A stretch of 64,000 bases of DNA from Pedobacter roseus (GTDB lineage: Bacteria; Bacteroidota; Bacteroidia; Sphingobacteriales; Sphingobacteriaceae). The notes beneath the pieces were generated by a model. The model was not told where the DNA came from. It searched no databases and saw nothing but the letters and a program-made list of their open reading frames with translations. Of this stretch, positions 1 to 64,000 are shown in pieces (position 1 is the first letter of the stretch; each line of letters begins with the position of its first letter). The position numbers were made by a program, and so were the translations under genes. Location of the stretch: the NCBI RefSeq assembly GCF_014395225.1, contig NZ_CP060723.1, positions 3,906,001-3,970,000 on the forward strand. The letters are read 5' to 3'.

Positions 1-774
1 TTAACGGTTTCTACGACCGAATTTTTGGTGGTCGAAAACAAAGCTCTGGGCTACCGCCTTAAATACATGCTCGATCATTTTGAATACAATTCGAGAACCC
101 ATATTATCTATTACTCTGGTCACCCGTTTTTTGAAGAGTTAAAAGCTTCGGCAGCTAAAAAGAAAAAATACATTGCCGCCCGTGAAGTGGCCTATTATGG
201 TTCTTCGCAACATTTTTTCCGTTCACTTTATGCCAATAAAACAAAGGAAGAAGGTTTTATCATTAATAAAATGATCAAAATCCCCAACCCAAACCGTTAT
301 CCACAATACATCATCAATACCAATTTAGAAAAGATTAAAGCCGTACCCGAAAAAACCGGCATCAGGCAAACTAAAGGAAAAATAGATACAGCTTTATTTT
401 CCTTTTGGACCAAGCAACAGGAAATGCCAAAAACCATCGATAAATTTTCGAGAGCGGATGTGCTTACGGATACTTTAGTACACTACTTTAACCAGAATTT
501 AAAATACATCAGTTATACCGATGCCTTGCTGATCCAATATACCAAAGAGAAAGAATCGCTGGCTTACTCTAAAACCGGCTTCTGGATTTTCAGGCCTTTA
601 GATGTCCCCGAAAATGAAATCTCTGTTGCCAATTTAACCGGCGAAGGTGTCCGTTTTTACGAGAATGGTGGTATTTATGACTCACGTTCGCTACTATTCG
701 AAGGTTATTGGGCTTACGAAAAAGTGGCCGATATGGTGCCAATGGATTATATACCGCTACCAAAGAAGGAATAA
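1..774 (+). CDS. C-terminal part of a surface protein, carboxypeptidase-regulatory-like family (partial)
   Basis: The frame is open from the first base, so the gene begins upstream and only about 257 C-terminal residues are visible. Near the start is an ENKALGY segment followed by a tyrosine-rich stretch ending FFEEL. This resembles the region after the regulatory (CarboxypepD_reg-like) domain in a group of large Bacteroidota surface proteins whose role is unknown. No membrane segment or lipobox can be judged because the N-terminus is missing. The gene ends 92 bases before the radical SAM gene on the same strand. The family assignment is from memory of the motif and is only moderately secure; that this is a real coding region is secure. 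Confidence 0.6.
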   Translation, partial: LTVSTTEFLVVENKALGYRLKYMLDHFEYNSRTHIIYYSGHPFFEELKASAAKKKKYIAAREVAYYGSSQHFFRSLYANKTKEEGFIINKMIKIPNPNRYPQYIINTNLEKIKAVPEKTGIRQTKGKIDTALFSFWTKQQEMPKTIDKFSRADVLTDTLVHYFNQNLKYISYTDALLIQYTKEKESLAYSKTGFWIFRPLDVPENEISVANLTGEGVRFYENGGIYDSRSLLFEGYWAYEKVADMVPMDYIPLPKKE

Positions 775-866
775 TGGATGCAGGAAGATGTGATTTAAAC
801 TAAAATTGTTGAAAAGTAACTTTTCCTGACACTTAAAATTACTAAAAATATTAGTAATTTTAATTT

Positions 867-1934
867 ATGATTGGCGAAGAAGAAAAACAGTATTTTAAAG
901 GACGGGGCGCTCAGGTTAATCCACACAATAAGTTTTTAAAAGATGTTTACATCAAAGAACATAACGAAGGGATAGACGATTGGGAAGAAAGCGACCGCAA
1001 AACTTCCTTTATTTTCGAAAATTCAAAAACCATCGTAAATAAGGTTGATAGTCCGGATGTGGGAATGGCCTATTCGCTTAATCCCTATCAGGGCTGCGAA
1101 CATGGCTGTACTTATTGTTATGCCCGCAACTCTCACCAATATTGGGGCTACAGTGCAGGTATCGAATTTGAAAGAAAAATCATTGTAAAAAAAGACGCAC
1201 CTGAACTTTTTAAAAAATTTTTGGAGAAAAAAGGTTGGGATGCTACGACCATTTCACTCTCGGGCAATACTGACTGCTATCAACCAGCCGAAAGGAAATT
1301 TAAACTCACCCGTCAACTACTCGAAATCGCGCTGGCTTATAAACAGCCCATCGGTATGATTACCAAAAACTCTTTAATCCTCCGCGATCAGGACATTTTA
1401 CAGGAAATGGCTAAATTAAACCTCTGTATGGTTTATGTTTCCATCAATAGTTTAAATGAAGACATGCGCCAGGTAATGGAGCCGCGTACCACCACTGCCA
1501 AACAGCGCTTAAAGGTGGTAGAGGAATTGAGTAAAGCCGGCATACCCATGGGCGTAATGGTTGCACCACTCGTACCTGGCCTAAGCGACCATGAAATTCC
1601 AAAAATTTTAAAAGCCGTAGCCAATGCCGGTGCTATTAAAGCGGGTTATACCGTAGTACGGTTAAACGGAGCCATTGGCCAAATATTTGAAGATTGGCTT
1701 AGAAAAAATTTCCCCGATCGCTTTGATAAAGTCTGGCATTCGATTCAGAGTTGCCATGGAGGTAATGTAAATGACAGCCGTTTTGGCGACCGAATGCGCG
1801 GTGATGGCAATATTTCTCAGATGATCAGGGATAACTTCAGACTACACTGCCGCTTAAACGGCTTAAATGTAAAAGACATTATTTTAGATCACACTTTGTT
1901 CAAAATTCCCAGTAACCAGGTGAGTCTGTTTTAA
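867..1934 (+). CDS. PA0069-family radical SAM protein
   Basis: A 355-residue cytosolic protein predicted to bind a 4Fe-4S cluster and S-adenosylmethionine. The cluster-binding cysteines are in the motif GCEHGCTYC at residues 76-84 (C77, C81, C84), which is the CxxxCxxC radical SAM signature. The spacing and the preceding NPYQG are typical of the PA0069 group, which is related to spore photoproduct lyase; the substrate of this group is not known to me. Length is normal for the family. The ATG at 867 lies in an AT-rich leader and no longer alternative is sensible. It stands alone, with a weak hairpin (1940-1955) just after its stop codon. Family call is confident, function unknown. Confidence 0.9.
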   Translation: MIGEEEKQYFKGRGAQVNPHNKFLKDVYIKEHNEGIDDWEESDRKTSFIFENSKTIVNKVDSPDVGMAYSLNPYQGCEHGCTYCYARNSHQYWGYSAGIEFERKIIVKKDAPELFKKFLEKKGWDATTISLSGNTDCYQPAERKFKLTRQLLEIALAYKQPIGMITKNSLILRDQDILQEMAKLNLCMVYVSINSLNEDMRQVMEPRTTTAKQRLKVVEELSKAGIPMGVMVAPLVPGLSDHEIPKILKAVANAGAIKAGYTVVRLNGAIGQIFEDWLRKNFPDRFDKVWHSIQSCHGGNVNDSRFGDRMRGDGNISQMIRDNFRLHCRLNGLNVKDIILDHTLFKIPSNQVSLF

Positions 1935-2103
1935 AATTCGGGGAGAAAAATCCCCAGCGCTCAGGACCCTTATCCAATTAGTTGGCGGCGACTTGTTATC
2001 GGGAGATCAGAGCTATTGATTTGTAATCCACACCAGAACAATCATAATATTAGATTCTTATCCAAATTTGTAATCCACCTCGATTAAACTTAGTTTTAGC
2101 CTT

Positions 2104-2976
2104 ATGAATATTGCATTAATAACCTACCTTGACAAAGGTGCTTACGATACCACTACCGTAGAAAGTGAAGATGATAAACTTTTACATTTTTTAAAAGATA
2201 AAGGATTAAATATTGAAAAAATCATCTGGAATGATCAAAATGTAAATTGGGAAAATTATTCACATGCCATTTTAAAATCGCCATGGGATTATTTTGACCT
2301 CATTGAAGATTTTTATGCCTGGCTCGACCTTTTAGAAGCTAAAAAAGTGAAATTGCTTAACCCTATTGAGGTAGTAAGGTGGAACTCAAATAAAAAATAT
2401 CTACAGGAGATTGAAGCTGCCGGCTTAAAAATTATACCCAGCGCCTTTATCAATAAGCAGGAAAATGTAACGCTTAAACACTTCTTTGAAAAATTTAACA
2501 CTAATAAATTAATTGTGAAGCCCTGTATTAGTGGTGGCGCCAAAAATACTTTCAAAGTAACAGCAGAAAATGTTGAAGAAGTAAACCAAAAACTAGATCA
2601 GCTCATCCAAAACGAAGACTTTATTATTCAACCATTTTTACCAGAAATCCTGGAAAGTGGAGAATGGTCTTTCATTTTCTTTAACGGCATTTACAGTCAT
2701 TCGTTGATTAAACAGGCCAAACCTGGCGATTTCAGGGTTCAGCCGGCGCACGGTGGTACTGTTCACCCACAATATCCCGATGCCGAATTAATTGCAATGG
2801 CCCAACAATATGTTAACTCATTCGCTAAAAACTGTCTCTATGCGAGGGTTGACGGTACTTTTGTAAAAGGAGAATTTTTATTAATGGAGCTGGAATTGAT
2901 AGAGCCATTTTTGTTCTTAAATACAGATCCTCAAAATTATGAGAAGTATTATAAAGCTTTAACGGGGTTGATTTAA
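2104..2976 (+). CDS. ATP-grasp domain protein (RimK/DcsG-like)
   Basis: A 290-residue cytosolic protein. The N-terminal third resembles the pre-ATP-grasp domain of glutathione-synthetase-like ligases (SPWDYF around residue 59). The middle carries the ATP-binding strands (LIVKPCISGGAKNTF at about 135-149, FIIQPFL about 174) and the C-terminal part has the metal/ATP ligands (DGTF, MELELIEP around 250-266). Such enzymes join a carboxylate to an amine with ATP consumption; the closest named relative I can think of is O-ureido-serine cyclo-ligase (DcsG), but no cycloserine genes are nearby, so the substrate is unknown. Monocistronic, followed by a palindromic repeat at 2990-3053. Confidence 0.85.
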   Translation: MNIALITYLDKGAYDTTTVESEDDKLLHFLKDKGLNIEKIIWNDQNVNWENYSHAILKSPWDYFDLIEDFYAWLDLLEAKKVKLLNPIEVVRWNSNKKYLQEIEAAGLKIIPSAFINKQENVTLKHFFEKFNTNKLIVKPCISGGAKNTFKVTAENVEEVNQKLDQLIQNEDFIIQPFLPEILESGEWSFIFFNGIYSHSLIKQAKPGDFRVQPAHGGTVHPQYPDAELIAMAQQYVNSFAKNCLYARVDGTFVKGEFLLMELELIEPFLFLNTDPQNYEKYYKALTGLI

Positions 2977-2989
2977 GGTTTAGCATCTT

Positions 2990-3053
2990 CGTCATTCTCG
3001 CGAATGCGGGAATCTTAAAGCGCATTAAGATTCCCACCTGCGTAGGAATGACG
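2990..3053. repeat. Palindromic interspersed repeat, family 1
   Basis: An imperfect inverted repeat with outer arms CGTCATTC and GAATGACG and inner arms GGGAATCTT / AAGATTCCC. A second copy lies at 18129-18196. Both sit just downstream of a gene, so they may also act as transcription end or mRNA-stabilising hairpins; this role is inferred. Confidence 0.75.
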
Positions 3054-3113
3054 CATCTTTTTAGGATCTGTTAATGGTAAACAAAGTCGGGATGACGATT
3101 GCCAGGATTTATT

Positions 3114-3626
3114 TTATTTCGCTGCAAAAACCTGCACCCAATATTTATCGGTTTTCGCCGCGCCCATTTCTTTAAAAGAGGCAGTCATGATATTTTTGCA
3201 ATGCTCTTCACTCTTAATCCAATCGTTAAAAACCTGTGCTTCCGTGGTTTGTCCAAAGGCTACATTCTCTCCCACTGATGTCCAGTTGTAACCGGTAGCT
3301 TTTACACGGGCACCTGCGCTTTCACCATTGGCAGAAATATGAGTAAGTGTTGCTATAGATGCAACATACTTACCATGGCTAATGGCAGCAGCACCCAAAT
3401 TGATATTCCAGGTTAAGGCTCCAACCGGGGGCATAACAGTTGTACCACAATTGCAACCTGCCAAACGGGTATCGTTCACCAATTTTAGTAAGGCGTCGTT
3501 ATTGATATTGGTTGCGGTAGAAAGTACCAGGGGATCAGTTGTTGCTGGTGTAGCGTCAGCTCCTTTTTTACAGGATAAAGCACAGCATAGTGCTATGCAT
3601 GCCAATGGGATGGTAATAAATTTCAT
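3114..3626 (-). CDS. CAP-domain (SCP/PR1-like) lipoprotein
   Basis: About 170 residues. I chose the ATG at 3626 because it starts a clean lipoprotein signal (MKFITIPLACIALCCALSC) with the lipobox cysteine at residue 19 and KKG after it; ten more residues upstream are open but add nothing. The mature part is a CAP domain: LLKLVNDTR, a HGKYVASI..LTHIS segment, VGENVAFGQ, and the typical HCKNIM...EMGAA.....YWVQVFA ending. CAP proteins in bacteria are secreted or surface-anchored with poorly known roles. A CNCG pair near residues 58-61 may form a disulfide. It is convergent with the ATP-grasp gene. Confidence 0.88.
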   Translation of the reverse strand: MKFITIPLACIALCCALSCKKGADATPATTDPLVLSTATNINNDALLKLVNDTRLAGCNCGTTVMPPVGALTWNINLGAAAISHGKYVASIATLTHISANGESAGARVKATGYNWTSVGENVAFGQTTEAQVFNDWIKSEEHCKNIMTASFKEMGAAKTDKYWVQVFAAK

Positions 3627-3751
3627 TAATAGGGGATAGTTTAAGGAAAGGTACAATGATTTTCTTTAAAAAAAATAATTTCCATCCATCTTTTTCGTAC
3701 TCCAAAAACAACTACAAATTTTAATGCTAATTAATTAATCGCTAAAACAAA

Positions 3752-3777
3752 AAACTCCCGATTTTCATCGGGAGTTT
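3752..3777 (-). terminator. Intrinsic terminator of clpC
   Basis: Eight-base stem AACTCCCG / CGGGAGTT around an 8-base loop, followed on the minus strand by a T-rich tract, six bases beyond the clpC stop codon. Confidence 0.85.
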
Positions 3778-3782
3778 CTTAT

Positions 3783-6335
3783 TTATTTACTTGAAGAATC
3801 TTCTTCTTGTTTCGGCTCTTCTTTTTTCTTCTCACCTTTTTTGTGGTTGATCGAAATCAGCTCGGTAGTTTTATCGTAATCAATTTCTAAAACATCTCCT
3901 TCGGTTAATTCACCTTTAAGGATCTCTTCAGCAATTGGATCTTCTAAATATTTCTGGATCGCTCTTTTTAAAGGGCGTGCACCAAAATTACTATCGAAAC
4001 CTTTATCTGCAATGTATTCTTTAGCATTTTCAGTTAATGCGATTTCATAACCAAGAGTATGAACCCGACCGAATAATGCTTTTAACTCGATATCGATAAT
4101 CCTAAAGATTTCTTCTTTACCTAGGCTGTTAAATACCACTACATCATCAACACGGTTTAAGAACTCAGGTGCAAAAGCACGTTTTAAAGCACTTTCGATT
4201 ACACCACGGCTGTGAGAATCGGCCTGGTTTGTTTTTGCTGAAGTAGAAAAACCAACACCCTGACCAAAATCTTTTAGCTGACGGGCACCAATGTTTGAAG
4301 TCATGATGATGATCGTATTTCTAAAATCAACTTTACGTCCTAAACTATCGGTTAACTGTCCTTCATCCAATACCTGTAATAAAATATTAAATACATCAGG
4401 GTGAGCTTTTTCAATCTCATCCAGTAAGATTACCGCATAAGGTTTTCTTCTTACTTTTTCAGTTAACTGCCCACCTTCTTCGTAACCTACGTATCCCGGA
4501 GGCGCTCCCACTAAACGTGATACCGCGAATTTCTCCATGTATTCACTCATGTCGATCTGGATCAATGAATCGTCGCTATCGAACATGAAACGGGCCAGTT
4601 CTTTTGCCAATTCTGTTTTACCTACTCCGGTTGGACCTAAGAAAATAAATGAACCGATTGGTTTTTTAGGATCTTTTAATCCAGCTCTTGTACGTTGGAT
4701 GGCTTTCGTTAATTTTTTGATCGCATCATCCTGACCGATAATTTTCTCGGCTACTTTATCGTACATATTCAACAGTTTTGCACTGTCTGTTTGTCCAACA
4801 CGTTGTACCGGGATACCAGTCATCATCGAAACTACCTCTGCTACGTTATCTTCTGATACTTCGTAACGTTTGGTTTTGGTTTCAGCTTCCCACTCTGCTT
4901 TAGCTTTATCTAATTCTTCAATTAAATTTTTCTCTGTATCGCGAAGTTTTGCAGCTTCTTCATATTTCTGGCTACGTACAACTTTGTTTTTCTCTAATTT
5001 GATATCTTCGATTTTCGCCTCTATATCGATAATGTTCTGTGGAACATGGATATTGGTCAGGTGAACACGAGATCCTGCCTCGTCTAAAGCATCAATCGCT
5101 TTATCTGGTAAGAAACGGTCAGAAATGTAACGCGATGTTAAAGTAACGCATGCTAAAATAGCTTCGTCGGTATAAGTTACACCGTGGTGTTCTTCATACT
5201 TATCTTTAATACGGGTTAAAATCTCTACAGTTTCATCCGGTGTAGCAGGCTCAACCATCACTTTCTGGAAACGACGGTCTAAAGCGCCATCTTTCTCAAT
5301 GTACTGACGGTATTCATCTAAAGTTGTTGCACCGATACATTGAATTTCGCCCCTTGCCAAAGCAGGTTTGAACATGTTTGAGGCGTCTAACGAACCTGAT
5401 GCGCCACCCGCACCAACAATGGTATGGATCTCATCAATGAACAAAATTACGTCTGTAGATTTTTCAAGCTCGTTCATCACGGCTTTCATACGCTCTTCGA
5501 ACTGGCCACGGTATTTTGTACCAGCCACAAGCGATGCTAAATCTAACGTAACTACACGTTTGCCAAACAGCACACGCGAAACTTTACGTTGTACAATGCG
5601 TAAGGCCAAACCTTCAGCAATTGCCGATTTACCAACACCTGGCTCTCCGATTAAAATCGGGTTATTCTTTTTTCTGCGGGATAAAATCTGCGATACACGC
5701 TCAATTTCTTTCTCGCGGCCTACAATAGGGTCTAAACGACCTTCTTCTGCAGCCTTGGTTAAATCACGACCGAAATTATCTAAAACCGGAGTTTTAGATT
5801 TTATATCTGAAACCTTTTTAGGTGTACTAAAGCTTTCTTCTTCACGATAATCGTCATCGCCTCCTGTAGAAGCGCTGTTTGAGATATCATCTCTGAAACC
5901 ATTTTTATTCACTTCAACCTCCTGTTTAAAAACATCATAAGTAACACCATATTGTAATAAGATCTGTGAGGCGATGTTATCATCATCTCTCAAAACCGAT
6001 AACAACAAATGTTCGGTGCCGATTAAATCGCTTTTAAATATTTTAGCTTCTAAATAAGTGATTTTTAAAACTTTTTCTGCCTGTTTTGTTAATGGAATAT
6101 TGCCTAAGTTTACTGTAACACTCGAAGTACCGCGAACGGCATCTTCAATTGAGCGGCGCAATTTACCGGTATCAACCCCTAACGATCGTAAAATTTTTAT
6201 AGCCATGCCATCCCCTTCGCGGATGAGGCCCAATAATAAATGCTCGGTTCCGATGTAATCATGCCCTAAGCGGAGCGCTTCCTCCCTACTAAAAGAGATT
6301 ACATCTTTAACCTGTGGTGAAAATTTTGCTTCCAT
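3783..6335 (-). CDS. clpC: ATP-dependent Clp protease ATP-binding subunit ClpC
   Basis: An 850-residue AAA+ unfoldase that feeds substrates to ClpP. It has two N-terminal Clp repeats (residues about 5-70 and 80-145), a first AAA domain with Walker A GEPGVGKS at 230-237 and Walker B FIDEIHT, a UVR-type coiled region (about 440-490, rich in E and K, with KYEEAAKLRD), and a second AAA domain with GPTGVGKT and LLDEIEKAHP. The presence of the UVR-like middle region and two N repeats supports ClpC over ClpA or ClpB. The C-terminal tail is a charged K/E run ending in serines. Monocistronic with its own terminator. No clpP or mcsAB is nearby. Confidence 0.97.
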   Translation of the reverse strand: MEAKFSPQVKDVISFSREEALRLGHDYIGTEHLLLGLIREGDGMAIKILRSLGVDTGKLRRSIEDAVRGTSSVTVNLGNIPLTKQAEKVLKITYLEAKIFKSDLIGTEHLLLSVLRDDDNIASQILLQYGVTYDVFKQEVEVNKNGFRDDISNSASTGGDDDYREEESFSTPKKVSDIKSKTPVLDNFGRDLTKAAEEGRLDPIVGREKEIERVSQILSRRKKNNPILIGEPGVGKSAIAEGLALRIVQRKVSRVLFGKRVVTLDLASLVAGTKYRGQFEERMKAVMNELEKSTDVILFIDEIHTIVGAGGASGSLDASNMFKPALARGEIQCIGATTLDEYRQYIEKDGALDRRFQKVMVEPATPDETVEILTRIKDKYEEHHGVTYTDEAILACVTLTSRYISDRFLPDKAIDALDEAGSRVHLTNIHVPQNIIDIEAKIEDIKLEKNKVVRSQKYEEAAKLRDTEKNLIEELDKAKAEWEAETKTKRYEVSEDNVAEVVSMMTGIPVQRVGQTDSAKLLNMYDKVAEKIIGQDDAIKKLTKAIQRTRAGLKDPKKPIGSFIFLGPTGVGKTELAKELARFMFDSDDSLIQIDMSEYMEKFAVSRLVGAPPGYVGYEEGGQLTEKVRRKPYAVILLDEIEKAHPDVFNILLQVLDEGQLTDSLGRKVDFRNTIIIMTSNIGARQLKDFGQGVGFSTSAKTNQADSHSRGVIESALKRAFAPEFLNRVDDVVVFNSLGKEEIFRIIDIELKALFGRVHTLGYEIALTENAKEYIADKGFDSNFGARPLKRAIQKYLEDPIAEEILKGELTEGDVLEIDYDKTTELISINHKKGEKKKEEPKQEEDSSSK

Positions 6336-6817
6336 AATACCTTTCTTAACAGCTACGTCCCTAAACTATAAAATAATTTATAAAAAGCGACTGTACCATT
6401 TTGTTTATTTTATCAACAATTGCGCCATACGGGTGGATAAAAGGCAGTAAACATATCCCCCAACCTAAAAAATACGGTATGAATATCGTTTTGATAAATA
6501 TATATCTATCTACGTAATAACTGTTTTATAGGTTTTAAAAGGGGATTTTTTATGTGATCTCCCTTCTAAATATCATTTTGTCGGTTTATTGTAAGGATTT
6601 TTTCGATTCGATCAACTGACAATTTGTTGCTTTTTGTAAAGGCAATTTACAAGTTTTGACAGAAAAACAAAAAGAACGTGACATCATTTAACAATTTAAC
6701 CAGACAATTATCAATAATAATGAATATCTATTACTGAATACCATATTATCAGTACGAAAATAACTGTTGATAGGTTGTTTTTGTTTTATAAAAACGATGG
6801 TAATTGCTTCAATAAGA
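6336..6817. other. Gene-free AT-rich spacer upstream of clpC
   Basis: No plausible reading frame, RNA gene or strong hairpin was seen. The first hundred bases probably hold the clpC promoter; a TAGTTTAG stretch upstream of the clpC start differs by one base from the TAnnTTTG box. Confidence 0.5.
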
Positions 6818-7311
6818 TGGAGGAAGAAAAAGATGGAAGATGTAATATGGATGATGGACTCGGATTCGCGATGAGACTTAATTTTTTTAACTGCTTAATG
6901 TTATAATAAAAATAAATAATTGGCTAAAGATTTATCACCATTAAGAAGTTAAGGGCATTAAGAAAAAGATGGAAAATGTAAAATGGATGATGGACTCGGA
7001 TTCGCGATGAGCCTTAATTTTCTTAACTGCTTAATGTTATAATAAAAATAAATAATTGGCTAAAGATTTATCACCATTAAGAAGTTAAGGACATTAAGAA
7101 AAAGATGGAAAATGGATGAGGGAATCGGATTCGTGATGAGCCTTAATTTTCTTAACTGCTTTAATGTTAGAATAAAAATGAATAATTGGCTAAAGATTTA
7201 TCACCATTAAGAAGTTAAGGACATTAAGAGAAAGATGGAAAAAAATGGAAGATGGAAAATGGATGATGGAATCGGATTCGCGATGAAAACCTTAACATTA
7301 TTAACTTCTTA
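6818..7311. repeat. Tandem array of about 136-bp hairpin-forming units
   Basis: Three full units and a partial fourth. The landmark ATGATGGACTCGGATTCG recurs at 6851, 6987, 7116 (as ATGAGGGAATCGG) and 7263, giving periods of 136, 129 and 147. Inside each unit CTTAATTTTCTTAACTGCTTAATG is followed about 40 bases later by CATTAAGAAGTTAAGG, an imperfect inverted repeat, so each unit can fold into one long hairpin. No coding frame runs through it. Confidence 0.85.
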
Positions 7312-7355
7312 ATTTTGAAATGAGATCGATTGCGCTTAACGTTTTGCGCCACACC

Positions 7356-7823
7356 CTAAGCGCCATTATAAAAACTGCTCAAAAACTGTAATGGTATATC
7401 AGACGGGGCTGTTTGATTACAATACTCCATGATTTCGTTTAAATTAAAGTGGCCCGATACGGATTGAAAAGTTTCATCGTCCGAATCTTCAAAACCCATG
7501 CTCCAACCGCTAAAAATGCATTGATCATACTTTCCGATCTGTAGCAAAACAACCGACTCATGCCGGCTATCAGTCATTATTTTTTTATAAAGCTTACGCA
7601 CAGTCCTTTCGTCACCTTCTAACAACTGCATAAATCTGCCTTTACTTTTGGTAATGGGCTGACCTTTCACATGTAATAAGATCCCGCTAATACCATTTTG
7701 TTGGTTAAAATCCCTGCTTTGATTAAGTAAAACCTTGATCATTTCTGCATCAAAGGCCTTACTTTCTACACTGCTGTAAATTAAATAGAATATTGGTGTT
7801 ATATTTTTATTGTCTGGTTCCAT
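7356..7823 (-). CDS. BLUF-domain blue-light sensor protein
   Basis: A 155-residue protein consisting of one BLUF domain (sensor of blue light using FAD) and a short C-terminal tail. The flavin-site residues are present: tyrosine in LIYSS (Y16), asparagine N40 before NGISGILL, glutamine in FMQLLEG (Q66), and the W107/M109 pair in GWSMGF. The family senses blue light through a hydrogen-bond change around the flavin. There is no output domain such as EAL or GGDEF, so it must act through a partner, as PixD-type short BLUF proteins do. It stands alone next to a tandem repeat array; no partner gene is recognisable nearby. Confidence 0.93.
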   Translation of the reverse strand: MEPDNKNITPIFYLIYSSVESKAFDAEMIKVLLNQSRDFNQQNGISGILLHVKGQPITKSKGRFMQLLEGDERTVRKLYKKIMTDSRHESVVLLQIGKYDQCIFSGWSMGFEDSDDETFQSVSGHFNLNEIMEYCNQTAPSDIPLQFLSSFYNGA

Positions 7824-8104
7824 AAGGCTATTAATATAATAATTATCAATTAATGTTTTTGATAAAAAAGCTGACTAATATGCTATTATTTTATTGGAAG
7901 CAACACATTAACAGCCAATTAAAATTAACATCTGATTACGCAAAATATTGATACACCGCAGCAAAATTTAATAATCATACTAAACATATTTTAAACTGTC
8001 AATGATCATAACCAAATAAAAACACCGTAAATTATTCGGTATAAAAATCTGAATGTGCTTTCTTGCCGTATATGTAATCAAATCCATAAAACCGGATCAG
8101 GCAG

Positions 8105-8422
8105 ATGGCGTCTCTTACTCAAAGACTTTTAATCATATTCATTCTCATCATCGCTTTTGCGGGAAGAATTGCGGTATCAGCCATTGCCAGCCAGAAATCT
8201 TCTCAGGTGATAGTTAAAGAAAACATGGGCAAATCAGAAAAACCGGATAGTGGTGAGAATGATGAGCAGATGGAAGAAAAAATGAAATTGGAAGACCTCA
8301 TTGTGCATGGTTTAACAAACATTGATTTTATGAGCATAGCCAGCACTAAAACTAAATTGTTTGCTGGTAATTATCAACTCCTTAATTGCACCCTAAAAAC
8401 CTTAGAGTACCCTCCTAAATAA
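8105..8422 (+). CDS. Small hypothetical exported or membrane-anchored protein
   Basis: A 105-residue protein I do not recognise. An N-terminal hydrophobic stretch (residues about 8-28, ending SAIAS) looks like a signal peptide or anchor. It is followed by a highly charged, glutamate-rich segment (about 40-62) and a C-terminal part without motifs. It lies 50 bases upstream of the DUF4394 lipoprotein gene on the same strand, so the two may be co-transcribed. The signal-like start and reasonable composition support a real gene, but there is no family evidence. Confidence 0.5.
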   Translation: MASLTQRLLIIFILIIAFAGRIAVSAIASQKSSQVIVKENMGKSEKPDSGENDEQMEEKMKLEDLIVHGLTNIDFMSIASTKTKLFAGNYQLLNCTLKTLEYPPK

Positions 8423-8472
8423 GGCTATCGAAGCCTAAAATTCACAATTTTCTTAATTAAACATTAAACTAC

Positions 8473-10002
8473 ATGATTAAAACTAAACATTTAATCATAG
8501 TGGCCCTATTGGCTATTATGACCCCTATTCTATTTTCTGCATGTAAGAAAGACAGAAATAACGATCCGGAACAAGAAACCCTTACTCCTGGCCCTGATGT
8601 TAATTTTTATGCGCTTACAGCGGATAGCAAATTATTATTGATCAATGCAAAAAATCCGAATTCAATCACCTCACAGGTAACAATTTCGGGTCTGCAGGCC
8701 GGAGAAACCATTTTAGGAATCGATTTTCGTCCTGCTACTGGTCAACTTTATGGCATAGGCAGCACCAGCCGTTTATATGTAATTGATCCAAAAACCGGAA
8801 CTGCGAGGTCTATCTCGGCGGCTCCATTTACGCCTGCCCTTAGCGGAACTTCGGTAGGTTTTGATTTTAATCCTACAGTAGATCGCATCCGCCTGGTTAC
8901 TTCATCAGGCCAAAACCTGCGTTTAAACCCTGAAACAGGAACTGTAGCTGCTACCGATGGCACCATAAATGGCGTAACCAACGCTAAAGTAGCATCGGTT
9001 GCCTATACTCAAAATAAAGCCGGGGCAAGTACCACCGTCCTTTTTGATATCGATATTGCAAATGATAAACTGCATAAACAAGATCCGCCAAATGACGGAA
9101 AACTGGTTGAGGTTGGAAGTCTTGGTTTTGATGCGGAAGAGATTGGCGGCTTCGATATTAACCCTGATGGCACCGCAGCATTAGCGGCATTAACTGTTGG
9201 GGGTAAATCTGGTTTATATGCCATTGATTTAAATTCGGGAAAAGCAGCTAAAATAAGTAATGTAGACCAACAGATTACCGGGCTTGCTATCCCTACCGAA
9301 CCTGTTGCTTATGCCGTATCGAATAATAATGAATTGGTGATCTTCAATCCAGTGGCTGCATCACCTGCATTGGTTCTTAAAGCCATTACAGGTATACAGG
9401 CAGGAGAAAGCATTTTAGGTATCGATTTCCGCCCGGTAAACGGACAACTTTATGCCGTTGGAAGCACCAGTAGAGTTTATACCATTAACGCTTCTTCAGG
9501 TGCTGCCGTAATGGTTGGAACCGGACCTTTAGCTACTTTATTAACAGCCACACAAATCGGATTTGATTTTAATCCAGTGGCAGACAGGATTAGAATAGTA
9601 GGTAACAACGGGCAAAATTTCAGGATAGTACCAACTGATGCTACCCTGGTTGTAGACACCCCTATTTCGCTGGGTACAGCAACAATTTCCGGTGCTGCGT
9701 ATACAAACAATTTTACTGGTGCAACTTCAACCGTATTGTTCGACGTAGATTCTACAACAGACCGTTTATATAAACAAGATCCACCAAATGCAGGAACATT
9801 GGTTGACGTAGGTGCGTTAGGGGTTAATATTGAAGCGAACAGTGGTTTTGATATTGGCGGTACCAGTGGCCTGGCTTATGGTATATTTACAGTAGGTGGT
9901 GTGCAAAAATTATATAGTGTAAATTTAACTACAGGCGCAGCCACCGCAGGCGCTACCATTAGTACAGCCGTACGTGGTTTTACACTGGGCTTAGGTTTTT
10001 AA
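8473..10002 (+). CDS. Lipoprotein with two DUF4394 domains
   Basis: A 509-residue lipoprotein. The signal peptide ends in a lipobox FSAC with the cysteine at about residue 23, followed by KKDRN. The mature protein is an internal duplication: two copies (about 45-280 and 285-509) each contain NSN-type starts ('FYALTADSKLLLIN', 'AYAVSNNNELVIFN'), then GIDFRPATGQLYGIGSTSR / GIDFRPVNGQLYAVGSTSR, GFDFNPTVDRIRLV / GFDFNPVADRIRIV and YKQDPPNAG. These are the hallmarks of DUF4394, a beta-propeller-like secreted domain of unknown role. Probably displayed on the cell surface. A strong terminator follows. Confidence 0.93.
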   Translation: MIKTKHLIIVALLAIMTPILFSACKKDRNNDPEQETLTPGPDVNFYALTADSKLLLINAKNPNSITSQVTISGLQAGETILGIDFRPATGQLYGIGSTSRLYVIDPKTGTARSISAAPFTPALSGTSVGFDFNPTVDRIRLVTSSGQNLRLNPETGTVAATDGTINGVTNAKVASVAYTQNKAGASTTVLFDIDIANDKLHKQDPPNDGKLVEVGSLGFDAEEIGGFDINPDGTAALAALTVGGKSGLYAIDLNSGKAAKISNVDQQITGLAIPTEPVAYAVSNNNELVIFNPVAASPALVLKAITGIQAGESILGIDFRPVNGQLYAVGSTSRVYTINASSGAAVMVGTGPLATLLTATQIGFDFNPVADRIRIVGNNGQNFRIVPTDATLVVDTPISLGTATISGAAYTNNFTGATSTVLFDVDSTTDRLYKQDPPNAGTLVDVGALGVNIEANSGFDIGGTSGLAYGIFTVGGVQKLYSVNLTTGAATAGATISTAVRGFTLGLGF

Positions 10003-10030
10003 GCTACCCAGCTCCCATTCATTTATAAAA

Positions 10031-10064
10031 AGCAAAAGCCTTTCAATCCTGAAAGGCTTTTGCT
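10031..10064 (+). terminator. Intrinsic terminator of the DUF4394 gene
   Basis: A 15-base perfect stem (AGCAAAAGCCTTTCA / TGAAAGGCTTTTGCT) with a 4-base loop, 28 bases after the stop codon. Confidence 0.9.
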
Positions 10065-10314
10065 TTAACTAATGTTTACGGTTTCTACTAAGAATTAATC
10101 CGCTTTGGTAAAAGTAAAACTTTAGTAAATAGCGCTATGTTCTGATTCACTTTATGAGCAAATGATGATAATTACATTAAAACAGGATTAGAATGGTTTA
10201 ATTATTTATCCAAACCGGTTAACTGACGATCAAAATTGATGTATTTATCTTCTGATTTGAGGAAATCAATGACACCGCTTACCAGACAGCTCTTTAATTG
10301 TCCTGTTTTTTATA

Positions 10315-10590
10315 CTTATTTCACCCTCGTTGGTACTTAATAAGTCCGGTTTCGAACTTATTTCACCCTCGTTGGTACTAAATAAGCTCGGTTTCGAACT
10401 TATTTCACCCTCGCTGGTACTTAATAAGCTCGGTTTCGAACTTATTTCACCCTCGTTGGTACTTAATAAGCTCGATTTTGAACTTATTTCACCCTCGTTG
10501 GTACTTAATAAGCTCGGTTTCGAACTTATTTCACCCTCGTTGATACTTAATAAGCTCGGTTTCGAACTTATCTTATCTTCTTTAGTATTA
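10315..10590. repeat. 42-bp minisatellite (six units plus a degenerate seventh)
   Basis: Units start at 10315, 10357, 10399, 10441, 10483 and 10525; a seventh, strongly diverged, begins at 10567. Each unit contains CTTATTTCACCCTCG, the palindrome CTTAATAAG and the palindrome TTCGAA. Because 42 is a multiple of 3, frames stay open on both strands as 14-residue repeats. The units are nearly identical with single-base variants. There are no unique spacers, so this is not a CRISPR. The rest of the interval (10065-10314 and 10591-10998) is AT-rich and shows no gene. Confidence 0.92.
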
Positions 10591-10998
10591 ATTCCACATA
10601 AAATCATACCATTCTACTTAGTTCATAATTAGTTAGCACTATAGCCCGGCATAAAGTATCAAACCGCTTATTAAACAAAGTTATTTAATGCTTCTTCAGC
10701 TTTATTAAAAAAGAATTGATCAATCTCTTAATTATTTCATTTCCCATGTAAAATTTCAATCGTTAGAACTGCTCTACAATCAAGATAAACGACTATAACG
10801 TAATATTAAAACCACACAAGCCGTATAATAATTTTACATTAGTATAGATAAGGCTTCAGAATTAAGCTATTGAGCACCAATACTTTATATACTGAAACGT
10901 AAAACTATGCGCTTTGGCCATATTCTAAACAAGGCTTATCAAAAGAATGATCAGATAAATAACCTGAATAAATCACTAACCAATTAATTAAAAAACTT

Positions 10999-12393
10999 AT
11001 GAGAAATGCAACAAAAACATGGCTTGGCACATTGCTGGCGCTTACTGTTCTTTATTCCTGTAAAAAACCGGAAATAAATCCTGAACAGCAAACCGATTTA
11101 TTTGAAGGCAAGAAAAAGGAAATGGCCGTTAGCCCGCTTATTGCGGGAACCTCCTTCAGGGTGGTAGGTTATATGCCTTCATGGGCCGGAGCAGTTAACC
11201 AAATTCAGTTTAGCAAACTTACTCACATAAACTATGCTTTTGTACTGCCAAATTCAACCGGTGGATTGCAACCTGTAGAAAACCCTTCCAAATTGCAAAG
11301 CCTGGTTAGCTCCGGGCATGCCGCAGGTGTAAAAGTGCTTATAGCTGTTGGCGGATGGAATAACGGGAATGATAGTGCCTTCGAAAGCCTGGCTGCAAAT
11401 TCAACCTACCGAACCAATTTCACCAATAATATGATCAGTTTTGTAAACCAGTATAACCTCGATGGGGTGGATATTGACTGGGAGTATCCGGATAATGGAA
11501 GCTCGGCCAATAACTACACACTCCTGATGCAACAGTTAAGCACAGCGATGCATAACAACGGAAAGCTGCTGACCGCAGCGGTAGTTTCTGAGAATGGCGG
11601 AAGTATCCAGAATGCTGTTTTTACCGCAGTTGATTTCCTTAACCTGATGGCTTATGATGGCGATGGCGCTAATCACTCTACCTATAATTATGCGGTAAAC
11701 TCGATCAATTATTGGCAAGGTAGAGGGCTTTCTGCAGCTAAAACCACTTTAGGAGTACCTTTTTATGGCCGCTCATCTTCTTCATACCTTGATTATAAAG
11801 ACATTCTTGCCCAGGGTGGAAATCCAAATTCAGATACCTTTGGCAACATTGGTTACAACGGCATTCCTACTATCAAAAATAAAACAAACCTGGCTTATGA
11901 CCGTACTGGTGGAATCATGATCTGGGACCTGAACGCGGATGCTACAGGGGGCAATTCGTTACTTAGTGCCATTAACGATGCCATAATTGCCCGTGTAAAC
12001 AATGGTGGATCGAGTATCCCGTATGGAACGGTAATTACCCTTAAAGGATTCAATAATAAATACGTCAACAGTCAGAACGGCACGCAAGCCATCACCTGTA
12101 CAAGCACAACAGCACAGGCCTGGGAACAATTTACCGTAGTAGATGCCGGCGGCGGTAAAGTGGCTTTAAGAAGTATGGGTAAATACGTATCATCAGAAAA
12201 TGGCACACAGGCCGTTACGTGTAACCGTGCCACCATCAGCGATTGGGAAAAATTCGACTGGGTGGTTGCAGCAGATGGCAAAATTGCTTTCAGGGGCAAC
12301 AATGGAAAATATCTTTCAAGCGAAAATGGTACACAAGCCATGACTTGTACCCGTGCTACTGCTTCAGGCTGGGAGTACTTTTCTAAAAACTAA
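10999..12393 (+). CDS. GH18 chitinase-like lipoprotein with fascin-like C-terminal domain
   Basis: A 464-residue protein. The signal peptide ends LYSC (lipobox C21). Residues about 52-330 form a glycoside hydrolase family 18 barrel: AVGGW at 116-120, the catalytic DGVDIDWE at 155-162 with general acid E162, MAYD at 217-220 and a closing MIWDLNAD strand. All GH18 catalytic residues are present, so it should cleave chitin or related beta-1,4-GlcNAc polymers. Residues about 340-464 hold three repeats of the form [15 protein letters not shown], matching the fascin-like beta-trefoil fold, probably for carbohydrate binding. Monocistronic with a long AT-rich leader. Surface location is inferred from the lipobox. 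Confidence 0.93.
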
Positions 12394-12435
12394 TGATAGA
12401 GCAGGCTAAACTTAACGGCTTTCTATCTAATCGTA

Positions 12436-12469
12436 AATTCATGCGGAATCATTCGGTTCTGCATGAATA
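12436..12469 (+). terminator. Possible hairpin terminator after the chitinase gene
   Basis: An imperfect stem ATTCATGC...GCATGAAT with inner GAA/TTC pairs, about 45 bases after the stop codon. The T tract after it is weak, so the role is uncertain. Confidence 0.35.
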
Positions 12470-12602
12470 ATTTCGAAAAATCCACATTAATTTATTATTA
12501 TCCGTTTATTAATCTGGCTCAGAACGCCCTATAATTGGCTCTTTTATACCTCATAAATACAGATTTGGTTCTATAGCTTTGATAAGAAAATAACACAAAG
12601 CC

Positions 12603-13049
12603 ATGAAAACAATATTTGATGAAACTGTTCGGATACAATTGATTGACCGGATTGAGACCCTTAATAAAAATAGTGTTGCTCTATGGGGAAAGATGAACGT
12701 TTACCAGATGTTGAAACACTGTAGGGTATACGAAGAAATGATGTTGGGCAAAAATAAATATCAACGTGTATTTTTAGGCAGGCTGTTCGGAAAAATGGCA
12801 CTCAAAGAATTTACACAGGATGATAGTCCGATCAAACAGAAAACGCCCACCCTTAGCCAGCTTAAGATCAAAGAAAAAAGCGGTGATATAGAAAGCGAAA
12901 GAAAAAAATGGATTGCCTTGCTGAATGAATATGCAAATCCTCAGGAGCATGAAATTGTACATTCTTTTTTTGGTAAACTAAACCAAGAGCAGGTTGGTCA
13001 ACTGGTTTATAAACATACCGACCATCATCTCCGCCAGTTTAATGCTTAG
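12603..13049 (+). CDS. DUF1569 domain protein (DinB-like fold)
   Basis: A 148-residue cytosolic protein of the DUF1569 family, a branch of the DinB/YfiT four-helix-bundle superfamily. Histidines that would be the metal ligands in this fold are in LKHC (about residue 39) and in the C-terminal HTDHHLRQF. The family's reaction is unknown; relatives are metal-dependent transferases. It stands alone, convergent with the Crp-like gene, whose end is only 22 bases away. The ATG at 12603 is the only good start. Confidence 0.82.
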   Translation: MKTIFDETVRIQLIDRIETLNKNSVALWGKMNVYQMLKHCRVYEEMMLGKNKYQRVFLGRLFGKMALKEFTQDDSPIKQKTPTLSQLKIKEKSGDIESERKKWIALLNEYANPQEHEIVHSFFGKLNQEQVGQLVYKHTDHHLRQFNA

Positions 13050-13071
13050 AAAAAAAATGTTAGGAATACTT

Positions 13072-13653
13072 TTATTTTCTGAAAGCCAGATTCCTTTTAA
13101 TACGGCTCAGTGTTTCGGGTGCAATACCGAGATAAGATGCAATGAGGTTCTGTGGGATGCGTTCGATAATCTGCGGATTGGATTCAACAAGTAAAAGGTA
13201 CTTTTCTTCGGCGGTATGCGTAATAGAACTCATCAATCTCCGCTCTTTGGTAACTAAACTATTTTGGTAAAGTATGCGGAAATAGCGGTCCATAATGGGC
13301 ACAGCAAGGGTTAACGCATCATAATCTGCCCGCGAAATTATCAACAGTTCCGAATCTTCTATTGCATCAATATTAAATAGTGCCGCTTCGCCTGATAAAA
13401 AGCTGTTGAAATCAGATAACCACCAGCCTTCCCATCCAAAAATACTCATGTGTTCATCGCCTTTTTCATCTACATTATAAGTGCGGAGCAGCCCTTTGCA
13501 CACAAACGTAAGGTGTTGGCAAACATCTCCTGCCTGCAATAAATATTGTCGCTTCCTCAACTTTTTAGACGAAAAAAAGGTTGATATGGTCTCCCGATCC
13601 TCATCTTTAAGAATAACTTTTTCCTCAATATGGCTGAAGAGTACATCAATCAT
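13072..13653 (-). CDS. Crp/Fnr-family transcriptional regulator
   Basis: About 193 residues: an N-terminal cyclic-nucleotide-binding-like beta barrel (LRKRQYLLQAGDVCQHLTFVCKGLLR...) and a C-terminal helix-turn-helix (PQNLIASYLGIAPETLSRI). I chose the ATG at 13653. An earlier ATG at 13668 and upstream open codons exist, but a TATCTTTG box on the minus strand (13678-13685) would place the transcript start near 13671, so a start at 13653 leaves a short leader. Length then matches the family. The glycine/arginine ligand positions of true cAMP receptors are not conserved, so the effector is unknown. It diverges from the SDR gene, which it may regulate. Confidence 0.88.
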   Translation of the reverse strand: MIDVLFSHIEEKVILKDEDRETISTFFSSKKLRKRQYLLQAGDVCQHLTFVCKGLLRTYNVDEKGDEHMSIFGWEGWWLSDFNSFLSGEAALFNIDAIEDSELLIISRADYDALTLAVPIMDRYFRILYQNSLVTKERRLMSSITHTAEEKYLLLVESNPQIIERIPQNLIASYLGIAPETLSRIKRNLAFRK

Positions 13654-13779
13654 GGGCAAACTAATCATTAGAGAAAGCAAAGATAATTTTTTCAATGAAA
13701 GAATGTCTATCGTTTGGCGCTTGATCCAGATCAAGTGTATTATTTGATCGAAGTCAAGCAGGTGCTGCCTTGGCAGTGG

Positions 13780-13787
13780 TAATTTTG
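13780..13787 (+). promoter_or_regulatory. Candidate -7 box of the SDR gene
   Basis: TAATTTTG fits the Bacteroidota TAnnTTTG element and lies 18 bases before the start codon. No clear -33 element was seen at the expected distance. Confidence 0.35.
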
Positions 13788-13804
13788 TAAAAAAATAGTA
13801 TATC

Positions 13805-14872
13805 ATGAATAAAATAGCATTAGTTGTTGGCGCAAGCGGTATTACTGGAAGTAATCTGGCCGAAAGCCTGATTGCAAAAGGCTGGGAAACCTACGGCCTG
13901 GCCCGCACACCAAACATAGAAATTGAGAAACTTAAACCTGTTGCAGCAGATCTTTTAGATATCACCAGTCTTAAATCTGCCTTAGCAGATATCTCCCCAA
14001 CCCATGTTTACATCACCACCTGGATGCGCAACGACACCGAAGCCGAAAACATCAGGGTAAACAGTTTGATGGTGCGTAACCTCCTTAATGTGCTGTCAGA
14101 AAAGGGTTCAGTTCTGCATGTGGCATTGGTAACCGGATTAAAACATTACCTCGGTCCATTTGAAGCTTACGCTAAAGAAGGTTTTTTGCCCGAAACTCCC
14201 TTAAGAGAAGAACATCCCAGGCTAGATATTGAGAACTTTTATTATGCACAGGAAGACGAAGTATATGCCGCAGCAGCACGCGATGGTTTTACCTGGAGCA
14301 TCCACAGGCCACATACGGTTATTGGTAAGGCAGTTGGCAATGCCATGAATTTAGGAACTACATTGGCCGTGTATGCCTCTATCTGTAAGGAAACAGGCCG
14401 TCCGTTTAAATGGCCGGGTTCAGCTGCACAATGGAACGGCCTATCTGATGTTACCGATGCAAGGATATTGGCCGAACACCTGATATGGGCATCTACTACC
14501 GATGTTGCCCGTAACGAGGCTTTCAATGTGGTTAACGGAGATGTATTCCGCTGGAGCAGGTTGTGGAAACGTATAGCAGCCTATTTCGATATAGAAGCTG
14601 AAGGATACAATAATAAAATACAACCTTTGGAGCTAGAAATGGCTAACGATTCTGATATCTGGAAACAGATTGCGGAGAAATATCACTTAAAAGAAACAGA
14701 CTTGAGCCGTTTGGCATCAGCCTGGCATACCGACCTCGATTTGGGGAGACCAATTGAAGTGATGACCGATATGTCGAAAAGTAGAAAACTAGGCTTCACT
14801 GTTTTTCAAGATACGGAGGAATCATTTTTTGACTTATTTAAAAAACTAAGTGCAGTGAAATTGATTCCTTAA
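13805..14872 (+). CDS. NAD(P)-dependent SDR family oxidoreductase (PRISE-like)
   Basis: A 355-residue Rossmann-fold enzyme. The dinucleotide motif GASGITG is at residues 9-15. LVTGLKHYLGPF (about 108-120) and the catalytic tyrosine in NFYYAQED (about 144-151) are the diagnostic segments of the PRISE group (progesterone 5-beta-reductase/iridoid synthase-like enone reductases), in which lysine and tyrosine of these motifs are catalytic. It probably reduces an enone or a related carbonyl with NAD(P)H; the natural substrate cannot be told. It diverges from a Crp-like regulator gene with a shared control region of about 150 bases, a common arrangement for regulator and target. Confidence 0.9.
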   Translation: MNKIALVVGASGITGSNLAESLIAKGWETYGLARTPNIEIEKLKPVAADLLDITSLKSALADISPTHVYITTWMRNDTEAENIRVNSLMVRNLLNVLSEKGSVLHVALVTGLKHYLGPFEAYAKEGFLPETPLREEHPRLDIENFYYAQEDEVYAAAARDGFTWSIHRPHTVIGKAVGNAMNLGTTLAVYASICKETGRPFKWPGSAAQWNGLSDVTDARILAEHLIWASTTDVARNEAFNVVNGDVFRWSRLWKRIAAYFDIEAEGYNNKIQPLELEMANDSDIWKQIAEKYHLKETDLSRLASAWHTDLDLGRPIEVMTDMSKSRKLGFTVFQDTEESFFDLFKKLSAVKLIP

Positions 14873-15094
14873 ATACTATCACTAAGGTGTAAGTGAAAAA
14901 TGCATAAATCGATCATATTGATTGATTTATGTATCACCATCATATACAGAATTATTGAATAGAATGCAAAAAACAGCAATAAAAACCAAAGAAGACTAAT
15001 TAGAGCTACAAAAATTAGGGTGGTTTCACGCTATATAACGAATGTTAAGATGGTTAACTTTAGTGTAACCAATCTAAAAAAACCAAACATCGTT

Positions 15095-16156
15095 ATGAAT
15101 TATTTTTATCTAAACCCCAGAAAAGAGCAAACGCTTTTTATTGAGGACAAAGCAGACCGCGATTCGGTAATTAAAAATATTGTCGACCTAAGAAAGTCGC
15201 TCTCCTCCAAAGATGGAATCCCTGAAAAAAAATTGACTGGAAACCTCATATTAGGAACCTGGAATATCAGAGAGTTTGGCAATACCAAGTATAATGGCAG
15301 AATGCGTGAGTCGCTATACTATATTGCAGAGGTTATTTCCCGGTTCGATTTGATCGCCATTCAGGAAGTACGTGATGATTTGACAGATTTTAACAATATC
15401 TGTAAAATACTGGGTAACGACTGGGGAAGCTTTATCAGTCTGGTAACCGATGGCGTTTCGGGTAACCGCGAAAGAATGGCCTTCCTTTATGATAAACGCA
15501 CCGTTTCGTTTAAGAACGTAGCCGGACAGATTATTCTTCCGGGCGAAAGCTATAAAAATGCATTTGCAAGGGCACCTTACATGATACGTTTTCAGTCAGG
15601 ATGGCTAAAATTCGATATCTGTACGGTTCATATCTATTACGGAAAAGCCTCAAAAACTTCAGATGAATACAAAAGAAGGGTAACAGAAATCGAAAACTTA
15701 ACCGGGTTTCTGAAAAAAAATTATGTAGAGAAAGAACGTTCAAATAACCTGTTCGTACTTGGCGATTTCAATATTGAGGATACACTGAGTGATACCTACA
15801 AGGCAGCAACATCCTCCTCATTTAAGATTCCTGATGCGATACTCAAGAATAAACTTGCGGGCAGTAATGTAAAGCAGGATAAAATTTACGATCAGATCTT
15901 ATACTATAATAAATTCAACGACATCACCTTTAAGAATGCAGGAATTTTTGACTTCTACAAAACGGTTTTCAATAATTTTGATAATTAAAAAGATCGGATC
16001 GCAAAACATATCAGCGCTCCGGTTATAACCGATAAAGAATTTAATGATTTCAAAACCTATCAAATGAGCGATCACCTGCCATTGTGGGTCGAAATGAATA
16101 CCGATCATGCAGAGGATTATCTGGGCATGATCATCAATAAGCAAGCTGATAAATAA
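15095..16156 (+). pseudogene. Endonuclease/exonuclease/phosphatase family gene interrupted by an in-frame stop
   Basis: The first 297 codons from the ATG at 15095 encode an EEP domain: GTWNIREFG, AIQEVRDD (metal-binding Glu), SGNRERMAFLYD and LGDFNIED. An ATG at 15050 is an alternative start. A TAA at 15986-15988 ends the frame, but the same frame continues for 55 codons to 16156 and carries MSDHLPLWVEM, the conserved C-terminal EEP motif whose histidine is catalytic. So the gene seems to have lost its active-site His through a nonsense change, or the stop is a sequence error. Without the tail the nuclease/phosphatase should be inactive. No partner genes. Confidence 0.8.
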
Positions 16157-16276
16157 TATACTTGTCTGTCATGATACATTATACTGATATGAATTTGGTC
16201 TTAGCTTAAAGCTAATACCAGTTTAGTTTAAGCAGGAGAATGTTGGCAGTTGGAATAAATAAGCTAAACAAACCAT

Positions 16277-16306
16277 TTTGTTATGGCCCCGTTGTTCTTA
16301 TCTTTG
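16277..16306 (+). promoter_or_regulatory. Candidate promoter of ettA
   Basis: TTTG at 16277-16280 and TATCTTTG at 16299-16306, separated by 18 bases, fit the Bacteroidota -33/-7 pattern. The transcript would start near 16313, leaving a leader of about 67 bases. Confidence 0.55.
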
Positions 16307-16379
16307 TAGACAATTCGGTATATCCTACCTTATCCATGTTATAGAAAAACATTAAACTAATTAAATCACATATCTTATA

Positions 16380-18059
16380 ATGTCTGACGAAAAAATAATC
16401 TTTTCAATGGCTGGTGTAAATAAAATTTACCCGCCACAAAAACAGGTTTTAAAAAATATTTACCTTTCTTTCTTTTACGGAGCCAAAATCGGGGTAATCG
16501 GTTTAAACGGTTCTGGTAAGTCGTCCCTTTTAAAAATTATTGCCGGTTTAGATAAATCTTATCAGGGCGAGGTGGTTTTTTCACCGGGTTACTCTGTTGG
16601 TTATCTGGCACAGGAGCCGATCCTGGATCCTGAAAAAACCGTACGCGAAGTTGTGGAAGAAGGCGTTGCCGAAGTAACCGCCATTTTAAAAGAGTACGAA
16701 GAAGTGAATGAAGCTTTTGGCTTAGAAGAAAACTATTCTGATGCTGATAAGATGGATAAGTTAATGGCCAGACAGGGCGAACTTCAGGATAAAATTGATG
16801 CTTTAGGTGCCTGGGAAATCGATTCGAAATTAGAAAGAGCAATGGATGCCTTGCGTTGTCCTGATCCTGAAACTAAAATCGGAGTATTATCAGGTGGTGA
16901 GCGCCGCCGTGTGGCCATGTGCCGTTTATTGCTTCAACACCCTGATGTATTGTTACTGGATGAGCCTACCAACCACCTGGATGCCGAAAGTATCGATTGG
17001 TTAGAGCAGTTCTTACAAAATTATGAAGGTACTGTTATCGCTGTTACCCACGATAGGTACTTCCTGGATAACGTTGCGGGATGGATTTTAGAGTTAGACC
17101 GTGGTGAAGGTATTCCATGGAAAGGAAATTACAGCAGCTGGTTAGATCAAAAAGCAAAACGTTTATCTCAGGAAGAGAAAACCGAGAGCAAACGCCAGAA
17201 AACTTTAGAGCGTGAGTTAGAATGGGTACGCATGGCCCCAAAAGCACGTCACGCAAAATCTAAAGCACGTTTAGCCAACTATGATAAATTAGCCTCAGAA
17301 GATGGCAGAGAAAGGGAAGATAAATTAGAACTTTTCATTCCTGCCGGACCGCGCTTGGGTAATGTTGTCATCGAAGCAACGAATGTAACCAAAGCTTATG
17401 GCGACAAAATATTATTCGATAATTTAAACTTTTCATTACCTCCGGCAGGTATTGTGGGTATCATCGGACCAAATGGTGCGGGTAAAACCACTTTATTCCG
17501 TTTAATTACCGGACAGGAAGAGGCAGATGCAGGTACTTTCCGCGTTGGTGAAACCGTAGAACTGGGTTATGTGGATCAGATGCACAATGACCTGGATGCC
17601 GATAAAACGGTGTACGAAAATATTACCGATGGTTTAGATAATATACAATTGGGTACTAAAGCGGTTAACGGACGTGCTTATGTATCGAAATTCAACTTCA
17701 ATGGCGGCGATCAGCAGAAAAAAGTAGGCATTTTATCTGGCGGAGAGCGTAACCGTGTACACCTGGCCATCACGTTGAAAAAAGGTGCAAACGTATTGTT
17801 ACTGGATGAGCCTACCAACGATATCGATGTAAATACATTACGTGCATTGGAAGAGGCTTTAGAAAACTTTGGCGGTTGCGCGGTGGTAATCAGTCACGAC
17901 AGGTGGTTCTTAGATAGGATCTGTACGCACATCCTTGCTTTCGAAGGCAACTCTGAAGTTTATTTCTTTGAAGGTAACTACTCAGATTATGAGGAAAACC
18001 GTAAAAAACGTTTGGGTGATGTTACGCCGAAACGCATCCGGTATAAAAAACTAGATTAA
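16380..18059 (+). CDS. ettA: Energy-dependent translational throttle protein EttA (ABC-F)
   Basis: A 559-residue soluble ABC-F ATPase with two nucleotide-binding domains and no membrane part. Walker A motifs are GLNGSGKS (about 41-48) and GPNGAGKT (about 363-370); each domain has LSGGERRRV / LSGGERNRV signatures and LLLDEPTNHLD / LLLDEPTNDID Walker B. The linker between domains is rich in K, R and E (about 255-300), with the short arm region expected of EttA. ABC-F proteins bind the ribosomal E site; EttA couples translation to the ATP/ADP ratio. Length and the IYPPQKQVLKNIYLSF start match EttA. Single gene with promoter and terminator visible. Confidence 0.96.
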   Translation: MSDEKIIFSMAGVNKIYPPQKQVLKNIYLSFFYGAKIGVIGLNGSGKSSLLKIIAGLDKSYQGEVVFSPGYSVGYLAQEPILDPEKTVREVVEEGVAEVTAILKEYEEVNEAFGLEENYSDADKMDKLMARQGELQDKIDALGAWEIDSKLERAMDALRCPDPETKIGVLSGGERRRVAMCRLLLQHPDVLLLDEPTNHLDAESIDWLEQFLQNYEGTVIAVTHDRYFLDNVAGWILELDRGEGIPWKGNYSSWLDQKAKRLSQEEKTESKRQKTLERELEWVRMAPKARHAKSKARLANYDKLASEDGREREDKLELFIPAGPRLGNVVIEATNVTKAYGDKILFDNLNFSLPPAGIVGIIGPNGAGKTTLFRLITGQEEADAGTFRVGETVELGYVDQMHNDLDADKTVYENITDGLDNIQLGTKAVNGRAYVSKFNFNGGDQQKKVGILSGGERNRVHLAITLKKGANVLLLDEPTNDIDVNTLRALEEALENFGGCAVVISHDRWFLDRICTHILAFEGNSEVYFFEGNYSDYEENRKKRLGDVTPKRIRYKKLD

Positions 18060-18062
18060 TAC

Positions 18063-18090
18063 AAAGTCCCGATAAAAATCGGGACTTTTT
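18063..18090 (+). terminator. Intrinsic terminator of ettA
   Basis: Eleven-base stem AAAGTCCCGAT / ATCGGGACTTT with a 4-base loop and a following T run, directly after the stop codon. Confidence 0.92.
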
Positions 18091-18128
18091 TGTTTGAGAG
18101 ACATTATTTGAATTACTTTAAAGTTATC

Positions 18129-18196
18129 GTCATTCCCGCGCAGGCGGGGATCTTAATGCTTCTTGTATTACGATCCCGGATTAATTCGGGATGACG
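18129..18196. repeat. Palindromic interspersed repeat, family 1 (second copy)
   Basis: Outer arms CGTCATTCCCG and CGGGATGACG with GGGGATCTT / GATCCCGG inside; same family as 2990-3053. It sits between two convergent genes. Confidence 0.75.
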
Positions 18197-18200
18197 ATCT

Positions 18201-18596
18201 TTAATAAACTTGTCCAGGCTGTACAAATTGTGCAGGTCTTTGGTTTTCTTTCGCTTTGCGTTTTCCCCTGAAAAAGAAATACAGATTGATGAACAGCATA
18301 ATCCCTAAGTAAATGGCAAAACCACCTATTTTAGAACTTAGTGCCTCAACTAAACTGCGGTAATCGTTTGCGCCGATCGTAATCTTCATAATCAACAGTG
18401 CGAAACCGATATTGAGCAGGTAAAAGCCCGTTTCGAAAAGTTTGTTAGTCGCATTCGCGATTTCTTCCCTCCCTTTAAAAATATCAAGCATATATATCTT
18501 ACTGTTTTTGAACAGCGTTTTTGAAACATAAAAAGTCAGAAAAAGTGCAATTGGTAAATAAACTGCATAGCCGATTAAAATTTTTGTCGTTTCCAT
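18201..18596 (-). CDS. Small integral membrane protein, paralog of its upstream neighbour
   Basis: A 131-residue protein with three predicted membrane helices (about 7-27, 55-75 and 88-110) and a basic, glutamine/proline-rich tail. I do not recognise a named family. Its middle (YLLNIGFALLIMKI and FINLYFFF) aligns with the gene just upstream (YYLVNIGYCAMTLV and YLNIYLL), so the two are a tandem duplicate pair separated by 18 bases and probably co-transcribed. The function is unknown; the pair could form a heteromeric membrane complex, which is a guess. Confidence 0.75.
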   Translation of the reverse strand: METTKILIGYAVYLPIALFLTFYVSKTLFKNSKIYMLDIFKGREEIANATNKLFETGFYLLNIGFALLIMKITIGANDYRSLVEALSSKIGGFAIYLGIMLFINLYFFFRGKRKAKENQRPAQFVQPGQVY

Positions 18597-18614
18597 AATG
18601 AAAAGTTTAAGGTG

Positions 18615-18962
18615 TTATTTTATTAATTTATGTATGGTATTGGTAAGCAAATAGATATTTAAATAATGAAGAACAGACAGGATGCACACAATGGTGGCCA
18701 CTTTCACCGCCATTACTTCTATAAGCTGCTGCGATGAAAGGATCGTCTCCCAGCCTACCAACGTCATGGCGCAATAGCCAATATTAACCAGGTAATAAGA
18801 AACCAAAAGCGATTTATTAATCTGCTGACAGAGATCCAAGTGATCTGGAATGAGTTCGGCAACAAAAATATTTCCGTTCCGGTAACATATCTTCCCTACC
18901 ACAACGATGATGAAAACGATAACCGTTATAAAGATGGCATATCCGAGTATATTGTAATCCAT
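18615..18962 (-). CDS. Small integral membrane protein, paralog of its downstream neighbour
   Basis: About 115 residues with three membrane helices (about 5-25, 55-75 and 85-110). I chose the ATG at 18962; the frame also allows a TTG two codons earlier. It shares the pattern LVNIGYC...L..MAVKV...LHYLNIYLL with the following gene. No motif suggests catalysis or transport. First gene of a two-gene unit. Confidence 0.72.
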   Translation of the reverse strand: MDYNILGYAIFITVIVFIIVVVGKICYRNGNIFVAELIPDHLDLCQQINKSLLVSYYLVNIGYCAMTLVGWETILSSQQLIEVMAVKVATIVCILSVLHYLNIYLLTNTIHKLIK

Positions 18963-19286
18963 AACCAAATATTTTAATTATACAACTTTCAGGAAAAAAT
19001 GAAAATATAGATTAAAAAAATAAGCCTCTTTTAAAGCATTTTGTAAATCTTTCTATTTCAATTCCCTTTCACGATGTAAAAGTAAATAAAACTTATTAAA
19101 CTTTCAAATATTATTGAAAATTCACAAAATAAAAATAGTTTTCGTTATTTTGAGTGTTGTCTGGAACCATGATTGATCAGCGAAGTTAAATTTATCGATG
19201 CAGATCTCTCCACTCCGCGTTGCTTCGGTTAAAATGACGACGACGTTTCTATTCATAGAAAACACAAAATCTTTTTGCAGCATTCT

Positions 19287-19813
19287 AACCAATGAACTAT
19301 TGGCTAATGAACCAATGAAATTTCAGCCACATATTCTCAGAAAACATGGAATACCTCATGCGTTTGTCACCCTGAGCGGATTCGAAGGGTCTTATAATGA
19401 TTTTTATTCACTGAGTACTTATGCACCACGCTAACCAATGAACCGATGGCTAATGAACCAATGACTAACAAACTTTCCAGCCACAGATTCTCAGAAAACA
19501 CGGAATACCTCATGCGTTTGTCACCCTGAGGGATAATTTATTTTATAAAAATCAATATAAATAACAGAAGAATCTTGGCGCAATGATAGGCCGCCAAATC
19601 CGTCATTGCGAGAAGGCTTTTTCAGCCGACAAAGCAATCTTTCTAACAAGGATCGCTAGCAGTAAAGATTGCTTCGTCGTTTCTCCTCGCAATGACGACC
19701 TTTCTAAATCTGTTAATGGTAGCGGAGTCGAAGGGCATTAATAATGATTTTATATTCACTGAGTACTTTTGCACCACGCTAACCAATGAACCAATGGCTA
19801 ATGAACCAATGAA
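19287..19813. repeat. Composite repeat field with duplicated 90-bp segments
   Basis: A segment starting AACCAATGAAC and ending GTCACCCTGAG occurs at 19287-19376 and again at 19433-19530. The segment ATAATGATTTTTATTCACTGAGTACTT through CTAACCAATGAACC occurs at about 19394-19464 and again at 19741-19813. Between them is a palindromic repeat (19601-19697). Similar ATGAACCAATG-type words recur at about 47150 and 57745. An open frame of 78 codons at 19198-19434 lies mostly in repeat sequence and I do not count it as a gene. The preceding part, 18963-19286, shows no feature. Confidence 0.8.
19601..19697. repeat. Palindromic interspersed repeat, family 2
   Basis: Outer arms CGTCATTGCGAG and CTCGCAATGACG, inner AAGCAATCTTTCTAA and AAAGATTGCTTCG. 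Related copies are at 26102-26193 and a half copy at 53465-53510. Confidence 0.8.
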
Positions 19814-19816
19814 CGT

Positions 19817-20554
19817 CTAATGCCTGTTTTTCAGAGCTTTTTTTATCGCCGCATCCGTTACCCCTTGCATAATCTTATAGCCGGCAAGGTTGGGGTGAAC
19901 GCCGTCAACTGTTAATTCCGGTCGCTGGCCCTTACGTTCATCAACCAATGGCGTCCAATAATCCAGCACGGTATAATTTTTCTCTTTTGCATAAGCAGCA
20001 ATCATTTCATTCAGGGAAACAATAATTTCAGCCGGTTCAATACTTTTATTCCATGGATATTGGTAAACAGGTAAATACTTACACAGTATTACTTTAATGT
20101 GGTGTAAGCGGGCCAGTTCTGCCATCGATTTGATGTTGTTCATAATCTTTTCGTTGGTTACGTGACCGGTATTTCCCGAAATATCGTTACTTCCCGCTAA
20201 AATAATCACCACCTTTGGTTTAAGGTTAATCACATCCTGCCTGAAGCGGATCAGCAACTGCGGAGAAATTTGTCCGCTTATTCCCCTATCCAGGTAAGGG
20301 TTGTTATTAAAATATTCAGGATCTTTCTGTTTCCAGAATTCAAAAATCGAACTCCCTAAAAATACCACCCGCTTTTCTTTTCGGTTTGGTGGTGGCAAAA
20401 GTTCGTTCTCTTTCTGGTATTTCGTAAGGGCCGCCCAATCATCGGCAAAGTTTTCTTTTTGAGGTTTATTGCTTAACGAATCTGTTTTCTGAGCCTGGCC
20501 GAACAAACTGACTGTAGAAATCAGCAAAATAAAAAATAAGAATTTACTTTTCAT
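19817..20554 (-). CDS. Secreted SGNH/GDSL-family esterase
   Basis: A 245-residue protein with an N-terminal signal peptide (hydrophobic residues 5-20, ending LFGQAQ). The SGNH blocks are in order: block I VVFLGSSIFEFW with the nucleophile serine in GSS in place of the more usual GDS, block II DRGISGQ, block III AGSNDIS, block V DGVHPN with Asp and His. It should hydrolyse esters in the periplasm or outside; related enzymes deacetylate polysaccharides or release acyl groups, but the substrate cannot be told. It follows the outer-membrane receptor gene on the same strand with a 59-base gap, so they may be co-transcribed. Confidence 0.9.
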   Translation of the reverse strand: MKSKFLFFILLISTVSLFGQAQKTDSLSNKPQKENFADDWAALTKYQKENELLPPPNRKEKRVVFLGSSIFEFWKQKDPEYFNNNPYLDRGISGQISPQLLIRFRQDVINLKPKVVIILAGSNDISGNTGHVTNEKIMNNIKSMAELARLHHIKVILCKYLPVYQYPWNKSIEPAEIIVSLNEMIAAYAKEKNYTVLDYWTPLVDERKGQRPELTVDGVHPNLAGYKIMQGVTDAAIKKALKNRH

Positions 20555-20613
20555 GGGATATATAATAGGTAAACGAGCGAAACGCTAAACTAAATAATCT
20601 GGGTTTAATTATT

Positions 20614-23304
20614 TTATTCGTCGGCATTAAAGTTACCATTCGTTTTACCTTTTCTGTTTCCAAACTGGCTCAGGTTATAACTCAATGTAGCCTGTACAAA
20701 ACGGCTGATAAACCTTGTCCTGTTTTCGGAAATGGAGTTATTGGTAATACTCGTACTAAAAAGTGCGCCCTGATTAAATAAATCGTTCGCCTGGACCGAG
20801 AATAGGAGTTTGTTACCTTTAAGGAATGAGGTATTTATTCCCATATTTACCAATAAAGGATTGCCGGCATATAAACTATAACCAAAATTCAAACTTTTAG
20901 AGGCCGATGCATTTACCCGGAAATGCTTACCGGGGATCCAGCTGGCACTTCCGCTCAAAGCCACAACCTGCACATTTTTAATATTCTGGTTCATTACCGA
21001 ATAGGTATTTGAACTGAAACTGTATGATGCACTGGTATTAAAAGAATATTTTTTCTGATTAAGGTTAAACCTAAATCCATTCGAAACGTTAATACCGCTA
21101 CTCCTGTTCAATACATTATCGGTATAAAAAACATTGTGGCTGTAAGCAATATTCCCGTTTATAGATAAGGACAGTTTATTATCAAGCATCCTTTTGTTGA
21201 AAGAATAATTTCCACCTACATTATAAATACCATTCACATTTTCGTAGGTGGTTTGTTGCTTTAAACTGTTCAGCGTATCACGAAGGAAAACCGTATTGCT
21301 TACCACGCTGTTGATAGCGAAAGTTCCCGATAAGCCGGCCATAATACTTAAGCCAGATTTCGTACTAAATTTATTAAAACTCAGATCAGCAGTATGGCTC
21401 GATGTGGCTTTCAGGTCGGGGTTACCAATAATCAGGTTCTGCACATCATTATTATTCCTAACCGGCTGCAGTTTGTTAAAATCGGGAGAATTGGTATAAC
21501 CATTATAGCCAAAACTCAGGTTTCCATTGTCTTTAATCTGATAGCTTAAATTGGCTGAAGGGGAAAAATTCAGCTGATAATTTTTGAGTTCCTGCCCGGT
21601 GTTCTGGTATTTACCGATGATGATGCTCGGCGAAAAATTAAGCCCAAAATTATAACTGATCCGGTTGCTATTGGTATTAAAACCGATGCTGATGTTCTGG
21701 TTAATGAAATTAGATACATAATCCTGCCCTAATGAATCGACAACAAAACTATTTCCTAAAGGATTAGTAACCGATGTAGTTTGCAGGTTCCGGCTCCTGC
21801 TTACCGAAAAACGGTATGAAAAATTTATAAAACTGTAGCCGGTACTGTCGTTTGCTTTGTTTAAAGAGTTGGAAAACTGGATATTTCCGCCAAAGTTAGA
21901 ATTTGATGTATTGTTATCTACCAAACGGTTTAATAACGAATCTTTAACCAGTACATTGGTGGTTTCGTTATAATAACGGATAATATCATTAATGGTACTG
22001 TTGCTATTTCCTCCACTGCTGCCAAAATTGAAACCCATGGATAGCGAACGTTTGTTATTGGCTAAACGCCTCGACCAGTTTATGCTTCCATTAAGATTTG
22101 GATTACTATTTCGGGAACCTGAATTGGAAATAAGATCCTGCTTGATGTAGCCTGTTTTATTGGAGGTAGAAAAAGCATCATTCCGGGTATTAGCCAAAGA
22201 GCCAGCCAGCGAAGCATTAAAATAATTCTTTTTTGTAGCGCCATTTAAACCCAGATTAATGTTGTTGTTTAAAGAGTTGGATTTATTGGCGCTTTCCCTT
22301 AAATCGTAAATGGTTCCCTGCGGGTTAAAAGTTTCGAGGTAATTGCTCTGGATGGATTTATTGGTGCCGCTGCTAAAATTATAACTCCCGTTAACGCTAA
22401 TTTCTTTTGAAAGTTTATCCCTGATATTACCGTTCAACGCGCCATTATTCATTTCGCTAAACTCATTATTAGTAATGCCATAGCGACCGCCAAAACCAAT
22501 CTGCTTTGTTTTTTTCCATATACTGCCGTTGGTTCCCAGGTTATGCGCGTTATTCGTAGCAGAATTTAAATTTACCCCTCCAAAAATGCCTTTATCCATC
22601 CCAGGCTTGGTAACCAGGTTCAACATTTTTTGTGGGGTACCGATTTTTATCCCGGTAAAATTAGCTTCATCACCATAATCATCAATTACCTGTAGTTTGG
22701 CAATAATATCTGCTGGTAACTGCCTGATGTAATCTTCTACATTACTGGTAAAAAAATCTTCACCGTTTACCCGCAGCTTGGTCATTTTTTTTCCCATTGC
22801 CGTAACAGCACCTTTTTCATCAACCTCGATGCCCTGTAACTGCTTTAAAAGATCTTCTACCTTGTCGTTATCCCTAATGGTATAGGCCCCTGCATTGTAT
22901 TCGATGGTATCTTTTTTGATTTTAATGGGATCAACCTTTACTTTAACCTCTACATCTTCGAGGCGGATGCTTTCCGTTTTGAGCATAATCGGATCCAGAT
23001 CTGAACTTTTTTTGGAAGATTCGATTTCGTAAAGTGATGCATAAGGTTTATAACCCAATGCCGTAATTCTTAGGTAGAATTTGTTGTGGCCTACTTTTGA
23101 AAATGTAAAACCGCCCTTCGAATCTGAATTAGTCCGGAGGGTATCTTTATCGGTAATCAATCGGATACTTACCCCCTCAATGGGCTTTTTTAAAGAATCG
23201 ATTACCTGGCCGCTTATTTTAAACTGAGACTGAGCGAGAGCGTTAAAGGAGAAAGTGATCAGTATAAAAAATAATAAAAAGCATAAATTATTGCTTTTTC
23301 TCAT
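20614..23304 (-). CDS. TonB-dependent-receptor-like outer-membrane beta-barrel protein
   Basis: An 896-residue protein. A signal peptide ends NALAQ (residue 25). Residues about 27-110 are a carboxypeptidase-regulatory (Ig-like) domain starting FKISGQVID. A plug-like region follows (IEYNAGAYTIRDNDKVEDLLKQLQGIEVDEKG, then LRVNGEDFF...). The rest is a long beta-barrel rich in N, S, G and aromatic residues. This is the OMP_b-brl_3 type common in Bacteroidota, which lacks a SusD partner; none is present here. The ligand is unknown. Its start codon overlaps the end of the DUF1456 gene by 17 bases, so the two are translationally linked. Confidence 0.92.
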   Translation of the reverse strand: MRKSNNLCFLLFFILITFSFNALAQSQFKISGQVIDSLKKPIEGVSIRLITDKDTLRTNSDSKGGFTFSKVGHNKFYLRITALGYKPYASLYEIESSKKSSDLDPIMLKTESIRLEDVEVKVKVDPIKIKKDTIEYNAGAYTIRDNDKVEDLLKQLQGIEVDEKGAVTAMGKKMTKLRVNGEDFFTSNVEDYIRQLPADIIAKLQVIDDYGDEANFTGIKIGTPQKMLNLVTKPGMDKGIFGGVNLNSATNNAHNLGTNGSIWKKTKQIGFGGRYGITNNEFSEMNNGALNGNIRDKLSKEISVNGSYNFSSGTNKSIQSNYLETFNPQGTIYDLRESANKSNSLNNNINLGLNGATKKNYFNASLAGSLANTRNDAFSTSNKTGYIKQDLISNSGSRNSNPNLNGSINWSRRLANNKRSLSMGFNFGSSGGNSNSTINDIIRYYNETTNVLVKDSLLNRLVDNNTSNSNFGGNIQFSNSLNKANDSTGYSFINFSYRFSVSRSRNLQTTSVTNPLGNSFVVDSLGQDYVSNFINQNISIGFNTNSNRISYNFGLNFSPSIIIGKYQNTGQELKNYQLNFSPSANLSYQIKDNGNLSFGYNGYTNSPDFNKLQPVRNNNDVQNLIIGNPDLKATSSHTADLSFNKFSTKSGLSIMAGLSGTFAINSVVSNTVFLRDTLNSLKQQTTYENVNGIYNVGGNYSFNKRMLDNKLSLSINGNIAYSHNVFYTDNVLNRSSGINVSNGFRFNLNQKKYSFNTSASYSFSSNTYSVMNQNIKNVQVVALSGSASWIPGKHFRVNASASKSLNFGYSLYAGNPLLVNMGINTSFLKGNKLLFSVQANDLFNQGALFSTSITNNSISENRTRFISRFVQATLSYNLSQFGNRKGKTNGNFNADE

Positions 23305-23521
23305 CCCTCGGACCTCTTTTGTAAATTACAAGACCATTTAAAAAATTACGCAAAATCTGGTCGCCACAAGGTTTAAAATTCTCATGGTCTTCATTTCTGA
23401 AAATATCGCCCAGTTCTGCTTTGGTTACCTTAAAGCCAACCAGGTCGCAAATAGTGATAATATCTTCTGTTTTTAATGATAAGGCTACTCTTAGTTTTTT
23501 TAATATATCGTTGTTGCTCAT
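23288..23521 (-). CDS. DUF1456 family protein (single-domain)
   Basis: A 77-residue basic protein matching one DUF1456 repeat: NNDILKKLRVALSL, a LVGFKVTKAELGDIFR segment and CGDQILRNFLNGLVIY. The family prototype YehS is about twice as long with two such repeats, so this is a half-length version. The fold and role are unknown; nucleic-acid binding has been suggested for the family but is not shown here. The gene overlaps the receptor gene start by 17 bases. It has the same direction as the receptor and the helicase. Confidence 0.85.
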   Translation of the reverse strand: MSNNDILKKLRVALSLKTEDIITICDLVGFKVTKAELGDIFRNEDHENFKPCGDQILRNFLNGLVIYKRGPRDEKKQ

Positions 23522-23530
23522 GCTTTTTTT

Positions 23531-23618
23531 AATGATGGAATGACGGAATGATTGAATGACAGAATGATTGAATGATTGAATGATTGAATGATTGAATGAT
23601 TAAATGATTGAATGTTTA
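23531..23618. repeat. 8-bp microsatellite (GAATGATT)n
   Basis: Consecutive near-perfect copies of GAATGATT between the helicase and DUF1456 genes, with variants GGAATGAC and TAAATGAT at the edges. It lies within about 100 bases upstream of the DUF1456 start and could alter promoter spacing when copy number changes. Confidence 0.85.
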
Positions 23619-23637
23619 AAGTTATTAATGAACCAAA

Positions 23638-24942
23638 CTAACTCGCAATTTCTAATTTAAGTTTTTTTCCTTTAATTTTTTCACCGCTTAAATCTTTTAA
23701 CAGTTTTTCTACTTTGCCTCTTTTAACCGCTACATAACTCGTGGTATCTTTCACTTCGATCAATCCCAGATCTTCTTTTGCTAAATTACCTTTTTGCAAA
23801 AATAAACCTACAATATCTATCTTATTAATTTTATCTTTCTTGCCATGGGCCAGGTATAAAGTTACCCAATCACTTGCTTCCGGCAATTTATATTTATCCG
23901 ATAAAACTTCTTCCTCAATGTCATCAGGTAAATATTTATAATTTTCTTCGGTAGTTAAAATAGCATAAGCCGTTCCTTTGGCGTGCATCCGCGCAGTCCT
24001 GCCATTGCGGTGAATGTAAGCATCTTCGGTGTAAGGCAATTGGTAATGCACAATATGTTCCACTTCAGGAATATCGAGACCACGTGCTGCCAGATCGGTT
24101 GTAATCAAAATCCTGTGACTGCCATTTCTAAATTTTAGTAAAGCCTTTTCACGGTCGAACTGTTCCATACCGCCGTGAAAAACATCATGACCCAAACCGT
24201 TTTCAAAAAGCAGATCGCTAATGCGGTCGACAGTTTCCCTGTGATTACAAAAAACCAAAGTATTTTTACTGCCGATTTTACTCAATAACCTGAATAGATA
24301 ATCCAGCTTTTCATCAGCGGGGACTATTATTTTTTTGAGCTTTAAATCTGGTTTGGCTTCGATATTCTTTGAAAAATCGACTTCAACCGGCGTTTTTATT
24401 TTCACAAAACCTGGAATTTCTTCCATTTTGGTTGCTGAGGTTAATATCCGTTGCTTTAAGGAAAGAAGTGAACCGATGATATAAGACATATCATTTTCAA
24501 AACCGAACTCGAGCGATTTATCAAATTCATCCAATACTAAAGTTTCGATAAAAGATTCGTCAAAATTCTGATGTTCCAAATGATAAGCGATCCTACCCGG
24601 CGTACCAATCAAAACTGCAGGCGGGTGGGCAAGATTATTTTTCTCTATCCTTACAGCATGGCCGCCATAACAACAGTTTACTTTAAAAGAAGTACCCATC
24701 TGCTTAAAAACCTGCTCTATTTGCAGGGCAAGCTCTCTTGAAGGAACCAATACCAAAGCCTGAACGCCTTTAACGCCAGTTTTTAAATTGGAAAGTAAAG
24801 GCAATAAAAACGCCAACGTTTTACCTGAACCCGTTGGCGCAATCAATATCACATCTTTACCGGTTTTAGCTGCATGTAAAGAAGCTTCCTGCATCTCGTT
24901 AAGTGCAGAAATATTTAATTTTTTTAAGGCATTTTCTATCAT
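23638..24942 (-). CDS. DEAD-box-family RNA helicase with DEFD motif and DbpA-like C-terminus
   Basis: A 434-residue ATP-dependent RNA helicase. Motifs: Q-motif region NEMQ, Walker A APTGSGKT (35-42), PSRELA, TPGR, motif II DEFD (138-141) in place of DEAD, SAT (169-171), and in the second RecA domain HRNGRTAR. The last 70 residues (YVAVKRGKVEKLLKDL...GKKLKLEIA) resemble the DbpA RNA-binding domain that targets 23S rRNA, which suggests ribosome assembly; the link to rRNA is by family only. The change of alanine to phenylalanine in motif II is mild and also seen in relatives. It may be co-transcribed with the small upstream gene 16 bases away. Confidence 0.9.
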   Translation of the reverse strand: MIENALKKLNISALNEMQEASLHAAKTGKDVILIAPTGSGKTLAFLLPLLSNLKTGVKGVQALVLVPSRELALQIEQVFKQMGTSFKVNCCYGGHAVRIEKNNLAHPPAVLIGTPGRIAYHLEHQNFDESFIETLVLDEFDKSLEFGFENDMSYIIGSLLSLKQRILTSATKMEEIPGFVKIKTPVEVDFSKNIEAKPDLKLKKIIVPADEKLDYLFRLLSKIGSKNTLVFCNHRETVDRISDLLFENGLGHDVFHGGMEQFDREKALLKFRNGSHRILITTDLAARGLDIPEVEHIVHYQLPYTEDAYIHRNGRTARMHAKGTAYAILTTEENYKYLPDDIEEEVLSDKYKLPEASDWVTLYLAHGKKDKINKIDIVGLFLQKGNLAKEDLGLIEVKDTTSYVAVKRGKVEKLLKDLSGEKIKGKKLKLEIAS

Positions 24943-24958
24943 TCCGCCATAAAGGTAA

Positions 24959-25210
24959 TCATTTCTCTTTAGGGCAAAAACGGTACCCTAAGTTAAGGTT
25001 TAAAAAACCTGTTCTGAGTTTACGAAGGGTCGAAAAATTTAATCTTTTATCTAACAACATCAGCATATTGCCACGTTTAGACATTGATGACTGCACTTTT
25101 TCATTAACGGCATCAACAGATGATAAAATCCTGTCAGCCAGTTCATCCGCAAATTTATTGGCCCTGCTATTTTGTAATAATTGAAGTTCTTGAATTAGTT
25201 CTGCTCTCAT
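24959..25210 (-). CDS. Small basic hypothetical protein upstream of the helicase gene
   Basis: An 83-residue protein with a helical N-terminal half (MRAELIQELQLLQNSRANKF...) and a basic C-terminal half ending GYRFCPKEK. No family is recognised. Support for a real gene is its position: same strand and 16 bases ahead of the helicase gene, with a plausible ATG preceded by an AT-rich leader. There is no membrane segment or signal. Confidence 0.5.
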   Translation of the reverse strand: MRAELIQELQLLQNSRANKFADELADRILSSVDAVNEKVQSSMSKRGNMLMLLDKRLNFSTLRKLRTGFLNLNLGYRFCPKEK

Positions 25211-25448
25211 AATTAAGAATTTTTAATGAATGTACTCATATTTAACGACCCTATAAATGATTTGTTTCAATAATTTAAAGGTTGATCTGAATTATTATCA
25301 CTAACTTGTTGATAACTAACTTTTTGTTAGCAAATAAACAATCTGCACTTAACATATATTTAATTTATAGCGCTTATTTTTATAAAAACCTGATTACCAT
25401 TTGTCCCAAAGGGGATTCCTTTGGAATTAACCTCAAAAAACATAATGT

Positions 25449-25922
25449 ATGACGTGGAAAAAATTTAGTGGCGAAGTTATTCAGTCTTCAATCCTTGAAG
25501 AAGTAGAAAAAGCAATTATCAGAGAAACCGAAAATGGTTTTAAACTCAAAGTTTGCATCGGAACCGACTCCCAGGTAAAAGGTGCAACAACTGATTTTGC
25601 AACCGTAATTGTATTGTTAAGAGAACATCATGGCGGTTTTATGTATATCCACCAGGAAAAAAGCACACAACAGGTAAGCATTAAAGAAAGAATGCTGATG
25701 GAAGTGCAGAAATCAATTGAAACAGCTTATTCTATCTGCGATTTGCTTGATATTTATGATGTAGCATTAGAAGTACATGCCGATATCAACACCAGCCCGT
25801 CCTTTAAATCAAACAAAGCGCTAAATGATGCCATGGGTTATATTTTAAGTATGGGTTTTATTTTTAAGGCCAAACCAGAAGCATTTGCCAGTTCAACCTG
25901 TGCGGATAAGATGGTACATTAG
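25449..25922 (+). CDS. YkuK-family RNase H-like protein
   Basis: A 157-residue cytosolic protein of the YkuK/DUF458 family with an RNase H-like fold. The acidic residues expected at the active site are visible: GTDSQVK (about 37-43), a glutamate in IKERMLMEV, DVALEVHADIN (about 108-118) and the C-terminal CADKMVH. The family is predicted to be a nuclease, but its role is not established. Length is normal. It starts a plus-strand unit after a 240-base AT-rich spacer and is followed by 500 bases of repeat-containing sequence. Confidence 0.88.
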   Translation: MTWKKFSGEVIQSSILEEVEKAIIRETENGFKLKVCIGTDSQVKGATTDFATVIVLLREHHGGFMYIHQEKSTQQVSIKERMLMEVQKSIETAYSICDLLDIYDVALEVHADINTSPSFKSNKALNDAMGYILSMGFIFKAKPEAFASSTCADKMVH

Positions 25923-26426
25923 GATGGAGGATGGGGATTAGTCCGAAAGTCAGGGGGACCGAAGCCTAGCCTTTATTCCCAATATTATTAAGCTAAACAT
26001 CAGTTGTTGTCAGTCTGAGCTTGTTGAAGACCTTTTATAGTCGAAAATAAAGATAACCTGTCCTTTGACAAACCACTATTGACAGCGCCCATTAATGCTA
26101 TCGTCATTGCTGGTACGAAGCAATCTTCCCTGCTAACGCTCCATGTTAGAAAGATTGCTTCTTCAGCTGAAAAACCCTTTCTCGCAATTGACGACCTTTT
26201 GCAGACTAGCATTTGCCCAAAAAATCTGTCATTGGTACTGATTTCTATAAAATAAATTATCCCTCAGGATGACATTTTTTTTGTTTTTCTCTTTAATTGA
26301 TTCTTCCCTGCACGGGAGTGACGAATTTATAGCGCCCCACACTGCAATCTTTGCGTTTCCCTTTGCAAACTTTGCGGTTAAACCCAACAAAACCGCATCT
26401 TTGTTGTTGTAGTTTAAAACAAGCAT
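25923..26426. other. Gene-free interval with palindromic repeats
   Basis: It holds one family-2 palindromic repeat (26102-26193) and a fragment beginning CCCTCAGGATGACA that resembles the edges of such repeats. Short frames here are not credible genes. Confidence 0.6.
26102..26193. repeat. Palindromic interspersed repeat, family 2 (second copy)
   Basis: Arms CGTCATTGC / GCAATTGACG and GAAGCAATCTT / AAGATTGCTTC; same family as 19601-19697. Confidence 0.72.
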
Positions 26427-26894
26427 TTGAAAACTTACAGATTAGAATTTACGCAGAAACTCCCAATCGATTTAGATACTGCATGGGACTTTTTCTCTTC
26501 GCCTTTAAACCTGGCAGAAATTACCCCTAAAGACATGACTTTTGATGTTACCTCGCCAAATATGGCCAACACCAAAATGTATCCTGGTTTAATTATTACT
26601 TACAAGGTTTCTCCCCTTTTTGGAATTAAGTTAAGTTGGGTAACCGAAATTACACATGTTAAGGATAAAGAATATTTTATAGACGAGCAGCGTTTCGGTC
26701 CATTTGCTTTCTGGCACCATCAACATCATTTCGAAAAAATAGATGGAGGAGTTTTAATGCACGATACCTTACACTATAGCATAGGCTGGGGACCGATTGG
26801 CGGTATCGCAAATGCGGTAATCGTGAATAACAAAATCAATGAAATTTTTAAGTTTCGTTATCAAAAAGTTGAAGAACTTTTCGGTAAATTTTAA
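26427..26894 (+). CDS. SRPBCC (START-like) family protein
   Basis: A 155-residue protein with the lipid/ligand-binding helix-grip fold: the KLPIDLDTAWDFFSSPLNL opening, SWVTEITHV and DEQRFGPFAFWHH in the middle and a long C-terminal helix (KINEIFKFRYQKVEELF). This subgroup is frequent in Bacteroidota and is of unknown function. The best start is a TTG at 26427, because the conserved N-terminal strand (KTYRLEF) begins there and the next ATG is 37 codons later; use of TTG is unusual here. No partner genes. It is convergent with the DUF4468 gene, 10 bases away. Confidence 0.85.
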   Translation: MKTYRLEFTQKLPIDLDTAWDFFSSPLNLAEITPKDMTFDVTSPNMANTKMYPGLIITYKVSPLFGIKLSWVTEITHVKDKEYFIDEQRFGPFAFWHHQHHFEKIDGGVLMHDTLHYSIGWGPIGGIANAVIVNNKINEIFKFRYQKVEELFGKF

Positions 26895-26904
26895 CCTAAA
26901 GCGC

Positions 26905-27483
26905 TTACCATTTTTTGGTAGAAATGGTTTCAGTTTTCTTTTTGGCTTTCTCTACCCTATTGGTTGCTACATACTTTTTAAAGTCATCTGCAAATTTATC
27001 TATTTTATTATAGGCGCTGTTTACAACATCCTTCCATGCACCGGCATTAAGCTTACCCGGGTTCCGCTCTAATGGCGTACCTATTTTAGTTGTGGCAACA
27101 AAATTTCCATAACGATCGCGCTGGTATGGGATATACAGCAGATCTGTTAACCAGAACCTGTATTTTCCATTACGGGCCTCAAATACAAAACTATAGCTGA
27201 TTTCTCCGCTTGGGTGCCCGGCCACTAAAATGGTTTTATCAATTACCATAGTTCCTTTGGCCAAAATAGAAGTATCGGTAATGCTCTCAGCCTTCATCGA
27301 TTTTTTGTAAGCCACATTTACAAAAGATTTAGCCCTTTGCAACAAAGTATCTTTACTCAACAATTGAGAATCAACCACTTTATAGTAGATAAATTTACCG
27401 TTATCATCTTTAGAAAACTGTTTTTGCTGGGCAGAAATATCAATTGAAAAAGCGACTAAAAAAATTAGAATAATGTATTTCAT
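26905..27483 (-). CDS. Secreted DUF4468 domain protein
   Basis: A 192-residue protein with a signal peptide (residues 1-18, ending ISAQ) and no lipobox. The mature part has the DUF4468 pattern: LLQRAKSFVNVAYK, AKGTM, ISYSFVFEARNGKYRFWLTDL. The C-terminal tail is lysine-rich. DUF4468 has a TBP-like fold and unknown function; it is typical of secreted Bacteroidota proteins. It stands between the SRPBCC gene and the porin-amt unit, with a terminator hairpin upstream that separates it from the latter. Confidence 0.85.
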   Translation of the reverse strand: MKYIILIFLVAFSIDISAQQKQFSKDDNGKFIYYKVVDSQLLSKDTLLQRAKSFVNVAYKKSMKAESITDTSILAKGTMVIDKTILVAGHPSGEISYSFVFEARNGKYRFWLTDLLYIPYQRDRYGNFVATTKIGTPLERNPGKLNAGAWKDVVNSAYNKIDKFADDFKKYVATNRVEKAKKKTETISTKKW

Positions 27484-27526
27484 CAGAATGGATTAATGTA
27501 AGAACCGAATATTTAAAGGTACTAAA

Positions 27527-27557
27527 AAGCCGTCCCGATTGTATACCGGAACGGCTT
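27527..27557 (-). terminator. Intrinsic terminator of the amt-porin unit
   Basis: Imperfect stem AAGCCGT...ACGGCTT with inner CCGG/CCG pairs, followed on the minus strand by a T tract, about 20 bases beyond the porin stop codon. Confidence 0.75.
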
Positions 27558-27577
27558 AATATTTGAAAATTTATTCC

Positions 27578-28603
27578 TTAAAAAGCGTAAACTGCTGCTA
27601 AAGAAAACTGACCAGCGTTTGGCGCAATTGCACCACTTTTATTAAAGAAAGGTTTATCGCTATTGTGGTCTAATCTTACTTCAGGGATAAAAGTTAAACC
27701 TCCCGATTTAACATTGGCTGTAAGCGTTACGGCTGTAGTAGAAGTAGCAGCGGTAGTACCATAAGCTTTTGCTTTAAAATACTCACCCCTTAAACCTATT
27801 GTAACAGCATCAGCCACTGCATACTGAGGATATAACGCAGCACCTGCATAACTTCCCTGTACCGAACTATCTTTGATATCATAATTGGCTGCATTTAAAC
27901 CCAATTTAAATTTCTCTGTAATCTGATACGATGTAGTTAAATCGATAATGGTTCCGTAACCGCCATAACCCGCACCCGATAAGGCATTGATATAAGCTGT
28001 CCAGCCCTCTACAGGCGCAACCATTAACTGACCACCAATTGCCGAAACACCGCGTGTTGCACTGTAAAGGTTCCAATCGTTAAATAAACCAGCCATTAAA
28101 CTTACTTTATCGCTGAATTTGTAGGTTGCTTTAATACCCGCATTCTGGAATGGACCATTTGTAAATAAGTACGAAGTAGAATAATTGAAGTTACCAACCG
28201 GCGAAATTACCTCGTAACCAATAAATGTACCCATGTAACCAGCCGTCATCGAAAATTTATCGGTAAAATCGTAGTTAACATATAAATTCTGGATATTGAA
28301 TGACGAATTGTTAGCCGCAGCATCAGGAATTGACTGCGTTTGCCCCCTCGGACCAAAAGACAACTCCCCTACGAATGAGGCTTTACCTGTTTTTTTCTTC
28401 AAAGCAATATCAATCATACCCAATGAAACCGAATTATGGTCGGTTACAAAAGATGTTTTTGCATTTAATGGATTCTTGGCAAAATCATATTTAAAATACG
28501 TATCAACCGACCCTGAAATTTCAAGTGGTGATGTGGTGGTCTCTTGCGCCAGGGCGCAGCTTGCGCTGGCCATTGCGAAAATAGCAGTTAAAAGTTTCTT
28601 CAT
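27578..28603 (-). CDS. Outer-membrane beta-barrel porin next to amt
   Basis: A 341-residue protein with a signal peptide ending CALAQ. The mature chain begins LEISGSVDTYFKYDFA and has alternating beta strands with many G, Y and F residues, ending in AAVYAF with the C-terminal phenylalanine typical of outer-membrane barrels. It matches the OmpL-like beta-barrel porin-2 group. It lies 37 bases after the ammonium transporter gene on the same strand, so the two are probably one unit; a role in passing ammonium or another small nitrogen source across the outer membrane is inferred from context only. Confidence 0.88.
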   Translation of the reverse strand: MKKLLTAIFAMASASCALAQETTTSPLEISGSVDTYFKYDFAKNPLNAKTSFVTDHNSVSLGMIDIALKKKTGKASFVGELSFGPRGQTQSIPDAAANNSSFNIQNLYVNYDFTDKFSMTAGYMGTFIGYEVISPVGNFNYSTSYLFTNGPFQNAGIKATYKFSDKVSLMAGLFNDWNLYSATRGVSAIGGQLMVAPVEGWTAYINALSGAGYGGYGTIIDLTTSYQITEKFKLGLNAANYDIKDSSVQGSYAGAALYPQYAVADAVTIGLRGEYFKAKAYGTTAATSTTAVTLTANVKSGGLTFIPEVRLDHNSDKPFFNKSGAIAPNAGQFSLAAVYAF

Positions 28604-28640
28604 GTTTGAGCTTGATTTGAGTTTAGATATTATAAAATCC

Positions 28641-30047
28641 TTAAGATATTGGTTCTGTTAAGGGACTGTTTCTTTCGATATAGATCGCTCTTTCTTCTAC
28701 CAATAAGGTACCTTGCGAGTATTTCTCATCGTGTTGAGAAGCATCTAATCCTAATTCTTCTTCTTCTTCAGAAACCCTGATCGGATTGATAAGATTTACG
28801 AATTTGAAAATAACGAATGACACTACAAAGCTGAAGATGATTACGATTAAAGCACCTTTTAACTGCGTGATAAAGAAAGCCGGATTACCATAAAATAATC
28901 CATCAGCACCAGCCGCATTTACTGTTTTAGTTGCGAAAACACCAGTTAACAACATACCAACAATACCACCTACACCGTGACAAGGGAAAACATCTAAAGT
29001 ATCATCCAAGCTGGTTTTTTGTTTCCATGAAACCACAAGGTTAGAAATAACAGCAGCGATAGCTCCAATAAATATACTTGATGAAATGCTTACAAAACCG
29101 GCACCTGGGGTAATGGCCACTAAACCAACTACTGCACCGATACAGAAACCTAAAACCGAAGGTTTTTTACCTCTTGCTACATCGAAGAACATCCACGATA
29201 AACCAGCAGCACCTGCAGCGGTATTTGTAGTTAAAAATGCCGAAACTGCTAAACTACCTGCGCTTAATGCAGAACCTGCGTTAAAACCGAACCAACCGAA
29301 CCATAATAAACCTGTACCGATTAATACGTAAGGAATATTTGCAGGTGGAACTTCTTTATGCTCTAAGTGAGATTTTCTGCGTTTTAAAACCAATGCACCA
29401 GCTAAAGCGGCCATACCTGCAGAAATGTGAACTACGGTACCACCGGCAAAATCTAATACACCCATTTTAAATAAGAAACCTTGTGGGTGCCAGGTCCAGT
29501 GCGCCAATGGCGAATAAACGAAAATGGCGAACAATACAATAAATAAGATATAAGATGTAAAACGGATACGTTCTGCAACCGCACCTACCACTAAACCTGG
29601 GGTAATAATGGCAAACATTAACTGGAACACTGCAAATAAAGAAAGTGGAATAGTTAAATCAGCACCTCCCTGAAGGTGTGGAGCACCAGAATTTACACCT
29701 TTAAAGAACAAAAATGTTGATGGATTTCCGATAAAACCGCCAATGGTATCACCAAAAGCTAAACTAAAACCAACAACTGTCCATAAAACGGTAATTACTC
29801 CTGCGGCTACAACGCTTTTAATCATGGTAGACAATACATTTTTACGGTGAACCATTCCACCATAAAAGAATGCAAGGCCTGGAGTCATTAAAAATACAAG
29901 TGCTGCTGCGATTAAAATAAATGCAATATCAGGTGCACTGTATTTACCTTCGTCGAAATTTGGTAGAAGTGGAATAAATAGAGCGAAAATCGCGACGATC
30001 ATCAAGATCGCGAAAGGCGCAAACTGTTTAAAGGAGAATTTACTCAT
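28641..30047 (-). CDS. amt: Ammonium transporter
   Basis: A 468-residue inner-membrane protein with about 11 helices. The channel histidines are in GGTVVHISAG and DVFPCHGVGG, and the phenylalanine-gate and FFYGGMVHRKN segments are present. It moves ammonium/ammonia into the cell. A C-terminal cytoplasmic tail is acidic (EEEEELGLDASQ). In many bacteria amt is followed by glnK, which controls it; no glnK or other PII gene is adjacent, and the following gene is a porin. The leader upstream is very AT-rich. Confidence 0.97.
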   Translation of the reverse strand: MSKFSFKQFAPFAILMIVAIFALFIPLLPNFDEGKYSAPDIAFILIAAALVFLMTPGLAFFYGGMVHRKNVLSTMIKSVVAAGVITVLWTVVGFSLAFGDTIGGFIGNPSTFLFFKGVNSGAPHLQGGADLTIPLSLFAVFQLMFAIITPGLVVGAVAERIRFTSYILFIVLFAIFVYSPLAHWTWHPQGFLFKMGVLDFAGGTVVHISAGMAALAGALVLKRRKSHLEHKEVPPANIPYVLIGTGLLWFGWFGFNAGSALSAGSLAVSAFLTTNTAAGAAGLSWMFFDVARGKKPSVLGFCIGAVVGLVAITPGAGFVSISSSIFIGAIAAVISNLVVSWKQKTSLDDTLDVFPCHGVGGIVGMLLTGVFATKTVNAAGADGLFYGNPAFFITQLKGALIVIIFSFVVSFVIFKFVNLINPIRVSEEEEELGLDASQHDEKYSQGTLLVEERAIYIERNSPLTEPIS

Positions 30048-30337
30048 AGTTTTTAGTTTAATTTGTTAGTATTATTTAAATAATGGGATTTTTGGTTATT
30101 TATTTTTATAAAAATACGACATAATGTATTTTTTACACTATTAAATTGGAATATTTTAACAAAAAACAGTAATTTTTATAAAACAACACAAAAATTAACC
30201 CCAAAAATAAAAATAACAAAAAAAACAGCCGATTTTAATGCAAGTTTTTAATAAAAACAAAACACCTTATTAAATACATTTTATACCATTTTACCTAAAT
30301 TTTATAATAAATTACCTAAAAAAATATATAAAAACAG
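30048..30337. other. Very AT-rich spacer upstream of amt
   Basis: Long A and T runs, no credible frame or RNA gene. Presumably it holds the amt control region, but no defined operator could be picked out. Confidence 0.5.
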
Positions 30338-30367
30338 AAAAACCAGTGAAATTTCACTAGTTTTTCT
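30338..30367 (-). terminator. Intrinsic terminator of the TIGR01212 gene
   Basis: Fifteen-base stem AAAAACTAGTGAAAT / ATTTCACTGGTTTTT as read on the minus strand, with one G-U pair, and 27 bases beyond the stop codon. Confidence 0.75.
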
Positions 30368-30393
30368 ATAATTTATAATAAAATTTAATTTTT

Positions 30394-31341
30394 CTATGAA
30401 AAATACTCAGAACCCTGAACAACTCCTCTTTTTTCTATTTCTTTATCCATATAGGTCTGAATTGCCGATTTATTAAGCCCCCAATTGGGCGCAATCAGTA
30501 AATCCCAGTCCGAAATCCCAAAAAGTCGCTGTATTACGATATCCGGACGCAAAAGCGGAATCAGTTCGCAGAGCAGATCCGTATATTCTTCTAAAGAGAA
30601 CAGTTTAAAAGGTTCTTTTTTATATTTAGCCCCCATAATAGATCCTTCAACCACATGTAAGTGGTGAAATTTCACAAATTTAATCTGCGGGAAACGGTTA
30701 ATTTCATGAATGTAGCCTCGCATCTGCTCACGGGTTTCCCAGGGGAAGCCAAAAATAGTATGCACACAAAGATCGAGCTTACTATCTTTTAAAAGTTCTA
30801 CCGCAGCAACAAACTCTCCATGACTACACCCCCTGTTAATCTGATCGAGGGTTTCATCATATATCGATTCCATGCCCATTTCCAGGTCTACATCAAAGCG
30901 GTCGGTATAACTTTCCAATAAAGCTACCTTTTCTGCATCTATACAATCAGGGCGTGTACCCACAGCAAAACCAACAATATCTTCCGTATTAATCGATAAA
31001 GCTTCATCGTACATCATCTTTAAATAATGTACCGGCGCATAGGTATTGGTATTGGGCTGAAAATAGACAATGTACTTATCAGCTTTGTAAGAGGTTTTAG
31101 CCCTTAACATACCCTCTTCAAGCTGATCTTTAATATTCGGGTTTTTACGAGAAGGCTCTGGCGTAAAAGAATCTACATTGCAATAGGTACATCCGCCAAA
31201 ACCTTTGCTGCCATCACGGTTGGGGCAGGTAAAACCACCATCCACAATTACTTTAAATACACGCTGCCCTTTATACTTTTCGCGCAGATGTGTACCGTAA
31301 TTTTTATAACCTTTTATACCTGAATCTACTAGTGTTCCCAT
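30394..31341 (-). CDS. TIGR01212-family radical SAM protein (YhcC-like)
   Basis: A 315-residue protein from the ATG at 31341; a TTG three codons earlier is open but less likely. Cysteines C39, C51 and C54 (GFTCPNRDG...GGCTYCN) are the unusual cluster-binding set of this family, and YFQPNTNTYAP, GTRPDCID and HTIFGFPWET are its conserved segments. It should bind a 4Fe-4S cluster and SAM; the family is widespread, but its reaction is not firmly known to me. Monocistronic with terminator. Confidence 0.93.
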   Translation of the reverse strand: MGTLVDSGIKGYKNYGTHLREKYKGQRVFKVIVDGGFTCPNRDGSKGFGGCTYCNVDSFTPEPSRKNPNIKDQLEEGMLRAKTSYKADKYIVYFQPNTNTYAPVHYLKMMYDEALSINTEDIVGFAVGTRPDCIDAEKVALLESYTDRFDVDLEMGMESIYDETLDQINRGCSHGEFVAAVELLKDSKLDLCVHTIFGFPWETREQMRGYIHEINRFPQIKFVKFHHLHVVEGSIMGAKYKKEPFKLFSLEEYTDLLCELIPLLRPDIVIQRLFGISDWDLLIAPNWGLNKSAIQTYMDKEIEKRGVVQGSEYFS

Positions 31342-31383
31342 TTGTTCCAAAAATACGGTTTTTGTTTGAGACGTAAGATTGGA

Positions 31384-31479
31384 GAGGTGAGATTTGAGAG
31401 ATTAGACATGAGATGTGAGATTGGGCGTACAATTAGGGTTTAGGGTTTAGGGTTTAGGGTTTAGGGTTTAGGGTTTAGG
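31384..31479. repeat. GAGATTTGAGA-type repeat followed by a (TTTAGGG)n tract
   Basis: First a segment with GAGATTTGAGAGATTAGACATGAGA, a word also found at about 44928, 45270 and 57610. Then six perfect copies of AGGGTTT at 31435-31476. A single copy of the same heptamer sits at the matching place near 44972. The rest of the interval up to 31723 has no feature except a TATATTTG box at 31668-31675. Confidence 0.88.
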
Positions 31480-31723
31480 AGAAACAATCTGAAATAGAAG
31501 ATATTCTTTTTTTAACCAAAAAAAGCTAAAGAGCATTTATTACCCATAAATAGTGCTTTCGTGTAAAATTTGTATCCAAAATCATGCTTAAATGTAATAT
31601 AAAAGCTATAAAGTCGATTTTCGTGTAAAATTAACAAACTCCATTTCAGGCGTTTACTACGTTATTCTATATTTGACACATCCCGGAATATTTTTTATTG
31701 TTTAACTAAAATAAATCAATACG

Positions 31724-31819
31724 ATGGGAAATTTCCATAACGCCAGTTCAAAAAAACCGAAATCAACCGGTAATATCAATCTGATCAATTACACCATCAT
31801 TCCACATTGTTGGTTCTGA
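31724..31819 (+). CDS. Possible 31-residue peptide
   Basis: An ATG-started frame of 31 codons (MGNFHNASSKKP ... IIPHCWF) lies 49 bases after a TATATTTG box. The peptide is basic in the first half and hydrophobic at its end with one cysteine. There is no family match and no obvious modification enzyme nearby, so this may be chance or part of the long leader of the protease gene that follows. Confidence 0.22.
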   Translation: MGNFHNASSKKPKSTGNINLINYTIIPHCWF

Positions 31820-31966
31820 TCTCATATCTTTTAAAACTTAATCGCTAATATACCTTTTAGTAAAATCGAACTTAATTTCCGGTTTTAACTTCAGACAGAT
31901 AACCTGTCAATTCATTAACAAGTCTAAACCTATCAATCAATTTTAACTAACTAATTATTTACAACC

Positions 31967-33178
31967 ATGAAAAAAGTATCAATGAAAAACGTATCAAAGA
32001 AAAAGTTGTTTTATTTCCTTGCCAGTATGGGCGCGGCATTAGTAATGACCAGCACCGGATGCAAAAAGAATGAAAAATCAATGGAAGCTCCCCAGCCCAA
32101 TACAGTTGCTCAGGGAGATGTATCATTGAGCAATGTGATTAAAGACCTGAAAACGATCAGAGCACTTGGTTTTGATCCCATTAGCGCAAAAATAGTAGCA
32201 GGTGGATACATCGTTGAAGGTGATATTCGCCTCAGCAGAAAAGATCTTGATGCTTTTACTTCACAATCGGCACACCAGGAACAGTATGCCACCCAGTATA
32301 AAATAGCTACATCGGGCATTAGAACCATTAATGTGGCCCTAACCAATTCGGCTAATGCAGGCAATCTGAATACTGCTTTTGATAATACGGTAAAAGACCT
32401 GAATAACCTGAAATTGCCTTCGTTAAAATTTGTAAGGGTTACAGATGCAAGTAAAGCTGAGATTACCGTTGCCTTTAAAGATCTTGGAGGAAGCGACGAA
32501 AATGGCGTAACACTGGGACAGGACGGTTCGTTTGTAAACCCAAGCGGAAACCCTGGCAGCGACATTTCTTTAAACAGTAATCCTGCTGCGGGTATTGCAA
32601 CAGCCAGCGTATCATTTCTTCAAAGTGTACTGGACCATGAATTTGGTCATGCAATTGGTTTGAGACATACCGATTATCGAGACAGATTATATGGACAATT
32701 AAAATCTGGCGGTGCAAATCCGACCGCAAGCGCGCAAGACGCCCAGCTTACCAGTTTAACAAAACAACTGGTTGATGCCCAATATGGTACCGGAACCTGG
32801 AATAGCCAATCGGCTTCATCAAAAGCTTCGTTAAAAGCACAGGTATTTGCTGCATATTTTGACGAAGGTGAAGGATCAAGCTCAGATTATTCTTTAGCTA
32901 CGCATATTTATGGTACGCCGCTTACCCCTACTTATAGCAACAATACTTTTACCACTGCTACCGACCCTCTATCTATCATGATTTCGTATGCCAACAGCAG
33001 TAATCTTACTTTTAGCGCATACGATAGCATTGCATTATTGGGTTTATATGGTAATGCCAACCAAATAGCATTGATCAAAAGCTACCTTACTTCAACCGGA
33101 ACGGTAACGGCTGCGGCTAATGCCAAGGGAATAACTACTGTAGCCCAGGTGGTAACAGCTGTTAAAGCAACAATCTAA
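31967..33178 (+). CDS. M57-like zinc metalloprotease lipoprotein
   Basis: A 403-residue protein with a lipoprotein signal (TSTGC, cysteine about residue 32, then KKN). The catalytic zinc motif is HEFGHAIGLRH (about 224-234), an HExxHxxGxxH metzincin-type site. The region before it (IRTINVALTNS..., LKFVRVTDASKAEITVAF) fits the family of 'dual-action HEIGH' peptidases (M57) of Bacteroidota, and IMISY after the active site gives the Met-turn. All zinc ligands and the catalytic Glu are present. It is probably an outer-surface protease; the substrate is unknown. The N-terminus is basic (KKVSMKNVSKKK). Single gene followed by a terminator. Confidence 0.9.
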   Translation: MKKVSMKNVSKKKLFYFLASMGAALVMTSTGCKKNEKSMEAPQPNTVAQGDVSLSNVIKDLKTIRALGFDPISAKIVAGGYIVEGDIRLSRKDLDAFTSQSAHQEQYATQYKIATSGIRTINVALTNSANAGNLNTAFDNTVKDLNNLKLPSLKFVRVTDASKAEITVAFKDLGGSDENGVTLGQDGSFVNPSGNPGSDISLNSNPAAGIATASVSFLQSVLDHEFGHAIGLRHTDYRDRLYGQLKSGGANPTASAQDAQLTSLTKQLVDAQYGTGTWNSQSASSKASLKAQVFAAYFDEGEGSSSDYSLATHIYGTPLTPTYSNNTFTTATDPLSIMISYANSSNLTFSAYDSIALLGLYGNANQIALIKSYLTSTGTVTAAANAKGITTVAQVVTAVKATI

Positions 33179-33209
33179 AAACAAATACCCGGAGAAAAAG
33201 TAACATTTA

Positions 33210-33252
33210 CGGCCTGTCAACCCCAGCTTAACAGCAAAAGATTGACAGGCCG
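33210..33252 (+). terminator. Intrinsic terminator of the metalloprotease gene
   Basis: Eleven-base perfect stem CGGCCTGTCAA / TTGACAGGCCG with a 21-base loop and a T6 run. Confidence 0.88.
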
Positions 33253-33337
33253 TTTTTTCTTTAAATTTTAATAATCTTGCTTAATTTTTGAATCACCCTT
33301 ACATTATTCTGGATATATATATCTGCATGTTTATTTC

Positions 33338-33535
33338 TTAACTAAATTTTAGCCGGTTCATTTTTTTTTCGAAACGTTCCTGAAAATCCTTTTTTGGCAC
33401 TATATAGGTCAATATTGCTCTACATTATATTTAAATTGTTTATCGGCAATATCCCAACCATTTTCTTCACCTCTATTTTTGCTGACCGAACCTGGCAGAT
33501 TTTCCCTTACCCTAGAAACAGGTATAATTAGTAGT
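33338..33535 (-). pseudogene. Decayed third copy of the putative immunity gene
   Basis: Read on the minus strand, 33535-33418 translates to a segment including RVRENLPGSVSKNRGEENG and ADKQFKYNVEQY, which matches the C-terminal region of the two intact paralogs at 35305-35889 and 34743-35312. The frame then hits a stop, but one base over it continues LTYIVPKKDFQERFEKK to a stop at 33338, again matching the paralogs (LTYIMPKEEFKKRFEK). So this is a remnant with a one-base loss and a missing N-terminal two thirds. It lies at the downstream end of the type VI island. Confidence 0.88.
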
Positions 33536-33542
33536 GTAATAA

Positions 33543-34053
33543 TCAGATAATTTTTCCATCAACAACGGGAATGTTATTTTCGTTTATAAAAAATTTCAGT
33601 TTCCCATTAAATTGAGATAATTTCTCCATATAACCTTTTTCCATACCTAAATTAATACAATTAAAACGGTAACCATCTTTAAATGTAATATGAAAAGCTA
33701 CATCCTGGATTTTAATAAATGCAACATCGCTGGCCAGGTAATTCTTAATCAGTTGATTTTCTTTCGATAATATTGTTAAATGATCTCTATAAAGATTAAG
33801 ATACCCATAATCCGTAAATTTCACAATCAATAACCAACCAAAAAGTCCCCACGGAATGAATAATATAATAAGCAAAGCAATGATCGACATTTTTGCAGGG
33901 TTTATACCGATGAGGCTATTTATAGAATCTTGAAAAACAAACGAGAGAACCACAGAAACTAAATAGCCTCCAAAGATCAGAAAAACCTATAAGAAGTGCC
34001 TTACCTAAAGAAACAGGCAACCTGAGTTTAATTGACGCGGTAAGATTATCCAT
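33543..34053 (-). pseudogene. Two-helix membrane protein gene with a one-base frameshift
   Basis: The frame starting with the ATG at 34053, two bases after the preceding gene's stop, encodes MDNLTASIKLRLPVSLGKALLIGF. It then fails at a run of five T on the minus strand (plus-strand A run 33981-33985). Dropping one T joins it to LIFGGYLVSVVLSFVF and the rest, giving a 169-residue protein with two membrane helices (about 18-42 and 55-78) and a C-terminal soluble domain. The family is not recognised. If the shift is real the gene is broken or expressed by slippage; a restart inside at 33953 is possible but loses the first helix. Confidence 0.75.
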
Positions 34054-34055
34054 AA

Positions 34056-34670
34056 TTAATAAAAAACTAATATTAAATGATAAATAAGAACAATAAAAAA
34101 AGTAACAATATAAGTTTTATTGTTTTGATATCTAATAAAGGCTCCAATGAAAAGCAACAGGTTAAAAATCATTATAAAAAATAATATTAGCCGACCGATC
34201 TGTTTATGAAGAACATATTGCATTACCTCTACATTATAAGATAATTTACTGAATGGTTCTGACTCCAAACGTAAATATATATAAGATGATGAATTTGTAC
34301 TTTTTTGCTCATTAAATACAGTATAAAAATAAGCTTTCCGATCTAGTTCGCTCTTTAGAATTGGATTTAACCAATAAATATCTTTCGAAATGGTTTCAGC
34401 TGGAGGGTTTTCATAAATTTCTTTAATTTTATTATTAATAAAAAGCCCAGCAATACCCGTATAAGTACCTTCAAGATAATTATCATATCCTTTGACCTTG
34501 TGTTTATATACTACAGCGGATCTTGCCCCACGACTTATTTTTTTTGATTCAACTAAAATTCCCTTATTAAGTACAAGATTTTTTTCCAAAGATGCTTTCT
34601 TGCTTATAATAAATATAAACAGAGCAATAGGAACAATAATGGATAGCGCTGCAAATATTTTATATTTCAT
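34056..34670 (-). CDS. Hypothetical membrane protein of the type VI island
   Basis: A 204-residue protein with one N-terminal helix (about 6-24), a soluble loop of about 130 residues (KGILVESKKISRGARSAVVY...) and two C-terminal helices (about 158-180 and 185-203). The loop resembles exported sensor-like or DUF3592-type regions only vaguely. It is separated from the upstream paralog by 72 bases and sits 2 bases before the next gene, so it belongs to the same transcription unit. A role in self-protection or effector handling is possible but has no direct evidence. Confidence 0.7.
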   Translation of the reverse strand: MKYKIFAALSIIVPIALFIFIISKKASLEKNLVLNKGILVESKKISRGARSAVVYKHKVKGYDNYLEGTYTGIAGLFINNKIKEIYENPPAETISKDIYWLNPILKSELDRKAYFYTVFNEQKSTNSSSYIYLRLESEPFSKLSYNVEVMQYVLHKQIGRLILFFIMIFNLLLFIGAFIRYQNNKTYIVTFFIVLIYHLILVFY

Positions 34671-34742
34671 CTTCTAATACAGATATAGCTTTTCTCGCTG
34701 CGAAACCTGCTTATTCATTACACTATAACCTAACTAAACCAA

Positions 34743-35312
34743 TTAGTTTTTTCCAAAACGCCTCTGAAATTCCTCCTTTGGCATAATGTAGGTTAAGTAT
34801 TGTTCTACATTATATATAAACTGGTTTTCAGTAATATCAACATTCCAACCGTCTTGGGCACCTCGATTCTTATTTATTGAATCTGGCAAATTTTCCCTAA
34901 CTCTAAAAACCGGTATTGGATTTTCTTTTGTTCCATAGGTAGGATTTTTTAAATCATCTTTATTTATAGTCATTAAGGTCTCTTTACCTCTCAAAGAAGA
35001 AGGAAATGCTAAACCTTTATCTTCAGGGTAATTAAAAAACGTTATTTGTAAATACTTACCTACAGATACGTCTTTGAAAAAAATCTTATAAATACTCTGA
35101 GGCGGAGACATCAACGAGATTGTATATTGAGTATCCCGAAACTCTAATTTATCAGGAAACCGTATTTTAAATTCAACGCATTTTTCAATATAGTGTGGAA
35201 TAGCGTTCTTTGAATTATTTTCCTTTTTTTTGAAGAGATAACTAATACCAAAAATAATTAGTGGAGATACTATCAAAACCCCAATGAGCCATCCGAAAGC
35301 TTGTTTACTCAT
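34743..35312 (-). CDS. Putative T6SS immunity protein, paralog 2
   Basis: About 189 residues from the ATG at 35312, which aligns with the start of its paralog; an ATG four codons earlier is also possible. One N-terminal membrane helix (AFGWLIGVLIVSPLIIFGISYLF) is followed by a soluble domain. The C-terminal half, with YGTKENPIPVFRVRENLPDS, and NVEQYLTYIMPKEEFQRRF, is nearly the same as in the upstream gene, while the middle has diverged. The gene overlaps the preceding one by a few bases. Tandem diverged duplicates just after a candidate effector are typical of immunity genes; this function is an inference. Confidence 0.8.
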   Translation of the reverse strand: MSKQAFGWLIGVLIVSPLIIFGISYLFKKKENNSKNAIPHYIEKCVEFKIRFPDKLEFRDTQYTISLMSPPQSIYKIFFKDVSVGKYLQITFFNYPEDKGLAFPSSLRGKETLMTINKDDLKNPTYGTKENPIPVFRVRENLPDSINKNRGAQDGWNVDITENQFIYNVEQYLTYIMPKEEFQRRFGKN

Positions 35313-35889
35313 TTGTTTTTTCAAACCGCTTTTTAAATTCCTCTTTTGGCATAATGTAGGTCAAATACTGCTCTACATTATATTTAAATTGTTTATCGGT
35401 AATATCAGCATTCCAACCATTTTCTTCACCTCTTTTAATACTAACCGAATCTGGAAGATTTTCCCGTACCTTAAAAACAGGAATTGGATTTTCTTTTGTT
35501 CCATAGTTAGGGCTATTTAAATCGTCTTTATTCACCGTTAACAAAGCAATTTTATCTCTCATAACAGCACGAAATGCCAGTCGCTTATCCATAGGAAAAT
35601 TGAAAAACTTAATTACAAAGAATTTGTTCATAGAGGGGTCTCTAAAAGTTAAATTGTAGATTGATTCTTTAGGTGCCAAAAATGAAGTTGCATAACTGGC
35701 GGTTTTTAACTCTAAGGATCTAGGGATCAACAACCTATACTCATAACAAGATGATGCATATTTTGAAATAGCCAATTTGCCATCATTAAACTTATTTTTG
35801 AAAAAATAATTTATTCCATAAAGTATACATGGAAATACAACTAATACTCCGATGACCCAGCCCATCGCATTTGAAATTTGTTTATTCAT
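35305..35889 (-). CDS. Putative T6SS immunity protein, paralog 1
   Basis: A 194-residue protein with a single N-terminal membrane helix (MGWVIGVLVVFPCILYGINYF) and a periplasm- or cytoplasm-facing domain of 160 residues. It shares about half of its residues by eye with paralog 2, mostly in the last 70. The start codon overlaps the stop of the PAAR-like gene by one base (TAATG), so the two are translationally coupled. Its position directly behind a candidate effector, the membrane anchor and the duplication support a protective (immunity) role against a membrane-acting toxin, but I know no named family. Confidence 0.82.
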   Translation of the reverse strand: MNKQISNAMGWVIGVLVVFPCILYGINYFFKNKFNDGKLAISKYASSCYEYRLLIPRSLELKTASYATSFLAPKESIYNLTFRDPSMNKFFVIKFFNFPMDKRLAFRAVMRDKIALLTVNKDDLNSPNYGTKENPIPVFKVRENLPDSVSIKRGEENGWNADITDKQFKYNVEQYLTYIMPKEEFKKRFEKTNE

Positions 35890-37019
35890 TATTTTGGGTT
35901 TAATGCTACTACACCAATGTTATTATTGCTATCATTTTCGTATGCATTTTCGTATGCATCCATAGAGGCCTGAGCTTTTGATAGCTCATAACTATCCGAT
36001 CCTCTATCAATCAAATAGTTTGCTATTGCCCCTGCAACACCCTTAGCTAAACCTTTCCAAAACTCAGGTCCTATAAATGCCGTTCTGGTACTCGGATACA
36101 TCCTTGATAAACGCATTGCAGTTAGCTCAGCGGCTTCGGCTCCAGCTACATTCCCTTCTGCCCTTAATAGCGCAGCCTGTAAATTATGTTCTGCAATTTC
36201 TTGAGTAATCGCCTTATTCTCAATCGTTAATTTTACTCCACTTTCAACCATAGCTCCACCTACACCTAATGGTTGATTAACAAGCCCTTCTGTTTTTGCA
36301 CTTTCCCCAACATCACTCCATCTCCATATCGGAAGATTTTTTTTTGCTGCTTCTTCCTTACTATTTTCGCCATCAATATAACCATAAACCGCAATAGGAG
36401 CTGCCACCAATAAACCTATAGGTGTAAAAGCTGTAGCAGCAGTAATTACACCAATTATTGCCTGAGATGTAAAGTGGGCGGCAATTTCAGCATTGTTATT
36501 GCTGGTAATTTCTTTTGCGGCAGCCATTGCAATGACCGGATCTATGATAATAGAAACCACTCCTCCTTTTGGGCAGTTCATCAATGATTGACTAAGTAAA
36601 GCTTGTTTTTTATCAATTTCGACCCCTCCATGCGACAACATCCACTTCCCCTCTAAAGTAGCATCACAATCGTGCGCTATCTTATACAAACCTGTTACCC
36701 CAGCACCAATACTCGTTGCCGCAGCCGCAAGCATTACCCCTGCTGCTACCAATGCTAACCCACCGGTTGCTACTGTTGCAACGGCAAGCGCAGCTATAGC
36801 AATTACTGCTGTTAAAATCTGCAGGCCTCCCCAAAATTTGCCTGCAACTTTACATGAAAAAGTATCACTGATTTTTTTATCATCGGTATTTAACAAGGGC
36901 GCTTTTTTGCTTGATAATATTACCGTGGAAACTCTCGTGATACCTATCTGAAGAGGTTTACCATTAGTCATATTGGTACAAATAACGTTAGCACCCTCAT
37001 GTACATAAGAATAACTCAT
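35889..37019 (-). CDS. PAAR-like (DUF4280-type) protein with membrane segments, candidate T6SS effector
   Basis: A 376-residue protein. Residues 1-60 look like the DUF4280/PAAR-like spike tip: EGANVICTN, LQIG.TRV, DDKKISDTFSCK with cysteines C14 and C56. Next come hydrophobic stretches (about 66-105 and 190-215, rich in A, G, V, I) able to cross a membrane, then a mostly helical, alanine-rich C-terminal part (about 255-376) with no known toxin motif. PAAR-tipped proteins with membrane segments are a known layout for T6SS cargo. It overlaps its neighbours by ATGA upstream and TAATG downstream. Effector function is inferred from layout; the C-terminal domain is unfamiliar. Confidence 0.78.
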   Translation of the reverse strand: MSYSYVHEGANVICTNMTNGKPLQIGITRVSTVILSSKKAPLLNTDDKKISDTFSCKVAGKFWGGLQILTAVIAIAALAVATVATGGLALVAAGVMLAAAATSIGAGVTGLYKIAHDCDATLEGKWMLSHGGVEIDKKQALLSQSLMNCPKGGVVSIIIDPVIAMAAAKEITSNNNAEIAAHFTSQAIIGVITAATAFTPIGLLVAAPIAVYGYIDGENSKEEAAKKNLPIWRWSDVGESAKTEGLVNQPLGVGGAMVESGVKLTIENKAITQEIAEHNLQAALLRAEGNVAGAEAAELTAMRLSRMYPSTRTAFIGPEFWKGLAKGVAGAIANYLIDRGSDSYELSKAQASMDAYENAYENDSNNNIGVVALNPK

Positions 37020-37954
37020 TCTATCCTCCTTAATTTATAGTCTACAACTACTTCGACATTATTTTTAACTTCTTCAGCTAAAAAAACGTCAGTCTCTTCA
37101 ATCAATGACAAATCTGTATTGATAACTTGCCTTACCTGGTATTGAAAGTCATAACTAGAAAACTTATATCCAACAATGGGCTGAAATTTTTGATCGTATT
37201 GCTTTTTTATAGAGCTAATATCTATTTCTTTAAGGTCAATTTTACTTTGCTTTTTAATTTCGACAAACTCAGGTTTTTCAAAAACAATTTCTGAAGAAAC
37301 GTGTAAAGGAACCGAAACGTCTTCAAAAAGCTGAGAATTGTAATTTAAAGTATAATCTTTATAAACTTCTGATAGATTCACTAAATACCGATCAAAAAAA
37401 AGATCAAAAAATAACTTCGTTTGTATATCATCAATGAGAAGTTTTTCATCTTTAAACTGCGCTTCTGCCAAATAAATAAATTTTTGAAGTTCAATCTCAG
37501 CATTACTTGATCTCAAAAAAGAATATCTCTCTTTTATATTGTTTTTAAAGCTTTCCCAATTTTTTAGCACTTCATTGTAGTTCAATATCTTGTTTATTTT
37601 CCCTGTCTCATTATCAACCTGTACAGTTATATTACATTTAATCAGATCCAGAGATGAAAACAAGTCCATTGCCTCAGAGAGATTAGAAGGATTTATCTGA
37701 ATAATATTATCAAAAAGCAAAACCTCTACAACCAAATTCCCATTATCAATTTTATTTTTAACATGAAACTCGCGCTTTGTGGTTGCATGGTTAGTAATCA
37801 CACTATTAAATTTAGTCGCAACAGTCTGCTCGCAACGATACTTCAAGAGAATGGGTTCTGTCTTTTCAGTATCAATTACCTTATCAATCTTTGTATCAAT
37901 TTTATTTTCTACGTGGACAGGCTCATCCTCATCGAAAAATTTAAATCTGCTCAT
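37016..37954 (-). CDS. Unknown protein between VgrG and the PAAR-like protein, candidate adaptor
   Basis: A 312-residue acidic soluble protein without signal or membrane segment, rich in K, E, I and N. An N-terminal domain (about 35-110) looks mostly beta, a central part (about 125-200) mostly helical, and the C-terminus beta again. I recognise no family. It starts 3 bases after the vgrG stop and overlaps the PAAR-like gene by 4 bases. In other T6SS loci this position holds adaptors or chaperones that load the effector onto VgrG (DUF4123, DUF1795/Eag, DUF2169); it does not obviously belong to any of them. Confidence 0.8.
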   Translation of the reverse strand: MSRFKFFDEDEPVHVENKIDTKIDKVIDTEKTEPILLKYRCEQTVATKFNSVITNHATTKREFHVKNKIDNGNLVVEVLLFDNIIQINPSNLSEAMDLFSSLDLIKCNITVQVDNETGKINKILNYNEVLKNWESFKNNIKERYSFLRSSNAEIELQKFIYLAEAQFKDEKLLIDDIQTKLFFDLFFDRYLVNLSEVYKDYTLNYNSQLFEDVSVPLHVSSEIVFEKPEFVEIKKQSKIDLKEIDISSIKKQYDQKFQPIVGYKFSSYDFQYQVRQVINTDLSLIEETDVFLAEEVKNNVEVVVDYKLRRIE

Positions 37955-37957
37955 ATA

Positions 37958-39763
37958 TTAATTAATTTTAACTGGACTACCTGTTATTTTTTGTTCACCT
38001 CCTGAAGTTTGAGAAATAGTGGCATCCGAGCACACTACAATCGTTCCCTGCGATTCCAAATTATAAGTTTTACTACCTACGTTTACTGCAGTTGTTCCAA
38101 CTGTACCAATATTCACCTTGGCACCTGGCATTTTACCCGCATTCGCATTAATCTCATCTGTACCCTGAATATTGATCACTTTCCCAATAATATCAATTGT
38201 TCCGTCTTTCTTCATGGTAATACTACTTAAACCCGTTTTAATTACGATCGTTTCTTCAGATTCTGCGGTAATTAACCCTGGGCCATTTTCTATTTTTACA
38301 AAATTGGCTGCATTGGTACCCAGATTCAGCGCATGGTTTAGGTCATCGAAGCTTAAACAGCTTCCCTTTCTTGATGTTAAGCCTTTGGTATTACTGTTTT
38401 TAAAGCCACTGCTATCGCCACTTTTGCCATGGTAAACACTGCCCATTACCACTGGCCGGGCCACGTTGCCTTCTTCGAAAGCGATGACTACCTGGTCGCC
38501 CTTTTCGGGAATGACGTGAAACCCTCTGTTTTTTCCGGTATCGCCGCTACCTGCATTGGGGCTCACAACCCTTAACCATTCAGTTGGGTCGTTGGTTTGG
38601 CATTCCCATTTAAATTTAACTTTAATCCTACCTTGCCCCTGTGGATCATCATTATCAATTACATCGGCCAGCTGCATATCAGAATGTGGTTTCTCGTAAT
38701 TTTTAACCATAATACGCTCGGTAGTAGCCACTAAGCCTTCGAAAGTATTGCTGTACTTGCCAGTTCCATCTATCTGATGATTGATATTGGTAATCAGAAA
38801 TTTACCGAGGCTTTCGGTTGCAAAAGCAAGTTCCTTTCTTACACTCATGGTGATTTCGGCAATGCTGCCAATGCTGAGTGTGGCATTATCGCCACCTGCA
38901 TTTATTTTTAAGAGTTCGCTGATATGTGCTTTTTCCTCATTTTCTACATGGCTTTTAATGTCACTGCCATTATCAACCCTGATTAATGAAGGTTGATTAA
39001 AGGTTTTGCTGTACATGGTATTTGAAGCCTTAATGGCATGTGCCAGATCGGGGTTTCCATCTGCTTTGCCAGTACTTTCGCTGTGCAGCATTTCATCCTG
39101 TTTAGGATTGTAGGCAAAACGCTTATATTTTATGGGCGAAACTTCCATGGCATACTGCAGGTTATGTACATCACGACCATAAAAAAGTGCTATTTCTTTC
39201 TGTTCGTCTGGCTTGCCGAAATTAAGCTGTTTGCCATCATAATAAAACCATTCGTGGTATTCGCCCGATAAGCGGTTAAGGAATGCGAAATCGCTTTCTC
39301 TATATTGAATGAGGTAATCGATTGCCGCTTTTCTGGAAGCATTGGTTACAATAGTCAGGTCGTTAACCGGGGTATCTTTTGTAGCCAGCTTGACAATCGT
39401 ATCCAGATCTTTATCTAAATATGATCCTAAATCTGGTCCTCGGTCTATTAAAATAGTAGGACTATATCCACTTACAATAAGTACGCCATGGTAACCATGA
39501 CTTTGTGAGAGTTCTACTTTTGTAACCAGACCGGCAAAATGCTGCAGGTTTTCTGGAGAATGACCAAAAGAAGCGGTTAGGGTTTTGCCCACAAAATCGC
39601 GACTGTCATCCAAATTGATCAAACCGGGAGCACCCAACTGATCGTGGTTAAAGTGCAACTCGAAATAATGGTGCTGGTTAAAAGCCTGTAGCAGATTAAA
39701 AGATGCAAAGTGTGCAATTGCTGTATCTTCTATACTGATTTCTACGAGAAGTTTATTTTCCAT
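37958..39763 (-). CDS. vgrG: Type VI secretion spike protein VgrG (TssI)
   Basis: A 601-residue protein with the gp27-like base domains (residues about 1-370) and the gp5 OB-fold (about 375-460, with DNDDPQGQGRIKVKFKWE and GFHVIPEKGDQVVIAFEEGN). A beta-helix follows, made of short repeats (ETIVIKTGLSSITM, GTIDIIGKVINIQGT) that forms the needle. The last residues (KITGSPVKIN) carry no extra effector domain. VgrG sits at the tip of the Hcp tube and is where the PAAR-like protein binds. It opens the tightly packed effector operon and lies 35 bases after the L,D-transpeptidase-like gene. Confidence 0.96.
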   Translation of the reverse strand: MENKLLVEISIEDTAIAHFASFNLLQAFNQHHYFELHFNHDQLGAPGLINLDDSRDFVGKTLTASFGHSPENLQHFAGLVTKVELSQSHGYHGVLIVSGYSPTILIDRGPDLGSYLDKDLDTIVKLATKDTPVNDLTIVTNASRKAAIDYLIQYRESDFAFLNRLSGEYHEWFYYDGKQLNFGKPDEQKEIALFYGRDVHNLQYAMEVSPIKYKRFAYNPKQDEMLHSESTGKADGNPDLAHAIKASNTMYSKTFNQPSLIRVDNGSDIKSHVENEEKAHISELLKINAGGDNATLSIGSIAEITMSVRKELAFATESLGKFLITNINHQIDGTGKYSNTFEGLVATTERIMVKNYEKPHSDMQLADVIDNDDPQGQGRIKVKFKWECQTNDPTEWLRVVSPNAGSGDTGKNRGFHVIPEKGDQVVIAFEEGNVARPVVMGSVYHGKSGDSSGFKNSNTKGLTSRKGSCLSFDDLNHALNLGTNAANFVKIENGPGLITAESEETIVIKTGLSSITMKKDGTIDIIGKVINIQGTDEINANAGKMPGAKVNIGTVGTTAVNVGSKTYNLESQGTIVVCSDATISQTSGGEQKITGSPVKIN

Positions 39764-39798
39764 AATGTATTCGTTAATTGTAGCAGTAGCGTTTTAAG

Positions 39799-40514
39799 CT
39801 ACATAGTTTTATAAATGGCAATTTTATAGAGTCCCGGATAAAAATGCACCTCAAATGGCATACCTGCTGCATTTCGTTTGTGTGAGGCATCTATAGCTTT
39901 TTTAGTATAGGGATGCACTTCTATGGTATTGCCTTTTTTAAGGTAGCCGTTGCCAATCATGGTATCGATATCGCCGGGCCGTACATGGATGCAACCATGC
40001 GATTCTGCCAACTGGAAAATCCTTCCACTTGCAGTTGCAGCTTCGTCGGGAGGTGTGGTATGGATAAAATCACCCATTACCTGCTCCTTTCCATTCATTT
40101 TCCGATCGTTGTTCAGGTCTTTGAAATATTTAACTGAAACATGTCCAAAATCGTTAAACAGCCATTTAGTTGGTATAGGAGAATTAGGATAGAGGTTACG
40201 CTGATAGTTAAGTACGGCATCGGTAACTTTTTTCTGATCGTTTTTATAAGCTCCCCACTGCGCATTTACATCTGTTAATTTTTTCCAGCTTCCCAGCTGT
40301 TTAATCATCACAATATTTCCGCTTATTTTTACTTCGGTTCCCCATGCAATACCCGACCATATAGCATAACGACCATAACTTACATGCTTTTCGATACTTT
40401 TAATTACAAACCTGCCGGTAGTTGTGGAGGTTTGCGCATGACCATCGCCCCCATTTTTTCGTTCGAAGGTCCGCCATGTGCATCATATTCTTTAATTTTT
40501 ACGAGCGTATTCAT
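39799..40514 (-). pseudogene. L,D-transpeptidase-like (YkuD) gene with a one-base frameshift near its start
   Basis: The 3' part encodes a YkuD domain: HVSYGRYAIWSGIAWGTEVKI, then the catalytic SHGCIHVRPGDID with Cys and His. The only ATG inside this frame would cut away the first strands. A different frame starting at the ATG at 40514, six bases after the upstream stop, gives MNTLVKIKEYDAHGGP...MVMRK and joins smoothly to TSTTTGRFVIKSIEKH if one base is added near an A run at 40431-40433. The intact product would be about 238 residues. Such enzymes cut or cross-link peptidoglycan; inside a T6SS cluster it could be a wall-acting effector. No signal peptide is visible, which fits T6SS export rather than Sec. 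Confidence 0.8.
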
Positions 40515-40520
40515 TAATTA

Positions 40521-41096
40521 TTATTTATACTTTAAAACCTCAACCATAATTACATGGGCGAGTTCTAACTTTTCACCAGGATTAAAAGTTAATTTTATAG
40601 CGGTATTGGCATCAACGTTTATCTTTACAGGTAATGGCTGCTCTGTTGTGCCTATCGTTTGCTTTTCTTCCTCAATATTTCCGAAATGGCGGGTAAAATC
40701 ACCAATAAGCAAAGAATCTGTAAGAAATTTTGGCACCAGTAATATTACTCCTGCTTTTACCGTACTTTCTGTACCGTTATTTTTATAAGGCTGTATGATA
40801 ATGTTCTGATCATCATGATATTGTTCACCATTATAAATGGCCAGCGGCAGTTTGCCTGCAAATTTCCTGTTTAATGATATTATGCCGGCCTCATTCAGCT
40901 TTGACAAAGGGAACTTAGTTACCGAATCTGTATAATTAAGGAATAACCGGGTAACATTTTCACTCTTTTTATCTGCCGGGCGAACATTTTTATTTTTTGT
41001 ACGATCTTCATTACAGCTTAAACAACAGATCAATATTAATGCACCAAAAATGGCAGGCAACAGCTTAAAACAAGAAGGTAAACGCATCTTTTCCAT
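40521..41096 (-). CDS. Hypothetical lipoprotein in the type VI island
   Basis: A 191-residue lipoprotein: hydrophobic signal ending ILICCLSC (lipobox cysteine about 28) followed by NEDRTK. The mature part is mostly beta with no known motif. It lies directly before the L,D-transpeptidase-like gene (6-base gap). An exported lipoprotein paired with a wall-acting enzyme could be its periplasmic immunity protein, which is an inference from arrangement only. The ATG at 41096 and one three codons in are both possible. Confidence 0.78.
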   Translation of the reverse strand: MEKMRLPSCFKLLPAIFGALILICCLSCNEDRTKNKNVRPADKKSENVTRLFLNYTDSVTKFPLSKLNEAGIISLNRKFAGKLPLAIYNGEQYHDDQNIIIQPYKNNGTESTVKAGVILLVPKFLTDSLLIGDFTRHFGNIEEEKQTIGTTEQPLPVKINVDANTAIKLTFNPGEKLELAHVIMVEVLKYK

Positions 41097-41253
41097 GTAA
41101 TAAAAAATTAACCTAAAACATCTCTCTTACCATTTTATGCTCCAACTTACCTGACTACACTATAGTGAGTTTTTATCATAACCCAAATCAATTGCCTTTT
41201 TGAGTAAAAAGGAACATTAAATTATACTTTATGGGAGATTTGAAGCTGTAATA

Positions 41254-41285
41254 GACGAACGTGTAGAATTGATCTAACGTTCGTC
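41254..41285 (-). terminator. Hairpin after the downstream tssD gene
   Basis: Nine-base perfect stem GACGAACGT / ACGTTCGTC with a 14-base loop, 14 bases after the stop codon. No strong T run follows, so it may attenuate or stabilise rather than end transcripts. Confidence 0.5.
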
Positions 41286-41298
41286 CTTTAAATAATGA

Positions 41299-41694
41299 TT
41301 AAGCTTTTGGCCAATCGTTTTCGTGTTCTGCATTGCCGAGCTTTAGCTTACGGGCCGATACTACAAAACTTAATGTCATTGGGGTATTATCGTTTACTGC
41401 AATACCTTCGTTATACTGGATGATGTAACCATCTTCGAAAGACAGTTCTTTCATTTTTGAATCCTCTTCGCCTTTTTTGAAAACCAATGTTCCTGAAAGA
41501 GGCTTGTACTGGTTGTTAACCATTGATTCGATTACTGAAGTATCTTCAGTTGATTCGATTTCGATGTGGATGGTACCACCATAAACACCTGATGATGGAC
41601 GGCCTTTGGCGTCAACATCTCTATTTAATGAAAAGCTGCACTGTAGTACATCAAATTCTTTTGATCCTAAGTTTAAACGGGTTTTAAATGCCAT
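41299..41694 (-). CDS. tssD: Type VI secretion tube protein TssD (Hcp), copy 2
   Basis: A 131-residue protein of the Bacteroidota Hcp family: NRDVDAKGRPSSGVYGGTI and EIESTEDTS in the first half and MTLSFVVSARKLKLG near the end. Hcp hexamers stack into the tube that carries VgrG and effectors. By eye it is about three quarters identical to the next gene upstream. It is separated from that copy by about 135 bases of AT-rich spacer, so each may have its own promoter; a hairpin follows. Confidence 0.95.
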   Translation of the reverse strand: MAFKTRLNLGSKEFDVLQCSFSLNRDVDAKGRPSSGVYGGTIHIEIESTEDTSVIESMVNNQYKPLSGTLVFKKGEEDSKMKELSFEDGYIIQYNEGIAVNDNTPMTLSFVVSARKLKLGNAEHENDWPKA

Positions 41695-41829
41695 TGTAGT
41701 AAAATTTTAATGTTTTAAAAATGAATTGCGGTTAGCGTGGAGCGAGGAGCATGGCGATTAGCGCATGGCGTTAAGTGTTAGGCGTTTTATTTGCCTTAAA
41801 CTTTCAACATTTCTACCCTCAAGCTCTCT

Positions 41830-42225
41830 TTAGGCTTTTGGCCAATCGTTAACATGCTCGGCGCTACCTAATTTAAGCTTGCGGGCTGAAATCTGGAACT
41901 TGAGTGTCATCGGATGATCGCCAACAATGTTTATCCCTTCGGAATATTTAACAATGTAGCCATCTTCGAAGTTTACTTCTTTCATTTTGGCATCTTCCTC
42001 GGATTTTTTGATCAGAAGGGTTCCTGTAATAGGTTTGTACTGGTTGTTTACCATCGCCTCGATGATTGAGGTGTCTTCGGTTGATTCGATCTCAATGTCG
42101 ATGGTACCGCCATAAACTCCGGAAGAGGGTCTTCCTTTAGCATCTACATCACGGTTTAATGCATAGGCACAATGAAGTACATCGTACTCCTTGCCCGAAA
42201 AATTTAATCTAGCTTTGAAAGCCAT
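41830..42225 (-). CDS. tssD: Type VI secretion tube protein TssD (Hcp), copy 1
   Basis: A 131-residue Hcp with the same core motifs as its neighbour (RDVDAKGRPSSGVYGGTIDIEIESTEDTS). Differences cluster in exposed loops, for example NIVGDHPM against AVNDNTPM. It is the first gene of the island in transcription order. Two Hcp genes side by side could give mixed tubes or tubes specialised for different cargo. Confidence 0.95.
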   Translation of the reverse strand: MAFKARLNFSGKEYDVLHCAYALNRDVDAKGRPSSGVYGGTIDIEIESTEDTSIIEAMVNNQYKPITGTLLIKKSEEDAKMKEVNFEDGYIVKYSEGINIVGDHPMTLKFQISARKLKLGSAEHVNDWPKA

Positions 42226-42560
42226 AGTTTTAAAATTTAAAGGTTAAAAAAATCTGATTAAAGTAGTCTGGCTACTCTTGGTGCCAAACCAAATATCAGG
42301 CCAATCGTGCTATATACCATTCATTAACAAGTAGTAATGCTCAATCAAATAGAAAAAAATCACCCCATAATTAGCTCTCAAAACACTTTAAAACTAATCC
42401 TATAGGTTTAATAAATTGTTAATAAAATTTTTTACTATAAAAATAAATCTATACACCTTTTTAAAGTTATGACTAAAAAATGATACGTCTTTTATGCAAT
42501 GTGTTCAATATTATTATAACATAAAACCTTCTTTTGAAAAATATGAGGGTTTAGATCATC
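42226..42560. other. AT-rich leader of the type VI island
   Basis: No gene or clear hairpin; probably contains the promoter of the first tssD gene. Confidence 0.45.
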
Positions 42561-42776
42561 CGTCCCCTGCACAGCCCTGAGTAAAATAAACCCGATGGCA
42601 GCGGTCCCGATTTTTCATCGGGATAAAGCGCACAGCGGGGCTTCCGGAACCGATTGACAACATACCCTGATTTCCAAAAAAAAAGCCGCCTCATCTTAAT
42701 TTTAAAAAAGCAAAGCCTGTGTTTCATTTGCAATGTTAGTTCACGCCAAGTGTTTATACGCCTGCAGGCCTTAGGT
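42561..42776. repeat. Rearranged copy of the 344-bp repeat family
   Basis: Its first part, with CCCGATGGCAGCGGTCCCGA and a CCCGAT/ATCGGG hairpin, matches 44825-44910; its second part, with AAGCCTGTG and ACGCCTGCAGGCCTTA, matches 44700-44756. The order is swapped relative to the other copies, as expected if a longer tandem array was cut at a different point. A short open frame here is repeat sequence and not a gene. Confidence 0.8.
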
Positions 42777-42898
42777 ATATGGACCTAACAACATAAACCC
42801 TTACTTTTCAAAAACACGATCCTGAGATCTGCCCATCAAAAATCGCTAACAAAAAACAGGAGCAACAAAATTCGCCTATCAATTTGATTAACAAATAA

Positions 42899-44566
42899 TT
42901 ATTTCAAGCGTTCTGCTTTTAATTCGGAAAGTTGAAAACAAAAAGCATTAGGATACGAAGCTTCGTAAGTTGGATTTTGCTTTGCCTGTTTTACAAAAAA
43001 GCGCCAATACCGGTAGGCCGAGGTTGCAGTTGCCTGCAATTTAGGCGAAGTAGCATTTGTAGCTAAAGGACAGTACTGGGTGCCAGAAAAACTGGCTATG
43101 TCTGTCCATGCTCTATCAGCATCTGTGTAGGCATCTCCTTCTTTAGCCCAAATATGGCTGCCAGGCGCCTGATTTGTTGCCTGAATGGTAATGGAGGTGG
43201 GCATATAATCGGTTTTACTTGTTGTACGGGTGGTATACTGAAAACCAATGCCTTTACTTGCCTTATCAGCTCCTAAATCAATAACAATCCATTGCGGAAC
43301 GGTAATATTATAACTGTTCCAAAAAGTTGTAAAAAATGTAGCGGTGTTATTGTCAAACAAAGCAGCAATTGAGCCATCTCCAGGTTGATAAGTACTTACC
43401 CTTACGTTGCCGCTATTTAGAACAACAGATTCATAACTGCCGGACGAAACTGTAGTTAATTCAAATGTAGAAAGTAATGCTTTATGATCGGTTGGCCAAA
43501 TACCCAATGGTAAAACAAAAGGATCCTGCGTACTTTCAGCCGTGCGCACGTTCCGTACAATAGATTTGTCAGGCCCCACTATGGTTGAACTTTTTAAGCG
43601 AAGATTTGATGCAGGCGTAAAGAAGATATAATCTATACGTTCTCTTTCATCAGCATCAGGTGCCCACGTTAAACTGCTTACGGGTTTAGCAGGATTATCG
43701 GATGGATAGGTAAAACCAGGGTGGGTAACCGGAGAGGGATAAAGGCTCCGGTAAGAATCTTTAAACCCCGCAGCATTTAATATACTTGTGGCATCCCAGT
43801 TGTAAAGCACTCCGTTATGGTCGTACAAATTTGCTGTACTGGCTACCCAATCAAACATTGATGGTTCATTGAAATCGCCACCAAGAAAAACGATTGCCCC
43901 TTTACTTTTTTCAGTATTGGCATCCGCGGTAAAAGCCCTGGTGGCCTCATCCCTATACGAAGCAAGGTTCATTTGAGAAACCTTTGAAACATCTGTTTCT
44001 GGTCCATTTGGCAACTTGGCCCAGGTTACTCCACTATAACCCCTGGGCAGGTAGCAGGCATAATTGGTATAATCTAAATGCGCTGTATAAGCTGCAATCC
44101 GTTGCCCATCTACCAGTGCTATTAATTTATAAACCGATCCATGATCATTGCCAACAGGATAAATACTTGCACTTTCTACAATTGGATATTTAGAAAGTAT
44201 ACCCGAATCATCCGAACGGAAAGTATAATAGGTTAAACCTTTTGTTTTTAATGATTGTACCAACTTATTGGTAAAATCTACATTATTGTAATTCCTCACT
44301 TCACTTAGGAACACAAAATCGGCCCCTGCCCTTGCCACCTCATTTACAATGGCATCATAACCGCCAGTTACAGAAGTACCTTCCTGCCACACGTTGATCT
44401 GAAAAAATTTCAGATCTCTAACAGTGGCCACATCATTTATTGCTTTAGTGGATTCTATTTTTTGATTTACCGTACCCGCTACAGTTTTGGATTCGATTAA
44501 TGTTCCTTTAGAACAGGCGAATAAGCTCAATGCACAGCAGAGCCATAAAAATTTGTTTGTTTTCAT
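42899..44566 (-). CDS. EEP-family phosphodiesterase/nuclease lipoprotein with discoidin (F5/8 C) domain
   Basis: A 555-residue lipoprotein (LSLFACSK, lipobox cysteine about 18). Residues about 50-365 are an endonuclease/exonuclease/phosphatase domain: FFQINVWQEG, FLSEVRN, AAYTAHLDY, FLGGDFNEPS, ERIDYIFF and TDHKALLSTF with the catalytic His. All main catalytic residues are present, unlike in the interrupted EEP gene at 15095. Residues about 375-555 form a discoidin-like beta-sandwich (ATFFTTFWNS, PQWIVIDLG, YRYWRFFVKQA) that usually binds carbohydrate. Likely a surface phosphodiesterase or nuclease; the substrate is unknown. Monocistronic. Confidence 0.9.
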   Translation of the reverse strand: MKTNKFLWLCCALSLFACSKGTLIESKTVAGTVNQKIESTKAINDVATVRDLKFFQINVWQEGTSVTGGYDAIVNEVARAGADFVFLSEVRNYNNVDFTNKLVQSLKTKGLTYYTFRSDDSGILSKYPIVESASIYPVGNDHGSVYKLIALVDGQRIAAYTAHLDYTNYACYLPRGYSGVTWAKLPNGPETDVSKVSQMNLASYRDEATRAFTADANTEKSKGAIVFLGGDFNEPSMFDWVASTANLYDHNGVLYNWDATSILNAAGFKDSYRSLYPSPVTHPGFTYPSDNPAKPVSSLTWAPDADERERIDYIFFTPASNLRLKSSTIVGPDKSIVRNVRTAESTQDPFVLPLGIWPTDHKALLSTFELTTVSSGSYESVVLNSGNVRVSTYQPGDGSIAALFDNNTATFFTTFWNSYNITVPQWIVIDLGADKASKGIGFQYTTRTTSKTDYMPTSITIQATNQAPGSHIWAKEGDAYTDADRAWTDIASFSGTQYCPLATNATSPKLQATATSAYRYWRFFVKQAKQNPTYEASYPNAFCFQLSELKAERLK

Positions 44567-44697
44567 ATTTGGTTATATATAGCTTAGATATTTGAATTTA
44601 CGCATTTACAACCTAACAGCAAAGCGAAAAGTAAAACCTCAGCAACTAGCTGAAAATGAACCCATTTTAATAAAGCCATTTTATTTTCAGAAAATCA

Positions 44698-44985
44698 AGG
44701 CCTGTGTTCCATTTTAATGTCAGTCCCGCCACATGCTCATACGCCTGCAGGCCTTAAGCGCGGGGTCGGTATCCGCCATGTCGGGTTTAGCTTGATACGT
44801 TCGGTGCACAAACCTGAGTAAACTAAACCCGATGGCAGCGGTCCCGATTTTTCATCGGGATAAAGCGCACAGAGGGGCTTCCGGAACCGATTGACACCAT
44901 ACCCTGATTTCCAAAATGTAAAAACGAGATTTGAGAAGGTTAGACATGATATTTGAGATTGCGCGAACATTTAGGGTTTAGGGGA
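44698..44985. repeat. 344-bp repeat family, unit A
   Basis: Starts with GGCCTGTGTTCC, contains CATGCTCATACGCCTGCAGG, CCGCCATGTCGGGTTTAG, the CCCGATTTTTCATCGGG hairpin and GGAACCGATTGAC, and ends in the GAGATTTGAGA word and one TTTAGGG. The same landmarks recur exactly 344 bases later in unit B. Frames open across it are not credible genes. The stretch 44567-44697 before it shows no feature. Confidence 0.85.
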
Positions 44986-45041
44986 AATAATCCAGACAGA
45001 ACATTATGTTTTAAAACACCATTTTCTTTTTTCGAAAAGCA

Positions 45042-45304
45042 AAGCCTGTGTTCTATTGCAATTTTAGTACCGCCACATGCTCATACGCCTGCAGGCCTTA
45101 AGCGCGGGGCCGGTATCCGCCATGTCGGGTTTAGCGTGATACGTTCCGTGCACAAACCTGAGTAAACTAAACCCGATGGCAGCGGTCCCGATTTTTCATC
45201 GGGATAAAGCGCACAGAGGGGCTTCCGGAACCGATTGACGCAGAACCCTGATTTCCAAAATGTAAAAAAGATATTTGAGAAGGTTAGACATGAGATTTGA
45301 GACC
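45042..45304. repeat. 344-bp repeat family, unit B
   Basis: Near-identical second unit; AAACCCGATGG is at 44825 in unit A and at 45169 here. It ends in ATTTGAGAAGGTTAGACATGAG directly before the terminator of the permease gene. Confidence 0.85.
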
Positions 45305-45316
45305 TATGCCCATAAA

Positions 45317-45351
45317 AAAACCTTGCAGGTTTTGAGAACTTGCAAGGTTTG
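45317..45351 (-). terminator. Intrinsic terminator of the APC permease gene
   Basis: Stem AACCTTGCA / TGCAAGGTT, followed on the minus strand by a T7 run, 19 bases beyond the stop codon. Confidence 0.88.
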
Positions 45352-45369
45352 ATTTTAAACTTAAGCCAC

Positions 45370-46812
45370 TTAGGGCTGCTGCTCTTTTTTATTAATAAAA
45401 AAGTAGACCGGAAGTCCCAGTAAAACAATTACAAGTCCGGGCCAGGTATATTGTTGCTTATATATTAATAGCAAAATGCAAAATGCCGCTCCTATTAATA
45501 AGTAAATAATTGGGGTAATTGGATATAACCAGGTTTTGTAAGGTCTTTCTAAACCTGGCTGTTTTATCCTTAAGTAAATAACGCCAAAAACAGTTATCAT
45601 ATAAAAGAGCACAATAACAAAAGAGATCATATCTAAAAGATTCCCATACTGCCCACTTAAACATAAGGCAGAGGCCCAGATGCCCTGCATCCAAAGTGAT
45701 TTTTCTGGAACTCCGTTTTTATTGTTTTTAAGCGCTGCTTTAAAAAACATCCCATCTTCTGCCATGCTCTGAAAAACCCTTGCACCTGCCAATACAATTC
45801 CGTTAACACAACCAAAAGTAGAAATCATCACCAATACGGCAATTACAATGGTTCCTATCCCACTTCCAAAAATCTGCTCGGAAGCTACTACAGCTACCCG
45901 ATCATTTAAGGCGAAAGCAATACTATCTCTATTTAAAGTATTTAGGTAAACAAAATTGACCAATAAATAAAGGATCATTACTGCTGTGGTACCTAAAACC
46001 ATCGAACGTACTACATTTTTTCTAGGATTTTCGATCTCTCCGGAAACGAAGGTTACGTTTTCCCAGGCTACACTCGAAAATACCGATCCTACCATTGCAG
46101 CAGCAATGCCGCCCATCACCGCCACTCCAGAAATAGGTTCCCATCCGGATTTAAGTAAATTTCCACTAAAATCTGTTTTAAGGTTGTTAAAAGCTTTCCA
46201 GCCAAGCCCCATATTGTCGCTCCAAAAATTGTTTTTCACCAAAAGAAAGCCCAGAATAATCAGGCCTATTAAAGCAACAATTTTAGATCCCGTAAAGATA
46301 TTCTGTAAAATTTTACCACTCTCAACACCTTTTGTATTAATATAGGTAAGGAGCAGGATCACGCCGATAGCCAAAATTTGTATCCAGGTAATTTTATAAC
46401 CACCACTTTGAAAAATTGGGGCGGCATCATTTAAAGCAGGTATTAAATAGGCAGTAAACTTTCCAAAAGCAACAGCAACAGCAGCAATAGTACCCGTTTG
46501 AATTACGGTAAACAGTCCCCAGCCATAAAGAAATCCCATCATTTTACCAAAGATCTCTTTCAGGTAAGTGTATTGTCCACCTGCTTTAGGAAACATGGAA
46601 GAAAGTTCTCCATAAGAAATTGCGGCTGCAACCGTCATTACCCCGGTAATTACCCAAACTACGATTAACCAGTAACCAGAACCTAAATTCCGCATGATAT
46701 CGGCACTAACGATAAAGATACCACTTCCGATCATTGAGCCCATTACCAGCATCGTAGCATCAAAAAGGCTTAATTTTCTCTTAGAAGGCCCACCTTCCTT
46801 TTGAATTTCCAT
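45370..46812 (-). CDS. APC-family amino-acid permease (LAT-like)
   Basis: A 480-residue inner-membrane protein with about 12 helices. The first helix has the APC motif MGSMIGSGIFI, and a later helix has the VAWENVTFVSGEIENPRKNV segment typical of the eukaryotic-like LAT/APC branch. It should move amino acids by exchange or proton symport; the substrate cannot be read. It is a single gene with its own terminator. The ATG at 46812 gives a short charged N-terminus (EIQKEGGPSKRK) before helix 1, as is usual. Confidence 0.93.
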   Translation of the reverse strand: MEIQKEGGPSKRKLSLFDATMLVMGSMIGSGIFIVSADIMRNLGSGYWLIVVWVITGVMTVAAAISYGELSSMFPKAGGQYTYLKEIFGKMMGFLYGWGLFTVIQTGTIAAVAVAFGKFTAYLIPALNDAAPIFQSGGYKITWIQILAIGVILLLTYINTKGVESGKILQNIFTGSKIVALIGLIILGFLLVKNNFWSDNMGLGWKAFNNLKTDFSGNLLKSGWEPISGVAVMGGIAAAMVGSVFSSVAWENVTFVSGEIENPRKNVVRSMVLGTTAVMILYLLVNFVYLNTLNRDSIAFALNDRVAVVASEQIFGSGIGTIVIAVLVMISTFGCVNGIVLAGARVFQSMAEDGMFFKAALKNNKNGVPEKSLWMQGIWASALCLSGQYGNLLDMISFVIVLFYMITVFGVIYLRIKQPGLERPYKTWLYPITPIIYLLIGAAFCILLLIYKQQYTWPGLVIVLLGLPVYFFINKKEQQP

Positions 46813-47220
46813 TTTAAGTTTAGTTTAGTTTTGGGCTAATTTATTTAAAAAAAAGAAATTGTAGGATATTATTTTATGATGACAAAATTTTATTCGCAGG
46901 TGCTGTAAAATTTTAACCACAAAAATATTTTGTTATCTTGCTAGAGTGTTGCTGGGGAAGGTTTAAGAGTTTGGAGCTTGGAGCTTGGAGTTGAGCGTTT
47001 GGAGCAGAGACCTTAGCGCGAGGCGTTTGGCGACTAGCGTCGATTAACCGATTAAGCAGTTTGGAGTTTAGCGTTGGGCGTTTGGAGCCGATTAACCGAT
47101 TTAAACAATTAACCAGTTAACCCTATTACAAATACCAATCAGCAATGACCATTGAACTAATGACTAATGAACCATTGAACTAAATAAACAACTAACCAAA
47201 TATAAAACCAATTATTAACT
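46813..47220. repeat. Low-complexity repeat-rich spacer
   Basis: About 46975-47185 consists of shuffled short words: TTGGAGCTTGGAG, TTTGGAG, CGATTAACCGATT, and ATGAACCATTGAAC. The part CGATTTAAACAATTAACC...ATGAACCATTGAAC resembles 57697-57775 over about 80 bases. The remainder is AT-rich with no gene, and includes the leader of hppA. Confidence 0.7.
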
Positions 47221-49467
47221 ATGGATTTTTTACAAAACAATTTAATTTACTGTATCCCGGCTTTGGGCCTTGTTGGGATTATAGTTATGATGATTAAAAG
47301 CGCCTGGGTAAATAAGCAAGATGCCGGCGATAAAAATATGCAGGAGCTTGCGGGCTATATTGCCGATGGTGCAATGGCCTTTTTGAAAGCCGAATGGAGG
47401 GTATTGAGCATTTTTGCTGTTTTTACAGCAGCTTTATTGGCATACTCCGGAACAATTACCGAAATTAAAGGTGTTCCGATGCATTCGAGCTGGATTATTT
47501 CCATATCTTTTATTATTGGAGCAGTATTTTCTGCAACTGCAGGCTATATCGGTATGAAATCGGCCACTAAAGCCAATGTAAGAACCACACAGGCCGCCAG
47601 AACAAGTTTAAAACAAGCTTTAAAAGTTTCATTTACCGGTGGTACGGTAATGGGTTTGGGTGTTGCCGGACTTGCCGTTTTAGGTTTAGGCGGATTATTT
47701 ATCGTGTTTTTACAGATTTTCCATGTAACCAATGCCAATAGCGTAGAAATGAGAACCGCTATCGAGGTTTTAACAGGATTCTCTTTAGGGGCAGAATCAA
47801 TTGCGCTGTTTGCACGTGTTGGCGGAGGTATATACACCAAGGCGGCCGATGTTGGTGCTGATTTAGTGGGTAAAGTAGAAGCCGGAATTCCGGAAGATGA
47901 TGTACGTAATCCTGCAACGATTGCCGATAACGTAGGCGATAACGTGGGTGATGTTGCCGGTATGGGCGCCGATTTATTCGGTTCTTATGTGGCAACTATA
48001 TTGGCTACAATGGTTTTGGGACAAGAAATTACCGTAACAGATAAATTCGGAGGCATGTCTCCTATCCTTCTTCCCATGGTAATCTGCGGATTGGGCATTA
48101 TATTTTCCATTATTGGAACCTGGTTCGTAACCATTAAAGATGAAAAATCGAACGTTCAGAATGCCTTGAACCTGGGTAACTGGTCATCCATCTTGATTAC
48201 AGCGGTAGCTTCATTTTTCATTGTGAAATGGATGTTACCAGAAACACTTAACCTTCGCGGTTATGAGTTCTCCAGCATCAACGTGTTTTACGCCATCATT
48301 GTAGGCTTAGTAGTGGGTACCATTATGAGCATTGTTACTGAATATTTTACTGCAATGGGCAAAGGACCTGTAAATTCTATTATCCAGCAATCCTCAACCG
48401 GGCATGCCACCAATATTATTGCTGGTTTAGCTGTTGGTATGAAATCGACCGTTATCCCGATTTTAGTTCTGGCCGGGGGCATTATGGCCTCTTACCACTT
48501 TGCGGGTTTATACGGTGTGGCTATTGCTGCAGCAGGCATGATGGCTACTACAGCGATGCAATTGGCGATCGATGCTTTTGGACCAATTGCAGATAATGCG
48601 GGTGGTATTGCCGAAATGAGTCAACTGCCTCCTGAAGTTCGCGAACGTACTGACAATTTAGATGCTGTTGGTAACACCACTGCTGCTACAGGTAAGGGTT
48701 TTGCTATCGCATCAGCCGCTTTAACCTCTTTGGCTTTATTTGCAGCTTTTGTAGGCATAGCAGGCATTACGGCTATTGATATTTACAAAGCACCAGTTTT
48801 AGCAGGTTTATTTGTAGGTGGAATGATCCCCTTTATCTTTTCAGCGCTTTGTATCCAGGCAGTGGGTAAAGCTGCAATGGATATGGTGCAGGAAGTTCGC
48901 CGCCAGTTTAGGGAAATCCCCGGCATAATGGAATATAAAGCAAAACCTGAATACGAAAAATGTGTGGCCATTTCTACCAAAGCATCTATCCGCGAAATGA
49001 TGATGCCGGGAGCAATCGCCCTAATCACGCCAATTATTGTAGGTTTTACCTTTGGACCTGAAGTTTTGGGTGGTTTATTGGCAGGAGTAACCGTTACTGG
49101 TGTTTTGATGGGGATTTTCCAAAGTAATGCCGGTGGCGCATGGGACAATGCCAAAAAATCTTTCGAACAAGGTGTAATGATTAACGGAGAAATGCACTAC
49201 AAAAAATCAGAACCACACAAGGCTTCTGTGACCGGAGATACCGTTGGCGATCCTTTTAAAGATACTTCGGGCCCTTCGATGAACATTTTGATTAAATTAA
49301 TGTCTATTGTTTCACTGGTTATTGCTCCTTACATCGCAGTTAAGGCAATTGCGGGCGAACACAAACAAGAAGTTCGGAAAGAAATCAGAATTGAACAAAA
49401 AACCGATGCTTCGGGCAACATAAAAACAGATACTTTAATAAATACAACCGATACTTTAAGCCGTTAG
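47221..49467 (+). CDS. hppA: Membrane-bound ion-translocating pyrophosphatase
   Basis: A 748-residue protein with about 16 membrane helices that couples pyrophosphate hydrolysis to H+ or Na+ pumping. The substrate site [11 protein letters not shown] (about 213-223) and the following [22 protein letters not shown] are intact, as is the second acidic site near [16 protein letters not shown]. In [16 protein letters not shown] the alanine after NTT, in place of lysine, marks the potassium-dependent branch. Whether H+ or Na+ is moved cannot be decided by eye. A charged C-terminal tail of about 35 residues ([14 protein letters not shown]...) is longer than usual. Single gene with terminator. Confidence 0.97.
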
Positions 49468-49495
49468 TTGTAAAAACATTGATAAAATAACAGCT

Positions 49496-49524
49496 AAAGG
49501 GATTTTTAACCAAAATCCCTTTTA
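49496..49524 (+). terminator. Intrinsic terminator of hppA
   Basis: Stem AAAGGGATTTT / AAAATCCCTTT with a 5-base loop and T-rich tail, 29 bases after the stop codon. Confidence 0.85.
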
Positions 49525-49582
49525 ATTTTCCGTAATTTTTAATTACGTTTGGAGCTGAAATAATCTAAACAAAAACTAAAAT

Positions 49583-51058
49583 ATGGGTTTATTTACTAAA
49601 AAGCCAATGCATCTGTTGCTTGAAGAAGCAGGAGATTCAGCCAAAGGCTTAAAGCGTACACTTAGCGCTGGTGCATTGGTAGCACTAGGTGTAGGAGCTA
49701 TTATTGGTGCAGGTCTATTTGTAAGAACGGCGGCAGCAGCAGCACAAAATGCTGGTCCATCGGTTACAATCGGATTTATTATCGCCGCAATAGGTTGTGC
49801 GTTGGCAGGTTTGTGCTACGCAGAATTATCATCATCTATTCCAATTTCGGGTAGCGCATACACTTATACTTATGCCACTATGGGCGAGCTTATGGCTTGG
49901 GTAATTGGTTGGGATTTAGTATTGGAATATGCTGTTGGAGCCGCAACAGTAGGTATTGCATGGAGCGAATATTTAAATAAATTACTGGTAGAAGTGCTCC
50001 ATATTTCCCCCATCCCCTACGAATGGTGTCACTCTCCTTTCCAATCACACCCTGATGGTACAGTAAATGGGATAATCAACCTTCCAGCTTTATTTATTGT
50101 AGCCTTATTAAGCTTATTATTGATCAAAGGAACTTCAGAATCAGCTTTCGTGAACGGAATTATCGTAATTACCAAAGTTGGTATCGTTATTTTGATTATC
50201 GTTTTAGGCTGGGGCTTTATCCATGAAGCAAACCATCATCCATATATTCCAGCTGCTACTACTTATGTAGATCATGCGGGTATCAGCCATAGTTTTGGTG
50301 GTTTCTGGGGAGTTATTGGTGCTGCCGGAACGGTATTTTTCGCGTTTATCGGTTTTGATGCCGTGAGTACTGCAGCACAGGAAACTAAAAACCCTAAAAC
50401 CGCGATGCCAATCGGCATTTTAGGCTCATTAGCAGTTTGTACAGTATTATATATCTTATTCGCACATGTTTTAACTGGAATTGCACCGGTAGAATTTTTC
50501 AGAACTAAAGGTGGTGAAGCATCAGTTGTTGCTGCAATCAGTGAATATATGACTGGTTACGGTTGGTTAGCTAAATTAGTTACTGTAGCTATTTTAGCAG
50601 GTTTCTCTTCTGTAATCTTAGTGATGTTACTGGGTCAAAGCCGTGTATTTTATTCGATGAGTAAAGATGGTTTATTGCCAAAAATGTTCAGCGACTTGCA
50701 TCCTAAATTTAAAACACCTTACAAAGCAAACCTGGTAATCTTGGTAATTGTTGGTTTATTCGCCGCTTTTATCCCTGGTGATGTAGTTGGTGATATGACC
50801 AGTATCGGTACATTATTTGCCTTTATGTTGGTTTGTATCGCTGTTATTATCCTAAGAAAAACTGATCCGGATCTTCCACGTCAGTTCAGAACACCTTGGG
50901 TTCCTTTAATTCCTATTTTAGGTGTTGTTGCATGTGGACTAATGATTTTAGGTTTAGGCTGGACCAACTGGTTAAGGTTATTCGGCTGGTTAGCTTTAGG
51001 ATTCATTATCTACTTTGGATACAGCAAAAAGAATTCACACCTGAAAGACGTTAAATAA
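49583..51058 (+). CDS. APC-family amino-acid permease (cationic amino-acid transporter-like)
   Basis: A 491-residue inner-membrane protein with about 12-14 helices. The opening KRTLSAGALVALGVGAIIGAGLFV, the helix-3 segment LCYAELSSSIPISGSAYTYTYATMGE and FFAFIGFDAVSTAAQETKNPKTAMP are typical of the CAT subgroup (YfnA-like). It is unlike the 45370 permease in sequence, so these are not recent duplicates. Substrate specificity is unknown. Single gene with a strong terminator. Confidence 0.94.
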   Translation: MGLFTKKPMHLLLEEAGDSAKGLKRTLSAGALVALGVGAIIGAGLFVRTAAAAAQNAGPSVTIGFIIAAIGCALAGLCYAELSSSIPISGSAYTYTYATMGELMAWVIGWDLVLEYAVGAATVGIAWSEYLNKLLVEVLHISPIPYEWCHSPFQSHPDGTVNGIINLPALFIVALLSLLLIKGTSESAFVNGIIVITKVGIVILIIVLGWGFIHEANHHPYIPAATTYVDHAGISHSFGGFWGVIGAAGTVFFAFIGFDAVSTAAQETKNPKTAMPIGILGSLAVCTVLYILFAHVLTGIAPVEFFRTKGGEASVVAAISEYMTGYGWLAKLVTVAILAGFSSVILVMLLGQSRVFYSMSKDGLLPKMFSDLHPKFKTPYKANLVILVIVGLFAAFIPGDVVGDMTSIGTLFAFMLVCIAVIILRKTDPDLPRQFRTPWVPLIPILGVVACGLMILGLGWTNWLRLFGWLALGFIIYFGYSKKNSHLKDVK

Positions 51059-51080
51059 ACTATTTCTTTTAATAAATTGA

Positions 51081-51108
51081 AGCCTCAACGCAAGTTGGGG
51101 CTTTTTTT
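51081..51108 (+). terminator. Intrinsic terminator of the CAT-like permease gene
   Basis: Nine-base stem AGCCTCAAC / GTTGGGGCT with a GCAA loop and a T7 run. Confidence 0.92.
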
Positions 51109-51132
51109 ATGTTAAATAATTGTTAATAAAGC

Positions 51133-51140
51133 TACCTTTG
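51133..51140 (+). promoter_or_regulatory. Candidate -7 box of the OprO/P-like porin gene
   Basis: TACCTTTG, 15 bases before the chosen ATG at 51156. It argues against the open ATG-less extension and the in-frame start at 51120, which would lie upstream of the transcript start. Confidence 0.5.
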
Positions 51141-51155
51141 CAAAAAATCGATAAC

Positions 51156-52487
51156 ATGAACCGCCATTCTACCGGATATAAAAAGGTAAATTTTCTGATC
51201 ATTGCCTTTTTCTTGCTGTTTTCTTCAATAAGCTATGCGCAAAGGACAATCAATGACGTAATGGACTCTACAACGGTTAATCATTTACTCATTATATCTA
51301 AAAAATATGGTTCATTATCCTTTAGCGGATACCTGCAACCTCAATTTCAGATGGCCCAGACAAACGGCGCACAGGCAGAATACCAGGGCGGAAATTTTGG
51401 TGAATTTACCAATAACCGCTTCAGGTTAAGAAGAGGTCGTTTAAGAGCCGATTATATGCTCTTAACAGATGACGGCGCACCATCTACCTATTTTGTACTT
51501 CAATTTGACGGTACAGAACAAGGCGTTGCAGTTAGAGATTTCTGGGGACGTTATTACGAAAATAAATGGAAGATATTAGCGGTTACTTTAGGCCTCTCGG
51601 GTCGGCCCTTTGGTAATGAACTTCAGTTATCATCTTCGGTAAGAGAAGCACCAGAACGTGGCCGGATGTCGCAGATTTTAATGAAAACTGAACGCGACCT
51701 GGGGGTTACCTTTACTTTAAATCCCCGCTGGAAAGACGCCACTCTTAAAAACTTTGTATTCGATTTCGGTATTTACAACGGACAGGGCTTAGCCGGGCCT
51801 GCGGAATTTGATAACAGTAAAGATTTTATCTTCAGGTTAAGCCACAAAACATACTCATTTAATGCCTTTACCATTGCGGGAGGCATCAGCACCTTACAGG
51901 GCGGTTTAAACCACCGTTTGCCTGTAAGTTATAAAATGGACAGAATCAACAATCAATGGAATATGGTTAAAGATTCGTCTGGTAGTACGATTAATAAAGT
52001 TGCACCAAGAAGATATTACGGTGCGGACATTCAACTGGCCACTAAAACCAAAAGCTGGAAATCGGAGCTGAGGGCAGAGGTTATATCTGGACTTCAAACC
52101 GGAACTTCTACTAATTCTACAACGCCGGGCTCCTACCCTGTTGACAATAAATCAATTGCCCTTCCTTATTATACCAGAAACTTTAACGGAGCTTATTTTA
52201 CCTTTGTACAAACACTGAACAGCACCGATAACCAGCTTATTTTAAAGTATGATTGGTACGATCCAAATACGAAAGTAAAGGGATTGGATATTTCGGGCAA
52301 CCGTGGACTATCACCAGCGGATGTCCGTTTTGATACTTTTGGTTTTGGTTTCTTACACCATTTCAACACACATTTTAAGGCGGTATTGTATTATGATATT
52401 ATTAGAAATGAGGCTACCCAGATTCAGGATTACACGGCTGACCGGAAAGATAATGTACTCACTTTAAGAACGCAATTCTATTTCTAA
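51156..52487 (+). CDS. OprO/OprP-like phosphate-selective porin
   Basis: A 443-residue outer-membrane protein from the ATG at 51156, which gives a good signal peptide (VNFLIIAFFLLFSSISYAQ). A possible earlier start at 51120 lies before the promoter box. The mature chain opens with GSLSFSGYLQPQFQM and NNRFRLRRGRLRADYMLL, the hallmark of the porin O/P family, and ends with an aromatic YF. The family forms anion-selective trimers in the outer membrane; phosphate selectivity is known for the Pseudomonas members only. No phosphate-uptake genes are next to it. Confidence 0.92.
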   Translation: MNRHSTGYKKVNFLIIAFFLLFSSISYAQRTINDVMDSTTVNHLLIISKKYGSLSFSGYLQPQFQMAQTNGAQAEYQGGNFGEFTNNRFRLRRGRLRADYMLLTDDGAPSTYFVLQFDGTEQGVAVRDFWGRYYENKWKILAVTLGLSGRPFGNELQLSSSVREAPERGRMSQILMKTERDLGVTFTLNPRWKDATLKNFVFDFGIYNGQGLAGPAEFDNSKDFIFRLSHKTYSFNAFTIAGGISTLQGGLNHRLPVSYKMDRINNQWNMVKDSSGSTINKVAPRRYYGADIQLATKTKSWKSELRAEVISGLQTGTSTNSTTPGSYPVDNKSIALPYYTRNFNGAYFTFVQTLNSTDNQLILKYDWYDPNTKVKGLDISGNRGLSPADVRFDTFGFGFLHHFNTHFKAVLYYDIIRNEATQIQDYTADRKDNVLTLRTQFYF

Positions 52488-52503
52488 TAAAAAACGGTAC
52501 AAT

Positions 52504-52534
52504 TGAGAATTTGATACAAATTCCGCTACCTTTG
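52504..52534 (+). promoter_or_regulatory. Candidate promoter of the marC-like gene
   Basis: TTG at 52504-52506 and TACCTTTG at 52527-52534 with a 20-base gap fit the Bacteroidota -33/-7 pattern; the ATG at 52552 follows with a leader of about 10 bases. Confidence 0.55.
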
Positions 52535-52551
52535 CTTAAAATTGTCCTGCT

Positions 52552-53133
52552 ATGAAATTCGATTTTATGAAGTTCAACTTAAGCCAGATCCTATCGACAA
52601 CGATGGTGCTCTTCGCCATTATCGATATTTTGGGAGCCATCCCAGTTGTTATCGAACTGCGTAGAAAGGCTGGCCATATCGAATCAGAAAAGGCATCTTT
52701 GGTGGCTACCGGTTTAATGATCCTTTTTTTATTTCTTGGAGAATCACTTTTAAAAGTAATCGGTTTGGATGTAGAATCTTTTGCCATTGCGGGTTCTTTT
52801 GTAATCTTTTTCATTGCCATGGAAATGGTTTTGGGACTTACGATTTTCAAAGAAGAAGCCCCTGAAACGGTTTCTATTGTTCCATTGGCTTTCCCGTTAA
52901 TTGCTGGTGCCGGAACCATGACCACGTTACTTTCGCTAAAAACCGAATACCATACCCAGAACATCCTGGTAGGTATTATCCTGAATATGCTGTTTGTTTA
53001 TTTCGTACTGAAGAACACCAACAGGCTGGAAAAACTTTTCGGAAAATCGGGCTTAAACATCTTACGTAAAGCTTTTGGCGTAATTTTATTGGCCATCGCG
53101 ATTAAGTTATTCAGAAATAACACAGGACTTTAG
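52552..53133 (+). CDS. MarC-family integral membrane protein
   Basis: A 193-residue protein with six membrane helices, matching the MarC/UPF0056 family: ATIDILGAIPVVI-type opening (here LFAIIDILGAIPVV), GSFVIFFIAMEMVLG and PLAFPLIAGAGTMTTL. The family's transport activity is not established; earlier links to multiple antibiotic resistance were withdrawn. Two start codons (M1, M6) are possible; the first has the better promoter distance. Confidence 0.92.
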   Translation: MKFDFMKFNLSQILSTTMVLFAIIDILGAIPVVIELRRKAGHIESEKASLVATGLMILFLFLGESLLKVIGLDVESFAIAGSFVIFFIAMEMVLGLTIFKEEAPETVSIVPLAFPLIAGAGTMTTLLSLKTEYHTQNILVGIILNMLFVYFVLKNTNRLEKLFGKSGLNILRKAFGVILLAIAIKLFRNNTGL

Positions 53134-53342
53134 GAATGGAATAGGTGAGATGGAAAATGGATGATGTACTTGGAGCAGGACCGTTATTTCGACTGTAGCG
53201 CAGCGGAATTGAGAAATCTAATTAATAAAGTCGTTATGCTTCTCTATTGCTTACATAATGACGATAGTACTATAAATGACAATCCTTTCACCAAAATGTA
53301 ACAATAATTGCGTATATTCATCTTAATATAAAAGCTCATATC

Positions 53343-53450
53343 ATGAAAAGCTTTGAAGAATATACCTTAATTATCGGAGCCATCGCTGTATTAATAGAAG
53401 CAGTGAAATACTTCAAAAAGAATTTCAAATCCTGGTTTGAACATAGTTAG
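53343..53450 (+). CDS. Putative 35-residue membrane peptide
   Basis: A short ATG-started frame (MKSFEEYTLIIGAIAVLIEA ...) with one hydrophobic helix (about 8-20) followed by a basic tail (KYFKKNFKSWFEHS). It sits alone in a 400-base gap. This layout, one helix and a positive, tryptophan-containing tail, is seen in many small membrane proteins and in type I toxins. The rest of the gap (53134-53342) has no gene. Confidence 0.42.
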   Translation: MKSFEEYTLIIGAIAVLIEAVKYFKKNFKSWFEHS

Positions 53451-53464
53451 TATGCTCGTTGCAT

Positions 53465-53510
53465 CGTCATTGCGAGAAGGCTTTTTCAGCCGACGAAGCA
53501 ATCTTTCTAG
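53465..53510. repeat. Half copy of palindromic repeat, family 2
   Basis: CGTCATTGCGAGAAGGCTTTTTCAGCCGACGAAGCAATC matches the left arm of the repeat at 19601; the right arm is missing. Confidence 0.75.
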
Positions 53511-53538
53511 GGGATAAAATCGATCTAAAAAATCCTGA

Positions 53539-54708
53539 TTAATCCTGACTCTTCTTAATCAACCTGGCCACAAACATCGTATCAGCATTATTTTCATAAC
53601 CTTTTACCAGTTCCATCTTTTCCAATTCTAAAGGAAGCGTTTCTACAATATGCTGCACAACAGCTTCGTTTTCTTGTACAAAAGCTGAACAGGTAATATA
53701 AATCAGTGGTTTACCTGGCTTTAAGTATTTCACCACGTTCTGAACAATACCCTTTTGGATGGCTGCAAACTGATTAATTTTACGTTCTTCGAAAAAAGTG
53801 AGCATTTCCGGTGTTCTTCCCCAGGTTCCTGAGCCGGTACAAGGAGCATCCAGGATAATCCCATCAAATTGATAGTGGTGCAAAATCTGATCATTGTTTT
53901 GTAACAGATCGATTTCCTTTTTATGGTATTTCCTGATTCCTGCTAAACGAAAACGCTCATCCAGGTTTAACAATACACTTTCGCGCAAATCAGAAACCAA
54001 AAGTTCGATTACTGGCTCCAAACTATGCAAAAGCAGGGTCTTACCACCTGATGCTGCACAGCAATCCCACCATTTATCCCATTTATTGGGTTTAAAATAT
54101 TCACCCGTATTTTGTGAAGATAAATCCTGAACCTGATAACTGCCTTCATTTAAAATGGTTTCGAGTTTGGTACCATTGGGTAAAGCCAAAGCGGTAGCAG
54201 AAATTGCTTTAACCGGAATATTTTCTTCCTCCAGTTTCGCAACGATAGAAGAAGAATCGCTGGCAGCTACCCTAATGAAAAGATCTGGCTGTCTGAAAAA
54301 AGACGTAAAAAATGCTTCCTTATCAATATCACCAGAAAGACTGGCGTGAAAAGGATAAACTTCTTCAATATCAAAGTCAGGGTATTTCGACTTAATCAGG
54401 CTTAATTTCTCCTCTAAGGATAAAGTAATACTTTCCACCAGGTCTGGCAAATTTTTCTCTACCAGCTGACTTAAGGTTGTATGGCATAAAAAATCGGCAA
54501 TACTTAAGCGTTCTTCGGGCAACAAGGCTGGCAAAGCTTTTCCTAATCTAAAAAAGCTATATATATGGCGTGTGGCCCATCTTCTATCTGAAGAGCCCAT
54601 TTGCTTGTGCTGCTTAAAATAAGCGGGCAAGAAGCGATGTAAGGGCAAACTTCCATCATAACTATTTAAAATCTGTTCAAAGGCTCTTAACTGGTGGTCT
54701 GCTCTCAT
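53539..54708 (-). CDS. RsmB/NOP2-family RNA (cytosine-5) methyltransferase
   Basis: A 389-residue protein. The N-terminal part (about 1-130) resembles the NusB-like RNA-binding domain of RsmB, with LRAFEQIL and SSDRRWATRHIYSFFR. The C-terminal Rossmann domain has the SAM site WWDCCAASGGKTLLL, motif IV DAPCTGSGTW with a cysteine, and motif VI ITCSAF with the catalytic cysteine. These enzymes methylate C5 of a cytosine in rRNA using SAM; the exact site is not clear. The frame just before the gene end matches the family. Single gene. Confidence 0.93.
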   Translation of the reverse strand: MRADHQLRAFEQILNSYDGSLPLHRFLPAYFKQHKQMGSSDRRWATRHIYSFFRLGKALPALLPEERLSIADFLCHTTLSQLVEKNLPDLVESITLSLEEKLSLIKSKYPDFDIEEVYPFHASLSGDIDKEAFFTSFFRQPDLFIRVAASDSSSIVAKLEEENIPVKAISATALALPNGTKLETILNEGSYQVQDLSSQNTGEYFKPNKWDKWWDCCAASGGKTLLLHSLEPVIELLVSDLRESVLLNLDERFRLAGIRKYHKKEIDLLQNNDQILHHYQFDGIILDAPCTGSGTWGRTPEMLTFFEERKINQFAAIQKGIVQNVVKYLKPGKPLIYITCSAFVQENEAVVQHIVETLPLELEKMELVKGYENNADTMFVARLIKKSQD

Positions 54709-54738
54709 GCAATAATTAAAAATGGAAGGAATGACTGG

Positions 54739-55950
54739 TTACTCAACAATATTTAATGCGAAGTTTTTATATTTCAACAACATTAAACTGGTGTTAATAT
54801 AACCTAATTTTTCATCATGGATAAACGAAAAGCTATTATGAAGCCCTTTATACCGTTCTTTTACGATATAGTCCTTATAATCTTCTCCATAATTCACCAA
54901 TAGTTTACCGAAATAATAGCCTACATCAAAACCTTTAAAAGCATACTCTCCAGGTTCAAAACCATATTTATAGCGGTATTTTTTGATAAAGGTAACTACA
55001 GCACTGCTTTTATAATCTATTTTATAGGATGAACTGATGATGGTATTCAGGTCTTGTAATTTATCGGCCGGATAATTCTGTTTTACCCAGTTTGGATGTC
55101 CAAAAAGGTTAATTCCATAGCCCCCGGTTGGCAAATTCTTTAACTTATAAAGTTTTTCTACAGTTGGCAATACAAAAGCACGGTCGGATGAAGTTACCAC
55201 AACTACATACTGCTTGCCTTTAATCATTTTGGTTTCAAAAGTGTAAGCTGATGCATACTCCTGCACGATAAATTTGCCAGTGTTTTGGAAATAATTTCTG
55301 ATCGGGGCTGCAAAAGCTTCATCTTCCGTTTTTTTCGGGTTAATGAGCACCACTATGGTATTAGCCGGATTAAAGTTTTTAGCGATATAAGTACCGATCT
55401 TTTTACCGTGCAAACCGATATTATTTACAATAGACACTAGATTGGGATTGTTAAACTCTCCCGGATCGGTTGCAGCCAGAGGAGAAACAATGGTTGCATT
55501 GTTTTCTTTGGCATAATTGGCTATAAATTTTAAACCTTCAGGAAAAACAGGCCCGATAATTAAATTACTCTGTTTAAAACGTTCGTTTTTATATAAAGTG
55601 GAAATATGCGCATTATCATCCTGGGTATCAAAAACATTAAGTTTAAAATTTAAGCCCTGCGCCGCAGCAGAATCTAATCCTAATTTAAAACCCTGATAAA
55701 AATCGATGGGCATGGCATATTTCTCAATATCTGCCTTTGTAGCCGTTTTTAAGTTCAGCTCATCCAGTTTAAAAGGCACAAGCAGTGACACACTGGCCTG
55801 CGTAAACTTTTTGATAGGCTTTTTATCGGCTGGTTTTTCCTTCTCAGCTGGTTTACTCGTCTCTGGTTTAGGTGTTCTCACTTTTGGCGAACAAGCACTT
55901 AAAACCAACATCAACAAAACGGGCAACCCGTAAACCTTCTTAAAATTCAT
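54739..55950 (-). CDS. Periplasmic-binding-protein-type lipoprotein (LppC/LivJ-like)
   Basis: About 403 residues from the ATG at 55950, which starts a clean lipoprotein signal (VLSACSP, cysteine about 20). A linker rich in K, P and E (about 25-50) follows. The rest resembles the type 1 periplasmic-binding fold: SLLVPF, IIGPVFPEGLKFIANYAKENNATIVSPLA, NIGLHGKKIGTYIA and GYGINLFGHPNW. Similar proteins in Bacteroidota lie next to guaA without any ABC transporter genes, which points to a sensing or envelope role rather than uptake. Here it lies about 115 bases downstream of guaA, with a hairpin between them. Confidence 0.85.
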   Translation of the reverse strand: MNFKKVYGLPVLLMLVLSACSPKVRTPKPETSKPAEKEKPADKKPIKKFTQASVSLLVPFKLDELNLKTATKADIEKYAMPIDFYQGFKLGLDSAAAQGLNFKLNVFDTQDDNAHISTLYKNERFKQSNLIIGPVFPEGLKFIANYAKENNATIVSPLAATDPGEFNNPNLVSIVNNIGLHGKKIGTYIAKNFNPANTIVVLINPKKTEDEAFAAPIRNYFQNTGKFIVQEYASAYTFETKMIKGKQYVVVVTSSDRAFVLPTVEKLYKLKNLPTGGYGINLFGHPNWVKQNYPADKLQDLNTIISSSYKIDYKSSAVVTFIKKYRYKYGFEPGEYAFKGFDVGYYFGKLLVNYGEDYKDYIVKERYKGLHNSFSFIHDEKLGYINTSLMLLKYKNFALNIVE

Positions 55951-55972
55951 ACCTATCGTTTTTAACAAAATA

Positions 55973-56003
55973 TGCTAGCAAAGTTTATTCCACCTTGCTA
56001 GCA
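55973..56003 (-). terminator. Hairpin between guaA and the lipoprotein gene
   Basis: Nine-base perfect stem TGCTAGCAA / TTGCTAGCA with a 13-base loop, followed on the minus strand by TATTTTGTT. It could partly terminate guaA transcripts. A second tiny palindrome (56020-56038) lies next to it. Confidence 0.5.
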
Positions 56004-56064
56004 TCACATTTATTTTATGCAGTTTGGACTCCAAACTGAAAACTCACAGCTCCAAACTAAACTA

Positions 56065-57594
56065 TTATTCCCACTCAATAGTTGCAGGCGGTTTAGAGCT
56101 GATATCGTATACCACCCTATTGATGCCTTTAACTTTATTGATGATTTCGTTAGAGATTTTAGCCAAAACCGGATAAGGCAAATGACACCAATCTGCAGTC
56201 ATACCATCTAATGATTCAACCGCTCTTAATGCAATTACATTTTCGTAGGTACGTTCATCTCCCATTACACCAACAGACCTAACCGGCAAAAAGATTGCTC
56301 CCGCCTGCCATACCTGATCGTATAATCCTGCGTCTTTCAGGTTATCGATATAAATTTTATCTGCATCCTGTAAGATAGCTACTTTTTCTGCAGTAACCTC
56401 ACCAATGATACGGATACCTAAACCTGGTCCCGGGAAAGGGTGACGGCCTAAGATAAACGATTCTAAACCTAAAGCGGTACCTACTCTTCTTACTTCATCT
56501 TTGAACAAAGTTTTAAGTGGCTCCACTACTTTAAGTTTCATAAAATCTGGCAAACCGCCTACATTGTGGTGCGATTTAATGGTGGCCGATGGCCCTTTAA
56601 CGGAAACAGATTCGATAATATCCGGATAGATAGTACCTTGTGCCAGCCATTTCACATCTTGTATCAGGTGAGATTCTTCATCGAAAACTTCGATAAAAAC
56701 ACGACCAATGATTTTACGTTTTTGCTCCGGATCTTCTACCCCAGCCAATTGACTTAAGAATTTATCTTTTGCATCAACGCCTTTAATGTTCAACCCGAAA
56801 TCTTTGTATTGTTCTAAAACACTCTCATACTCGTTTTTACGCAATAAACCATTATCAACAAATATACAGTGTAAGTTTTTGCCAATAGCTTTATGTAAAA
56901 GCACCGCAGCAACGCTACTGTCAACACCTCCTGAAAGTGCTAACACAACCTTATCATCACCTACAGTTGCCTTGATATCAGCAATCGTGGTTTCAACAAA
57001 GGCAGCAGAAGTCCAATCCTGGCTGCAACCGCAGATATCCACTAAGAAATTTTCTAAAAGAATTTTTCCATCAATACTATGGGTAACCTCCGGGTGGAAC
57101 TGGATGGCATAAGTATCAGAATCTTTAATGTGGTAAGCGGCAACTTTTACACTATCGGTACTGGCAATCAGTTCAAAATTTTCAGGGATATCGGTAATGG
57201 TATCACCATGGCTCATCCAAACCTGCGAACCAAGGTTAATGCCTTTGAATAATTTATTATCCTGGTTTACAAAGTTTAAGTTGGCACGGCCATACTCGCG
57301 TGTTGAAGAAGGCTGAACCGAACCAGCAGAATGTTGGGCAATATATTGTGCACCGTAACAAACAGCCAATAAAGGATATTTTAAATGGTATTTTGATAAA
57401 TCGATTTGAGGGGCATCTTCCTGGCGAACAGAATAAGGACTACCTGAAAAGATAACACCTTTTACATCCTCGGTAATCTCAGGAAGATTGTTATATGGAT
57501 ATATTTCACAGTAAATATTTAGTTCGCGAACCCTACGAGCGATGAGTTGTGTAAATTGCGAACCAAAATCGACGATAATGATTTTTTCTTGCAT
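56065..57594 (-). CDS. guaA: GMP synthase (glutamine-hydrolysing)
   Basis: A 509-residue enzyme from the ATG at 57594 that converts XMP to GMP with ATP and glutamine. The N-terminal glutamine amidotransferase has the catalytic C79 in AVCYGAQ and the His/Glu pair in FHPEVTH; the ATP pyrophosphatase domain has LSGGVDSS; the C-terminal dimerisation domain ends [20 protein letters not shown], the conserved GuaA tail. An upstream TTG extension is rejected because a TACCTTTG box lies between it and the ATG. That box ends only three bases before the ATG, so the transcript may be nearly leaderless. Confidence 0.98.
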
Positions 57595-57600
57595 CCGCAA

Positions 57601-57774
57601 AGGTACCAATTAGATATGAGATTTGAGAGGGGAGATTTGAGATTTTTGAAGGAAAAAGTCAGGGGGCGGGAGTCAGAAGTCCGAAGTCAATTAAGCGATT
57701 TAAACAATTAACCGATTAACCTGTATACAACTTGCAGGTACCAATGATCTAATGACAAATGAACCACTGAACCT
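57601..57774. repeat. Repeat words upstream of guaA
   Basis: GAGATTTGAGAGGGGAGATTTGAGA (57617-57641) belongs to the same family as 31384, 44928 and 45270; CGATTTAAACAATTAACC...AATGAACCACTGAACC (57697-57774) resembles 47080-47185. Confidence 0.65.
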
Positions 57775-58233
57775 CTACGATTCCATCAAAACCACCTCTA
57801 CCCCAAATTTCCTTAAAAAATCTACGCCTTCATCGCTAGGCAAACCTTTGTAAGCGGCATAGGATTTTGAATAGTACACCAGTTTAATTCCTGATGATAA
57901 AATTAACCTTGCGCAGGCAATACAGGGAGATAGCGTTGTATATAAAGTACAGCCTTCTATCTTCGACCCATTTTTAGATGCATAGAGGATCGCATTTTCT
58001 TCAGCATGCAAAGCCAATGAACAGCTTCCTTTGCTATCGCGTGCGCAGCCATGCTCAGGCCATTCCTCATCGCAATTGTGCGTTCCGGCTGGCGGACCAT
58101 TGTAACCGATAGATATAATACGGGTATCTTTTGTTAATACTGCGCCAACGTGGGCACGCACGCAATGCGAACGGGCAGCCAGATCGGTGGCAAGGTTCAT
58201 AAATATGGTATCGAAGCTTGGTTTGTCTGTCAT
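57775..58233 (-). CDS. Deoxycytidylate (dCMP) deaminase family protein
   Basis: A 152-residue zinc enzyme from the ATG at 58233. Motifs are LHAEENAIL (His ligand and catalytic Glu) and SPCIACARLI (two Cys ligands), with the ARSHCVRAHVGAVL start and a CDEEWPEHGC insert that binds a second zinc or stabilises the fold in this family. It deaminates dCMP to dUMP for dTMP synthesis. Two earlier in-frame starts (up to 58254) are rejected because they add a nonconserved hydrophobic stub and run into the terminator hairpin. It lies 58 bases from guaA's upstream repeats; no thymidylate gene is nearby. Confidence 0.93.
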   Translation of the reverse strand: MTDKPSFDTIFMNLATDLAARSHCVRAHVGAVLTKDTRIISIGYNGPPAGTHNCDEEWPEHGCARDSKGSCSLALHAEENAILYASKNGSKIEGCTLYTTLSPCIACARLILSSGIKLVYYSKSYAAYKGLPSDEGVDFLRKFGVEVVLMES

Positions 58234-58249
58234 GTATAAAATCAAAAAA

Positions 58250-58276
58250 GCCACAGGGCATTTAATCCCTGTGGCT
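58250..58276 (-). terminator. Intrinsic terminator of the sugar MFS gene
   Basis: Nine-base perfect stem GCCACAGGG / CCCTGTGGC and a T6 run on the minus strand, 22 bases beyond the MFS stop codon. Confidence 0.9.
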
Positions 58277-58297
58277 ACAAAAATACTTTATTAAAAA

Positions 58298-59733
58298 TTA
58301 ATGTCCGCCAGAAAGTTTCTTATCGAAATTAATTCCCTGAGATCTTAAAATACCACTTACTCTCCAGGCATAAAAAGCCAGATAAGAGAAACATATAATA
58401 CCCACCACATAACTGTATTGAATACCTGTAAACTCTGATACCGCACCCTGTGCCCAGCTAATGATACCACCACCCATAATCATCATAATTAAGAAGCTAC
58501 TTCCCTGACTGGTGTGTTTACCCAAACCGCTTACGGCCAAAGTAAAGATACAAGGCCATAATGTACTACAGAATAAACCTACACTTGTAATGGCATAAAC
58601 ACTCGTCATACCAGTAGTAAACATTCCAATCAATAAGGCAGTTATGCCGATAACCGAAAAGATCAACAGCATACGTGCAGGATTACCTTTACTTGCCATA
58701 TCGGCCGCAATTAATACCAGAATAATCAAGGCATATACGTAAAAAGGAGCCAAATCATGTTTTGCAATAGCGTTAACAGCTAAAAAGATACCGAATGCTA
58801 AATAAGGCGCAATAAATCTTAATATTTTTTGTGTGCTCACGTTATCGGTAAAAGCCTCAACGGCGCCGGTCCAACGACCGATCATCATACTTGCCCAATA
58901 TAAGGAGATGTAAGGCGCAATATCTTTAATAGCAAAACCAAGATCTTTTTCCATGTAAGCAGGTAAATTACTTGCAGTTGATACCTCGACACCTACATAA
59001 ACAAAAATAGCAATCATCCCCAAAACCAATTGGGGTATTTCAATGCTGAGCCCTTAATCGATTTAGTATCTTCAGACGAAGCTTCCACCAAAGTAGGTCT
59101 ATCAGGTAATGAAGATAATTTTAAGAAAATAGCAACAGCAATAAAAGCGACACCTAAAATAAGGTAAGGGATTTTAACACTTTCAATACTGATATCGGTA
59201 CTTGCATTTGCTGCAGAACCAAAAATAGCAAAACTCACAATAAGCGGGCCTATGGTTGTGCCGAAATTGTTAATACCGCCAGCTAAAGTTAATCGTTGCG
59301 AACCAGTTGTAATTGGCCCTAATGCAATTGCCAAAGGATTAGCCACCGTTTGTTGTAACGAGAAACCCAGTGCCACAATAAATAAACCAGAAAGCATTAA
59401 CGGAAATGAGTGCAGGTTTGCCGCTGGATAAAATAATAAGGTTCCAAGCGCAGAAATAACCAATCCGAGTGCCAACGAATTTTTATAGCCCAGTTTATTT
59501 ACAATATCTTGTCCTATTAGTACTGAAATACCATTATAAATTAAAGCACCCACCGTGTAAGCAATGTAAAATGCCAGCGACACCAGCTGACTTTCAGCTT
59601 GCGATAAATCAAAAGCTTTTTTAAATACCGGTATTAGGATATCGTTACTGGCAGCCACAAAGCCCCAAAAAAAGAATACCGTGACCAAGGGAATAAACTG
59701 CCCCCACTTGGTTTGTGTTTGTTCTGAACTCAT
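58298..59733 (-). pseudogene. Sugar MFS transporter (FucP/GluP-like) split by a one-base deletion
   Basis: The 5' half (59733-59014) encodes residues up to ALKYPNWFWG and stops; the 3' half (59029-58298) continues with LVLGMIAIFVYVGVEVS. Both are parts of one sugar-porter-type MFS protein of about 478 residues with 12 helices (FFFWGFVAASNDILIP in helix 1, NNFGTTIGPL in helix 5). At 59032-59035 the minus strand reads TACCCCAATTGG; adding one C gives Tyr-Pro-Gln-Leu-Val-Leu-Gly and restores a single frame. So this is either a real frameshift or a homopolymer error. The substrate would be a sugar such as fucose, glucose or N-acetylglucosamine; a possible operator lies upstream (59798-59810). Confidence 0.9.
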
Positions 59734-59797
59734 TTTTAAAATTTAGTTTTAGTGGCTCTAAACATAAATAAAAAAAAACGAAAAGCAGTAAATTTTA

Positions 59798-59810
59798 TGC
59801 AACCCGTGCA
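59798..59810. promoter_or_regulatory. Possible LacI/GntR-type operator between the MFS and LysE genes
   Basis: TGCAACCCGTGCA has mirrored TGCA ends around a CG-rich centre, like operators of sugar regulators. It is 65 bases upstream of the MFS start. No regulator gene is adjacent. Confidence 0.28.
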
Positions 59811-59876
59811 ACAAAAATAAATGTTATATGTTTAGGTATAAAATTGCATATTCGCATATTATAAACAATACAATGC

Positions 59877-60503
59877 ATGTTTGAAGCCATATTACTAGGA
59901 ATAGGAGCAGGGATTATTTCGTCGTTTTTAACAGGGCCGGTATTTTTTGCAATGATCAAAACCAGCATAGAGCGGGGTTTTAAAGCGGGGTTTTCTTTGG
60001 CTGTTGGCGTGATTATCAGCGATATAATCTTAATTGGACTGGTCCTTTTTGGCAGCCAGTTTTTTGACTACAAGGCAGAATTTGATAAATATGTAGGCTC
60101 TATCGGGGGCCTATTTTTGTTAGCGGTGGGTATCTATTACCTGGTTTCTAAAATAACCGTACATTATGATAGTTCAACCTTACAAAAGGTGAGTAAACGG
60201 GGTTATGTCATAAAAGGATTTCTGATGTGTATCCTCACACCTTCTACGCTCATGTTCTGGATTATTGTTAGCGGAATCATCTCTGTTAAGCTCAATAACA
60301 TGCTTAACGAGAAATTGGTCTGCTTTTTTATCGCCATGGCCACTCAACTGGCTATCGATGGCGCTAAAAGTTTTTATTCCAGCAAACTCCGTTATAAAAT
60401 AAAAGAAGATGCGCTGAAGAAACTCAATAAAATTGCCGGTGTGGTCATCATCATCTTTGCTTTCTGGCTGATCATTAAAACTTATCTGAAGTTTTACGCA
60501 TAA
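59877..60503 (+). CDS. LysE/RhtB-family amino-acid exporter
   Basis: A 208-residue membrane protein with six helices. The N-terminal LGIGAGIISSFLTGPVFFAMIKTSIERGFKAGF matches the LysE/RhtB signature, and helix 4 has a FLMCILTPSTLMFWI segment in place of the more usual N-P motif. It probably exports an amino acid or metabolite. It diverges from the MFS gene. The last eight codons are duplicated in the repeat that follows, so the tandem duplication began inside the gene. Confidence 0.9.
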   Translation: MFEAILLGIGAGIISSFLTGPVFFAMIKTSIERGFKAGFSLAVGVIISDIILIGLVLFGSQFFDYKAEFDKYVGSIGGLFLLAVGIYYLVSKITVHYDSSTLQKVSKRGYVIKGFLMCILTPSTLMFWIIVSGIISVKLNNMLNEKLVCFFIAMATQLAIDGAKSFYSSKLRYKIKEDALKKLNKIAGVVIIIFAFWLIIKTYLKFYA

Positions 60504-60980
60504 CTCTTTTCAAAATAGACACACTTAGATGTTTAAACATTTTTTTTGAAAAGCAGGTGCAGTAAAACTATTATTGTTAGTCCTGCCAATGCTGCAAGTC
60601 CTCAGCAAATGAAGAATTTGCCTCCGGGCTTTCCGCGAATGTCAGGTTTAGATAGGAGAAGCAAGCAACATTAAATGAAGATGAAAACCTGCTTTGTGCC
60701 TTAGTGCCTTTGTGGTAACACGAAAATATCCCTTAGTAAAACATATCTGAAGTTTTACGCATAATATATTGCATTCCCAGTTTAGATGCACTTAGATGTT
60801 CAAACATTTTTAGAAAAGCAGGTGCAATAAAACTATTATTGTTAGTCCTGCCAATGCTGCAAGTCCTCGGCAAATGAAGGATTTGCCTCCGGGCTTTCCG
60901 CGAATGTCAGGTTTAGGTAGGAGAAGCAAGCAAAATTAAATGAAGATGGAAACCTGCTTTGTGCCTTTGTGTCTTCATGC
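60478..60980. repeat. Direct duplication of about 260 bp starting in the end of the LysE gene
   Basis: ATCTGAAGTTTTACGCATAA, the end of the LysE gene, occurs at 60484 and again at 60745. What follows is shared: CACTTAGATGTT, GAAAAGCAGGTGCA, CTATTATTGTTAGTCCTGCC, TTTGCCTCCGGGCTTTCCGC, AATGTCAGGTTTAG and AACCTGCTTTGTGCC (60686 and 60951). The offset is 261 to 265. Its CCGC-ATGTC-GGTTTAG order recalls the 344-bp family at 44698. From 60981 to 61094 a GTCACCCTCAGTGTAGTCGA word common to other repeats is seen, and no gene. Confidence 0.88.
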
Positions 60981-61094
60981 CTTTGTAGTTAAAAATTAAA
61001 AATAGAACTAAGCGTTTGTCACCCTCAGTGTAGTCGAAGGGCATCCTTTCTCTGTGCAAACTCAGTGCAATTGGTGGTAAAAACGAGCTCAAAA

Positions 61095-61122
61095 AAATAG
61101 CCCATATGCCTATGAGCTATTT
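61095..61122 (-). terminator. Intrinsic terminator of the amidophosphoribosyltransferase gene
   Basis: Stem AAATAGCTCATA / TATGGGCTATTT with a GGCA loop and a T7 run on the minus strand, 22 bases beyond the stop codon. Confidence 0.88.
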
Positions 61123-61144
61123 ATTATTCAAAATATTTTAGGGG

Positions 61145-63046
61145 CTAATAAGCCCTTTGGTTATTTCCTTCTTTCCAGTTAACAAAAGCTTTGTTTACCA
61201 CTTTGTTACCGCCTGGGGTTGGATAATTTCCTGAGAAATACCAGTCACCTTTGTTTTTCGGACAAGCCTCGTGCAGGTTCTCTAAACTCTGGTAAATCAC
61301 TTCAACTTCAGCAACAGTACCTTTTGGGGTAATAATCTGTGCAATTTTGGCCGAGATTTCTTCAGGGGTAAATGGTTTATAAATTTCTTTAACGTGGTTT
61401 ACAATTTCCTCTTTCGGTAAAAGTAACGAAGCTTTACATTTGGTATAAACATCTTCAATTACCTGCCACATGCCACGTTCAGTAAGCAATTGGATTGCCG
61501 CATCAAAAGCCACAAACTGACCCATCCGGCTCATATCTATCCCATAACAATCAGGGTAACGGATCTGAGGTGCAGAAGAAACAATAATAATCTTTTTAGG
61601 ATGTAAACGGTCTACAATTTTAATGATGCTCTGTTTTAAAGTAGTACCACGAACAATAGAATCGTCTAAAGCCACCAAAGTATCCTGGTGATTGTTGATA
61701 ATACCATAAGTAGTATCATAAACGTGTGCCACCATTTCGCTACGATCAGCATCCTGGGTAATAAAAGTCCGCAGTTTAACATCTTTTACCGCCAGTTTTT
61801 CTACACGTGGTGCAAGCGACAATAAATCGTCTAACTGCTCATCCGTTAACTGTTCTTTTTTATGTAAGAGAACTTCTTTCTGATGATTGCGCACATAACG
61901 TTGTACGCCATCAACCATCCCGAAAAACGCAACCTCAGCAGTATTCGGAATAAAAGAGAAAACCGTATTTTTTAGATCGTAATTAACCGCTTTCAAAATT
62001 TTATCGCTCAATAAACGGCCAAGCTGTTTACGTTCGCGGTAAATCTCCACATCACTTCCTTTAGAGAAATAGATGCGTTCGAATGAGCAAGATAATCTTT
62101 CGGTAGGCTCGCGGAATTGCTCCATGCTCACCTCGCCATTTTTCTTAATGATTAAAGCATGACCTGGATCGATCTCTTTAACATCTTTAAACTGGATATT
62201 AAATGCAGTTTGTAAAGCTGGCCTTTCGGAAGCCGCTACTACAATCTCATCATCATAATAATAATATGCCGGACGGATACCTGCCGGATCGCGCATAATA
62301 AACGAATCGCCATTACCCACCATACCACAGATCGAATAACCTCCATCCCATGTTTTGGCCGAGCGGCGAAGGATATTCGCAATATCTAAATTATCAGATA
62401 TTTTGTGCGTAATCGCAACGTTATCATGTCCTTCCTTTTTATACTGATCGAAAAGCTCCTGGTTTTCATCGTCCAAAAAGTGACCGATTTTTTCCAGCAC
62501 GGTAACCGTATCTGCTTTTTCTTTTGGATGTTGCCCTAACTCATACAATTGCTCCAATAACTCATCAACATTAGTCATGTTAAAGTTACCTGCAATTACC
62601 AGGTTACGCGTCATCCAGTTGTTCTGCCTTAAAAAAGGGTGGCAATTTTCGATACTGTTTTTACCATGCGTACCATAACGCAAATGGCCCATTAACACCT
62701 CGCCGATAAAGCTTACGTTGTTTTTGAGCCATTCTGTATCCTGCATTAATTCAGGGGTGTTTTCCTGGATATCGACAAATTTGTTCTGTACATATTCGAA
62801 GATATCTGCTACCGCATTAGATGCCATGCTCCGGTATCGGCTAATGTACCTACTGCCCGGTTTCATATCCAGCTTAATGGTGGCAATGCCAGCGCCATCC
62901 TGGCCCCGGTTATGCTGTTTCTCCATTAAAAGGTATAATTTGTTAAGGCCGTAAAGTGCTGTACCGTACTTTTGCTGGTAGTAAGAAAGTGGTTTTAACA
63001 GGCGAATAAAAGCGATTCCGCATTCGTGTTTTATCTGATCACTCAT
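61145..63046 (-). CDS. purF: Amidophosphoribosyltransferase-like protein, long Bacteroidota form
   Basis: A 633-residue protein. The N-terminal Ntn glutamine amidotransferase domain begins after a 8-residue propeptide, with the nucleophile C9 in HECGIAF. The middle has the GHLRYGTHG and NENQ-like segments, and the C-terminal phosphoribosyltransferase domain has the PRPP loop VALDDSIVRGTT. These are the reactions of the first step of purine synthesis. It is longer than standard PurF (about 470 residues) because of insertions such as IQENTPELMQDTEW and a long C-terminal tail. I used the ATG at 63046: a TTG seven codons earlier lies inside the -7 box. It could be a paralog with a different role. 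Confidence 0.88.
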   Translation of the reverse strand: MSDQIKHECGIAFIRLLKPLSYYQQKYGTALYGLNKLYLLMEKQHNRGQDGAGIATIKLDMKPGSRYISRYRSMASNAVADIFEYVQNKFVDIQENTPELMQDTEWLKNNVSFIGEVLMGHLRYGTHGKNSIENCHPFLRQNNWMTRNLVIAGNFNMTNVDELLEQLYELGQHPKEKADTVTVLEKIGHFLDDENQELFDQYKKEGHDNVAITHKISDNLDIANILRRSAKTWDGGYSICGMVGNGDSFIMRDPAGIRPAYYYYDDEIVVAASERPALQTAFNIQFKDVKEIDPGHALIIKKNGEVSMEQFREPTERLSCSFERIYFSKGSDVEIYRERKQLGRLLSDKILKAVNYDLKNTVFSFIPNTAEVAFFGMVDGVQRYVRNHQKEVLLHKKEQLTDEQLDDLLSLAPRVEKLAVKDVKLRTFITQDADRSEMVAHVYDTTYGIINNHQDTLVALDDSIVRGTTLKQSIIKIVDRLHPKKIIIVSSAPQIRYPDCYGIDMSRMGQFVAFDAAIQLLTERGMWQVIEDVYTKCKASLLLPKEEIVNHVKEIYKPFTPEEISAKIAQIITPKGTVAEVEVIYQSLENLHEACPKNKGDWYFSGNYPTPGGNKVVNKAFVNWKEGNNQRAY

Positions 63047-63064
63047 TGTGTGGGTTTGAAGCCG

Positions 63065-63072
63065 CAAAGTTA
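63065..63072 (-). promoter_or_regulatory. -7 box of the amidophosphoribosyltransferase gene
   Basis: TAACTTTG on the minus strand, 18 bases before the ATG at 63046. It places the transcript start near 63060 and excludes the in-frame TTG. Confidence 0.6.
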
Positions 63073-63268
63073 TCCTTTTAAACCATTACAACCTAAACAA
63101 AAATGTTTTCTTTTGAGATGATGAGTTTAAGCTGACAGATACTCCAAAAGTATGCTAATCTGCCTTTCCTACTTAAAATACTGTATTATTAATTAGAATC
63201 TTTCTAAATAATTTGCATAGTTAGTGTAAAATTAACACTTTTGCGCTATTATTAAGATTTAGTCTAAA

Positions 63269-64000
63269 TTGAAGAAACTTTACACATCCTTATTATTCTT
63301 TTTTATTTGCTTCAATTCGCTTGCGCAAATAAGAAACGTTGTGGTCGGAAAAGTAACCGACCCGCAGAACAAGCCCTTAGAACTTGTTAACATCAAAATT
63401 GTAGAAACCAACCAGTATGCCATCACCGATAAGAATGGTTTATTCAGGGTAAACGGAACAGAAACGAACAACATTTTAACGTTGGAATTTTCATTCATTG
63501 GTTTTCAAAGGTTAAGATTACCGTTAACCGTAAAAGAAGGCGAAACCAATTTGGGCAATATTGCTTTAAAAGTTCTTGATTTAAGTTTAGAGAACATTGA
63601 GATCAATGCCAAAAGGAATTATACGGGCCAAACCAACTCATCATTAATCATTACGAGAGACTTAATAGAACAGACGCCGGCATTGAGTGTAAATGATTTA
63701 TTGAATCAGATCCCGAACAGAAAAATCCAGCCACCATCTTTACAGAATGTACAGAATATCAATTTAAGGGCTGCTTATGCTCCAACAACAGATGGGAAAG
63801 GCGCTTTCGAATTAAATAATGCGTTTGGTATTGCCATTATTATGGATGGAAATACTATTAGCAATAATGCAAACATGCAAAGTTTTAATGCTGGTAGAGC
63901 AGGTGGAGTAGGCTTATCATTTGTAAAAAGCGGATCATACGGGATAAGAGGAACTGGCGACGACAAAACAGGATACACTGGCGATTACACCTTTGGTGGC
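63269..64000 (+). CDS. TonB-dependent receptor with regulatory domain (partial, runs off the window)
   Basis: The frame begins with TTG at 63269 (no ATG is available in the signal peptide region) and is open to the last base, giving 244 codons of the N-terminus. A signal peptide (KKLYTSLLFFFICFNSLAQ) is followed by a carboxypeptidase-regulatory domain (VVVGKVTDPQNKPLELVNIKI ... NGLFRV ... GFQRLRLPL). The plug domain follows (IEINAKRNYTG, TRDLIEQTPALSVNDLLNQIPN, DGNTIS). This is the SusC-like/TonB receptor layout for uptake of a polymer or siderophore across the outer membrane. The ligand and any SusD partner lie beyond the window. The TTG start is unusual but the signal peptide leaves little choice. 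Confidence 0.88.
   Translation, partial: MKKLYTSLLFFFICFNSLAQIRNVVVGKVTDPQNKPLELVNIKIVETNQYAITDKNGLFRVNGTETNNILTLEFSFIGFQRLRLPLTVKEGETNLGNIALKVLDLSLENIEINAKRNYTGQTNSSLIITRDLIEQTPALSVNDLLNQIPNRKIQPPSLQNVQNINLRAAYAPTTDGKGAFELNNAFGIAIIMDGNTISNNANMQSFNAGRAGGVGLSFVKSGSYGIRGTGDDKTGYTGDYTFGG

Follow-up and report, generated by a model that had tools for sequence, protein, structure and literature searches.

Bacterial VNTR or minisatellite loci consist of tandem units of tens of base pairs that are homogenised and differ in length at orthologous sites. The array described here, located in a 64-kb window (the whole stretch of DNA that was analysed) of a Pedobacter genome, likewise has head-to-tail units in the ~10-100 bp range and a copy number that differs at the same site between species. 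It is unlike VNTR loci in general in that the variation is seen between species and that related units are present at unlinked sites.

The nearest analogue that we found is BrickBuilt of Porphyromonas gingivalis, which is described as a minisatellite/MITE with a single 23-nt unit at 19 sites, having a leader and a tail with small inverted-repeat ends and showing bidirectional promoter activity (PMC4596501). We regard the Pedobacter arrays as analogous to BrickBuilt, without claiming membership. The likeness extends to a location in Bacteroidetes, a tandem unit of ~20 bp without spacers, intergenic placement at several unlinked sites, differing copy number and a limited host range (PMC4596501). 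In contrast to the single 23-nt unit, the Pedobacter unit is 21 bp long and comes as two modules that form higher-order repeats, and two to three sites per genome were found rather than 19. As to a leader and tail with inverted-repeat ends, the Pedobacter arrays show a short leader likeness by eye (L146 and L152), and comparison with the relative G236 revealed no terminal repeats and no target duplication. As to promoters, the window array has no TTTG-N17-23-TANNTTTG motif nearby.

The TAACTGA heptamers also resemble the Pedobacter family as intergenic direct repeats of patchy distribution, some of them in Bacteroidetes, but their unit is 7 bp long and unrelated in sequence, and in the main genome studied they lie mostly just upstream of start codons (PMC4679880). 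We found no earlier description of the array family in the literature searched, and papers containing any of four short strings concerned other subjects, as judged by title.

The array and its 21-bp modules

TRF bears out the preliminary description of a 42-bp minisatellite, with 6.1 copies at 94% matches and a score of 467 (Table 1); this is far above dinucleotide shuffles of the whole 64-kb window, whose best score was 0 in 20 of 30 trials and 51-61 in 10. The six units share 90-98% pairwise identity (mean 94.4%). Two small palindromes had been ascribed to every unit; both are real, but each occurs in only five of the six as counted by eye, CTTAATAAG (arms CTTA/TAAG round one base) reading CTAAATAAG in unit 2 and TTCGAA reading TTTTGAA in unit 4. 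That account lacked the diverged units at both edges, the 21-bp period within the unit and the second array that this genome carries. The high-edge unit is matched by R1, a sequence-only model made from 18 of 26 listed segments (G000:C1:3916532-3916593, E 5.6e-14), and at the low edge positions 10298-10320 are identical at 20 of 23 bases to a diverged unit within the array that G042 has at the orthologous site (L150 from 3576).

Table 1. Coordinates of features at the window array and in its flanks (positions in the window)
Feature	Position	Strand	Basis or remark
Gene for DUF4394 protein, before the array	8473..10002	+	Pfam PF14339; used to locate orthologous sites
Long inverted repeat between the DUF4394 gene and the array, terminator-like by eye	10030..10066	+	Present in the six relatives compared
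526-bp block without counterpart in G236	10227..10752		Alignment edges and lengths
Diverged unit, low edge, TTGTCCTGTTTTTTATA before ACTTATT...	10298..10313 (approx.)		Sequence and comparison with G042
Homogenised array, A+B higher-order unit of two 21-bp modules	10314..10571		TRF, 21-bp parsing, shuffles
Diverged unit, high edge, AATTAATACTAAAGAAGATAA on the minus strand	10572..10592 (approx.)		21-bp parsing; model R1
Gene for GH18 glycosidase (chitinase-like), after the array	10999..12393	+	Pfam PF00704

Written in 21-base rows and compared with the arrays of relatives, the 42-bp repeat resolves into two 21-bp modules. Module A is a dyad, AATAAG-N12-CTTATT, with 12 variable bases and its CTTATT running across the row boundary; module B is AATAAGTATCAACGAGGGTGA and variants of it. 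The modules follow one another in the orders AB, ABB or longer, and at other intergenic sites of this genome (G000; one contig of 6,329,746 bases) and of two other Pedobacter genomes (G407 and G247) they build repeats of 42, 63, 105/106, 147 and 168 bp, with the 21-bp register common to the arrays of all three. A CRISPR array was considered and rejected, each 21-bp step of the window array proper being module A or B, without unique spacers.

A search of the genome for the unit, proposed in the preliminary description, located the second array of G000 at G000:C1, about 233,510-233,720. Two sites are present in G000, three in G407 and two in G247, one of the last a relic. G247 C7 has a 42-bp repeat in 5.6 copies and G407 C57 has repeats of 63, 105, 147 and 168 bp, while the repeat of G407 C10 is 106 bp long, so that much of this array drifts out of the 21-base rows. 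For L062 (Pedobacter miscanthi RS10) TRF reports two periods, 63 bp x 5.4 and 21 bp x 18.3; since a G407 array is identical to the L062 array (100% over 441 bp), we take G407 to be P. miscanthi, and from the agreement of a G236 relic sequence with L025 we take G236 to be P. jeongneungensis. In the longest non-overlapping set no ORF of at least 80 aa covers the arrays of L144, L145, L146, L148, L149, L150 and L152, consistent with an intergenic location.

G047 has a separate array with a 21-bp period (L147 3190-3370), with dyad-like units such as AATAAGTTCAAACTTGAAGAT. It is matched by neither R1 nor the HMM and we keep it outside the family, of which it is possibly a remote cousin. Short-period tandem repeats of the AATGA/CAATGAAC type occur at L062 4104-4573, L152 5266-5497, L144 4909-5016 and window 23531-23628, some of them near 21-bp arrays. 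TRF also reports repeats elsewhere in the window, of 136 bp x 3.1 (6824-7242) and 344 bp x 1.9 (44684-45329), and a perfect TTTAGGG x 6.7 repeat (31433-31479; TRF unit TTAGGGT). TTTAGGG is the plant-type telomere heptamer, and the likeness is probably a coincidence.

Orthologous sites and distribution in Pedobacter

The array was said to lie between two secreted-protein genes, and the products of the flanking DUF4394 and GH18 genes both start like secreted lipoproteins, by eye only. At this place (site 1) the array takes several states: six units in G000, a decayed array in G042, relics in G247, and none found in G236, G033, G407 and G279. Orthology rests on conserved gene order in G247 and G042 and on the start of GH18, which follows DUF4394 in G236, G033 and G407, all without an array. 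G236 is the closest relative compared; its flanks are close to those of G000 up to 10226 and from 10753, and between them it has 98 bp of other sequence against 526 bp, array included, in G000.

DUF4394 is present in 58 of the 145 genus genomes, and for the 37 best of these matches (34 together with the window, G247 and G042) we examined the interval that follows the gene. A 63-bp-unit HMM gives a strong match to the window and a weak one to G042 (E 0.0087), with none at E<=0.01 in the other 35 intervals; the G247 relics are visible by eye and have E 0.0019 with R1. A DUF4394 tree joins G000 to G236 as its sister (100/99) and places G247 beside the two (81/78, a weak value); G033 and G407 form another pair, and deeper forks are unsupported. 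Since the array is present in G000, G247 and G042 but not in G236, G033, G407 and G279, either losses or repeated gains are needed, and the 20/23-base agreement of the low-edge unit with the G042 unit would favour common descent with loss. The flanking genes persist without the array in relatives, so the array is presumably not essential for its neighbours. The preliminary description expected copy number to vary among strains; across the genomes compared here, one per species, it does vary between species.

A block at 10074-10194, after DUF4394 (GTTTACGGTTTCTACTAAGAATTAATCCG ... GATAATTACATTAAAACAGGATTAGAAT), shows few changes in all six relatives, with or without an array, and may be a small RNA or a regulatory element that lacks annotation. 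Its motif at 10165-10194 occurs in four of 59 genomes at <=3 mismatches. We considered whether this motif is part of a larger array element and rejected this, because it is kept in the intervals of the six relatives with or without an array and thus belongs to the intergenic region. A terminator scan of 9950-11050 reported none.

The second G000 array (site 2) lies between tRNA-Met and a gene for a 162-aa protein, with a START_2 gene beyond, a position that is also occupied by an array in G407. G236 aligns on the tRNA flank and on the START flank, but has no counterpart for some 1.3 kb with the array and the 162-aa gene (L152 3875-5198), except for 32 bp of AACCAATTTAAAC-type simple-repeat DNA. 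The span holds only 34-43 bp of AACCAATTTAAAC-type DNA in G042 and G279 and is wholly missing in G247; the unit HMM had no match in the site 2 DNA of G236, G247, G042 and G279. G048 is in agreement up to the end of its contig, and G325 is cut by a contig end. The 162-aa protein (L152 4455-4943) has no Pfam match, its gene is missing from G236 together with the array, and homologues are present in 19 of 145 genus genomes, including G000.

Across the genus, R1 at E<=0.01 matches nine of 145 genomes under strict filters that may lose weak matches. These are the arrays of G000, G407 and G247, the decayed array of G042, a single unit in G236, a part-unit that G325 and G048 share between one and the same pair of genes (E about 0.001), and matches in G313 and G052 that lie inside one and the same coding gene and look chance-like by eye. 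In a family-wide sample R1 matches 11 of 399 genomes, the two beyond the genus (G309 and G365) being borderline. BLAST of the window array against 99 relatives gave matches in G000 and G042 only. A 21-mer pattern with <=3 mismatches matches 37 of 399 family genomes, mostly at single 3-mismatch places, and reversed-pattern controls match too; a looser pattern matches 136 of 145 genomes, with controls equally high in most and raised counts in G032 and G474. A contig scan gave 52 stretches. Among the 15 whose flanks were viewed, L062 and L025 clearly carry the family, and L069 (Mucilaginibacter) contains a single A-like site, which the HMM does not report. Carriage by plasmids or phages was rejected, with no match for one G407 array among plasmids and phages and none for one exact pattern among viral contigs.

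Coding capacity, structure and promoter signals

The array is open on both strands, with a plus-strand ORF of 100 aa (NKLGFELISPSLVL repeats; 10330-10632) and a minus-strand ORF of 113 aa (SSKPSLLSTNEGEI repeats; 10266-10607), a feature that the preliminary description had singled out. It is expected and uninformative, because six tandem copies of a shuffled 42-mer leave at least one frame open on each strand in 72.7% (single-base) and 68.9% (dinucleotide) of 5000 trials each. That one strand encodes a repeat protein, SSKPSLLSTNEGEI on minus or NKLGFELISPSLVL on plus, would accord with two open frames of 100-113 aa and with both main frames being open in three of six arrays (window, G407 C6, G247 C7). 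Against this, such openness is expected by chance, both frames are broken by stops or frameshifts in the other three (G000 site 2, G407 C10, G407 C57), the array is absent from G236, and Pfam has no match for either array ORF.

The preliminary description had held that selection on a translated frame would count against its reading, and the substitutions do not point to such selection: SSKPSLLSTNEGEI frame changes comprise 11 synonymous, 33 nonsynonymous and one stop against 12.2, 31.3 and 1.5 expected, a comparison of limited power with 45 changes. No excess of synonymous changes appears in four frames across the six arrays, three reverse frames being equally flat; each distinct change was counted once per array, and G042, G247 C33 and G047 were left out. 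Third codon positions are most diverse, or tied, in four of six arrays by small margins, and across 64 B units first positions vary most. A repeat protein is therefore very unlikely, indeed close to negligible as an explanation, the frames being broken in half of the arrays and the 45 substitutions showing no protein-level constraint. Annotators should be aware that repeat ORFs like SSKPSLLSTNEGEI or NKLGFELISPSLVL are probably not genes.

Module A has a ten-pair dyad in which 87.8% of cells are paired over 18 units, a value reached by three of 500 shuffles, with the covariation score reached by two. Two pairs are changed on both sides (38 of 500 shuffles likewise), without any rise in the number of pair types (485/500). 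Because units within one array are kin, the pairing is suggestive only. RNAalifold gives a longer, weak structure (-7.0 kcal/mol) in which four of 17 pairs are changed on both sides in some sequence. A known RNA family was rejected: an Rfam covariance search of window 7800-13000 with E up to 1 has no match at the array and two below the curated score elsewhere. A promoter array was also rejected, there being no TTTG-N17-23-TANNTTTG match near the array, and sigma-70-type matches in 9950-11050 being no more numerous than expected (four found, 4.0 expected).

An array that binds protein or adopts a DNA structure has a slim chance of being the explanation. As 21 bp is two helical turns, each unit would offer the same face to a bound protein, and the constant 21-bp register of most arrays and the dyad in module A are in keeping with this. 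So, weakly, is the low variation at several positions (e.g. G6, A12 and G17) among 64 B units, a set in which the search pattern fixed five other positions and limited most, and in whose table two of the 26 segments, L144:2971 and L144:3077, do not keep the register. However, tandem duplication alone preserves register, the 106-bp repeat of G407 C10 breaks it, and close relatives lack arrays.

Homogenisation and possible origin of the arrays

The high identity of the units had been read as recent expansion, and local homogenisation is borne out. In six arrays (6, 4, 4, 4, 5 and 5 units; G042, G247 C33 and G047 left out) 39-base units are 0.76-0.99 identical within arrays and 0.67-0.88 between them. 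Window units are 0.93 identical to one another and 0.74-0.88 to those of the five other arrays, and their likeness to G407 C6, which is not orthologous, is higher (0.88) than that to the other G000 array (0.81). In G000 site 2 identity within the array (0.76) is not above that to several other arrays.

We consider it likely that the array belongs to a noncoding family of intergenic minisatellites whose unit is 21 bp, present in a minority of Pedobacter genomes and changing mostly in multiples of 21 bp; the best reading of this family is a lineage-restricted, locally homogenised minisatellite without a known job. A seed able to form a hairpin (inverted B - A - B) may start the arrays, which would then grow, shrink and homogenise mostly by 21-bp multiples, slipped replication or unequal recombination being the simplest candidate mechanism. 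Higher-order repeats of 42, 63, 105/106, 147 or 168 bp would result in different places.

As to such a seed, four of six arrays have their highest outer-arm complementarity in the first A unit that was measured, and in G247 C7 this unit ties for the highest value; the true first unit of G407 C6 misfits the pattern and was left out. As single-stranded DNA the leaders of L146 (z -4.6) and L152 (z -3.1) fold better than all 200 shuffles, those of L144 (z -1.1) and L145 (z -1.0) are not significant, and three internal array stretches have z of -1.95 to +0.31. In a MITE-like element, of the kind proposed for BrickBuilt, a hairpin seed or short leader would transpose and afterwards expand into a minisatellite. 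Such an element would account for the several unlinked intergenic sites per genome, for the tendency of inverted outer arms to be in first A units, and for the leaders of L146/L062 and L152/L002 that are alike by eye (GATCTT..GAAG..CTGTTTRATACTTAATAAG). We think it unlikely: by eye, comparison with G236 reveals neither a clean insertion nor terminal inverted repeats nor a target duplication, the site 2 array is missing there together with its neighbouring gene, and the plasmid, phage and viral-contig searches were empty for the two queries given above.

The minisatellite reading draws on the anatomy, the several sites per genome, the orthologous sites of differing length or with no array, and the lack of a detected coding sign. 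Several observations stand against it: the consensus shared between non-orthologous sites of different species (0.88 for the window and G407 C6) is not easily put down to drift at isolated sites and hints at spreading, exchange or constraint, the module A dyad is kept across arrays with different core letters, G000 site 2 has no higher likeness within the array, three arrays keep both main frames open, third codon positions are most diverse or tied in four of six arrays, and two of the four leaders folded are not significant. It is a long shot that a hairpin-seeded Pedobacter family places 21-bp (two-turn) protein-binding arrays intergenically, to be rebuilt in 21-bp multiples, as a lineage-specific chromosomal or regulatory element.

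As a minisatellite family, the arrays offer a small clear case of a bacterial minisatellite gaining higher-order structure and vanishing, since close relatives show the same modules in sites that are fresh, decayed, reduced to relics or empty, and the array is a possible length marker for this group of Pedobacter.
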